NCBI GenBank assembly: GCA_903845115.1
Contig: CAIMWE010000034.1
Span: 1-39,691 of the forward strand
Direction of reading: 5' to 3'
Source: an uncultured Acidobacteriota bacterium
GTDB taxonomy: Bacteria > Acidobacteriota > Thermoanaerobaculia > UBA5066
Length of the DNA: 39,691 bases
In this document: in pieces, positions 1-39,691 of the stretch
Layout: each line of letters opens with the position of its first letter
Position numbering within the stretch: position 1 is the stretch's first letter
Position numbers and translations under genes: made by a program
The notes under the pieces: model-generated
Database searches by the model: none
What the model was told of the DNA's origin: nothing
The model's input: the letters and a program-made list of their open reading frames with translations, nothing else

Positions 1-233
1 AGGCGCTTTCAAGGCGCGCCGACGCAGGCTGGAGTTGGCTCTCCGCCGAGGAGGCGCAACGCAGAAATCGCCCGCAGCCGCCTTACGCCCTTCGGGTTCG
101 GGCGGCGCGCGGCCATCTGCTTTGTTGTCGCTCCTCCGAGGTCGGACGGCCACGTTCGTCGCGACGCCTCGCACCTGGCCACGCGGCGCTCCGAACGCAC
201 GTCATCGTATTTAGGGAGCGGGGTACTAAGGCC
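1..233. other. non-coding segment downstream of ntrX, possible dispersed repeat
   Basis: No convincing gene is seen here. A short open frame on the minus strand (9-200) is rich in Arg and Ala and matches no family I recognise. The segment holds several short GC-rich hairpins, for example CCGCC at about 83 pairing with GGCGG at about 106. On the minus strand a GGAGGAG motif precedes an ATG near position 120, so a tiny peptide is possible. The texture (dense small inverted repeats, no codon-position bias) suggests an intergenic repeat or structured RNA. This is a guess from appearance only, and the left edge of the window cuts the region off. Confidence 0.3.
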
Positions 234-1631
234 TCACTCCTTCTCGACCTCGATCCCGAACGCCCTCAGCTTCCGGTGCAGCGTGGTCCGATCGAGGCCA
301 AGGCGCTCCGCCGTCCTCGAGACGTTCCCTTTCTGGTCCTGCAGCGCCCGCAGGACGATCCGCCGCTCGAACCCCTCCCGGGCCTCGGCGAGCGTCTGGT
401 CCGGCAGGAGCTCGGCCGGCGGCTCGGCCGAGGGGGTCCGTCTCGGTCCGTCGGCGGGGAGGTCCTCCGCCCGGATCACGGAGCCGTCGGCCATCAGGTG
501 GACCCGCTCGACGACGTTCTGCAACTCCCGAACGTTCCCGCGCCAGGGCCGCCGGGCCAGCTCCTCCAGGGCCAAGGGGTGGAACGTCTTGGGACGCCGC
601 CCCCTCTCCCGCGCGACGCGCTCGGCGAAGTAGCGGGCGAGGACCGGGATGTCCTCGGGCCGCTCCGCGAGCGTCGGCACCTGGATCGGGATGACCGCCA
701 GCCGGAAGTAGAGGTCTTCCCGGAACGTCCCGGCGGCGATCATCGAGGGAAGATCGCGGTTCGTCGCGGCGATGATCCGGACGTCCGTCGCGATCGTCCG
801 GGAGCCGCCGACACGGGTGATCTTCCCGTCCTGGATCGCCCGCAGGATCTTGGCCTGCGTCCGGGCGGACATGTCCCCGATCTCGTCCAGGAAGAGCGTC
901 CCCCCGTCGGCCTGCTCCCACTTGCCCTTCCGGTCCTCCGTGGCGCCGGTGAAGGCGCCCTTGACGTGGCCGAAGAGCTCGTTCTCGATCAGCTCGTCCG
1001 GGATCGCGGCGCCGTTGACCTCGACGAAGCGTTTCCCCGCCCGCGGGGAGGAGTCGTGCAGGGCGCGGGCGACCAGCTCCTTGCCGACGCCGCTCTCGCC
1101 GGTGATCAGGACGCGCGACTCGGAAGGTCCGGCGCGGCGGATCTCCTCCCGGAGCCTTGCCATCGCCGGGCCGTCCCCCAGGAGCGTCTCCTCTCCGGAT
1201 TCCCTCGACGCCAGCTCCCGGCGCAGCTCGTCCCGCTCCCGGGCCAGGGCCGTCCGCTCGAGCGCCTTCTGGAGGGTGAGGAGAACCCGCTCGAGGGAGA
1301 GCGGTTTCTGGAGGAAGTCGTCCGCGCCGTTCCGGACGGCGGTCACCGCCGTCTCCACGTTGCCGTGGCCAGAGATCATGATGACCGGGAGGTCGACGGT
1401 CGCGGCCCGGAGGCGGGAGAGGACCTCCAGTCCGTCCAGGTCCGGGAGCCAGACGTCGAGGAGGAGGGCGTCGGGCCGCGGGCCGGACCCCTCCAGGACG
1501 CGCGAGAGGACGTCCAGGCCGCCGCCGACCGTGTCGACCTCGTAACCCTCGTCCTCGAGGATCTGGCGGAGCGTGGTCCTGATCCCGGGCTCGTCGTCGC
1601 AGATCAGGACGCGAGCCGCCTTCGGGCTCAT
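234..1631 (-). CDS. ntrX: NtrX-like sigma-54-dependent response regulator
   Basis: A 465-residue NtrC-family activator. An N-terminal receiver domain has the acidic pocket Asp12/Asp13 and phospho-acceptor Asp59 (LLLDVWLPD). A central AAA+ domain has Walker A GESGVGKE, the sigma-54 contact loop GAFTGA and Walker B-like TLFLDEIGD. A C-terminal Fis-type helix-turn-helix follows (GNVSRTAERLGLDRTTLHRK). It should activate sigma-54 promoters when phosphorylated. The start at 1631 is chosen because a GAGGTGG ribosome site precedes it and the receiver domain begins there; a longer frame runs back to 1727 but would overlap the kinase gene. It lies 40 bp downstream of the kinase and is surely co-transcribed with it. 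The NtrX assignment rests mainly on the NtrY-like partner. Targets cannot be read from this window. Confidence 0.93.
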   Translation of the reverse strand: MSPKAARVLICDDEPGIRTTLRQILEDEGYEVDTVGGGLDVLSRVLEGSGPRPDALLLDVWLPDLDGLEVLSRLRAATVDLPVIMISGHGNVETAVTAVRNGADDFLQKPLSLERVLLTLQKALERTALARERDELRRELASRESGEETLLGDGPAMARLREEIRRAGPSESRVLITGESGVGKELVARALHDSSPRAGKRFVEVNGAAIPDELIENELFGHVKGAFTGATEDRKGKWEQADGGTLFLDEIGDMSARTQAKILRAIQDGKITRVGGSRTIATDVRIIAATNRDLPSMIAAGTFREDLYFRLAVIPIQVPTLAERPEDIPVLARYFAERVARERGRRPKTFHPLALEELARRPWRGNVRELQNVVERVHLMADGSVIRAEDLPADGPRRTPSAEPPAELLPDQTLAEAREGFERRIVLRALQDQKGNVSRTAERLGLDRTTLHRKLRAFGIEVEKE

Positions 1632-1671
1632 CGCCACCTCGCGGCCCTGGACGATCGCGCGTCCGGTCTCA

Positions 1672-3882
1672 TCAGGCAGGCCACTCGAGGAGGAAACGGC
1701 ATCCGCGAGGGGAATTCTCCTCCACACGGACCCGGCCCGCGTGCTCCACCGCGATCCTTGCGGTGATCGCGAGGCCGAGACCGGTCCCGCGAGGCTTCGT
1801 GGAGAAGGAGGGGTCGAAGACGCGGCCCCGATCCTTCGCGTCGATGCCGGGCCCGTCGTCCGCGACCACGAGCCGCGCGCGGCCGTGCTCGACGGAGGCC
1901 AGGACCCGGACGGCCCCCCCCGGAGGCGTGGCCGAGACGGCGTTGTCGACCAGGTTGATCAGCGCCCGCTTGATCTGCTCCGCGTCGGCGCGGACGAGGG
2001 GGAGCTCCGCCGGGACCTCGGCCGTGACGGCCACCCCTCGCTTCGTCCCGTCGTAGAGCTTCGCCACCTGCTGGACGACGGCGGCGAGGTCGGTCGGGGC
2101 CAGGTCCGCGGCGGGAAGGCGGGCGAAACGCCCGAAGGCGTCCACGAGGCCGGCCAGCGTCCCGACTTCGGCGACGATCGCGGCCGCCCCCTCCTCCACC
2201 ACCGTGACGAGCGGCGCGCCGGAAGGGGTCTCGCCGCGCGCCTCGGCGCGGGCCCGCTTCCCCATCCGTTCGGCGGCCAGCCTGATCGGCGTGAGCGGGT
2301 TCTTGATCTCGTGGGCCATCCGGCGCGCGGCCTCCTCCCAGGCTGCCGCCCGTTCGGCCTTCACCAGGGCCGTCGTCTCCTCCATCGTCACGACCCAGGA
2401 GGGGCCGTCGGTACCGGCGCCGGGGACGCTGACGGCCCGGACCTCCAGGATCCTCGGCTCGGTTTCGCCGGGAGGGGTCAGCTTGAGGCTCGCCTCTCGG
2501 GGGCCGGACCCGTCGAAGGCGCGGCAGAGGAAATCGCGCATCGGCGTCAGCCAGGGGGCGTCGAGGAACTCGCAGAGGGTCGTGGAGGCCGTGGGGGATT
2601 CCTCGCCGCGCCGGAGGAAGCGGCGGGCGGTCTCGTTCGTTGCCAGGAGGATCGACTGGGCCGCGGGGACCGAAGGCTGGGCGGGCGGCGCGCCGAAGGC
2701 CAAAACGCCCGCGTCGAGGTGGGCGAGGACCGTCCGGATCCGGCGCCGCTCCTCGTCGAGCCGGCGGTTCGTCCCGGCCAGCTCGGCGTTGGCGCTCTCG
2801 ATCTCCTGCCGGCTCGCCTTCAGCTCCCCCGTCATGGTGTTGAAGGCGCTCGAGAGGGCGGCGATCTCGTCGCCTCCCTCGACCTCCACGAGGGCGTTGA
2901 AGTCCCCCGCTCCCACCCGCCGGGCCGAGGCCGCGAGGGCCGCGATCGGACGGGTGACGCGGCGGGCCAGGAGGAGTCCCGCCCACACCGCCGCGAGGAG
3001 GGTAATGAAGGCCAGGAGCAGGAACAGGAGCACCTGGGTCGCCTTCAGAGAGGCGCGCTCGGCCTCGAGCATCGCGTAGGCCGAGGAGGCGCGGGTGAGC
3101 GTGCGGATGGGTGCGGCCTCGGCGGGCGGATCGTAGGTGCCCGTGATCAGCATCCCCGCGGGCGAGCTGAGGACCGTTCGCCCCACCTGGCCCCCGTCCG
3201 GCGGCTGCTCGATCCGGCGCATCTGGCCGCGGGTCACGGCCTCCGCGAGCCAGGCCCCGGAAGGGTCGCTCACCTCGTGCACGGGCCAGCGCGGAGAGCT
3301 CACCGCCAGCGGAACGCCCACGGGCGGCCGCCACTCGATGAAGTCGAGGCCCGACATCTCGCGGGCCGACGAGAGGAGGGCCAGGCCCGCGGTCTCTCCA
3401 CGCACGGAGCCCAGCGTGACGGCGAGCCGCTCGGCGACGGAGCGCTCCCGTTCGGCCGCCCGCCGCCGGACCATTTCGGAGACCTCGCGGCCCGAGTGGA
3501 CGGTCTCGCGGACGGGCGCCTCGAACCAGAATTCCACGCTCCTCTGCAGGAGGCCCGTGATCGGCAGGAGGAGGAGCGCGATCGGGAGGAGGGCGAGCCC
3601 GACGTGCGTGGCGACGACCGTCACGCGGAACCGGGAGCCGAAGACCCCGCGCCGGGCCTCGAGGATGAGCTTCACGGCGCTCCGGCCGAGGACGAACACG
3701 AGGGCGAGGATCAGGACGACGACGATGTAGAAGAGAACGAAGAGGACGACCCGGTTCGCCGCGGCGCCCGGCGAGAGGGCCCGGGCCCTGAGGACCAGGG
3801 CGTAGCCGCCGGCGAGAGCGAGGCCAAGGGCGAGCCCGATCGCCGCCAGGATCCGGTTGTCGCGCTCCCAGCGCGTTCTCAC
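1672..3882 (-). CDS. ntrY: NtrY-like membrane sensor histidine kinase
   Basis: A 736-residue inner-membrane kinase. Three hydrophobic helices lie in the first ~100 residues, followed by an extracytoplasmic region and another helix (QVLLFLLLAFITLLAAVWAG). Then come HAMP (TRPIAALAASARRVGAGDFN), a coiled linker, a PAS-like region, HisKA with the phospho-accepting His524 in MAHEIKNPLTP, and HATPase with N box LINLVDNAVSAT, G1 DDGPGID and G2 TGLGLAI. This order is typical of NtrY. The gene starts with GTG at 3882, overlapping the stop of the DUF4390 gene (GTGA), so the two are translationally coupled. It should phosphorylate the response regulator encoded just downstream. The longer open frame reaching 4473 is rejected because it runs through the DUF4390 gene. 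Confidence 0.93.
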   Translation of the reverse strand: MRTRWERDNRILAAIGLALGLALAGGYALVLRARALSPGAAANRVVLFVLFYIVVVLILALVFVLGRSAVKLILEARRGVFGSRFRVTVVATHVGLALLPIALLLLPITGLLQRSVEFWFEAPVRETVHSGREVSEMVRRRAAERERSVAERLAVTLGSVRGETAGLALLSSAREMSGLDFIEWRPPVGVPLAVSSPRWPVHEVSDPSGAWLAEAVTRGQMRRIEQPPDGGQVGRTVLSSPAGMLITGTYDPPAEAAPIRTLTRASSAYAMLEAERASLKATQVLLFLLLAFITLLAAVWAGLLLARRVTRPIAALAASARRVGAGDFNALVEVEGGDEIAALSSAFNTMTGELKASRQEIESANAELAGTNRRLDEERRRIRTVLAHLDAGVLAFGAPPAQPSVPAAQSILLATNETARRFLRRGEESPTASTTLCEFLDAPWLTPMRDFLCRAFDGSGPREASLKLTPPGETEPRILEVRAVSVPGAGTDGPSWVVTMEETTALVKAERAAAWEEAARRMAHEIKNPLTPIRLAAERMGKRARAEARGETPSGAPLVTVVEEGAAAIVAEVGTLAGLVDAFGRFARLPAADLAPTDLAAVVQQVAKLYDGTKRGVAVTAEVPAELPLVRADAEQIKRALINLVDNAVSATPPGGAVRVLASVEHGRARLVVADDGPGIDAKDRGRVFDPSFSTKPRGTGLGLAITARIAVEHAGRVRVEENSPRGCRFLLEWPA

Positions 3883-4466
3883 GGGCGCTCCTCGGGCCAG
3901 ACGAAGACCCTCGAGCGAGCCCATCCGGTGTCGATGGCCACCGGCACCACGCCGAGGACGATCCCCGAGGCGTACGTGCAGCGGACCTTCACGACGAGGC
4001 GCTTCCCGACGAGGTGGTTCCCCATCGTGAAGGCCGCGAACGGGGGAAGGTGGTATAGGGCTTCCTCCGTCTCGCTCGAGGTCGGGAAGTTCCGCGTCTC
4101 GAGGAGCTTCCCGTCGAGGCGTTTCTCGACGAGCCAGTCGGAATTCAACGGCCGGTAGGTGGCCGTGACCTCGTACTTCCGCTCGTCCTTCAGGCTGTCG
4201 AACCAGAAGTCCTTCGCGGCGTAGAGGCGGATCTCCCAGGCGTTGGTGGTCGGCAGGCCGGACGACAGTCGCTCCCGGACCTCGGGAAGGGGAGAGGGAT
4301 CCACGTGCGCCTCCACCGTCAGCTGCTGGCCGCGGAACCCGACCGCGACGCTCCGGACCCTGGGCTCGACCGGCTCCGGGGGCGGGGCGCCTGGCGCGGA
4401 GGCGGCCGCGAGGACGGCGGCGCCCACGAGCAGGGCTTTCCGGAGATGCCGCCACGGAGCGAACAT
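3879..4466 (-). CDS. DUF4390 family secreted or membrane-anchored protein
   Basis: A 195-residue protein with a clear N-terminal signal or anchor (basic start, then ALLVGAAVLAAASAPGA). The remainder is beta-rich with no cysteine pairs or catalytic motif. The residue pattern, including LSSGLPTTNAWEIRLYAAKDFWFDS, fits the DUF4390 family, which commonly sits next to ntrY-type kinases; this recognition is from memory. It overlaps the kinase start by 4 bp, so a role as an extracytoplasmic partner of the kinase is a reasonable inference but unproven. A TAGAGT box sits exactly 6 nt upstream of the ATG and no ribosome site is visible, suggesting a leaderless transcript as well as possible read-through from lpxC. 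Confidence 0.8.
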   Translation of the reverse strand: MFAPWRHLRKALLVGAAVLAAASAPGAPPPEPVEPRVRSVAVGFRGQQLTVEAHVDPSPLPEVRERLSSGLPTTNAWEIRLYAAKDFWFDSLKDERKYEVTATYRPLNSDWLVEKRLDGKLLETRNFPTSSETEEALYHLPPFAAFTMGNHLVGKRLVVKVRCTYASGIVLGVVPVAIDTGWARSRVFVWPEERP

Positions 4467-4472
4467 GCCGCA

Positions 4473-4478
4473 ACTCTA
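4473..4478 (-). promoter_or_regulatory. -10-like box, leaderless start of the DUF4390 gene
   Basis: TAGAGT on the minus strand, followed by 6 nt and the ATG of the DUF4390 gene. The spacing would put the transcription start at the start codon. No -35 box is evident 17-18 nt upstream. Confidence 0.45.
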
Positions 4479-4519
4479 CAGGGTGAAGGGAGCGGCGGGG
4501 GACGGACCGCGGGGAAAAG

Positions 4520-5407
4520 TCAGTTCGCCGCGAGGGCTTCGGAGATCCCGGCGCGGGATTCGAGGGTGATAGACCCGCGCCTCTCGGCGTCGGTCCGGAT
4601 CATCTGCGCGAGCGCGGTGTGCATCGCATGACCCGCCCGGTGCGCCACGACGTGGCCGAGGAGCGGGCGGCCGACCAGCGCCAGGTCCCCGAGGAGGTCG
4701 AGCGCCTTGTGGCGGACGAACTCGTCGGCGAACCGGAGCTCGCCGTTCTCGACGTGGCGAGAGCCCACGACGATGCAGTTGTCGGGCCGGGCTCCCCTCG
4801 CGAGACCTTTCGATTTCAGGTGCTCGTACTCGGCCAGGAACCCGAACGTCCGCGCCGGCGCGAGGTGACGGGAGTAGGACTCGGGGGTGACGACCATGGT
4901 GATCGACTGCTCGCCGATCGCGGGGTTCTCGAAGTCGATCGAGTACGTGATCCGGAGCTCGCGGGCAGGCCGGATCTCCAGGCGTTTTCCGGGCGCCTGG
5001 GGAACGGCCAGGACCCGAGACGGACAGATCGGGTCGATCGGCGCCGCCTGGCGGACGATCCTTCCCACCTGGAACGCCCGGATCCACGGGAGGGCGCTGC
5101 CGTCCAGGATCGGGAGCTCGGAGCCGTCGACCTCGACCGAGAGGTTGTCCAGACCCGACCCGAAGGCGGCCGAGAGGAGGTGCTCGACCGTCCCCACCTC
5201 TTCGCCCCTGGGGCCGAGGGAGGTCGAATAGTCGAAGCGCCCCGCCGCTTCGGAGACCGCCCGGATCTCGCGTCCGACATCGGTGCGGAAGAAAGTGATC
5301 CCTTCCCCTGGCTCCGCGGGATGGAGGACGACCTGGGCCTGACGCCCCGTGTGAAGGCCGATTCCGTGCACCCTGACGGGTCTCGCGAGAGTGGTCTGCG
5401 ACCTCAT
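4520..5407 (-). CDS. lpxC: UDP-3-O-acyl-N-acetylglucosamine deacetylase LpxC
   Basis: Zinc-dependent deacetylase that commits UDP-GlcNAc derivatives to lipid A synthesis in the cytoplasm. The 295-residue protein has the family landmarks: VHGIGLHTG near the start, TVEHLL with catalytic Glu75 and zinc ligand His76, HKALD giving His233 and Asp237, and a late general His260 in AHRAGH. Its length matches other LpxC proteins. The start at 5407 is chosen by alignment to the usual MxxQTTL beginning; an in-frame start at 5470 would add 21 residues of unlikely basic sequence. It stands 53 bp upstream of the DUF4390-ntrYX genes on the same strand. Its presence indicates an outer membrane with lipid A or a related lipid. 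Confidence 0.96.
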   Translation of the reverse strand: MRSQTTLARPVRVHGIGLHTGRQAQVVLHPAEPGEGITFFRTDVGREIRAVSEAAGRFDYSTSLGPRGEEVGTVEHLLSAAFGSGLDNLSVEVDGSELPILDGSALPWIRAFQVGRIVRQAAPIDPICPSRVLAVPQAPGKRLEIRPARELRITYSIDFENPAIGEQSITMVVTPESYSRHLAPARTFGFLAEYEHLKSKGLARGARPDNCIVVGSRHVENGELRFADEFVRHKALDLLGDLALVGRPLLGHVVAHRAGHAMHTALAQMIRTDAERRGSITLESRAGISEALAAN

Positions 5408-5496
5408 CGTCCATCTGGCTACGCATTCTCGATGCCAGCGGGATCGGCTGGAAAAGAGTCGCTTCTCCACTCTCCCGGAGGCTACTGCGGGGCAGG

Positions 5497-5516
5497 GTGT
5501 GGCGTTGTCGCCACAC
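5497..5516. repeat. perfect inverted repeat between lpxC and the HD-GYP gene
   Basis: Two 8-bp arms, GTGTGGCG and CGCCACAC, flank the 4-bp loop TTGT. A direct repeat CTACTGCGG begins at 5482 and again at 5517, bracketing the palindrome. The location between two divergent genes suits an operator, but no protein partner can be named. Confidence 0.6.
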
Positions 5517-5557
5517 TACTGCGGCGTCTGCGCCACTGCCGGAGGTAAATGGCGACC

Positions 5558-5566
5558 TGATATTCT
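5558..5566 (+). promoter_or_regulatory. extended -10 promoter of the HD-GYP gene
   Basis: TGA followed directly by TATTCT forms an extended -10 element. The GTG start lies exactly 6 nt after the hexamer, and no ribosome site fits in between, pointing to a leaderless transcript. Confidence 0.5.
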
Positions 5567-5572
5567 GCCCTC

Positions 5573-7228
5573 GTGTCGTCCTCCGAAGACCGGCTGTTCC
5601 GGGAGGCGCTCTACCTCCTCCTGGAGAAGGTGAGGGTCACCAAGGCTGCCCTCTACCTGTTGGAACGGGGAGGGAGCTTCCGGCTCGCGGCGCAATACGG
5701 GTTCACGAGAGGGGATCGGCTGGCGGATCGATACCAGCGCAACGATCCTCTTCCCACGACGGTGTTCGAGCACCGTGAGCCCAGAATGATCAATGACATC
5801 CGGAAAGCGGGACGTCTCGCGAGCATCATGGAGTCCTCCTCCTCGGCGAGGCTGATGACGGCTCCCCTCTACGTGAGCGGGCGAATCGTCGGGTTCCTGG
5901 ACGTCAGGGACAAGGCGGGCCGTGAGCCGTTCGTCGCCGACGATGTCGTGTGGGTCAAGGAAGTCCTCCGGCTCCTCGCAATCCGGGCGCGCTCCCTCCC
6001 CGAGTACGCCGGCGGCGACCGTGGGGCGGACGAACAACCCATGCCGGCTGCGACCGGGGATGGGGAGAAGAGCCTGGCCGACGCTGGCCCGGGTGGGGTC
6101 GCCAGCGAGGAAGAGGGGGGCTTCCTTCCCAGCTCGACGGATCGGATGCTCCAGGTCGTCCGTGAGCGGCTGCGGGCGGGAGCCGAGGGGATCAAGACCC
6201 CGGTCCCGTCGACCGGCCCCCCTGCCCGGGAAGTGGCCTATTACCGCGTCACCCTCGAAGCGATGCTGCGCTTGCCGGACGTCGCGGTGGCGGCCATCTC
6301 CCGGTACGCTCCCGGGGCGGCGACCGTCTGGTACGCGTCCGAACGGCCGCTCCAGTCCGACGTCCAGCAGGCCCTCTGCGAGAACGCGGACAAGGTCTAC
6401 TCCCGCACCGCGAACCGTTTCCCTGTCCCGGCGATCCGCACGAGCCACCCGCTGGTGGCGCCCGCGGAGGCGGCGGCGCCCTTCTCGCGGTCGGAGATCG
6501 GCGCGATCCAGTCGTCGGTCGTCGCGTCCGCCGCGGACGAGGTCTCGATCCTGTCGTTCGTCTTTCGGGGTGCCGGGGAGGACGAGGCGAGGGAGAAGCT
6601 GCGGAGCGTCCATCTCCTGGTCAAGAGCACGCTCGGGGAGATCCGGGGCTCGGAGTCCTACCGGGAGGCGCTCCGGGGGATGGTGAACCGCTTCCTGGAG
6701 CCGGGCCTGAGGCGCTATTCGGCCCTGAAGGCCCATTCCTTCAGCGTGGGGCGGCTGGCCCGCAAGTTCGCCGGGTTCCTTTCGCTGTCGGCCCTCGAGA
6801 CCGAGCAGCTGACCGTGGCCGCGATCCTTCACGACGTCGGATTGCGGGAGCTGAACTACGAGGAGCTCTCGACGAAACGAAACCTCGACGTCGGCGACGT
6901 GAAGCTCCTTCGCGAGCATCCCGCCCTTGGAGCATTTCTCGTCAACGAGGTCGCGTGGCCCTATCCGCTCGGGCCGTTGATCAGGCAGCACCACGAGCGC
7001 TGGGATGGCGCGGGATACCCCGACGGACTCGCCGGGCCACAGATCGCCTTCGGCGCGCGCGTCATCCACCTCTGCGAGGCCTTCGACGTCATGACGTCGC
7101 AGACGTCCTACCGGCAGGTCCTCCTGCTGCCACAGGCGCTCGAGGTCATCACCTCCAAGGCGGGGACCCAGTTCGATCCCGAGCTGGCTCCCGCGTTCCG
7201 GACGATGGTCGAGAGCCTTCGGTCATGA
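5573..7228 (+). CDS. GAF and HD-GYP domain protein, probable cyclic di-GMP phosphodiesterase
   Basis: A 551-residue cytoplasmic protein. Residues ~10-140 resemble a GAF sensor domain (LYVSGRIVGFLDVRDK). Residues ~145-220 are a low-complexity linker, and ~220-360 look like a second GAF-like region. The C-terminal domain is HD-GYP: HSFSVGRLARKFA, the His420-Asp421 pair in ILHDVG, a later His in EHPALGAFL, and HHERWDGAGYPDG with the intact GYP signature near residue 481. The motif set is complete, so hydrolysis of cyclic di-GMP is expected. The GTG at 5573 has an extended -10 directly before it and no ribosome site. smpB follows after 13 bp and is probably in the same operon. The signal sensed by the GAF regions is unknown. 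Confidence 0.88.
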   Translation: MSSSEDRLFREALYLLLEKVRVTKAALYLLERGGSFRLAAQYGFTRGDRLADRYQRNDPLPTTVFEHREPRMINDIRKAGRLASIMESSSSARLMTAPLYVSGRIVGFLDVRDKAGREPFVADDVVWVKEVLRLLAIRARSLPEYAGGDRGADEQPMPAATGDGEKSLADAGPGGVASEEEGGFLPSSTDRMLQVVRERLRAGAEGIKTPVPSTGPPAREVAYYRVTLEAMLRLPDVAVAAISRYAPGAATVWYASERPLQSDVQQALCENADKVYSRTANRFPVPAIRTSHPLVAPAEAAAPFSRSEIGAIQSSVVASAADEVSILSFVFRGAGEDEAREKLRSVHLLVKSTLGEIRGSESYREALRGMVNRFLEPGLRRYSALKAHSFSVGRLARKFAGFLSLSALETEQLTVAAILHDVGLRELNYEELSTKRNLDVGDVKLLREHPALGAFLVNEVAWPYPLGPLIRQHHERWDGAGYPDGLAGPQIAFGARVIHLCEAFDVMTSQTSYRQVLLLPQALEVITSKAGTQFDPELAPAFRTMVESLRS

Positions 7229-7241
7229 CCTCCCGAGGCCG

Positions 7242-7760
7242 ATGAGATCCAGGATCGACCGGCAGCAGGCGAAGGCCGAGGATCGTGTCGCGCGGACGAG
7301 CCGCGGAGACCGCCCCATCGCCACGAACCGGAGGGCCTTCCACGAATACGAGATCGTCGAGAAGATCGAGGCGGGGATCTCCCTGACGGGGACCGAGGTG
7401 AAGTCCCTCCGGGAGGGCCATGCGAACCTGGGAGACGGGTACGTGATCGTCGAGGGAGGGGAGGCCTGGCTCCACCACGTTCACGTCTCCCCGTACGACG
7501 CCGGGAGCTACAACAACCCGGACCCCGACCGGAAGAGGAAGCTGCTGCTGCACCGGCGCGAAATCGTCCGGCTCGCCTCGAAGATCCAGAAATCCGGCGC
7601 CACGTGCATCCCCCTCTGCGTCTATTTCAAGGGGCCCTACGTGAAGGTCCAGATCGCCCTCGCGATCGGGAAGAAGCAGTACGACAAGCGGGAGACGATC
7701 CGGAGGAGGGAGTCGGACCGGGAGGCGCGGAGCGCGATGAAGGCGGCCCGGCGGCGATGA
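7242..7760 (+). CDS. smpB: SsrA-binding protein SmpB
   Basis: Partner of tmRNA in rescuing stalled ribosomes. The 172-residue protein shows the SmpB fold signature: ATNRRAFHEYEIVEKIEAGI, GTEVKSLREGHANLGDGYV, and a basic C-terminal tail (KKQYDKRETIRRRESDRE) that enters the empty mRNA channel. It is somewhat longer than the usual ~155 residues because of a basic N-terminal extension of about 20 residues. The start is the first ATG after the HD-GYP stop, 13 bp away. No tmRNA gene is visible in the window, so ssrA must lie elsewhere. Confidence 0.96.
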   Translation: MRSRIDRQQAKAEDRVARTSRGDRPIATNRRAFHEYEIVEKIEAGISLTGTEVKSLREGHANLGDGYVIVEGGEAWLHHVHVSPYDAGSYNNPDPDRKRKLLLHRREIVRLASKIQKSGATCIPLCVYFKGPYVKVQIALAIGKKQYDKRETIRRRESDREARSAMKAARRR

Positions 7761-7839
7761 GGAGCGGGTCGGAAGGCGGACGCTCGGACGGGACCGGCCG
7801 GGTCGCGACGGGCGGGTATCATCTCCAGCAGGCAGACAG

Positions 7840-8838
7840 ATGACGCGCGTCTTGATCTCCGGAATCACGGGCCAGGATGGCTCCTACCTCACCGAGGACC
7901 TCCTGTCCGGGGGCGCCGAGGTTCATGGGATCGTGCGCCAGTCGAGCCTCCTCCAGCGGACCCGCCTCGACCACATCCCGGCTCTCGCGGCGGCCCGCAC
8001 GGACGGAAGGCTGAAGCTCCACTACGCCGACCTGTCCGACTCCAGCAGCCTCCAGTGGCTCGTCCGCCAGGTCCAGCCCGATTTCCTCTACCACCTCGCG
8101 GGGCAGAGCCACATCAAGATCTCCTTCGACATGCCCGAGTACACCGCCGATTCGACCGGCCTGGGGACGCTGCGCCTCCTCGAGGCCGTGCGGCAGGGCG
8201 CTCCCGGGTGCCGCTTCTTCCTGGCCGCCACGAGCGAGATCTTCGGTCAGGCGGAGGAGTCGCCTCAGAACGAGAAGACGCCGATGGCCCCGGTGAACCC
8301 CTACGCGGCGGCCAAGGTGTACGCCCTCAATCTCGTCCGGATCTACCGGAGGGCCCACGGACTGTTCGCCTGCAGCGGGATCCTCTTCAACCACGAGAGC
8401 CCGAGGCGCGGCGAGAACTACGTCACCCGGAAGATCGCCCGGGCCGTCGCCCGGATCGCGCGCGGGCTGGAGACCACCGTCCACCTGGGCTCGCTGGAGC
8501 CGAGACGGGACTGGGGCTACGCCCTCGACACGGTGCGGGGCATCCAGGCTATCGCGAACGCTCCGGCTCCGGACGACTACGTCCTGGCGACGGGGGTCGC
8601 CCACTCGGTCCGGGACTTCTGCGAGCTGGCGTTCGGCGTGTGCGAGCTCGACTACCGGAGCCACGTGGTCCTCGATCCCGACTACACGCGCCCCGTGGAG
8701 ATCTTCGAGACGCGGGGGGACGCGAGCAAGGCGAAACGGGAGCTGGGCTGGCAGCCGGACCTCACCTTCGAGGAGCTCGTCCACCTCATGGTCCGATCGG
8801 AGCTGGACGCCCTCGACCGGGGCGAGGAAAACCGCTAG
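7840..8838 (+). CDS. gmd: GDP-mannose 4,6-dehydratase
   Basis: An extended SDR enzyme converting GDP-mannose to GDP-4-keto-6-deoxymannose, the first step to GDP-fucose, GDP-rhamnose and related sugars of surface polysaccharides. The 332-residue protein starts with the nucleotide-binding motif SGITGQDGSYL. It has the catalytic set Thr131/Glu133 (TSEIFG), Tyr155 and Lys159 (YAAAK), and the Gmd hallmarks FNHESPRRGENYVTRKI and YVLATGVAHSVRDF. The stretch near residue 289 (PVEIFETRGDASKAK) differs slightly from the usual form, so a closely related GDP-sugar dehydratase is possible. No sugar epimerase or transferase is adjacent. It overlaps the converging hydrolase gene by 4 bp. Confidence 0.9.
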   Translation: MTRVLISGITGQDGSYLTEDLLSGGAEVHGIVRQSSLLQRTRLDHIPALAAARTDGRLKLHYADLSDSSSLQWLVRQVQPDFLYHLAGQSHIKISFDMPEYTADSTGLGTLRLLEAVRQGAPGCRFFLAATSEIFGQAEESPQNEKTPMAPVNPYAAAKVYALNLVRIYRRAHGLFACSGILFNHESPRRGENYVTRKIARAVARIARGLETTVHLGSLEPRRDWGYALDTVRGIQAIANAPAPDDYVLATGVAHSVRDFCELAFGVCELDYRSHVVLDPDYTRPVEIFETRGDASKAKRELGWQPDLTFEELVHLMVRSELDALDRGEENR

Positions 8839-9626
8839 CCCTCGACCCCTTCCAGGAAGCGCTCGACGATCTCGGCGAAGCCGCGTGGGTCGTCGAGCAT
8901 CGGGTAGTGGCCCTGCCGGTGCAGGCTGAAGAGGCGGGCATCGGTCCGGACTCTCACGAGCTTCTGGACCTCCTCGGGGGCGACGAGAGGGTCTTCTCCG
9001 CCGGCCACGAGGCCGAGCGGGGCTTTTCCGCCCCGAAGACGGTCGGTGAGCGGCGGCGCCTCGAGGATGCCGTCGACGCTTCTCTCGATCGCTTCCGTCG
9101 CGGCGGCGGCGCCCGGGCCGGTCCTGGCCGCGAGGGCCCGTTCCACGAAGCCCTGCTTCCCGGGGCCCTCCGACACGAACCCGTACGAGAGGGCCCGCCT
9201 CATCTGGGCCTCGGAAACGCTCCGGAGGATGGCCGTCCGCGACATCGCCTTCCACTTGAGGCGGTCGGTCAACGAGTATCCGGCGGCCCCGAGCGGGGCG
9301 ACGAGGAGGAGGGACGACAGGAAGCCGTTGGCCGCGGCGAGCTCCCCCGCCACTCGCCCGCCGAGCGAGTGCCCCACGAGGTGAGGGGACTCCAGCCCTT
9401 CCTTCCGGATCAGGTCGCCAACCCACGCGGCGAAGGCCGCCGGGGTCCAGGTCCGGAGCGAGCCGGCGGCCAGGCTGGAGCCGGGAAGGTCCGGGGCGAC
9501 GACCCGGAACCGGGAGGGAAGGAAGGAGATCGCGGCACTCCAGTCCGCGCTCGACCCGCCGAGGCCGTGGAGAAAGACGAGCGAAGGGCTCGCCGCCGAC
9601 CTCGCTCTCGCCCGTGTCGCCGTCAC
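8835..9626 (-). CDS. alpha/beta-fold hydrolase
   Basis: A 263-residue hydrolase with oxyanion motif FLHGLGG, nucleophile Ser87 in GHSLGG, acid in GGEDPLV and catalytic His in GHYPM. The substrate cannot be predicted; esterase or lipase-like activity is likely. The start is placed at the GTG at 9626, which has a good GGAGAGGA ribosome site. The frame continues upstream to 9779, but that extension is the antisense reading of the tRNA-Pro gene and is a common artefact. The 3' end overlaps gmd by 4 bp in convergent orientation. Confidence 0.85.
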   Translation of the reverse strand: MTATRARARSAASPSLVFLHGLGGSSADWSAAISFLPSRFRVVAPDLPGSSLAAGSLRTWTPAAFAAWVGDLIRKEGLESPHLVGHSLGGRVAGELAAANGFLSSLLLVAPLGAAGYSLTDRLKWKAMSRTAILRSVSEAQMRRALSYGFVSEGPGKQGFVERALAARTGPGAAAATEAIERSVDGILEAPPLTDRLRGGKAPLGLVAGGEDPLVAPEEVQKLVRVRTDARLFSLHRQGHYPMLDDPRGFAEIVERFLEGVEG

Positions 9627-9642
9627 CGGCAATCCTCTCCGG

Positions 9643-9671
9643 TTGCGGCAGCCGGCGCGTGCGGAGACAAT
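9643..9671 (+). promoter_or_regulatory. putative promoter of tRNA-Pro
   Basis: TTGCGG, a 17-nt spacer and GACAAT lie 12 nt before the mature tRNA 5' end. It overlaps the 5' leader of the divergent hydrolase gene. Confidence 0.5.
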
Positions 9672-9683
9672 GCGCGCGGAGCG

Positions 9684-9759
9684 CGGGGCGTAGCGCAGGT
9701 GGTAGCGCGGCTGCTTTGGGAGCAGCAGGTCGGCGGTTCGAGTCCGCCCGCCCCGACCA
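9684..9759 (+). tRNA. tRNA-Pro, anticodon TGG
   Basis: A full cloverleaf is visible. The acceptor stem CGGGGCG pairs with CGCCCCG, the D arm has GCGC on both sides of AGGTGGTA, and the anticodon stem GCTGC/GCAGC encloses TTTGGGA with anticodon TGG at 9717-9719. The T stem GGCGG/CCGCC holds TTCGAGT. The 3' CCA is encoded in the genome. The anticodon would read CCA and, with wobble, other proline codons. Confidence 0.97.
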
Positions 9760-9765
9760 GATCCT

Positions 9766-10554
9766 TCACCCGGGAGCACCCGCCGAAAGGTCGGGCGACG
9801 ACGCCGGCGGGGAGGAGACGCCCCGCACGGCGGGAACGATCTCGCCCGGGACGTCCGTGATCACGCTCGCCGCTCCCAGGGCCGCGAAGCGAACGGCTTC
9901 GACGGGATCGTTGACCGTCCACACGTGGACGGGAATCTCCGCGGACCGGGCCTCCGCGAGAAGGCGATCGGAGGCCAGCGCCGCCTGCGGGGCGATGGCG
10001 CGGCACCCCTTCGGCAGGTCGGGCCAGAGCTGTCCCTCGGGACGGTAGGCCGTGCCGTCGAAGAGGAGGCAGGTCTCGATCTGAGGCTCGATCTCGCGAA
10101 TCCTGCGGAGCATCTCCGTGCTGAACGAGAGGACGAGCGCCTTCCCCGTCAGGTGGAACCGGGTCAGCAGGGTGGCCACGCGGAACTCGAGGAGGGAGGG
10201 GCGGGGGGACGGGCAGGTCTTGAGCTCCACGAGGTAGGAGACCTGGCCCCCGTACCGGAGGAACACCTCCCGCAGGGTGGGGACCTCGCCGGAGAACTCG
10301 CCTCGCCGGGACGGTTCCTGCCGGAGCTCGAGGAGCGGAAGGCTCGACAGGGCCACGCGCCGCTCGCCCCGGAGTAGGTCGGGATCGTGGTGGACGACGG
10401 CTTCCCCGTCCGAGGTCAAGCGGACGTCGAGCTCGAATCCGTCGGCGCCCTCCGCCTCCGCCCGGTCGAAGCTCTCGAAGGTGTTCTCGAGCGCCCGGCG
10501 GGGCGAGCCGCGGTGTCCGTACACCCGCGTGGGACCGAGATGAGCTGAGTTCAT
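9766..10554 (-). CDS. glycerophosphodiester phosphodiesterase family protein
   Basis: A 262-residue TIM-barrel enzyme that hydrolyses glycerophosphodiesters to glycerol-3-phosphate and an alcohol. Motifs are YGHRGSPRRALENT with His14, Glu41 and Asp43 in GFELDVRLTSDG, His56 in VVHHDPDLLRG, and VHVWTVNDPVEAVRF near the end, the classic order for the family. No signal peptide is present, so it is likely cytoplasmic (UgpQ-like). The ATG at 10554 is preceded at 9 nt by GATAAT, which shares its core with the promoter of the divergent gene. The stop lies 6 bp past the tRNA-Pro gene. A longer frame continues upstream but is a shadow. Confidence 0.9.
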   Translation of the reverse strand: MNSAHLGPTRVYGHRGSPRRALENTFESFDRAEAEGADGFELDVRLTSDGEAVVHHDPDLLRGERRVALSSLPLLELRQEPSRRGEFSGEVPTLREVFLRYGGQVSYLVELKTCPSPRPSLLEFRVATLLTRFHLTGKALVLSFSTEMLRRIREIEPQIETCLLFDGTAYRPEGQLWPDLPKGCRAIAPQAALASDRLLAEARSAEIPVHVWTVNDPVEAVRFAALGAASVITDVPGEIVPAVRGVSSPPASSPDLSAGAPG

Positions 10555-10563
10555 GGTTCGTGC

Positions 10564-10571
10564 ATTATCCT
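10564..10571. promoter_or_regulatory. overlapping divergent -10 boxes
   Basis: ATTATCCT carries TATCCT on the plus strand, 7 nt before the ATG at 10579. It also carries GATAAT on the minus strand, 9 nt before the ATG at 10554. The two start codons are separated by only 24 bp, so both transcripts would be nearly leaderless and would compete for the same core. Confidence 0.5.
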
Positions 10572-10578
10572 CGCCCCG

Positions 10579-11625
10579 ATGCGGAGCGACGAGAAGAACC
10601 GGAACAGGCCCCCCCGCGCGGCGCGTCCGGCCGTCGTCGCGGCCGACGAGACCCCGGCCGCCCTTAGGCGGAAGCCGGCACGCCGGGCCAGGCCGCTTCC
10701 CGACGGCCCGTTCCCGGTTCCGGTCTCCACGCTCGACTGGCTCCTCTCGCGGGAGAACCTCGCGACTCGATGCGTCGCTCTCCGGGACCTCCTCGGGCGG
10801 ACGTCGAAGGACCCGGAGCTGAAGAAGGCGATCCGGGAGTTTCCGAGAGACCCGTACGTCCGGGACCTCCTCCCTCTCCTGGCCAGGCGGCTGGCTCCGG
10901 GCGGGAGAACCGAGGAGCTCGAGCGGCTTTACGACGGGGGACTGTGGCAGACCCTCTTCCTCACCGAGATCGGCGGGGGAGCGGCTCTCCCGGAGATCCG
11001 GCGCGCCGGGCCGGTCCTGCTGGCCCACTGGGAGCGGAGCTTCGTCGAGATCCAGCGGAACGAACCGCTCTCGGCCGACCCGGTGCCGTTCTCCTTCGCG
11101 TGCCGGGTCCTCGCCCGGATCGGGTTCGCGGAGGATCCCCGCGTCCTGATGGCGGTCGACTTCCTCGCGCGGCGCCGGATGACGGCCGACCGTCAGGCCC
11201 TTCCCGCCTCCAAGGACCTCCTCCTGTACGCGTCGATCCCGGAGGCAGGGCGGACGGCGACGGTCCACGATGCGATCGCGTTCGCCGTGGAACGAGTGGT
11301 GAGGGAGGAGCTGGTGACGGTCGCCGCCGAAGGCTCGCACCCGATCGTCTTCCCGGCCTTCGACCGGTCCGACCCCCTCGAGGTCCTCGAGGCGCTGGCC
11401 GCCGTCGGCGAGGGAAAGCGACCGGGGGTGGCGTCGGCTCTCGCGGTGATCGCCTCCCGGGCCGATCACCGGGCCCGGTGGAGGCTCGAGCGTTCTCCCG
11501 CCTTCCCCATGCTTCTCGAGCTCGAGACGCCGGGGGAGCTCTCGCGATGGGTCACGCTCCGGGTCCTGAGAGTGCTCCAGCACTTCCAGGGCCTGACGAC
11601 GAGCGCGGGAGACCGGAGAGGCTAG
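10579..11625 (+). CDS. uncharacterised alpha-helical protein
   Basis: A 348-residue protein I cannot assign with certainty. After a basic, Ala/Pro-rich N-terminus of ~45 residues comes STLDWLLSRENLATRCVALR and then a run of amphipathic helices. The phrase pattern WLL-x-EN-x-(S/A)-x-R-x-x-x-LRDLLG resembles proteins annotated loosely as prenyltransferase/squalene-cyclase-repeat or alpha-toroid proteins. No catalytic motif, signal peptide or membrane helix is seen. Its stop TAG shares one base with the GTG of the next gene, so the two are coupled. It starts directly after a TATCCT box (leaderless pattern). Function unknown. Confidence 0.75.
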   Translation: MRSDEKNRNRPPRAARPAVVAADETPAALRRKPARRARPLPDGPFPVPVSTLDWLLSRENLATRCVALRDLLGRTSKDPELKKAIREFPRDPYVRDLLPLLARRLAPGGRTEELERLYDGGLWQTLFLTEIGGGAALPEIRRAGPVLLAHWERSFVEIQRNEPLSADPVPFSFACRVLARIGFAEDPRVLMAVDFLARRRMTADRQALPASKDLLLYASIPEAGRTATVHDAIAFAVERVVREELVTVAAEGSHPIVFPAFDRSDPLEVLEALAAVGEGKRPGVASALAVIASRADHRARWRLERSPAFPMLLELETPGELSRWVTLRVLRVLQHFQGLTTSAGDRRG

Positions 11626-12305
11626 TGCTCCGTCCGCGCGATAGGCGTCATCGCGCGCCCGGCGTCGCCCTCGCCGCCATCGCCTTTCTTTCGACGGGCT
11701 GCGGCTCCGACTTCCTCGGGGCGCCGCCTCGCGTGAAGACCGACGGCTTCCGCGCGGTCGCCTCGATCGGGGAGGGAGGGACGGCGAGGTCGTTCGACAT
11801 CGTGGTCCGGGGAAGTGACGTTCGCACCGACCTCGGGAAGGGGACGAGCTGGCCCGTCCTCGTGACCCGGCAGACACCGCCGAGGGCGTTCGAGCTCGAC
11901 CCGGCCGGAAAGCGCTACCGCGAGCTGGACCCCGGCAAGGTCTCCCCGGTGCTCGGGGACTTCCCCCTGGCGCCGGGGTTCTCCGAGCACCGGGAAGCGG
12001 GGCGCCGCGGGCTGACCGAGTACTACCGCGAGAGCGACGCGGTCTTCGCCGGCAACGCCTGCCAGCTCTGGCGGTTCGAGGATCGCCCGGAGGATCCCGG
12101 CTCCCCGTCGACGACCTACTGGGTCTCGCCGGCCCTCGACAACCTCGTGGTGCGGATGGACCGCGAGACGCCGGACGGCGGCGGAACGACCCTGAAGCGC
12201 ACCGTCGAGCTCCGCAACGTCCGGCCCGGGGCGAAGCCGGACCTGTTCGAGGTCCCCGCCGGCTACGCGAAGGCGGCGGCGCCGGAGGCTGGAGCCCGGC
12301 CTTGA
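11625..12305 (+). CDS. predicted lipoprotein, DUF4412-like
   Basis: A 226-residue protein starting at the GTG that overlaps the previous stop. A basic N-terminus is followed by a hydrophobic stretch ([15 protein letters not shown]) ending in a lipobox-like STGC. The -3 residue is not the usual Leu, so lipidation is probable but not certain. The mature part is beta-rich and closes with [18 protein letters not shown], a C-terminal pattern typical of DUF4412 and LolA/LppX-like proteins that carry or bind hydrophobic molecules. It would sit in the periplasm, anchored to a membrane. The 3' end overlaps the dusB start by 4 bp, giving a three-gene coupled unit. The family call is tentative. Confidence 0.7.
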
Positions 12306-13306
12306 ATCCCCTGGTCATCTCCGGGACCCGCCCGATCGCCGTGTCTCCGCCGCTCGTGCTCGCGCCGATGGCGGGGATCACCGACATGACCTACCGCCTT
12401 CTCCTCCGCCGGATCGGAGGGGTGGGGCTGGTGACGATGGAGTTCGTCTCCTCCGAGGGGCTCACGCGCGGGAACCGGAGGACCGAGAGGCTCCTCCGTT
12501 TCGACCCCGCCGAGCGGCCGCTCTCCATCCAGATCTACGGCGCCGACGCCGGCCGGATGGCGGTGGCCGCCGCCCGCGTCGAGGAGCTCGGGGCCGACGT
12601 CTGCGACATCAACATGGGGTGCCCCTCGAACAAGGTCCTGAAGGGGTGCGCGGGAGCCGGGCTGATGCGGGACCTGAAGAAGGCCCGCGAGATCATCGCG
12701 GCCTGCCGCAAGGCTCTGGTCACGACGCCGCTCACGGTGAAGTTCCGGGCCGGGCTCCGGCAGGAGAGCCTGAACTACCTCGAGCTCGGGAGGATCTGCG
12801 AGGGAGAGGGAGTCGCCGCGATCGCCCTCCACCCGAGGACGGCCAGGCAGATGTACACCGGGCGGGCCGACTGGTCCCTGATCGCGCGGCTGAAGGAGGC
12901 CGTCTCCATCCCGGTCATCGGCAACGGAGACGTAGAGACCCCGGAGGATGCGGTCCGGATGTTCGGCGAGACCGGCTGCGACGCGGTGATGATCGGCCGG
13001 GCGACGATGAAGAACCCCTGGATCTTCCGGCAGAGCGCGGCCGCCTGCGAGGGCCGTCCCTACCTGGCCGCGACCCTCGAGGAGCGGAGGGAGATGATCC
13101 TGGACCACTTCCGGCTGATCCAGCGGAACGACGCCGACGTGCCGAAGGCGATGATGGGGAAGCTCCGGACGTTCACCGGCTGGTACACGCACGGGCTCCC
13201 GAGCGGCCGCGACCTCCGCTGCCGGATCCAGTCGCTGTCCAGCCCCCAGGCCTTCCTCGAGGCCGTCGAGGAGTTCTTCGCGGCCAGGAGGCGGGACGCG
13301 GCGTAG
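12302..13306 (+). CDS. dusB: tRNA-dihydrouridine synthase, DusB-type
   Basis: Flavin enzyme reducing specific uridines in the tRNA D loop. The 334-residue protein has [13 protein letters not shown] for FMN binding, [11 protein letters not shown] with catalytic Cys107, [25 protein letters not shown] and [12 protein letters not shown], followed by the FMN phosphate site [13 protein letters not shown]. The length and GxADW motif fit DusB. The start is a TTG at 12302 overlapping the lipoprotein stop (TTGA); no better start precedes the LAPMAG motif. It is likely co-expressed with the two upstream genes, although no functional link to them is obvious. Confidence 0.92.
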
Positions 13307-13316
13307 GGGAGCGACA

Positions 13317-13328
13317 TTCGCATGCGAA
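13317..13328. repeat. 12-bp perfect palindrome in the dusB 3' gap
   Basis: TTCGCATGCGAA lies 10 bp after the dusB stop, in the 95-bp convergent gap before the methyltransferase-like gene. It lacks a T tract, so a terminator role is doubtful. Confidence 0.4.
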
Positions 13329-13401
13329 AGGCGCGTGTCCCGTTCCACCCGATCGCGGTCAGGGTCCTCCGGCCGGGAATCCCCGTCCGGTGCCTCTCCG
13401 C

Positions 13402-14349
13402 CTACCGCTGACCCGGAAGGAGGTCGATCATCCGGCGCAGCGCGGCGGTGTGGGCCGAAGTCGTTCCGCAGCAGCCGCCGACGATCCTCGCCCCCGCCGA
13501 GATCCACCGCTCCGCCAGCGCCGCGTAGCCGTCCGGAGAGATCGGCTCCGCATAGAGGCCGGCAGCCTCGTCGAGCGCCCGCCCGGTGTTCCCCCAAGCG
13601 GCCAGCGGGTGGTCCGGGAGCGCCCGCGCGATCCGCCGGAGCTCCTCCCCGACGAGGCGGGCGGGAATGCAGTTGACGCCGACCGCGGCGAGCGGGCCCG
13701 CGGCCGCCGACACGGCCCGGGCGGCCTCCTCGAGGCTCTCGCCGGAGAGGAGCCAGCCCTCCCCGCCGGAGACGAAGGTGACGACGACGGCGAGTCCGGT
13801 CGCCCTGGCGCCCCGGGCCGCGGCGACGGCCTCGCGGAGGGAGTTCATCGTCTCGACGACGATGAGGTCGGCCCCCGAGGCGGCCAGTCTCCGGGCCTGC
13901 TCCTCCTGCTCGCGCTCCAGGCGGTCCGGGCCAGGGCAGAGATCCGGGCGGTAGCAATCCTCGAGCGGCGAGAGGGATCCGGCGACCAGGACGGGCCTCC
14001 GCGAGACGTCCGCCCGGGCCCTTCCGAGAGCGCCCCCTTCGCGTGCGAGGGAGACGGCCCTCCGGGTCAGCAGGTCCGCCTCCCGCGGGGCATCCGCCTC
14101 CGGGACGCCCGACGCGACGAGATTCCTGGCGTGCGTCCGGAAGGTCGCGGCCGTCAGGACGTCGGCGCCGGCCGCGGCGTCAGCGGCGTGGACCTCCCGG
14201 AGGAGGTGGCCGTCTCCGCGGAGGGAACGCGCGCTCCAGAGAGGGGGAATCGTGTCGGCCCCTCGCCTGGAGAGCTCGGTCCCGACGGCGGCGTCGAGGA
14301 GGAGGATCTCGCCGGACGAGAGGAACGCGCGACCGTCCAGGGTGCTCAC
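13402..14349 (-). CDS. homocysteine S-methyltransferase family protein
   Basis: A 315-residue protein of the zinc-dependent homocysteine-binding domain family (MHT/MmuM/BHMT type). It starts with LLDAAVGTELSRRG and carries the three zinc cysteines: Cys227 in GVNCIP and Cys293-Cys294 in GGCCGTT near the C-terminus. It stands alone, with no cobalamin or folate domain attached, so the methyl donor may be S-methylmethionine or a betaine-type compound; this is inference. The start is GTG at 14349, divergent from the enoyl reductase with 40 bp between. The acceptor is presumably homocysteine but could be another thiol. Confidence 0.85.
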   Translation of the reverse strand: MSTLDGRAFLSSGEILLLDAAVGTELSRRGADTIPPLWSARSLRGDGHLLREVHAADAAAGADVLTAATFRTHARNLVASGVPEADAPREADLLTRRAVSLAREGGALGRARADVSRRPVLVAGSLSPLEDCYRPDLCPGPDRLEREQEEQARRLAASGADLIVVETMNSLREAVAAARGARATGLAVVVTFVSGGEGWLLSGESLEEAARAVSAAAGPLAAVGVNCIPARLVGEELRRIARALPDHPLAAWGNTGRALDEAAGLYAEPISPDGYAALAERWISAGARIVGGCCGTTSAHTAALRRMIDLLPGQR

Positions 14350-14374
14350 GGTCCAAAGGCCCCGCTCATCTTGC

Positions 14375-14380
14375 TAGTAT
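14375..14380 (+). promoter_or_regulatory. -10-like box of the enoyl reductase gene
   Basis: TAGTAT lies 9 nt before the ATG at 14390, inside a small inverted repeat TCTTGC/GCAAGA (14370-14388). The leader would be only about 3 nt long. Confidence 0.45.
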
Positions 14381-14389
14381 CGCAAGACG

Positions 14390-15193
14390 ATGTCTCAGAA
14401 GAAGAAATGGGCCTTGATCCTCGGAGCCTCGTCCGGGTTCGGCGAGGCGGCGGCCATCGCGCTGGCGAAGGCCGGGCGGAACGTGTTCGGCGTCCACCTC
14501 GACCGGAGAGCGACCCTCCCGAACGTGGACCGGATCGTCGCGACCCTGGCCAGGGAGGGAGCGGCCGCCCGCTTCTTCAACATCAACGCGGCCGATCCCG
14601 AGAAGCGCGCCGAGACCGTGGCCACGATGAGGGAGATCCTCCAGGCTGAAGGGAACCACCCGGGGGGGATCGACGTCCTCCTCCACTCGCTGGCGTTCGG
14701 GACGCTGAGGCCGTTCCTGGCCGACGAAGCCGCGGAGCGGATCTCCCCCGCCCAGGTGGCGATGACCCTGGAAGTGATGGCCAGCTCGCTCATCTACTGG
14801 ACGCAGGAGGTCGTCGCCGGCGGCCTCATGGGAGAGGGCTCCCACGTCTTCGCGATGACGTCGGCGGGCGGGCACCGGATCTGGAGATCGTACGGGGCCG
14901 TCTCCGCCGCCAAGGCGGCGCTCGAGAGCAACTGCCGCCAGCTGGCGGTCGAGCTCGTCCCGAGGAAGATCGCGGTCAACGCGATCCGGGCGGGGGTGAC
15001 CGACACGCCGGCCCTCCGGAAGATCCCGGAGTACCAGCGGATGATCGACCGGTGCCTCGCCCTGCATCCCGCCGGCCGGCTGACCCTCCCCGAGGACATC
15101 GGCTCCGTCATCACGGCGATGGCCCGCCCCGAAACGGTCTGGATGACGGGGAACGTCCTGGGCATCGACGGGACGGAGGACCTGGTCGGGTAG
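14390..15193 (+). CDS. enoyl-ACP reductase of the FabI/FabL (Y-x6-K) type
   Basis: A 267-residue SDR-fold enzyme that should perform the last reduction of the fatty-acid elongation cycle. The N-terminal motif LGASSGFGEA binds NAD(P)H. LLHSLAFGTLRPF matches the family's HS(I/L)AFG stretch. The catalytic pair is Tyr168 and Lys175 with six residues between, the spacing of enoyl reductases rather than the Y-x3-K of ketoacyl reductases. GVTDTPALRKIPEY is the usual late loop. The GASSGFG glycine motif suggests FabL over FabI, but substrate preference cannot be settled by eye. Two further plus-strand genes follow closely, and FabH lies 1.6 kb away on the opposite strand. Confidence 0.87.
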   Translation: MSQKKKWALILGASSGFGEAAAIALAKAGRNVFGVHLDRRATLPNVDRIVATLAREGAAARFFNINAADPEKRAETVATMREILQAEGNHPGGIDVLLHSLAFGTLRPFLADEAAERISPAQVAMTLEVMASSLIYWTQEVVAGGLMGEGSHVFAMTSAGGHRIWRSYGAVSAAKAALESNCRQLAVELVPRKIAVNAIRAGVTDTPALRKIPEYQRMIDRCLALHPAGRLTLPEDIGSVITAMARPETVWMTGNVLGIDGTEDLVG

Positions 15194-15215
15194 AGGGGCC
15201 CGCGCGGAATCCGGA

Positions 15216-16034
15216 ATGCCCGAGATGCTGGTCCTCCCGCCAGACTCGTTCGCCCTCGTGACCGGCGCTTCCTCGGGGATCGGAGAGGCGATCGCCGAAC
15301 GTCTCGCGGCGCGCGGCGTCTCCCTGATCCTCGCCTCGAGGTCGCTCCCGAAGCTGGAGGCGCTCCGGTCGGACTGGTCGGCCCGCTACCGGGTCGCCGT
15401 CGAGACGATCGCGGTCGACCTCTCCGAGCCGGACGGGCCGGCGCGGCTCTGGGCCGCGACGGAGGGGGCGGGAAGAACGGTTTCCCTCCTCGTCAACAAC
15501 GCCGGGTTCGGCCTGAACGGGGCGGAGGCGGAGCTGCCGCTCGAGAGGACGGCCGAGATGATCCGGCTGAACGTCGGGGCGACGGCCGAGCTGACCCACC
15601 GCTTCCTCGTCGCGATGAGGTCCCGCCGGTCGGGGTGGATCCTCAACGTGGCCTCGACGGCCGCCTTTCTGCCCGGTCCCTGGTTCGGAACCTACTCGGC
15701 GACGAAGGCCTTCGTCCTCTCGTTCAGCCAGGCCCTCCACGAGGAGGCGCGGCGGGACGGCGTCACCGTGACGTGCCTCTGCCCGGGCTACACCCGGACG
15801 GGCTTCCAGGCCGCCGCCGGGATGAAGCCGGCCGACGAGACGCCGCTCTTCCCCGTGATGTCGGCCGGGGCGGTCGCGGAGGCCGGTCTCGCGGCCCTCG
15901 AGAGGGGACAGCCGGTCGTCGTCCCCCACTTCCTGGACCGGCTCTGGATCGCCTCCCTCCGGCTGTTCCCGCGCTCGTTTCCGCCGCGCCTCGCCGCGGC
16001 CTTCTTCCGGCGAAGCCGCCGGCAGGGCGCGTAG
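15216..16034 (+). CDS. short-chain dehydrogenase/reductase
   Basis: A 272-residue classical SDR. TGASSGIGEAIAERLA binds the cofactor, NNAGFG is the structural motif, and Ser147, Tyr160 and Lys164 (GTYSATKAF) form the catalytic set. The hydrophobic, basic C-terminal tail (FLDRLWIASLRLFPRSFPPR) is typical of the DltE/YqjQ-like group, often annotated as acting on lipid or sterol-like substrates. Gly13 is not followed by an Arg that would favour NADP, so cofactor choice is open. It begins 22 bp after the enoyl reductase, suggesting one operon and perhaps a lipid substrate. No specific reaction can be claimed. Confidence 0.85.
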   Translation: MPEMLVLPPDSFALVTGASSGIGEAIAERLAARGVSLILASRSLPKLEALRSDWSARYRVAVETIAVDLSEPDGPARLWAATEGAGRTVSLLVNNAGFGLNGAEAELPLERTAEMIRLNVGATAELTHRFLVAMRSRRSGWILNVASTAAFLPGPWFGTYSATKAFVLSFSQALHEEARRDGVTVTCLCPGYTRTGFQAAAGMKPADETPLFPVMSAGAVAEAGLAALERGQPVVVPHFLDRLWIASLRLFPRSFPPRLAAAFFRRSRRQGA

Positions 16035-16057
16035 CAGGACCGGGGAGGAGAGCCACG

Positions 16058-16735
16058 ATGTGCGGCCGTTACGTCGTCACGAGCCCGCTCGACGTCCTGC
16101 GCCAGCGGTTCGGGTTCGGCGGCGACGCTCCCGGCTACCGCCTCCGGTACAACCTCGCTCCCAGGCAGCCGGCTCCGACGGTGGTCGAGAGGGAGGGCCG
16201 GGCTGTCGTCATGATGACGTGGGGCCTCGTCCCCTCCTGGACCGGGGAGCTCGCCAAGGCGCTCCGGCCGATCAACGCCCGGGCCGAGACGGCTCCGGAC
16301 CTCGCCTCCTTCCGCGGGCCGTTCCGGAGAGGCCGGGTGCTCGTCCCCGCCACGGGGTTCTTCGAGTGGAGGGGCGCGAAGGGGACGAAGGGCCGGACGC
16401 CGGTCCTCTTCCGTCGAAGAGACGGCGAACCGTTCGCGTTCGCGGGCCTGTCGGACAGATGGAGCTCGGGAGACGGCGCGGTCCTGGAGACCTTCGCGAT
16501 CCTGACGGTGCCGCCGAACGAGCTGGTCGCCGCGGTCCACGACCGGATGCCGGCCATCCTGGGGAGGGAGAGCGAATCTGCCTGGCTCGATCCCGCCACA
16601 CGGCCGGAGGAGGCCAGAGCCCTCCTCCTTCCCCACCCGCCTGGCGAGATGGAGGCGTTCGACGTGAGTCCGGCGGTCAACTCGCCGGCCGTCGACCGGC
16701 CGGAACTCGTCCTCCCCACCGGGCCGGTTCGGTAG
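16058..16735 (+). CDS. SRAP domain protein (YedK/HMCES), abasic-site DNA-protein crosslinker
   Basis: A 225-residue protein of the SOS-response-associated peptidase family. Known members bind abasic sites in single-stranded DNA through Cys2 and shield them during replication. All key residues are seen: Cys2 in MCGRYVVTS, Asn73 in RPINARAET, Glu103 in GFFEWRG and His161 in VHDRMPAIL. The start is fixed because Cys2 must be exposed after removal of Met1, and GGGGAGGAG lies a few bases upstream. It is 23 bp from the SDR gene. No LexA box was recognised upstream, so SOS control is not supported from sequence. Confidence 0.93.
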   Translation: MCGRYVVTSPLDVLRQRFGFGGDAPGYRLRYNLAPRQPAPTVVEREGRAVVMMTWGLVPSWTGELAKALRPINARAETAPDLASFRGPFRRGRVLVPATGFFEWRGAKGTKGRTPVLFRRRDGEPFAFAGLSDRWSSGDGAVLETFAILTVPPNELVAAVHDRMPAILGRESESAWLDPATRPEEARALLLPHPPGEMEAFDVSPAVNSPAVDRPELVLPTGPVR

Positions 16736-16775
16736 ATTGCGGGCAGAGGCACCCCGGTCTCCGGTCTCCAGCCTC

Positions 16776-17870
16776 TCAGATCGAGACGAGCCCGGCGCCC
16801 CAGTGAAGGCCGGCCCCCAGCGCGGTGAAGCAGACGAGGTCGCCGCGCTGGAATTTCCCGAGGCGCGACGCCTCGTCGAAGACGATCGGGAGGGTGCCGG
16901 CGGTGGTGTTGCCGTACTTCTGGATGTTGTTGAACACCCGCTCGTCGGGGAGATCGAGAGCCTTCTGGACCGCCTCGTTGATCCGGAGATTGGCCTGGTG
17001 CATGAGGAGGAGCTTCACGTCGTCGAGCGTCCGCCCGTGGCGGCCGAGCACCTCCCGGACGGCTGCGGGCATCAGCTGGACGGCCAGCCGGAACACCTGG
17101 CGCCCTTCCACGATGGGGATGGTCGCCAGGCTCTCGAACATCGCCGGAGTGAAATAGGGCCGCGACTTGCAGCCGCCGCCGGGGATGTGCAGCTTGTCCC
17201 AGTGGGTCCCGTCCGTGTACATGACGAACCCGAGGAATCCCCGCCCGTCTCCGCTGTCGTTCGCCTCCAGGACCATCGCTCCCGCGCCGTCGCCGAAGAG
17301 GACGGCCCGGTCGCGCATCCCCGACGCCGTCGCGCGCCAGAACGGGTCGCACGGGCCCTCGGCCTCTCCTTTCACGACGTCCCAGACCGATTCGGGCCAC
17401 GGCATGAGGCCGCTGTGGCACTCGGCCCCGACGAGGAGGACCCGGTCGTACATCCCCGATCGGATGAACGCGTCCGCCGTCTGCATCCCGGAGAGAAACC
17501 CGGCGCACTGCATCCGGATGTCGAGGGCGTGCGTCGAGGGCTTCATCCCGAGCGCCGCCGTGAGAAGGCCTCCGTTGCCCGGGAAATAGTAGTCCGGGGT
17601 CATCGTCGCGAAGATGACGAGGTCGATGTCCGACGGCGAGAGGTTCGCGCTCGCGAGGGCCGCGCGGGCGGCCTCCACGCCGAGCTGGGCCGACCCGGTT
17701 CCGGCCTCGGCGAAGCGGCGCTCCTGGATTCCGGTCCGCTGGACCACCCACTCGTCGGTCGTGTCCATCAGCCGGGACAGCATCTCGTTCGTGTAAACGC
17801 GGGGCGGGACGTACATCCCCGAGCTCCGGATGACGGTCGTGCGTGCGGAGAGAGGCCGGACGGTGCTCAC
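16776..17870 (-). CDS. fabH: 3-oxoacyl-ACP synthase III-like (FabH)
   Basis: A thiolase-fold condensing enzyme that would start fatty-acid synthesis from acyl-CoA and malonyl-ACP. The 364-residue protein has Cys122 in RMQCAGF, His291 in MHQANLRI and Asn321 in KYGNTTAG, a full Cys-His-Asn triad. It is about 45 residues longer than E. coli FabH, mainly from an inserted stretch around residues 155-187 (PWPESVWDVVKGEAEGPCD and following) near the dimer and substrate region. Relatives in OleA-like or specialised branches also vary here, so a non-standard primer is possible. The start is GTG at 17870, exactly 6 nt after TAGACT. It lies 56 bp downstream of the kinase gene. Confidence 0.88.
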   Translation of the reverse strand: MSTVRPLSARTTVIRSSGMYVPPRVYTNEMLSRLMDTTDEWVVQRTGIQERRFAEAGTGSAQLGVEAARAALASANLSPSDIDLVIFATMTPDYYFPGNGGLLTAALGMKPSTHALDIRMQCAGFLSGMQTADAFIRSGMYDRVLLVGAECHSGLMPWPESVWDVVKGEAEGPCDPFWRATASGMRDRAVLFGDGAGAMVLEANDSGDGRGFLGFVMYTDGTHWDKLHIPGGGCKSRPYFTPAMFESLATIPIVEGRQVFRLAVQLMPAAVREVLGRHGRTLDDVKLLLMHQANLRINEAVQKALDLPDERVFNNIQKYGNTTAGTLPIVFDEASRLGKFQRGDLVCFTALGAGLHWGAGLVSI

Positions 17871-17876
17871 CCGCGG

Positions 17877-17882
17877 AGTCTA
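17877..17882 (-). promoter_or_regulatory. -10-like box, leaderless start of fabH
   Basis: TAGACT on the minus strand followed by CCGCGG and the GTG start. The spacing puts transcription start at the first codon, and no ribosome site is present. Confidence 0.5.
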
Positions 17883-17926
17883 GTTCGTGTCCGGGAACGG
17901 CGGGAGGTCCGAGCGCCGTCCTGCCT

Positions 17927-19804
17927 TCACCGAAGGCCGGGCAGGAGCGTGCAGCCCTCGCGAAAGCCGTAGTCGCAGGCCCGGCGGGCGTCGCGTCGGG
18001 CCTCTTGCCACCGTCCCTTGTCGAGGGCGTCGAGCGCTGAAGCATAGGCGAGGGCCGGGCTGCGGGGGGCCCGGCGCAACGCCTTGTCCAGCTCCCCGCG
18101 GAGGTCTCCGCGGACGTCGGAGAGGGCGATGCCGAGGATCCAGCCGGATTCGTCGGCGGGAAAGCGTCCCCGGGCGGCGATCAGGTCGCGGGCGAGCGCC
18201 AGCTTCCTGCCGTCGAGGGGCGACGCCGGCGGGTCGGAGAGCGCCCGCTGCAGGAGCTGCCACGCCTCGACGCCGTTCCCGTCTGCGAACGCGATTCCCG
18301 CCCGGCTGTAAGCCAGGAGGAAGTCGGCCTCCTTCCCCATGGCCCCCGGGAGCGCCCTCCTCGTCTCGCTCGCGGCATCGACGAAATCGCTCCGGAGCAG
18401 GCGCCTGCCGGGTCTCCGGGACGGGTCGAGCGTCCCCCAGGCGGCCGCGAGGGAGGCTCGGGAATCGGCGGGGGGCCGCTCCGGGCGGGGCTCCTGCACG
18501 GAGGCGCGTCCCGGCGAGACGCCGGGGACTGCCGCGGGTTCGGAGGAACGGTCCCGGGAGGCGGAGGCCGTGGGGATTGGGGGGACGGCCGGGGCTTCCG
18601 CGGCCGGAGCCGCGGTGCTCGGAGGAGCGGAAGTAGGGGCCGGAGTCGGGGGGATCGCTGCCGGCGCCGGAGGGCGCCGGCGAAGGGTCTCGAGAAAGGT
18701 GGACCCCGGTTGCCGGACGAAGAGGAAGTAGCCGCCGAGGCCGAGAGCGGCCAGGGCGAGAAGAGCCAGCGCGGAGAGGGGGCCGGTCCGGCTTGCGCTC
18801 CCCGTCGCCGTCGTGGGCGAGGCCAGCGGGAGAGGAGGGGGAATCGAGTGGTGGGGGGAGGCGGCCGGTGGTCCGGAGACGACGGTGGGTTCCTGGCCTG
18901 ACGGGCCGCTCGAGGCTGGCACCGGAGCGGGCGGCGGGGCCGACTGGGGCGGAAAGCTGTCCGGGTCCCGGACGACGCCCAGGGCGGAAGCGAGCGAGGA
19001 GACGAACGCCCCGCAGCTCGGAAAACGGGAGGCCGCGTCCTTCGCGAGCGCTCGGGCGAGCACCGCGTCCGTGGCCACCGGGATGTCCGGGCGATGTTTC
19101 GACACTGCCTCCGGCGGAACGGCCACGTGCTGGTGGAGGACCGCGAGCGGGGAGTCGGCGTGGAAAGGGACGCTCCCCGTCAGCATCTCGAACGCGATGA
19201 TCCCGAGGGCGTACTGGTCGGCGCGTCCGTCGAGCGGCTTTCCCTCCGCCTGCTCCGGGGCCATGTAAAGGGGCGTCCCGAGGACGGTCCCCGTCGTCGT
19301 CAGCCCGGAGGCGGACTCGGCGCTCCTAGCGAGCCCGAAGTCCGCGAGCATCGGAATGCCCGACGAGTCGATCAGGACGTTTCCGGGCTTCACGTCCCGG
19401 TGGAGGATCCCGTGGCCGTGCGAGTGGTCGAGCGCCCGGGCCACGGCCATCAGCCAGCCGACGGCGGTGGGGAACGGCACCGGCCCGAGGATCCGGTCCT
19501 TGAGCGAACCCCCTCCGACGAGCGGCATCACGAGGAAGGAGATCTGCCGGCCATCGACGTCCGCGGACCCGAAGTCGAACACCGGGAGGATGTTCGGGTG
19601 CTGGAGACCCGCGACGAGCCGCGCCTCCCGGAGGAACCTCTCCGAGAAGCTGGCGTCCTGGGCGATCGGGTCGAGGATGACCTTGACGGCGACCGACCGG
19701 TGGAGCGTGGTGTCCTCCGCCTCCCAGACCTCGGACATCCCTCCGCGGCCAGCCCTCCTCACGAGCCGGTAGCGCCCCAGCAGGGTCCCTTCTCCGATCG
19801 GCAT
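17927..19804 (-). CDS. membrane-anchored Ser/Thr protein kinase with C-terminal extracytoplasmic domain
   Basis: A 625-residue eukaryotic-like kinase. The kinase domain (residues ~10-275) has the glycine loop RAGRGGMSEVWEA, Lys41 (VAVKVIL), HRDVKPGN with Asp137, DFG at 155-157 and the APE motif in YMAPEQAEGK, so it should be active. A Pro/Ala/Ser-rich linker leads to one membrane helix at ~342-363 (ALALLALAALGLGGYFLF). Another low-complexity segment and a helical domain with TPR-like repeats (ALAYASALDALDKGRWQEARR) follow, predicted outside the cytoplasm. Only 4 bp separate it from the GAF/GGDEF gene upstream, so the two are probably one transcript. Substrates are unknown. Confidence 0.93.
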   Translation of the reverse strand: MPIGEGTLLGRYRLVRRAGRGGMSEVWEAEDTTLHRSVAVKVILDPIAQDASFSERFLREARLVAGLQHPNILPVFDFGSADVDGRQISFLVMPLVGGGSLKDRILGPVPFPTAVGWLMAVARALDHSHGHGILHRDVKPGNVLIDSSGIPMLADFGLARSAESASGLTTTGTVLGTPLYMAPEQAEGKPLDGRADQYALGIIAFEMLTGSVPFHADSPLAVLHQHVAVPPEAVSKHRPDIPVATDAVLARALAKDAASRFPSCGAFVSSLASALGVVRDPDSFPPQSAPPPAPVPASSGPSGQEPTVVSGPPAASPHHSIPPPLPLASPTTATGSASRTGPLSALALLALAALGLGGYFLFVRQPGSTFLETLRRRPPAPAAIPPTPAPTSAPPSTAAPAAEAPAVPPIPTASASRDRSSEPAAVPGVSPGRASVQEPRPERPPADSRASLAAAWGTLDPSRRPGRRLLRSDFVDAASETRRALPGAMGKEADFLLAYSRAGIAFADGNGVEAWQLLQRALSDPPASPLDGRKLALARDLIAARGRFPADESGWILGIALSDVRGDLRGELDKALRRAPRSPALAYASALDALDKGRWQEARRDARRACDYGFREGCTLLPGLR

Positions 19805-19808
19805 CGCC

Positions 19809-22301
19809 TCAGGGGCCGATATCTGCCGCCGAGAGAGCGCCGTAGAGGGCGATCGAGCCCTTGGGGCCGGTCATCGCCACGTCCAGGGCCTCCTCGGCCC
19901 GGAGGACGAGGCTGAGCGTATCGAAGGCATCCTCCGGGTAGGCGGCGATTCCGACGGTCACGCCGAGCCGGATCCCTTCCTGGTCCAGCTGCGAGTCGAC
20001 GGCGCCGTCGAAGTTCTTCTGGATCGCCTCCACGGCGCGGCGGGCCTGGGCCTTCGTCGCGTCGAAGACGAGGATCCAGAAGCGGTCCCCGCGATCGCGA
20101 GCCACGAAGTTGACGGCTCGCGTCGCGCGGACGAGCTGCGCCGCGGCCCGGGGGAGGAGGGCGTCGCCGAAAGGCGTCCCCAGCCGCTGGTAGGCCTCGC
20201 CGAGCCCGTCGAGGCGGACGTAGGCCACGGCGATGGACTGTCCGTTCCGCTCGGCGCGCCGGGTCTCGCCCTCGAGCCTCTTGAGAATCGACGTCCGGTT
20301 GTAGAGGCCGGTCTGGGAGTCCCGCTCGGCCTGGGCCTCGATGATCCTCATCATCCTGGCGTTGTGGAGGGCGATGGCTCCGGAGTCCGCCAGGAGTGCG
20401 AGCTGTCCCGCGACGTCCGCCGACCAGGCGGTGGAGCCCCGGCGGAGGCCCAGGGAGAGGACGCCGACCGGCTCGTCCTGATAGACCAGCGGCAGCACCG
20501 CGGCCCGGGCGATCGGGGTGCCCGAGGACGACGCGGATGGGAAGAGATCGGCCACCTCCAGGTCGTTCAGCAGGGCGAGGCCCTTCTCGAGAAAAGCCCG
20601 GACGATCGGATGGGCGAGCGCGTCCATCGGGACCGTCCGGCCGACGTCCTCGGCGCTCTCCGAGCCCCAGCGCGCGGTCACCTCGAGGGTCTTCTCCTGG
20701 GGGTTGGCGTCCCAGAACTGGGCTGCGTCGGCCTTCAGGAGCGTCACCGACTGCTCGCAGAGGATCTGCTTGATCCGCTGGGAGTCGAAGGTGGTGGTGA
20801 GGGAGCGCCCCACCTCCCTCAGGCGGTCCAGGAACCGGTAAGACTCCCGCTCGTTCTCCAGCAGCCGCGCGGAAGTGACCGCGAGGGAGAGCTCGACGGC
20901 CACCGCCTCGAACGACCGGAGGATCGTCGGGCCGATCCCCCGCTGGCGCCCTCCCGTCACGGCCGCGAGGACCCCGACGACGGCGCCGCGGTACGACAGG
21001 GGAACCGCCAGGAGGCTGATGGGCCGCGGCAGGTGCCGGATGGTCTCGGGGGACGGGATCAGGGAGAGTCCGCGCGGGTCGGAAGAGACGTCGGCCAGGA
21101 GGACGTGGGAGCCTTCCGCGGAGAGGTGGGAGACGAGGCTGTCGGGAACTTCCTCTCCCCGCCTCGGGGTCGCCGTCCCCGTCTTCACGTAGACCGCGGA
21201 GGAGCCGGAGAATTCCCCGCTCGAGGCGAGGCGTACGGCGCAGTAGTCGAGGTCGAAATAGGGGCCGACCTCCTTGACCGTCCGCTGGAGGATGGCCTCC
21301 AGCTCCGTCAGGCCTCCGAGGGAGGTGTGCAGGCGCGCGACGAACGCGATCCTCTCGGTCGTCCGCCGCTCGGCCTCGATCAGCCGGGCCTTCTCGAGGG
21401 CGCCGGCCGCGAGCCGGGAGAGCTCCTGCGCCAGGCGCATCTCCTGAGGCGTGAGGACGAAGGAGCCCTTGCGCGACATCGTGAGGAATCCGAACACCGT
21501 CTCCCCGGCCTGGAGCGGAAGCGCGAGCCGGCGGCGAAGCTTCGGACCCGTTCCCACGGGAGCCTCGTCGTCGAACGTCGGACCGTGGGCCGACAGGCAG
21601 CGAACCAGGATCTCCTCGTCCTCGATGGGGCGGCGTCCGCCGGTGCCGCCGGTACCGCCGCCGGGGGGCGACCCGTGGCTCAGGATCTGCTCGATCTCCT
21701 TCGTGTCGGCGTCGAAACGGTGGGCGCGGACCTGGTCGAACTCCAGCTGCCGGGCGAGCGAGGCGACGGTCAGCCGGATCACTTCGTCGGCGTTGAGCGA
21801 GTGGAGGGCCCCCGAGGCGAGCTCGAAGAGGGCGACGGCTTCCTCCCGTCTCTGGATCAGCGAGGAGGTCGTCCGCTCGCGCTCGAGGATGTGCGCGATC
21901 GCGCGGGCGAAGTACCGGGAAGCCTCCTCGTGGTCGGCGTCCCGTCCGGCCGTCTGGGTGAAGGCGAGTCCGAAGGCGCCGCGGACCTGGTCCGAGACCT
22001 TGACGGGGACGCCGACGAGGCCGATGCCGCCGTCTCGGGATTGCCGCTCGCGGCCGTGACTGACGATCTCCTCCAGGAGCCTGGTCAGGTTCTGCTCGGC
22101 GGCGGCCGCCGCCGTCGACCGTCCGAGGCGGGTGATCGGGGGCGCTCCGCCCGCCGGAAGGAGGGCCACGGCCGCGGCGTCGAAGTAGCCGAGGGCGGCG
22201 TCGAGGATTCCTCCGATGGCCTCATCGAGGAGACGACCCTCGCGAAGGGCCCCCTCGAGCGCTTTCAGCAGCGCAAGGGCAGTACCGGCGTCGGGCGGCA
22301 T
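19809..22301 (-). CDS. multi-GAF protein with degenerate GGDEF domain
   Basis: An 830-residue soluble protein. Residues ~20-660 hold several GAF-like units (for example LALPLQAGETVFGFLTMSRKG, ISLLAVPLSYRGAVVGVLA and AVLPLVYQDEPVGVLSLGLR). The C-terminal ~170 residues are a GGDEF domain recognised by DSQTGLYNRTSIL and GVTVGIAAYPEDAF. The signature is RGDRF in place of GGDEF (about residue 737), and the first metal-binding Asp of the LD-x-D motif is Arg (YVRLDGLG). Cyclic di-GMP synthesis is therefore very unlikely; a ligand-binding or partner-binding role fits better. It is the first gene of the unit with the Ser/Thr kinase. A TAGACT box lies 13 nt before the ATG. Confidence 0.85.
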   Translation of the reverse strand: MPPDAGTALALLKALEGALREGRLLDEAIGGILDAALGYFDAAAVALLPAGGAPPITRLGRSTAAAAAEQNLTRLLEEIVSHGRERQSRDGGIGLVGVPVKVSDQVRGAFGLAFTQTAGRDADHEEASRYFARAIAHILERERTTSSLIQRREEAVALFELASGALHSLNADEVIRLTVASLARQLEFDQVRAHRFDADTKEIEQILSHGSPPGGGTGGTGGRRPIEDEEILVRCLSAHGPTFDDEAPVGTGPKLRRRLALPLQAGETVFGFLTMSRKGSFVLTPQEMRLAQELSRLAAGALEKARLIEAERRTTERIAFVARLHTSLGGLTELEAILQRTVKEVGPYFDLDYCAVRLASSGEFSGSSAVYVKTGTATPRRGEEVPDSLVSHLSAEGSHVLLADVSSDPRGLSLIPSPETIRHLPRPISLLAVPLSYRGAVVGVLAAVTGGRQRGIGPTILRSFEAVAVELSLAVTSARLLENERESYRFLDRLREVGRSLTTTFDSQRIKQILCEQSVTLLKADAAQFWDANPQEKTLEVTARWGSESAEDVGRTVPMDALAHPIVRAFLEKGLALLNDLEVADLFPSASSSGTPIARAAVLPLVYQDEPVGVLSLGLRRGSTAWSADVAGQLALLADSGAIALHNARMMRIIEAQAERDSQTGLYNRTSILKRLEGETRRAERNGQSIAVAYVRLDGLGEAYQRLGTPFGDALLPRAAAQLVRATRAVNFVARDRGDRFWILVFDATKAQARRAVEAIQKNFDGAVDSQLDQEGIRLGVTVGIAAYPEDAFDTLSLVLRAEEALDVAMTGPKGSIALYGALSAADIGP

Positions 22302-22340
22302 AGAAACTACGGCTAGTCTAGATCACTCTCGCCCGGCGCG

Positions 22341-22826
22341 TCAGGCGCCCTGGTCCGGCTGCGCGGCTCGCCCGGGGGAGAGGCGTTCCGACCAGAGGCT
22401 CTGCCCGACGAGCAGGAGCATCCCGACGTCCCGGGCGATCACCCATCCCATGTCCTGGAACCTCTCCTCCACGCTGCGGCCGGCGGCCGACACGTCGAAG
22501 CATCCACAGTCGATCGGGTTGCCCCGGATGAGGTTGAAGCCGATCGAGACGATGAAGAGGAGAAGGAGGATCCCGATCGCCGAGGAGGCCGTCCGTCTCC
22601 AGATGCCGAGGACGAGGGCGACCCCGGTCAGCAGCTCGAACCAGGGGAGGAAGAGACCGGCGCCGTTTACCAGCGCGCCGGGGAGCATCCGGTAGTTGTA
22701 GATCATGTGGGCGAAGGAGGGAGGGTCGGCGATCTTGGGCAGCGCGGCGACGATGAAGACGGCGCCGAGGAGGATCTGGACCCGGACCGTGAGCCACGGA
22801 TGGCCAAGTACCCCGCGGGCGGTCAT
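22341..22826 (-). CDS. MauE/DoxX-like integral membrane protein
   Basis: A 161-residue protein with four predicted membrane helices, such as ILLGAVFIVAALPKIADP, AGLFLPWFELLTGVALVLGI and SSAIGILLLLFIVSIGFNLI. Residues 104-112 hold NPIDCGCFD, the conserved Cys-x-Cys of the MauE-like branch of the DoxX family, proteins linked to periplasmic redox or disulphide handling. The ATG at 22826 overlaps the rhodanese stop (ATGA), so the pair is translationally coupled. The Cys-x-Cys could exchange electrons or sulphur with the rhodanese partner; this is inference from gene context. Confidence 0.85.
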   Translation of the reverse strand: MTARGVLGHPWLTVRVQILLGAVFIVAALPKIADPPSFAHMIYNYRMLPGALVNGAGLFLPWFELLTGVALVLGIWRRTASSAIGILLLLFIVSIGFNLIRGNPIDCGCFDVSAAGRSVEERFQDMGWVIARDVGMLLLVGQSLWSERLSPGRAAQPDQGA

Positions 22827-23563
22827 GGCCTCGGCCCCGAGCGGGAGGGCCCTCCCCGCTTCTGCCAGTCGGGCCAGCCGTCCCGGTAGACGAGGGCGTT
22901 GACGAAGCCGGCCCCGAACAGCTTCTCGGCCAGCATGTGCGAGTCCTCGCACTCCCCGCCCGAGCAGTAGAGGACCACCGGCCGGTCCTTCGCCGGGACC
23001 TCGTCCTGGAGGGCGAAGACCTTCTGGTCGACGTCCGACTCCCACACGGAGAAGCTGCGCGCCCCCACGACGTGGCCCTCCTCGTAGACCTTCGTCCGCC
23101 GGGCATCGAGGAACGGCACACCTGCGGAGTGGGCCCAGAGGGCGTCCGTTCCGGAGACCTCGGCGAAGGGCCGGTCGGGGTGGGGCGGGAAGCGGGACAG
23201 GAGGCTCTCTCCCGATGGGACGCCGGGGAGAGGCTCCGGAGCCGCCGGAGCGCCCGCCCCTCCCTTCGCCGACGGGCTCCCGGAGGGGATGGCGCGGGTG
23301 GGGGGGGCCGGCAGGGACGTCGTGGCCCCGGCCGGGACCGGCCCTGGCGACGAGGCCGCCGCGACCGGCGCCGGGGCCGCCGGAGGAGTCGAGGGTGCGG
23401 GTCCAGGGGCGGGGTCCTGGGCGGGCTGCGGTACGACCTGGGCGTTCGGGTACCGGCCGACCGGGGTCAGCTTCCGCTCGCGTCCGGCCAGGTAGTTCGA
23501 GACGGCCGCGCAGAGGGCGGCGCAGACGACGAGAGCGGATAGTTCGGCGAAGAATCGGCGCAC
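22823..23563 (-). CDS. membrane-anchored rhodanese-like protein
   Basis: A 246-residue protein. A hydrophobic N-terminal helix (FFAELSALVVCAALCAAVSN) anchors or exports it, residues ~40-115 are a long Pro/Ala-rich linker, and residues ~133-240 form a rhodanese domain. The active loop is CSGGECEDS with Cys200, preceded by FLDARRTKVYEEGHVVGARS, the standard rhodanese entry. It should act on sulphane sulphur on the outer face of the membrane. The start is GTG at 23563 with a GGAAGAGG ribosome site; an open frame continues to 23791 but has no better start. It is coupled to the MauE-like gene. Confidence 0.86.
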   Translation of the reverse strand: MRRFFAELSALVVCAALCAAVSNYLAGRERKLTPVGRYPNAQVVPQPAQDPAPGPAPSTPPAAPAPVAAASSPGPVPAGATTSLPAPPTRAIPSGSPSAKGGAGAPAAPEPLPGVPSGESLLSRFPPHPDRPFAEVSGTDALWAHSAGVPFLDARRTKVYEEGHVVGARSFSVWESDVDQKVFALQDEVPAKDRPVVLYCSGGECEDSHMLAEKLFGAGFVNALVYRDGWPDWQKRGGPSRSGPRP

Positions 23564-23662
23564 GTTTCGACCTCTTCCATGTCCCGCTGGCGGGCCCGGG
23601 CCATTGTAAGCAAGCTGGAGACCTGATCCTGACGCCGGGACTACTCCGGGGCGCCAGGACCG

Positions 23663-23698
23663 AAAGAAAGAGGGAGATGCCATCCGGCATCTCCCTCC
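23663..23698 (-). terminator. intrinsic terminator of citrate synthase
   Basis: A perfect 12-bp stem (23671-23682 with 23687-23698) and a 4-nt loop are followed on the minus strand by TTTCTTTC. It begins 25 nt past the citrate synthase stop and separates that gene from the rhodanese unit. Confidence 0.9.
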
Positions 23699-23723
23699 GC
23701 GTCCCGGGGTGAAAAGACCGGCC

Positions 23724-25043
23724 CTACTTCCGGCCGCCCTCTGCCGCCCACTTCTCGAGCATGGCGGTCGTGACCGACTTCGGGCGCTCAAGGGCGTAGC
23801 CGAGGCCGCGGTCCCAGGTGATGTTGGCCATGCAGCCGAGGGCGCGGCCGACGCCGAACAGGACGGTGTAGAAGTCCCACTCCTTGAGCCCGTAGTACCA
23901 CTGGATGACGCCGGACTGCGCGTCGACGTTCGGCCACGGGTTCTTCGTCTTGCCGTGCTCGGTCAGGACGCCGGGAGCCGTCTCGTAGATCATCGAGACG
24001 AGCTGGAACAGGGGGTCGTCCTTCAGGCCCGGGGTGTTGAGGCAGAAGTCGCGCTGAGCCTGGTAGCGTGGGTCGGTCTTCCGGAGGACGGCGTGGCCGT
24101 AGCCGGGGACGACCTGACCGGCGTTGAGCGTGTCCCAGAGGGCCTTGGTGACGTTCTCCTTCGTCGGAGCCTCGCCGCCCAGCTTCTTCTGGAATTCCAT
24201 GATCCAGGAGAGGACCTCCTGGTTGGCAAGGCCGTGGAGCGGCCCCGCGAGGCCGTTGATGCCGGCGGAGTAGGCGTAGTAGGGGTCGGAGAGGGCCGAG
24301 TGGACGAGGTGCGTCGTGTGGGCCGAGACGTTTCCCGACTCGTGGTCCGAGTGGAGGATGAAGTACATCCTCGCCACGTCCTCGTAGGTCTTCGTCTGTC
24401 CGATCATCCGCGCGAAGTTGGCGCCGGCGTCGGCCGTCGGGTCGATCGGGTTCTGCTTGTCGGCCCGGTACTTCAGGTTGTAGATGAAGGCCGCGATGAT
24501 CGGGCTCCGGGCGACGATGTCGGAAGCGTCCTCGTAGACGTATTCCCACGCCACGCCCTTGTTGAACTTCCCGGAGCTGTAGAACTTCGCGAACTTCGAA
24601 TCCTTCTGGAGCGCGAGGAGGGCGACCGAGAACATCACCATCGGATGGCTGTCCCGGGGAAGGGCCCGGATCGCCGCGAAGACATATTCCGGAACCGTCT
24701 GCCGGACCTTCCACTCGGCGAGCACCTCGTCGACCTGGGCCTGCGTCGGGACGTCGCCCGTGAGGAGGAAGTACCAGAACGACTCGACCGTGGGGTAGGT
24801 GGAGCCGGGGGCCTTCGGAAGGGCCGCGAACGTCTCGGGGATCGTCATCCCCCGGAAGCGGATTCCTTCCTGCGGGTCCAGGTAGGAGATGTCGGTCACC
24901 AGGCAACGGACGTCGCGGGCGCCGCCGATGCACTGGTCGATCGTCACGTGGTCGATCACCACCGTGCCGAATTCCTTCGTCAGCTTGGTGGTGCGAGGCC
25001 GGTGGGCCTCGATCTTCTGCTTGAGTGTGTCCTTGAGTGACAT
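23724..25043 (-). CDS. gltA: citrate synthase, mitochondrial-like type
   Basis: Condenses oxaloacetate and acetyl-CoA in the citric-acid cycle. The 439-residue protein carries His270 in GLAGPLHGLANQEVL, His317 in PGYGHAVLRKTDPRY and Asp374 in PNVDAQSGVIQWYYGL, the complete catalytic triad. These phrases are closer to animal and mitochondrial enzymes than to E. coli GltA. A comparable eukaryote-like branch is known in Geobacteraceae. The start at 25043 is supported by AGGAGAG 9 nt upstream; the frame extends to 25133 without a better site. The gene is monocistronic, bounded by intrinsic terminators on both sides, with an untranslated leader of up to ~100 nt. Confidence 0.96.
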   Translation of the reverse strand: MSLKDTLKQKIEAHRPRTTKLTKEFGTVVIDHVTIDQCIGGARDVRCLVTDISYLDPQEGIRFRGMTIPETFAALPKAPGSTYPTVESFWYFLLTGDVPTQAQVDEVLAEWKVRQTVPEYVFAAIRALPRDSHPMVMFSVALLALQKDSKFAKFYSSGKFNKGVAWEYVYEDASDIVARSPIIAAFIYNLKYRADKQNPIDPTADAGANFARMIGQTKTYEDVARMYFILHSDHESGNVSAHTTHLVHSALSDPYYAYSAGINGLAGPLHGLANQEVLSWIMEFQKKLGGEAPTKENVTKALWDTLNAGQVVPGYGHAVLRKTDPRYQAQRDFCLNTPGLKDDPLFQLVSMIYETAPGVLTEHGKTKNPWPNVDAQSGVIQWYYGLKEWDFYTVLFGVGRALGCMANITWDRGLGYALERPKSVTTAMLEKWAAEGGRK

Positions 25044-25142
25044 GGTGTTCGCTCTCCTCATTTCATGTGCGTTGAATGAGACCGGGGAATGATCCGCTCG
25101 ATGGAACTCTCGAGTCGAAGGGAACCGTATCAATAGCCGACG

Positions 25143-25166
25143 AAGAAAAACGGCCCGCGAGGGCCG
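25143..25166 (-). terminator. intrinsic terminator between lepB and citrate synthase
   Basis: On the minus strand CGGCCC and GGGCCG form a 6-bp stem around TCGC, followed by a TTTTTCTT tract. It lies ~310 nt downstream of the lepB stop, an unusual distance unless another transcript ends here. Confidence 0.75.
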
Positions 25167-25474
25167 GACGAAGACGCGGAGAGGTCATCGTCGAACAGGA
25201 CGGAGCGGAGATGGGGTGCAGTCGGGGGAAGCGCGGTCCAAGCGCGCGCCGTTCTCCGGCGGCGCAGGGATCCTCCCAGAGGCCAAGCCCCGCGTTCCAG
25301 ACAGCGCAGCCGACTTCGGTCCGTGCCGTTTGCCCTACCTCCCGCCGGGATACCCCTCTCCAGCGACCGGGGGATCTTACTCCCTTTGCCCGACCGGGCG
25401 GAGGCGCGCCGGCTCCAATTCGTCCCCGGGCGCACCTGGATTACGCGCAGCGCCGTCCGGACGCGGGAAGCCTC
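25167..25474 (-). other. 308-bp gap after lepB ending in a terminator, possible small RNA
   Basis: No supported gene. An open frame (25130-25435, minus) runs through the terminator and is Arg-rich with no family features. The minus strand carries several complementary GC blocks, such as GGGTATCC (from about 25357) facing GGATCCC (from about 25275), before the terminator at 25143-25166. A TAAGAT hexamer near 25374-25379 could be a -10 box. Either a long 3' untranslated region of lepB or an independent structured RNA would explain this. No known RNA family was recognised. Confidence 0.35.
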
Positions 25475-26176
25475 TCAGGAGGCGGGAGGGGCCTCCGTGA
25501 TGAACTTCCTGCCGAATCGGTTCCAGCGGGGTCCCTTCAGGAACTCCTGGTTCCAGCTCCACATCACGCCGACCGCTCGCCCGAGCAGGTCGGAGACCGG
25601 ACGCGTGCCGAAGAACCGCCCGTCCCGGCTCTCGTCGCGGTTGTCGCCCATGAGGAAGACCTCGTCCTCCGGGACGACGATCGGCCCGAAGGTCCGGAGC
25701 GCGGCGCGTTCGGGGAGTATCCGGACCGGGTGTGTGATCCCGAGCAACGTCTCCGTGCCGAGGAGCACGGTCTCGCCGTCGTCGCCGGACCGCTCCGGCA
25801 GGAACGCGATCGCCTGCTGCCGCCCGTTCACGAAGAGGATCTCGTTCTTCAGCTCGATCTTGTCCCCCGGGAGCCCGATCAGCCGCTTCACGAACGGGAC
25901 GCTCCCGCCATCGGGGTTCCGGACGACGACCACGTCGCCGCGCCCGGGCATCCCGGTCTTGAACAGGCGGATGCGGGAGAAGGGGACCCGGAACTGGTAG
26001 GCGGACTTCCAGACGAAGACGCGGTCGCCTTCCATGATCGTGGGCTTCATCGATCCCGTGGGGACGACGTACCAGTCCGCCAGGACGGAGCGTCCCGTGA
26101 GGATGATCGCCGCCATGATGACGAGCTGACGGATGTCTTTGAGGAGGAGAGACTTCTTTTCGGCTGACATGCCCAT
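25475..26176 (-). CDS. lepB: signal peptidase I
   Basis: Membrane serine protease that removes signal peptides from exported proteins. The 233-residue protein has one N-terminal helix (RQLVIMAAIILTGRSVLA), nucleophile Ser42 in VVPTGSMKPTI, general base Lys97 in VPFVKRLIGLPGD, and the late box GDNRDESRDGRFFG. All family boxes are intact. Translation may begin at 26176 or at the ATG two codons later (26170); neither has a clear ribosome site. The frame continues to 26338, but that part overlaps the divergent queF gene and lacks family character. Confidence 0.95.
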   Translation of the reverse strand: MGMSAEKKSLLLKDIRQLVIMAAIILTGRSVLADWYVVPTGSMKPTIMEGDRVFVWKSAYQFRVPFSRIRLFKTGMPGRGDVVVVRNPDGGSVPFVKRLIGLPGDKIELKNEILFVNGRQQAIAFLPERSGDDGETVLLGTETLLGITHPVRILPERAALRTFGPIVVPEDEVFLMGDNRDESRDGRFFGTRPVSDLLGRAVGVMWSWNQEFLKGPRWNRFGRKFITEAPPAS

Positions 26177-26259
26177 GACGCGCGGAGTTTCGCACAGGGC
26201 GTGCCGGCGCCGTTCTGGCGCGGCCGGCCGCGCGGCCCGTCCGTCCGCCTCGGTCGGGA

Positions 26260-26265
26260 TATCCT
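26260..26265 (+). promoter_or_regulatory. -10-like box of queF
   Basis: TATCCT lies 8 nt before the ATG of queF and no ribosome site intervenes, implying a leader of about 2 nt. No preQ1-riboswitch-like leader can fit. Confidence 0.45.
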
Positions 26266-26273
26266 CCGTTCCA

Positions 26274-26666
26274 ATGACCGGATACACGGATGCCCACGCC
26301 GCCTCGGGGCTCTCGGAAGTTTTCCCTCCGCTCGACACCTGGCCCTCGCAGTTCCCGGACAGCTACGAGGTGAAGATCACGATTCCGGAATTCACGTCCA
26401 TCTGTCCGAAGACGGGGCTCCCCGATTTCGCGGTGCTGGAGATCACGTACGTTCCGGACGAACGCTGTGTCGAGCTGAAGTCCCTGAAGGAGTACCTCCT
26501 CGCCTACAGAAACCTCGGGATCTTCAACGAGAACGTCGTCAATCGGGTGGCGGCGGACCTTGCCGCCGCCATGGCCCCTCGCCGGCTGACGGTTCGGGGA
26601 GTCTTCACGCCCCGCGGGGGAATCCAGACGACCGTCGAAGCGTCGCGCCCGGCGGCTTCCCGATGA
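26274..26666 (+). CDS. queF: NADPH-dependent 7-cyano-7-deazaguanine reductase QueF
   Basis: Reduces preQ0 to preQ1 in queuosine synthesis for tRNA. The 130-residue protein is a short, single-domain (type I) QueF with Cys44 in FTSICPKTGLPDFA, Asp51, and the binding motif CVELKSLKEYLLAYRN followed by FNENVVNRV. Its size agrees with the unimodular class. The ATG at 26274 is chosen because the motif-bearing part starts soon after and a TATCCT box precedes it; an upstream in-frame ATG at 26133 overlaps lepB. No other queuosine gene is in the window. Confidence 0.95.
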   Translation: MTGYTDAHAASGLSEVFPPLDTWPSQFPDSYEVKITIPEFTSICPKTGLPDFAVLEITYVPDERCVELKSLKEYLLAYRNLGIFNENVVNRVAADLAAAMAPRRLTVRGVFTPRGGIQTTVEASRPAASR

Positions 26667-27068
26667 CAGCGCCCTTGACAGAGTCGAACACCGGGGACCA
26701 GATTGTAGGTGTCCGAATCCCCCGGCCGCAGGACGGAATTTTCGGGAAGCATCTGGTGACGAAAAGGTCGGGTGCTTTCATCCAGGAGACGGGAGGTTCG
26801 GCGACCAAGTCGGCGTTTCTCTCGAGAGGAAGATTGCTAGGTCGCTCGGAAGGAACGCCGGTCAAGAAGGACCGCGGACGCGGTCCGAGACGAGAGGGCC
26901 TCCGACCGCGGCTTTTTCAAAGCCGAGACAGGGAACGGAGAGCCCCGAATTTGGTCCCGGCCATGCAGGCCTGCTAGAGGCCGGTGGCCGGGATCCACTC
27001 TTTTCCGGGATCTGGATCGGAATACCGCGAATCCGCACCGACCAGCGAGTCGACGCGGGCTCGCTGGG
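26667..27068 (+). other. 402-bp structured gap after queF, possible non-coding RNA
   Basis: No supported gene on either strand. TTGACA at 26675-26680 is followed after 18 nt by CAGATT, a plausible promoter pointing right. Downstream lie two clean hairpins: 26869-26886 (7-bp arms GGACCGC/GCGGTCC) and 26909-26925 (7-bp arms CGGCTTT/AAAGCCG). Base composition is less GC-rich and less codon-like than the neighbouring genes. A T-rich tail typical of intrinsic termination was not found. It matched no tmRNA, RNase P, SRP or 6S signature that I could recognise. Confidence 0.35.
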
Positions 27069-28043
27069 TCAGGGCTTGACGCCGGCGGGAGGCTGCGGGT
27101 CGGGACCGCTCTTCAGGATTCCGTCATTCCCCATTCGGCGATAGATGGCGAGGCCGTTGGTGGTGTCGGCCTTGGGAGAGCAGTACTCCCCGACCTTCTC
27201 GACCGTGGAGAGCTTAGAGGAGAGGCGGACCTCGGGGAATCCGTTCTGTCTCGTCTCCTTCGCGATCCGGAAGACGCGCTCCAGGTAGGCCCTGGTCGCC
27301 GCGAGCTCGGCGTCGGCCGCCGTCGAGGTGTCCCCGAGGCTTCCCACGAGGACGGACGGCTTCTTGTTCCCGATCCGCTGGAGCTCGGCCATCCAGGCCG
27401 GTGGATCGCAAGACGCGTCGACCATCGACGGGCAGCGTCCCGTCACGGCGAGGTCGCCGACGAACGCAGCCCTGGCTTCCGACGCGAAGACCCAGAGGTC
27501 GGCCCCGGTCGAGGCCGGACCCTTCGACGCAAACACCTCGACGGACTGGCCTCCGTCCGAGATGACCGCGCTCTGCTTCACGCCGACCACCTTCGGGGCG
27601 TTCCCGCCGGCCGCCATCCGGGTCACCACGGCCTCCATGTTGGCGGCAAGGGAAGCGTGGACGTAGAGGGCGGTCGCCGCCGGGACGAAGGAGGGTAGGC
27701 CGGTGTTGGCGTGAGAGTGCAGGTGGGTCAAGACGACCCACTTGACCGGCTTGCCGCCGGTGGACGTCTTGATCTCCGCCTGCAGGTTCGCCGCATCCTG
27801 CTTGGAGGCGCCGGTGTCGATCACGAGAACCCCTCCGCCGATCTCGACCCAGCCGCAGTTGGAGGTCCCGAACCGACCGACCCACGTCCGGGGGCCCAGC
27901 TTCGCGACCTCGAAGGGCGGGACCGCCGGCGCCTTGGGGGCGGGCGTCTGGTCCGCGAGACCCGCCAGGGGAAGGACCGCCAGGAAAGCGCCCGCAACGA
28001 GGGAGTGGAGACGAACGGAGAGGACCGCGCTGATTCGTCGCAT
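27069..28043 (-). CDS. exported metallo-beta-lactamase-fold protein with altered metal motif
   Basis: A 324-residue protein with an N-terminal signal peptide (LVAGAFLAVLPLAGLADQ). The fold is shown by GWVEIGGGVLVIDTGASKQDAANL, KWVVLTHLHSHANTGLPSF and FVGDLAVTG. The family's HxHxDH metal motif reads His107-Leu-His109-Ser-His111-Ala112, so the Asp is His and the last His is Ala. Zinc binding may be altered or lost, or the shifted His111 may serve. It therefore may not be a standard hydrolase. A TAGAAT box sits 7 nt before the ATG, opposite the ketosynthase promoter. An open frame continues upstream across the ketosynthase gene and is a shadow. Confidence 0.82.
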   Translation of the reverse strand: MRRISAVLSVRLHSLVAGAFLAVLPLAGLADQTPAPKAPAVPPFEVAKLGPRTWVGRFGTSNCGWVEIGGGVLVIDTGASKQDAANLQAEIKTSTGGKPVKWVVLTHLHSHANTGLPSFVPAATALYVHASLAANMEAVVTRMAAGGNAPKVVGVKQSAVISDGGQSVEVFASKGPASTGADLWVFASEARAAFVGDLAVTGRCPSMVDASCDPPAWMAELQRIGNKKPSVLVGSLGDTSTAADAELAATRAYLERVFRIAKETRQNGFPEVRLSSKLSTVEKVGEYCSPKADTTNGLAIYRRMGNDGILKSGPDPQPPAGVKP

Positions 28044-28050
28044 CGCGCGG

Positions 28051-28070
28051 ATTCTAGCTGGATGTATCGT
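28051..28070. promoter_or_regulatory. divergent -10 boxes between the MBL-fold and ketosynthase genes
   Basis: On the minus strand TAGAAT (28051-28056) lies 7 nt before the ATG at 28043. On the plus strand TATCGT (28065-28070) lies 7 nt before the ATG at 28078. The start codons are 34 bp apart, leaving no room for ordinary leaders. Confidence 0.5.
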
Positions 28071-28077
28071 CGGCGCC

Positions 28078-29289
28078 ATGGGGGAGAGAGCCCGAGGGCC
28101 GAGCCGGACGGCCGCCGTCACCTCGCTGGGCGTCGTGACCGCCTTCGGCGCGGGGGTCGAGGCCTTCTGGAAGGGAGTCCTGGGGGGCCGGAGCGCGATC
28201 GCCCCCGTGACCCGCTTTCCCGTCTCTCCGTATCGATCCGGTGTGGCGGCGGAGATTCCAGCCGGGGATCTCGCCCCGGAATCGGACAGGCTCGCGACCC
28301 CGTCGACCTCGGCGATGCGGCTGGCGTTCGCGGCCGCCCGGAAGACGGTGGAGCGGGAGCGCCTTCCGGTCGCTCCGGAGCGGTTCGGGCTGGTCGTCGG
28401 CACGACCATGGGCGGGAACGGCGAGTTCATCGACTGGGTCCGGAGCGGCACGGCCCCGTCCACCCGGCGGTCGGATGCCACTCTCTTCTCCGTCGCCTCC
28501 GCCCTCGCGGCGGAAATCGGCGCGCGCGGCCCCGTTCTCACCGTGTCGGCGGCCTGCGCCTCGGGGACCCTCGCGGTCGGCATCGGAGCCGACCTGATCC
28601 GGCGGGGAGAGTGCGATGCGGTCCTCGCGGGGGGCTTCGACGTCCTCTCGGAGTTCGTCTTCGCGGGCTTCGACTCCCTGCGAGCGCTCTCTTCTTCGGC
28701 GTCCCGGCCGTTCGACCGGCGCCGCGACGGGTTGACCCTGGGCGAGGGCGCCGCCTTTCTCCTCCTCGAGGAACGCGCGGGCGTCGAGGAGCGGGGGCGG
28801 GCCCCTCTCGCCATCGTACGGGGCTACGGGTCGGCGGCCGATGCGCACCACATGACCCGGCCCTCGCCCTCGGGGGAAGGGCTCGCCAGGGCCGTCAGCT
28901 CGGCGCTCGCCGACGCGTCGATCGGGCCCGAGGAGATCGGGTTCGTCAGCACGCACGGGACGGGCACGGTCTTCAACGACCGGATGGAGGCCTGTGCGTT
29001 CCGCTCCCTGTTCGGCGAACGAGCGGCCCGCCTGCCGGCGAACTCGATCAAGGGTGCCGTCGGCCACACGCTCGGAGCCGCGGGAGCCATCGAGGCGCTC
29101 CTGTGCGCTCTCGTCCTGGAGAGGGGCGTGATCCCCCCCACGGCGGGTCTCGAGGAGCCGGACCCCCTGTGCCCCCTCGACGTGGTGGGCGGCTCCCCGC
29201 GGCCGCTCCCGGATTCGGTCCGGTACGTGCTGTCCACGTCCTCCGCGTTCGCCGGGACGAACGCGGCCCTCGTCCTCGAGCGGCCATGA
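28078..29289 (+). CDS. beta-ketoacyl-ACP synthase (KAS II/FabF-like, KS-alpha)
   Basis: A 403-residue condensing enzyme that elongates acyl-ACP with malonyl-ACP units. The catalytic set is Cys160 in VSAACASG, His293 in STHGTGT and His330 in KGAVGHTLGAAGA, all intact, with RPFDRRRDGLTLGEGA as in FabF. It resembles both FabF and the KS-alpha of type II polyketide or aryl-polyene systems. The stop overlaps the start of the next gene (ATGA), which encodes a second, degenerate ketosynthase. That pairing favours a KS/chain-length-factor heterodimer over a housekeeping FabF. No acyl carrier protein or dehydratase gene is adjacent. Confidence 0.88.
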   Translation: MGERARGPSRTAAVTSLGVVTAFGAGVEAFWKGVLGGRSAIAPVTRFPVSPYRSGVAAEIPAGDLAPESDRLATPSTSAMRLAFAAARKTVERERLPVAPERFGLVVGTTMGGNGEFIDWVRSGTAPSTRRSDATLFSVASALAAEIGARGPVLTVSAACASGTLAVGIGADLIRRGECDAVLAGGFDVLSEFVFAGFDSLRALSSSASRPFDRRRDGLTLGEGAAFLLLEERAGVEERGRAPLAIVRGYGSAADAHHMTRPSPSGEGLARAVSSALADASIGPEEIGFVSTHGTGTVFNDRMEACAFRSLFGERAARLPANSIKGAVGHTLGAAGAIEALLCALVLERGVIPPTAGLEEPDPLCPLDVVGGSPRPLPDSVRYVLSTSSAFAGTNAALVLERP

Positions 29290-30236
29290 CGACCGCTCGC
29301 GAAGTCCGTGTCGCCGGAACGGGTCTCTGGCTCTCGGGCCGCGAAGGGGGCGAGCCGGCTCGCCCGCGGCTGCCGGTCGACGTCTCCCGTCTCCGCCGGA
29401 TGGACCGCTTTGCGCGCGCGGGGTTCTTCGCCGGCAGCCTGTCGCTCGTGGAAGCCGGAATCGACCCTCGCCGTCCGCCCGACCCGACCCTCGGCGTGGT
29501 GTTCGGAACGGCTCACGGGTGCCGCGACAGCCTGATCGACTTCACGCTGGAGCTGGGGTCGTCGGAGTCGGTCGAGCAGCTGAGCCCTGCGCTCTTCGCC
29601 GAGACGGTGCACAACACCGTGAACGGCGAGCTCGCCATCGCCTGGGGCCTGGGCGGACCCTCGGAGACGATCGCGTCGGGCCGGACGGGCGGAGCCGACG
29701 CGATCCTCCGAGGCGCAGAGCTCGTGCGGACGGGCCGCGCGGCCGCCGTCGTCGCGGGGGGAGCCGAGGGGATCCACCCGAAGGCGGTGGAATGGTGGGA
29801 GCAGGAGCGTCCCTCCGGTGGGAGAGGCAGTTCCTCGGCCGCACCCAGGGACGCGGGAGCGGCGCTCGTCCTGGCGGATGCCGGGGAGGAGGCCGGGGCC
29901 GGCGACGTTCTCCTCTCTTCCGCGACGTGGTTCTTCGAGCCGGACCCGTCCGAGGCGGCGCGAAGGGCGGCCTCCTGGATCGGCGAGGGGCTCGACCGCT
30001 GGAAGCGCCCGCTCCTCCTGGACGCCACGGCGGACCTGGGCGGCCTCCCCTCGGCCTGGGAGTGCCGGAGCGTCGCGGCAGAGTTCGGGGAGCTCTACGG
30101 CGCCGCCGGTGCGGTCGCGGCGGTCCTCGCGGTCGAGGAGATCCGGAGCGGACGAACCGGAAGCGCGGTGGTCGTGAGCCGCGACCCGGGCGGACCGGTC
30201 ACCCTCCTGGCTTTCGTCACTCCCAGAACGGGGTGA
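29286..30236 (+). CDS. ketosynthase-like protein lacking catalytic residues (chain-length-factor-like)
   Basis: A 316-residue thiolase-fold homologue, about 85 residues shorter than its partner. Aligned by eye to the upstream gene, TVSAACASG becomes TIASGRTGG, so the Cys is replaced by Arg133. The first His motif is lost (LLLDATADLGG), and GHTLGAAGA becomes GELYGAAGA near residues 268-276, losing the second His. The structural phrases LGVVFGTAHG, AAAVVAGGAEG and AGAALVLAD remain. This matches the idea of a KS-beta that shapes the product of a KS-alpha/KS-beta dimer, although the usual active-site Gln is absent. Translation is coupled to the upstream gene. The 3' end overlaps the converging acyltransferase by 20 bp. 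Confidence 0.8.
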   Translation: MTTAREVRVAGTGLWLSGREGGEPARPRLPVDVSRLRRMDRFARAGFFAGSLSLVEAGIDPRRPPDPTLGVVFGTAHGCRDSLIDFTLELGSSESVEQLSPALFAETVHNTVNGELAIAWGLGGPSETIASGRTGGADAILRGAELVRTGRAAAVVAGGAEGIHPKAVEWWEQERPSGGRGSSSAAPRDAGAALVLADAGEEAGAGDVLLSSATWFFEPDPSEAARRAASWIGEGLDRWKRPLLLDATADLGGLPSAWECRSVAAEFGELYGAAGAVAAVLAVEEIRSGRTGSAVVVSRDPGGPVTLLAFVTPRTG

Positions 30237-31164
30237 ACTGGTACCACTGCGCGGGATGGGCGCGGATCGTCTCCTCGAGAAGGGCGACGAACGCCTTCAT
30301 CGAGACGGCGATCGCCTCGTTCCTCGCCCCCCGGCCGCAGTCGTCCACGGGAATCGGAGGCTTCACGATCGTCCTGTAGCGGCCGTCAGGGTCGACCAGG
30401 ACGAAGACGGGGAGCAGCGGAGCCCCGGACGCCGCCGCCAGCCGGAACGGCCCGACGGGGAACGAGGCGGTCTCGCCGAAAAACGGGAGCCGCATCCCTG
30501 TCCCCGAGACGTCCCGGTCTCCCTGCATCGCGACCAGCGCGTTCCCCTCGAGGGCCCTCAGGACGGAGATGAACGAGAGCGAGGAAGACGTGACCGGAAT
30601 CCCCTCCACGCCGACGGCCCTGCGGGCCTCGATCCGGTGCCTCTCGACGACCGGGGAGGGGTCGGGGCGGTAGACGGCCGAAACGCGGAAGCCGAACTTC
30701 CTGAGCAGGAAGCCCCCGAGCTCGAAGTTCCCGACGTGGGCCGTCAGGAGGATCCCGCCCCGCCCGGCGTCGCGGGTCTCGTGGAGGAGATGGGTCCCCT
30801 CCTGAAAGGAGATCAGGGCGCCCGGGTCGATCTCGCCGGGGCCCGCGTACCTCAGGAAGTCGATCCAGAGGCGGGAATGGTTCCCGAGCATCGCGAGACC
30901 TGTCTCTTCCACCGTGACGGAAGAGGGCGGGAGCGCCAGGACTCTCGACAGGTTCCCCTGGATCGCCTCGCGGACGCGCGACCGGCCCCACATCGCCCGC
31001 TCCACCGTGGCCGCCGAGAGCCGGCCGAGCCATTCGGGGGGGACCGTCCGGGCCAGGTGCCGGAAGACCGGGAACCAGATGGGGAACAGGTGGTGAGCCA
31101 GCGACGAGACGACCCTGGGCTCCGCGGCGGGAGGGGGTTGTGCCGGAGGGGCAAGTCCGTTCAT
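30217..31164 (-). CDS. LpxL/HtrB-like lysophospholipid or lipid A acyltransferase
   Basis: A 315-residue acyltransferase of the lipid A biosynthesis acyltransferase family. The catalytic motif H-x4-E is His143-Val-Gly-Asn-Phe-Glu148 in LLTAHVGNFELGG. Next come AVYRPDPSP and the substrate loop MQGDRDVSGTGMRLPFFGE with FPVGPFRLAAASGAPLLPVF, as in LpxL and in the PlsC-like acyltransferases of aryl-polyene clusters. No strong N-terminal membrane helix is seen, but the segment HLFPIWFPVFRHL is amphipathic. It converges on the ketosynthase pair, which leaves open whether it serves lipid A or the ketosynthase product. The upstream ATG region lacks a recognisable ribosome site. Confidence 0.87.
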   Translation of the reverse strand: MNGLAPPAQPPPAAEPRVVSSLAHHLFPIWFPVFRHLARTVPPEWLGRLSAATVERAMWGRSRVREAIQGNLSRVLALPPSSVTVEETGLAMLGNHSRLWIDFLRYAGPGEIDPGALISFQEGTHLLHETRDAGRGGILLTAHVGNFELGGFLLRKFGFRVSAVYRPDPSPVVERHRIEARRAVGVEGIPVTSSSLSFISVLRALEGNALVAMQGDRDVSGTGMRLPFFGETASFPVGPFRLAAASGAPLLPVFVLVDPDGRYRTIVKPPIPVDDCGRGARNEAIAVSMKAFVALLEETIRAHPAQWYQFTPFWE

Positions 31165-31308
31165 CGCGGGCCGGGGGCGCCTCTCCCGGGGAGGGGGCGA
31201 TTCCAGGCCGTCGGCGGGAAGCCGGCGGAGAAGATGAGGGAGACCATCGGGGCGCCGATCACGGCGAGTCCGGAAATGCTGACATTCGTCATTGGCCGCG
31301 ATCGTAAC

Positions 31309-31314
31309 TAAACT
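31309..31314 (+). promoter_or_regulatory. -10-like box upstream of glcD
   Basis: TAAACT with a weak -35 candidate TTCGTC (31285-31290, 18-nt spacer). The start codon lies 23 nt downstream, behind an AGGGAGAG ribosome site, so this transcript would carry a short leader. Confidence 0.4.
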
Positions 31315-31337
31315 GGCGCGGAAGGGAGAGCGGGTCC

Positions 31338-32750
31338 GTGGATTCGTACCAGGGAGTTCCTCGCCAGCTGACGGCCGAAGAGCTGTCCGTCTTGGCCGGG
31401 ATCGTGGGCGAGGAGCATCTCGTGGTGCGGCGCGAGGACCTCGACGCCTACTCCCGGGACGGCACCGAGGGGCTTCAGGGCTGGCCTGCGGCCGTGGCCC
31501 GCCCTGCGTCGACGGCCGAGGTGGCGTCGCTCCTCGCCTTCTGCAACGGCCGGAGGATTCCGGTGACGGCGCAAGGGGGGCGCACCAGCCTCTCCGGGGG
31601 CGCGATCCCGGTCCTGGGGGGCGTGGCGCTCTCCCTGGGCCGCCTCGACCGGATCCTCGAGATCGACGAGGAGAACGGCGTCGCGGTCGTCGAGGCCGGC
31701 GTCATCACTCAGACGCTCCAGGAGGCGGTGGAGGCGCGCGGCCTCTACTACCCGCCCGACCCCGGGTCGAGGGGCTCGTGCACCATCGGCGGCAACATCG
31801 CGGAGAACGCGGGCGGTCCGCATTCCGCCAAGTACGGTGTCACCGGCCGCTGGGTCCTGGGAGTGGAGGCGGTCTTCGCCGGTGGGGCCGTCGTGGCGAC
31901 CGGGGGGAAGACCCGGAAGGACGTCGCCGGCTACGACCTGAACGGCCTCCTGGTCGGCAGCGAAGGGACGCTGGCGGTCGTCACGAAAGCCTGGCTCCGC
32001 CTGGTGCCCCGCCCCGCCGCTTACGGAACGCTGGTCGCGCCCTTCCTGACCCTCCAGGCGGCGGCGCACGCCGTCGTCGAGATCACCAGGCGGGGCCTCG
32101 TGCCGGCCGCACTGGAGTTCGTCGACAGGCCTGCCGTGGAAGTCTCCTCGGCGCGGAAGGGGGTCGGCGTCCCGTACCCCGAGGCGGAGGCGCGCCTCCT
32201 GGTCGAGTTCGACGGCGGGGGCGAAGCCGAGGTGGAACGGGACGTCCAGGCCGCCGGAGAGATCGCTCTCGACTGCGGCGCGATCGACGTCGTCCTGGCG
32301 ACCGACGAGCCCAAGAGGAGGCTCCTGTGGGAGGTGCGCCGCGGGATCGGCGACGCCGTCCGGGACCTCGGATCTTCCGTGGAGCTCGATCTCGCCGTGC
32401 CCCGCACGGAGCTGGTCGCCCTCGTCGAGGGAGTGCGCGCCGTCGCGAACGCCGCCGGCCTCCGAGTGGTCGTCTTCGGGCACGCGGCGGACGGGAACCT
32501 CCACGTCCACCTGTTCCACGAAGGGAAGCCGAAGGCCGACCCCGCCCGGTTCCAGGCGACGGTCGGCGCGGTCTACGCGGAGGCAATCCGGCTGGGGGGA
32601 ACGGTCACGGGGGAGCACGGGGTCGGGCTGACCTCGCGCGACTACCTGCCCCTGCTCCGTTCGCCCGCGTACCTCGGGATCTTGCGGGCGATCAAGTCGG
32701 CGCTCGACCCGAACGGAATCCTGAACCCGGGGAAGCTCCTCCTTTCCTGA
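31338..32750 (+). CDS. glcD: FAD-linked oxidase, glycolate/D-lactate dehydrogenase GlcD-like
   Basis: A 470-residue flavoprotein of the VAO/GlcD family that oxidises 2-hydroxy acids. Residues ~45-220 form the FAD-binding domain (VTAQGGRTSLSGGAIP, SRGSCTIGGNIAENAGG and LNGLLVGSEGTLAVVTKAWL). The C-terminal FAD-oxidase domain ends with the metal and substrate motif FGHAADGNLHVHLF and GEHGVGLTSRDYL. The start is GTG at 31338 with AGGGAGAG upstream. No GlcE or GlcF partner follows; instead gatB is 67 bp downstream. It could use D-lactate, glycolate or another 2-hydroxy acid. Confidence 0.92.
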   Translation: MDSYQGVPRQLTAEELSVLAGIVGEEHLVVRREDLDAYSRDGTEGLQGWPAAVARPASTAEVASLLAFCNGRRIPVTAQGGRTSLSGGAIPVLGGVALSLGRLDRILEIDEENGVAVVEAGVITQTLQEAVEARGLYYPPDPGSRGSCTIGGNIAENAGGPHSAKYGVTGRWVLGVEAVFAGGAVVATGGKTRKDVAGYDLNGLLVGSEGTLAVVTKAWLRLVPRPAAYGTLVAPFLTLQAAAHAVVEITRRGLVPAALEFVDRPAVEVSSARKGVGVPYPEAEARLLVEFDGGGEAEVERDVQAAGEIALDCGAIDVVLATDEPKRRLLWEVRRGIGDAVRDLGSSVELDLAVPRTELVALVEGVRAVANAAGLRVVVFGHAADGNLHVHLFHEGKPKADPARFQATVGAVYAEAIRLGGTVTGEHGVGLTSRDYLPLLRSPAYLGILRAIKSALDPNGILNPGKLLLS

Positions 32751-32817
32751 CGCAATGCCCGACGCCGCCCGTTCCCCGGACGACGGTCCCCGGAACGATC
32801 CGGGTAGACTCCGAGGG

Positions 32818-34278
32818 ATGGCGCTTTCCGACTACGAACCGGTCATCGGCCTGGAGGTCCACTGCCAGCTCAAGACGCGGACGAAGTCGTTCTGCGCCTG
32901 CCCGGTGGTCTTCGGGGCCCCTCCGAACAGCGCGGTCTGTCCGGTTTGCCTGGGCTACCCGGGCGTCCTCCCGGTCCTGAACCGCGAGATGGTGACCCTG
33001 GCGATGCGCGTCGCGCTCGCGACCGGCAGCGAGATCCAGGAGCGGTCGGTGTTCGCCCGCAAGAACTACTTCTATCCCGACCTCCCCAAGGGATACCAGA
33101 TCTCGCAGCTCGACCGGCCGCTGGCCGTGGGGGGGCACGTCCCGGTCCGGACCTCGGGAGGGGAGCGGCCGATCCGCCTGTCGCGGATCCACCTCGAGGA
33201 GGACGCCGGGAAGCTGATGCACGAGTTTCCCTGGGACGACGTTCCGACCGGAGCCTCGCTCGTCGACCTGAACCGCGCCGGCACGCCTCTGATCGAGATC
33301 GTCTCGGAGCCCGAGATTCGCTCCGGGGACGAGGCCTGGGACTACCTGAACCGGCTGCGCCGCATCGTGCGATACGTCGACGCCTCGGACGGCAACATGG
33401 AGGAGGGCTCGCTCCGCTGTGACGCGAACGTCTCCGTCCGCCGGAAGGGGGCGGTCCCGCTCGGGACCAAGGTCGAGGTCAAGAACCTCAACTCGATCAA
33501 CCACGTCAGGAAGGCGATCGAGCACGAGGTCGAGCGGCAGGCCGGGACGCTCGACCGCGGGGGAGCCGTCGTCCAGGAGACGCGCCTGTGGCACCCGGAG
33601 ACCGGCACCACGCGGCCGATGCGCTCGAAGGAAGAGGCGATGGACTATCGCTACTTCCCCGATCCGGACCTCGGCACCCTCGAGGTCGACGGCGAATGGA
33701 AGCAGGGCGTCGCCGAAAGCATGCCGGAGCTGCCGGACGCCCGCGTCGCCCGTCTCGTCCTGCAGTACGGGCTTCCCCTGGCGGACGCCGACACGATCTG
33801 CCTCTCGCGTCCGCTCGCGGACTGGTTCGAGGCCGCCGCCCTGGCCCACCCCTCGAACCCGAAGGGGGTCGCGAACTGGCTCCTCTCGGAGCTCCTCTCC
33901 CGGATCGGGGACGCCGACCGGCAGGCCGGCCGTGTCCCGCTCGCTCCGGCGGCGCTCGCGCGCCTGGTGGCCCGCATCGACGACGGGACGATCTCGGGAA
34001 AGATCGGCAAGGAGCTGCTGCCGCTCCTGATCGACTCCGGCAAGGACCCCGACGAGCTGATCCGGGAGAAGGGCCTCGTCCAGGTGACGGACGAGGGGGA
34101 GATCCGCGGCGTCGTCGAGGGCGTGGTCGGGGCGAACCCCCAGCAGGCCGCGGCCTTCCGGGCGGGCAAGACGCAGGCGCTCGGCTGGTTCGTCGGCCAG
34201 GTGATGAAGGCCTCGGGCGGGAAGGCCAACCCGGCGATCGTGAACCGCCTTCTCAAGGAGCGCCTGGAGCAAGGCTGA
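32818..34278 (+). CDS. gatB: aspartyl/glutamyl-tRNA(Asn/Gln) amidotransferase subunit B
   Basis: Subunit B of GatCAB, which converts Glu-tRNA(Gln) or Asp-tRNA(Asn) to the amide forms. The 486-residue protein begins with EPVIGLEVHCQLKT and has the zinc cysteines in FCACPVVFG and VCPVCLGYPG. FYPDLPKGYQISQ and DGNMEEGSLRCDANVSVR are the kinase-site phrases, and a YqeY-like tail (AFRAGKTQALGWFVGQVMKA) ends it. The start at 32818 is chosen because the family begins there; an ATG at 32755 would add 21 unsupported residues. gatA and gatC are not adjacent. ftsE follows after 1 bp. Confidence 0.95.
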   Translation: MALSDYEPVIGLEVHCQLKTRTKSFCACPVVFGAPPNSAVCPVCLGYPGVLPVLNREMVTLAMRVALATGSEIQERSVFARKNYFYPDLPKGYQISQLDRPLAVGGHVPVRTSGGERPIRLSRIHLEEDAGKLMHEFPWDDVPTGASLVDLNRAGTPLIEIVSEPEIRSGDEAWDYLNRLRRIVRYVDASDGNMEEGSLRCDANVSVRRKGAVPLGTKVEVKNLNSINHVRKAIEHEVERQAGTLDRGGAVVQETRLWHPETGTTRPMRSKEEAMDYRYFPDPDLGTLEVDGEWKQGVAESMPELPDARVARLVLQYGLPLADADTICLSRPLADWFEAAALAHPSNPKGVANWLLSELLSRIGDADRQAGRVPLAPAALARLVARIDDGTISGKIGKELLPLLIDSGKDPDELIREKGLVQVTDEGEIRGVVEGVVGANPQQAAAFRAGKTQALGWFVGQVMKASGGKANPAIVNRLLKERLEQG

Positions 34279-34279
34279 C

Positions 34280-35005
34280 TTGATCGAGCTGTACCACGTC
34301 CAGAAGGATTTCCGCGGGAAGCGGGTCCTCCGGGACGTTTCGTTCCAGATGTCGCGGGGCGACTTCGTGTTCCTGACCGGGCCGTCCGGAGCGGGCAAGA
34401 CGACGCTGCTCAAGCTCCTGTTCCGGGCCGAGCAGCCGTCCGACGGGCAGATCCTCGTCAACGGCATGAACGTCGGAGCGATGCCCCCGAGCCGCATCCC
34501 GGAGCTGCGCCGGACGATGGGGATCGTCTTCCAGGACTACAAGCTCCTGCCGACCCGCACGGTCTTCGAGAACGTCTCCTTCGTCCTGAAGTTCCTCGGA
34601 GTGCCGACCCAGGAGCGGAAGAGGCGCGCGTACCAGACGCTCCGGATGGTGGAGCTTCACCACCGGCTCTCGGCCTTTCCCGAGGAGCTTTCGGGCGGCG
34701 AGCAACAGCGGGTCGCCCTGGCGCGCGCGCTCATCAACGAGCCCGAGCTCCTGATCGCCGACGAGCCGACCGGGAACCTCGACCGCCGTCTGGCCGAAGA
34801 GGTGATGAAGCTCTTCACGGCGATCAACGTGCGGGGGACGACCGTTCTGCTCGCCACGCACGACCAGGACCTCATCCGCGGCTCGGGCCGGCGCTGCCTC
34901 ACCCTGGACCGCGGACGGGTGCTGGAGGGGCTGGTCGAGCCGTCGGCCCCGCCTCCGGCGGCGCTCCTCGAAAGAGGCGGACCGCTGGCCGAGGGGGAAC
35001 CGTGA
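34280..35005 (+). CDS. ftsE: cell-division ATP-binding protein FtsE
   Basis: ABC ATPase that drives FtsX and so controls peptidoglycan hydrolases at the division site. The 241-residue protein has Walker A GPSGAGKTTLL, Q loop IVFQDYKLLP, signature ELSGGEQQRVALARAL, Walker B LLIADEPTGNLD and H loop LLATHDQDLI. It has a ~20-residue Pro-rich C-terminal extension beyond the usual end. The start is TTG at 34280, one base after the gatB stop, and the stop overlaps the ftsX GTG. Translation of gatB, ftsE and ftsX is therefore probably coupled. Confidence 0.96.
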   Translation: MIELYHVQKDFRGKRVLRDVSFQMSRGDFVFLTGPSGAGKTTLLKLLFRAEQPSDGQILVNGMNVGAMPPSRIPELRRTMGIVFQDYKLLPTRTVFENVSFVLKFLGVPTQERKRRAYQTLRMVELHHRLSAFPEELSGGEQQRVALARALINEPELLIADEPTGNLDRRLAEEVMKLFTAINVRGTTVLLATHDQDLIRGSGRRCLTLDRGRVLEGLVEPSAPPPAALLERGGPLAEGEP

Positions 35006-35913
35006 GCGGCCGGCGCACGTCGGCTCTCACGGCCCTGCTCGACGAGGCCGCTCAGGGGCTCTGGCGGGCCCGCCGCATGACGGTGGTCTCGGTCCTCCAG
35101 ATCGCGGTGTCGGTCTTCCTCGTGGGAGTCTTCTTCCTGACCGCCGAGAACCTCCGCGGCATCGTCGAGACGGTGAAGGACGAGACGGCGGTGACGGTCT
35201 TCCTGAAGGCGGCGGCCAGCGAGGAGGAGAAGGCGGAGATCGAGAGGCTCGCCATGGAGTCGCGGCTGGTGGCGCGCTCCCGCCGGGTCTCCACCCAGGA
35301 AGCGGGGGCACGCTTCGCGGCGACCTGGCAGTCGCTCGCCCGGGCCTCTTCCTCGCTCGCGTCGAGCCCTTTCCCGGAGACGATCGAGCTCGACCTCCTC
35401 CCGGACGCGACCCGGTCCGAGGCGCTCCCGGGTTTCCTCTCCCTTCTCGCGGCGCGGAAGGGCGCCGACGACGTCCAGTTCGACGTCGACTGGATCCGGC
35501 GGCTCCGCGGCGCGGTCGCGCTGATCGCGGTGTGGGGGGGGGCGGTCGGGTTCTTCCTGGCCCTGGGAGCGGTCTTCACGATCGCGAACGTGGTCCGTCT
35601 GACCATCCTCCTGCACCGCGACGAGATCGACATCCTCCGCCTCGTGGGCGCTCCGGAGTACCTGATCCGGGGTCCCTTCCTGATCGGGGGGCTGGCGCAG
35701 GGTTTTCTCGGCGGCACGCTCGCCGTCGGCGTCCTCTACCTCGCCTTCCGCGGCGTCCTGAGATACGTGTCCGCGACCCACAACGTCCTGATCGGCGCCT
35801 TCATCGTGCGATTCCTCCCCCCTTCGGCGTGCGCCCTCCTCGTGGTCGGCGGGCTGCTGGCCGGGGTGATCGGCGGGTCGATCGCGGTGAGGAAGAAGCA
35901 CCTCCAGGCGTGA
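35002..35913 (+). CDS. ftsX: cell-division membrane protein FtsX
   Basis: Membrane partner of FtsE. The 303-residue protein shows the FtsX layout: a cytoplasmic N-terminus, a first helix (VLQIAVSVFLVGVFFLTAE), an extracytoplasmic domain of ~130 residues with the ExVTVFLK-like strand, and three further helices (IAVWGGAVGFFLALGAVF, GGLAQGFLGGTLAVGVLYLA and LLVVGGLLAGVIGGSIA). The loop LHRDEIDILRLVGAPEYLIR between helices is the conserved coupling segment for FtsE. The start is a GTG overlapping the ftsE stop. The gene converges on the AI-2E-type transporter with 34 bp between, and no clear terminator is seen. Confidence 0.95.
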   Translation: MSGRRTSALTALLDEAAQGLWRARRMTVVSVLQIAVSVFLVGVFFLTAENLRGIVETVKDETAVTVFLKAAASEEEKAEIERLAMESRLVARSRRVSTQEAGARFAATWQSLARASSSLASSPFPETIELDLLPDATRSEALPGFLSLLAARKGADDVQFDVDWIRRLRGAVALIAVWGGAVGFFLALGAVFTIANVVRLTILLHRDEIDILRLVGAPEYLIRGPFLIGGLAQGFLGGTLAVGVLYLAFRGVLRYVSATHNVLIGAFIVRFLPPSACALLVVGGLLAGVIGGSIAVRKKHLQA

Positions 35914-35947
35914 TCCGGAGGGCCGGCGACCGAAAGAAACGTGGCCG

Positions 35948-37084
35948 TCAGGCCGCCGCCGTCGAGTCGTCCTGGTTCGTCCGGAGCGGGTCGGGCGTGG
36001 GATCCCCGAGCAGCGCCGCCCAGGGGGCGAGACGGTCGTACCGCTCGGCCACGACCTTGAGCGTGGCGGTGAGGGGCACCGCCAGGATGGCGCCGGGGAC
36101 GCCCCAGAGGATGCTCCAGAAGATGAAGGCGATGAGTACCGCCAGCGGGTGGAGCCGGACGCGCCCCCCCACGATGAACGGCGTGAGGACGTTCCCCTCG
36201 AGGAACTGGACGGCCGAGTAGAAGACGACCACCTTCACGGCGAGCGAGGGGCTCTCGCCGGAGAGGATCGCCACGACGAAGGCCGGCGCGGTCGCGACGA
36301 TCACCCCGACGTAGGGAAGGAGGACGCAGAGTCCCGCGAGCGGGCCGAGCACGTAGCTGTACGGGACCTTCAGGACGAGCAGGCCGGCGGTCATGACGCA
36401 GGACGTGATGAGGACGACGAAGAGCTCGCCGACGACGTACCCGGAGAGCACGCGCGTGACGCTCTCGGCGAAGTCGCTGGCGGCGCGCCCCCCCCGGCGC
36501 CGGAGGATGCGGGTCAGCGCTCCGGCGTACTTCTCACGGTCCTTCAGCATGAAGAAGGCCAGCATCGGGACGGCCGACGCATAGACGAGCAGGGAGACGA
36601 GCGTGCGGACCTGCAGCGCGACCCGGGAGATCGAGTCGATCGCGCGTTCCTCGAGCTTCACCGCACGGACCGACTGGTCGGTCTCCGGCAGCAGCCGCTT
36701 CGTGTGCTCCTCCAGCTTCGCGAAGAGTCCCTGGGCCCTCACCGTGAGCGCCCGGATCTTCGTCTCGTACCCGGGCCAGTCCCGCGAGAACGCCTCCGCC
36801 TGCTCGAGCGCGTTGAAGACGAAGAAGACGAGCAGCGCGAACAGGAGGGCGAGGATGACGAGGATCGCGATGAACCTCGGCAGCCGCACCTTCTCCAGGA
36901 GCTCGACGAACGGAAGGATCGCGAAGGAGAGGAAGAGGGCGAAGAAGAACGTGACGAACAGGATCTTCCCCGCCCAGAGGAGTCCGATCGCCGCTGCGGC
37001 CGCGAGGATGGCAAGGGGACGGGAATGAAAAACCCCGCCAGCAGCGGGGTTCGCACCGGTCTGGAAGACACCGCTCGTCGTCAA
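35948..37084 (-). CDS. AI-2E family transporter (PerM/YdiK-like)
   Basis: A 378-residue integral membrane protein with about eight hydrophobic segments. Examples are LAILAAAAAIGLLWAGKILF, FIAILVILALLFALLVFFVF and LVSLLVYASAVPMLAFFMLK, with the family core YVLGPLAGLCVLLPYVGVIV and GVPGAILAVPLTATLKV. The family includes exporters of AI-2 and Na+/H+ antiporters, so the substrate is unknown. The best available start is a TTG at 37084 with no clear ribosome site. An intrinsic-terminator-like hairpin lies inside codons ~12-20, just before the first helix, and no later ATG, GTG or TTG fits. Expression may thus be attenuated or the true start unusual. Confidence 0.85.
   Translation of the reverse strand: MTTSGVFQTGANPAAGGVFHSRPLAILAAAAAIGLLWAGKILFVTFFFALFLSFAILPFVELLEKVRLPRFIAILVILALLFALLVFFVFNALEQAEAFSRDWPGYETKIRALTVRAQGLFAKLEEHTKRLLPETDQSVRAVKLEERAIDSISRVALQVRTLVSLLVYASAVPMLAFFMLKDREKYAGALTRILRRRGGRAASDFAESVTRVLSGYVVGELFVVLITSCVMTAGLLVLKVPYSYVLGPLAGLCVLLPYVGVIVATAPAFVVAILSGESPSLAVKVVVFYSAVQFLEGNVLTPFIVGGRVRLHPLAVLIAFIFWSILWGVPGAILAVPLTATLKVVAERYDRLAPWAALLGDPTPDPLRTNQDDSTAAA
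37026..37051 (-). terminator. terminator-like hairpin inside the 5' coding region of the AI-2E transporter
   Basis: On the minus strand AACCCCGC and GCGGGGTT form an 8-bp perfect stem with loop TGCTG, followed by a run of T. The hairpin falls about 33 nt into the predicted coding region. It could be a second terminator for the OmpA-like transcript or an attenuator. Confidence 0.7.
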
Positions 37085-37110
37085 CGGTCCCAGTCTACCG
37101 GAAGAGCGGC

Positions 37111-37147
37111 GAGAAAAGGCCGGTCGCGCTTGCGGGCTGGCCGGCCT
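37111..37147 (-). terminator. intrinsic terminator of the OmpA-like gene
   Basis: A 7-bp stem (37117-37123 with 37141-37147, AGGCCGG/CCGGCCT) with a 17-nt loop is followed on the minus strand by TTTTCTC. It lies 13 nt after the OmpA-like stop. Confidence 0.65.
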
Positions 37148-37160
37148 CCCGGAAAGGCTC

Positions 37161-38528
37161 CTATGGGAACGTGACCGAAACGACGGCGCGCCGGTTCCGG
37201 GTGGCGTCGGTGCCGACCCCCGAGTCGCCGTTCGACTCGGTCCGGATCCTCGAGCCGTCGATCCCGTGCCGCTTCACGAGGTAGTCCTTGGCCGCCTCGG
37301 CGCGAGCGAGCCCCATCTTGACGTGGTCGCCGCCCTTCTCCTTCGGGTCGGCGTTGCCGACGACAGAGCAGGTCGCGGAGAGGTTGTTCTTCAGCCGCAG
37401 GGCGACGCCGTCGAGGATGGCCTTGGCGATGTTGGTGAGCCGGCTCTTCGCGGAGTCGAACAGGATCTCGTCGGTGGTCGACGTCTCCCCCTTCGGGGCG
37501 GGGGGGGCTGCCACGGGGGCGGGCGCGGCTCCCGGCTCCGCGGGGGCTGGCGCCGGGGAAGGCTGGGCGAGAGCGGGAGCCGTGGCCGGCTCGGGCTCCG
37601 GGGCCGTCGCGGGCACCCTCGGGGCTGCCGCCGGCGAAGGCTGCGGCATGAAGGCCAGCTGGACGAGGCCCCCGATCGGCGTCGGGGAGGTGCCGTACTT
37701 GGTCCACTGGTCGATGTTGGCGCGAACCGCCGCCGAAGCGACGAACCCGCTCTTGCCGAAAGCCACCCGTCCGCCCAGGGCCACCTCGGAGTAATCCATC
37801 GGCTTCGAGTCCCCGCCGTCGTAGTGGACCCGATTCACCTCGGCGATTCCCCGGAAGACCTCGGGCACGATGGGCACGTTCACGCCCAGGCCGAAGGTCA
37901 CCTGGTTCGCCACCCGGAAGGTGTCGGTCGGGGCGGGGAGATACCAGGCGACGCCGAAGGTCAGCACCTTGTAGTTCAGGCTCATCCCTAGGTCCCAGTC
38001 GGTCCTGCTGGTGGAGAGAGCGCTGGCGTCGTTCTTGGACTGGGTCGGGATCCACATTCCGCCGGTCAGGACCAGCTTCACCTGCTCCGTGTTGGGGTTG
38101 ACGAGGAGCTTCGTCCCGATCCGGACCTTGTCCGACTCGTCGTGCTTCACTTCCCCGGTCCGGTCGAACGCGTTGATGATCCCCGACCAGGGGCGGGCGT
38201 CGGCCGAGTAGGCCCGCATGCCGAACGAAACCGACGCCTCCATGTTGGGGATGAGGCCGAATCCGATCGTCATCCCGAGCTTGCTGGTCGAGTAGCGAAG
38301 CGGGTCGTCCGCCCCGGCCGGGTAGGCGAGGGAGGGGGCCGACGTCAGCGACTGAAGGTCGTAGGCCAGGCCGAAGGAGAACTGCCCCTGGGGCAGGAAC
38401 TCGGCGTTCGACAGCGCGAAGAGGCCGGTGGCGCCGTTCAGCGAAGGAGCCACCTGTGCGAAGAGGCTGGGCGCGGCCAGAATGGTCAGGATCAGTGCGG
38501 TCAGGAGTCCGGTCCGCATCCGTCGCAT
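37161..38528 (-). CDS. OmpA-family outer-membrane protein
   Basis: A 455-residue envelope protein. A signal peptide (LLTALILTILAAPSLFAQ) is followed by residues ~28-280 with alternating beta strands, suggesting a barrel or porin-like domain. Residues ~285-340 are a Pro/Ala-rich linker and ~345-455 are an OmpA-type peptidoglycan-binding domain: ILFDSAKSRLTNIAKAILDG, the arginine in LARAEAAKDYLVKRHGI, and TRNRRAVVSVTFP. The usual Asp of the TD-x-x-G motif reads GNADPKEKG, a slight change. The start has a strong AAAAGGAGA ribosome site and a clear promoter, so high expression is likely. A terminator follows. Confidence 0.9.
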   Translation of the reverse strand: MRRMRTGLLTALILTILAAPSLFAQVAPSLNGATGLFALSNAEFLPQGQFSFGLAYDLQSLTSAPSLAYPAGADDPLRYSTSKLGMTIGFGLIPNMEASVSFGMRAYSADARPWSGIINAFDRTGEVKHDESDKVRIGTKLLVNPNTEQVKLVLTGGMWIPTQSKNDASALSTSRTDWDLGMSLNYKVLTFGVAWYLPAPTDTFRVANQVTFGLGVNVPIVPEVFRGIAEVNRVHYDGGDSKPMDYSEVALGGRVAFGKSGFVASAAVRANIDQWTKYGTSPTPIGGLVQLAFMPQPSPAAAPRVPATAPEPEPATAPALAQPSPAPAPAEPGAAPAPVAAPPAPKGETSTTDEILFDSAKSRLTNIAKAILDGVALRLKNNLSATCSVVGNADPKEKGGDHVKMGLARAEAAKDYLVKRHGIDGSRIRTESNGDSGVGTDATRNRRAVVSVTFP

Positions 38529-38643
38529 CGAATCTCCTTTTCATTCCTCGATCGGGGGTCTTCCGGTCGAAGGGCTCCGGGTCGGTCCAGATCTTCCCGA
38601 GGACCGGTCCGGACCGGGTTGCGATTCGGGAACTTTTCAAGTC

Positions 38644-38672
38644 AGTCTAGCGCGCCAAGTCCCGCAAGCCAA
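38644..38672 (-). promoter_or_regulatory. sigma-70-like promoter of the OmpA-like gene
   Basis: TTGGCT, a 17-nt spacer and TAGACT on the minus strand. The leader would be ~110 nt and end at a strong ribosome site, unlike the leaderless pattern of many neighbours. Confidence 0.65.
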
Positions 38673-38747
38673 GTCAATTGAGCCTTTGCCTCGAAGGACG
38701 GTAGACGCGGCGGCCGAGGACCGGACCGAATTCGCAGGGTCGCATTT

Positions 38748-38795
38748 CGCGTGGAGGGGTCGGAGCGGAGCGACGAGGGGCACCCGGCGCCGGGT
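38748..38795. repeat. 48-bp direct repeat, copy 1
   Basis: Identical over 48 bp to the segment at 38836-38883 (88-bp offset). It begins CGCGTGGAGGGGTCGG and ends GGCGCCGGGT. It contains only a partly preserved right arm of the palindrome found complete in copy 2. The sequence is non-coding and is probably a dispersed repeat. Confidence 0.85.
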
Positions 38796-38835
38796 TCCCG
38801 AAAGGCCACGAAGGAAGCGGCGTCAATGCTCCGGA

Positions 38836-38889
38836 CGCGTGGAGGGGTCGGAGCGGAGCGACGAGGGGCACCCGGCGCCGGGTGCCCCT
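38836..38889. repeat. 48-bp direct repeat, copy 2, with a 26-bp palindrome at its right end
   Basis: The second identical 48-bp copy (38836-38883) runs into a perfect 26-bp palindrome at 38864-38889, centred on GGC/GCC. Both copies lie in the gap between the OmpA-like promoter and the DUF4388 gene. Confidence 0.85.
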
Positions 38890-38903
38890 GTCAACGACGT
38901 CGC

Positions 38904-38951
38904 GAGTCCTCTCCTGTAGCTTCGCCGCGGCGAAGCTACAGGAGAGGACTC
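38904..38951. repeat. 48-bp perfect palindrome across a stop codon
   Basis: Two 24-bp arms meet without a spacer at CCG/CGG. The left half starts GAGTCCTCTCCTGTAG and the right half ends CTACAGGAGAGGACTC. The right arm contains the last codons and the stop (38936-38938) of the DUF4388 gene on the minus strand. No T tract follows, so it is not a standard intrinsic terminator. Confidence 0.9.
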
Positions 38952-39691
38952 ATCTTTTCCCGGAACGACTCGCCCGCCTCTCGACCCCGGATCGAGGTGA
39001 CGTTCTGGCTCAACGTCCGGATGAGCTCCCGCACGACCTCCAGGCCCCGGCCACGATCGATCTCCGTGAGAGCCTGCCGGTAGAGCCTGTCGATCCCGGC
39101 CTCGCCGGGAGAGAGGGAGGCGCTCTCCGCTTCCTGCTTGACCTTCGTGCAGAGGATCTGGAGGCTCCGCTTCTCGTCTCCCCGCGCCACGGCGTTGAAG
39201 ACGCCGCTGTGCGTCGTCACCGTCGGGACCACGGAGCTGACGGACGCCGCGGGGACGGCCGGCTCGGCGGGGGGGGGGAACGACGGAGCCGGGGCCTGGA
39301 GGGGCGCGAGCCTCTCCAGGGACGCCGGGCTCGCGATCTCGACGAGCTCCGCTGCGACGAGCCCGTAGAGGGTCTTGGCGATGTCGAACGGCGAAAGCTT
39401 CGAGAGCTTGGCGATCTCCTCGATCGTCCGGCGTCCGTCGGTGCGGGCCACGACGAGCCACTCCTGGGGAGTCAGCGTGACCGGTTCCGACAACCGATCC
39501 CTGATCGCGAGGACCGGGACGACCGCCGTCCCAGGGATCTTCTTCGCGAGGATCTTCCACTCGTCGCTCCGGCGGGCGGCCTCCATCAGGAGGTTGGTGT
39601 TCGAGCGGTTGATCGTGCGGAACTCGCTCTCCACTCCGGGAGAGAACTGGAACTCGCCCTGGTTCCACAAGGCGAGCGAGTAGATCGCGTC
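38936..39691 (-). CDS. DUF4388-like protein, N-terminus beyond the window
   Basis: The C-terminal 251 residues of a gene that runs off the right edge. The visible part starts DAIYSLALWNQGEFQFSPG, the phrase typical of the C-terminal half of DUF4388 domains, which occur in signalling and gliding-related proteins. A winged-helix-like stretch follows (LTPQEWLVVARTDGRRTIEE, then IAKLSKLSPFDIAKTLYGLV). After a Pro/Ala-rich linker come helices with a repeat-like end (DRLYRQALTEIDRGRGLEVV). No catalytic motif is visible. The final codons and stop lie inside a 48-bp palindrome, so the C-terminal residues MSPLL may have been supplied by the inserted repeat. The function is unknown. Confidence 0.75.
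   Translation of the reverse strand, partial: DAIYSLALWNQGEFQFSPGVESEFRTINRSNTNLLMEAARRSDEWKILAKKIPGTAVVPVLAIRDRLSEPVTLTPQEWLVVARTDGRRTIEEIAKLSKLSPFDIAKTLYGLVAAELVEIASPASLERLAPLQAPAPSFPPPAEPAVPAASVSSVVPTVTTHSGVFNAVARGDEKRSLQILCTKVKQEAESASLSPGEAGIDRLYRQALTEIDRGRGLEVVRELIRTLSQNVTSIRGREAGESFREKMSPLL

Follow-up and report, generated by a model that had tools for sequence, protein, structure and literature searches.

A probable orphan ketosynthase–chain-length factor heterodimer with a reduced CLF in an uncultured member of the Acidobacteriota

Background

In the aryl polyene system, the silent partner of the ketosynthase (KS), ApeC, is about half size, most of its second thiolase half having been lost (PMC8358021). 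In cispentacin biosynthesis, the KS AmcF works with AmcG, a "cyclization factor" that lacks some of the secondary structures of a chain-length factor (CLF) (PMC10698177). KS-CLF pairs from outside the actinobacteria, Acidobacteria included, have been catalogued earlier (PMC10132072).

Here we describe a KS gene followed by a reduced CLF-like gene in the genome of an uncultured Acidobacteriota bacterium (G000; assembly of 5.85 Mb, 96% complete). The window, by which we mean the whole stretch of DNA analysed, is contig C34 (39,691 nucleotides). An earlier note, made from the letters of the DNA, had proposed a minimal, possibly new kind of KS/CLF pair. We find that the two genes are indeed coupled, co-occurring and of the KS/CLF type; given ApeC and AmcG as precedents, however, they are no new kind but a pared-down version of an enzyme pair already known.

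The gene pair and its conserved residues

The locus contains the following features:

27069..28043, minus strand: metallo-beta-lactamase-fold (MBL) hydrolase, divergent neighbour, kept across the family whether or not the pair is present
28078..29289, plus strand: P0001, ketosynthase (KS-alpha), 403 aa, with PF00109 and PF02801 both above cut-off
28555-28557, 28954-28956 and 29065-29067: codons of Cys160, His293 and His330 of P0001, from alignment on the KS motifs
29286..29289, plus strand: ATGA overlap of the P0001 stop and the P0002 start
29286..30236, plus strand: P0002, reduced chain-length-factor-like protein, 316 aa, from domain matches, alignment, dN/dS and a model
29682-29684 and 30090-30092: codons of P0002 for Arg133 (in place of the Cys) and Glu269 (in place of the second His), from the alignment
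30217..31164, minus strand: LpxL-type (PF03279) acyltransferase, convergent neighbour, no functional partner by phyletic evidence

An active KS gene is thus followed, without a gap, by a coupled gene for a catalytically silent KS-like protein, an arrangement that recurs in the orthologues, and translational coupling through the ATGA overlap is likely. Aligning both proteins with some 50 further KSs and CLFs, we observed that Cys160, His293 and His330 of P0001 make up an intact KS triad, and that the segment carrying the first His is deleted from P0002. The alignment agrees with the earlier note on the residues of both proteins: the complete triad in the first and, in the second, Arg133 for Cys, no first His motif and Glu for the second His. 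It is also right that the usual CLF Gln is absent from P0002; the position is Arg in six genomes and Pro in two. Glu269 is likewise not retained in every orthologue, and the VHN, RRMDR and SGxTxG motifs are conserved.

Gln does not occur at the Cys position in any non-aromatic CLF of the alignment. The position is Arg in E. coli ApeC, and the second His is replaced by Glu in the C64, f8 and Streptomyces fused CLFs. As read from this alignment, a lost triad without Gln is the rule for non-aromatic CLFs and no sign of a new kind. We considered the missing Gln, Glu-for-His and Arg-for-Cys as traits unique to P0002 and rejected this, other CLFs in the alignment carrying them. The unusual trait of P0002 is its size, which the earlier note had already called short for a CLF: its orthologues have 270-318 aa, their C-terminal half being shortened and variable, versus 406-412 aa in the f14 CLFs. 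The Pfam matches of P0002 are PF00109 at 55.9 bits and, weakly and not as its best domain, PF13723 at 30.1 bits (cut-off 25), with nothing else; among seven family members, PF00109 is matched in all seven and PF13723 in five (E up to 0.1).

Distribution and selection

In 13 of the 14 genomes of the GTDB family the two genes are either both present or both absent, so that the co-occurrence search proposed in the earlier note revealed strict co-occurrence; in the fourteenth genome (G012) a fragment of the second gene lies at a contig end. Besides G000, the orthologues lie side by side in G001 (where the second gene is split across two contigs), G002, G004, G006, G007 and G010, and in G008 they lie at the ends of two contigs. 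Both genes are absent from G003, G005, G009, G011 and G013. Every family genome with the KS orthologue also has the P0002 orthologue. A search of the genome contigs found the G007 locus and no other.

Our profile searches beyond the family scored the best candidates of each genome and could pass over weak homologues. In 149 genomes of the class nothing matched at 1e-20 or better; in 396 genomes of the phylum one protein did, a KS::CLF fusion in G156. There (L059:7788-10258, contig C74) an ACP gene is immediately followed by a KS and a short CLF fused in one open frame, and plasmids of Streptomyces and Priestia megaterium carry similar fusions.

Comparing G000 with G001, two species of one genus, we obtained a dN/dS of 0.24 for the KS; the second protein, available in two parts, gave 0.26 and 0.17, and GatB and LpxL gave 0.17 each. 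P0002, with purifying values close to those of GatB and LpxL, is therefore held by selection. In a tree of neighbouring housekeeping genes, the pair-lacking g5 genomes group with the pair-bearing G004, and the pair-lacking G003 with the pair-bearing G007 and g2. The simplest reading of these groupings is that the pair would have been ancestral in the family and lost two or more times.

Relationships of the two proteins

P0001 scores 306.3 bits against the FabF equivalog model, below its cut-off of 493.75, and a separate FAS cluster FabF is encoded on contig C222; we rejected the assignment of P0001 as the FabF of FAS. The window also holds an extra KAS III (FabH-like) gene at 16776-17816, distinct from the FAS FabH on C222. 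In the KS tree, the P0001 clade is sister to KSs of f12 and f14 genomes of the same class (96/98 support), and the f14 sequences sit in ACP-KS-CLF-ligase-FAD-enzyme clusters. The Streptomyces NBC_01340 KS, which was the sister of P0001 in a first tree, lost this place once more class members were added. We infer, as the simplest history, that the pair descended from a cluster of the ACP-KS-CLF type, the acyl carrier protein (ACP) and tailoring genes being lost and the CLF shrinking. The CLF tree does not decide for or against this descent, and the sister groups differ between the KS and CLF trees.

A profile built from six P0002 orthologues scored best with CLF domains (G156 fusion, 76.9 bits; an f13 CLF, 70.8; a Streptomyces fused CLF, 70.3). 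The C64 CLFs gave 43-67 bits, the f8 CLFs 38-52 bits, an aromatic KS 50.6 bits and its own KS partner 10.4 bits. The orthologues form a fully supported clade of their own on a long branch. An origin of P0002 as a duplicate of its own KS was rejected (p-AU 0.016); grouping with KSs in general (p-AU 0.33) and with the f14 CLFs (p-AU 0.135) were not. From the profile scores and trees, P0002 is CLF-like and old, outside firm placement in any described CLF clade. The earlier note had held that firm grouping with a known CLF family would speak against a new pair; P0002 shows no such grouping.

The model of the P0002 monomer (four sequences) is of low confidence (mean pLDDT 61, pTM 0.69), and the alignment behind it contained KS rows that may bias it to the KS fold. 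It has a KS/thiolase fold with a shortened second half, the C-terminal strands still being there, and superposes on FabF and CLF structures, e.g. AntE, with Z of about 20-22. The structural matches were mostly FabF, together with the CLF AntE; the absence of ApeC among them is uninformative.

Genomic neighbourhood

The pair is usually flanked by the LpxL-type gene on one side and, on the other, by the MBL hydrolase gene, joined in other genera by a C26-peptidase/enoyl-CoA-hydratase gene; genes for QueF, LepB, GatB and FtsEX lie around it. The 3' end of the P0002 gene overlaps the convergent LpxL-type gene. In G003, G005, G009 and G011 the gene order is retained, the C26 gene follows LpxL directly, and the pair alone is absent. 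In the C26 protein (L042:11103-12608), a peptidase C26 domain (glutamine amidotransferase-like) is joined to an enoyl-CoA hydratase domain; its gene adjoins the pair in other genera and is absent from G000 and G001. As the earlier note had remarked, no gene for an ACP, a ketoreductase (KR) or a dehydratase (DH) lies in the immediate neighbourhood of P0001 and P0002 in G000, and no ACP gene was seen at the orthologous loci of the family either.

A proposed orphan KS-CLF heterodimer

We hypothesize that P0001 and P0002 probably constitute an orphan KS-CLF heterodimer in which the CLF is reduced and the ACP comes from elsewhere; the heterodimer, the role in the pocket and the trans-acting carrier are proposed by analogy. 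P0001 would condense malonyl- and acyl-ACP decarboxylatively through C160-H293-H330. P0002 would stand, as a catalytically silent and size-reduced CLF, in place of the second KS subunit, completing the dimer interface and the acyl pocket of P0001, and its Arg-Arg patch (R37-R38) may dock the ACP. As neither an ACP nor a reductase or dehydratase belongs to the pair, its elongation of acyl chains would take place on an ACP from another locus of the genome. The Arg-Arg patch is retained in nearly all CLFs compared (one Arg is replaced in G007) and is missing or weakened in the KS clade of P0001, which suggests that docking is on the CLF side; the same Arg pair in ApeC has been proposed to dock the ACP (PMC8358021). 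Since there is no ACP gene at the locus, the carrier would have to be encoded elsewhere. The earlier note had advised looking for such an ACP, and several free-standing ones are encoded in G000; among the family genomes, none is clearly co-inherited with the pair. A more far-reaching version, which we consider possible but would not expect, is that the pair belongs to a KS-partner lineage apart from all described CLF and cyclization-factor clades, a "free-agent" heterodimer with no ACP or tailoring genes of its own that borrows a carrier for one or a few elongations towards a family-specific compound.

Alternative readings and candidate partners

P0002 could instead be a cyclization factor like AmcG, the pair performing a single C2 elongation followed by ring closure or another special step rather than setting chain length. 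AmcF-AmcG is itself a KS with a non-canonical partner that carries out one elongation and a cyclization, P0001 scores 257 bits with the AmcF model (cut-off 325), which ranks it with the better matches of that model, and an orphan pair without KR and DH suits few rounds of elongation. However, P0002 is recognisably KS/CLF-like by its PF00109 match, whereas AmcG has no known functional motifs, and no adenylating AmcH-like, AmcB or AmcE gene adjoins the pair, which leaves this reading unlikely. The shortened and variable C-terminal half and the change between Arg and Pro at position 133 would fit a decaying KS relic, with P0001 acting alone as a homodimeric FabF-like enzyme. The dN/dS of 0.17-0.26 for the pair genes, the presence of P0002 wherever the KS is found, its conserved motifs and its separate origin from its own KS all speak against a relic, and we hold it to be very unlikely.

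A different question is whether the pair serves another enzyme. In the earlier note it was thought to work with the LpxL-type acyltransferase, to which it would supply an acyl chain; the two adjoin in G000, G004 and G006 and are near each other in the g2 genomes. The LpxL gene, however, is convergent to the pair and is present in 13 of the 14 family genomes irrespective of it: the five pair-lacking genomes all have LpxL (the junction is clean in the four that were read), and the one genome from which LpxL is missing, G007, bears the pair. The hypothesis is therefore unsupported, and we regard it as highly improbable. A weak lead, doubtful in our estimate, is that the pair makes an acyl group for a module on contig C171. 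This module has an ACP of its own, together with a KAS III-like acyltransferase, two SGNH proteins and an MBOAT, which would place the acyl group on a surface polymer. Such a module is found in G000, G001, G004, G006 and G007, all of which bear the pair; none of the five pair-lacking genomes has its KAS III, and the module is missing from both lineages that lost the pair. On the other hand, it is missing from the pair-bearing g2 genomes, and the counts are small (5/9 versus 0/5) and come from genomes that are not independent. In G000 (C171:12950-19490; L067:7951-14488) the ACP and KAS III-like genes are convergent with the SGNH-MBOAT-SGNH genes, and by eye the KAS III-like protein has Ser where FabH has Cys. 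This KAS III is absent in g2, G003 and g5.

Other modules of G000 were also noted. A MAT-KR-ACP-hotdog DH set without a KS lies on contig C22 (L068:5700-9619), unlinked to a bare KS/CLF pair on C64 (L060:10813-13133); in families f8 and f12 their homologues occur together (ACP, DH, KS, CLF, glycosyltransferase). The C22 set appears to be one half of a class-wide cluster that has been split, with the C64 pair as its KS/CLF. We rejected the C22 genes as dedicated partners of P0001 and P0002: the DH is found throughout the 14 family genomes, whether they carry the pair or not, and therefore gives no co-occurrence signal. On contig C113 (L061:5596-11614) a KS, an ACP, a second KS-like protein without the triad (W/A/F), an LpxL-type acyltransferase and a KR are encoded together, the LpxL gene here lying truly within a KS/CLF-like cluster. 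G000 is a PKS-rich Acidobacteriota genome, with more than 30 strong KS domains, mostly in very long frames (contigs C18, C30, C119, C141, C174, C255 and others).

The interest of the locus lies in its orphan state, its reduced CLF and what appear to be two clean losses. A KS-CLF pair stripped of its gene cluster would help to test what the silent subunit does, be it as dimer partner, pocket wall or docking site for the carrier. We also stress that cluster-based searches easily miss such pairs, which thus mark a blind spot of genome mining.

Comparison with known systems

ApeO-ApeC is likewise a KS with a silent partner of reduced size (PMC8358021). E. coli ApeC (240 aa) has the Arg at the Cys position, the VHN motif and the Arg-Arg patch in common with P0002, but it is far more divergent, matches PF13723 strongly (225 bits versus 30 for P0002) and is encoded in a complete cluster that also provides KR, DH and ACPs. 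In AmcF-AmcG, too, the KS has a partner that is non-canonical and reduced (PMC10698177); set against P0002 by its description, AmcG has no recognisable functional motifs and is encoded beside dedicated ACP and adenylating enzyme genes, whereas P0002 is recognisably CLF-like and its locus has no amcB- or amcH-type neighbours.

Closest on the KS side are the f12/f14 clusters of the same class, whose KSs are the sisters of P0001; they differ in their full-length CLFs and in the ACP and tailoring genes adjoining them. The CLF domains of the KS::CLF fusions are among the best matches of the P0002 profile, and that of G156 is also short, at about 321 aa. The fusions, however, are single genes in clusters with an ACP and, on the plasmids, also a malonyl transferase, KR and DH. 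The aromatic KS-CLFs of the actinorhodin type appear, as judged from the model, to share the overall fold and the pairing with P0001 and P0002; their CLFs have Gln at the Cys position and about 410-420 aa, against Arg or Pro and 316 aa in P0002. Together, CLFs of about 412, 318, 270 and 240 aa form a natural size series in which shrinkage is tolerated while the gene is kept.
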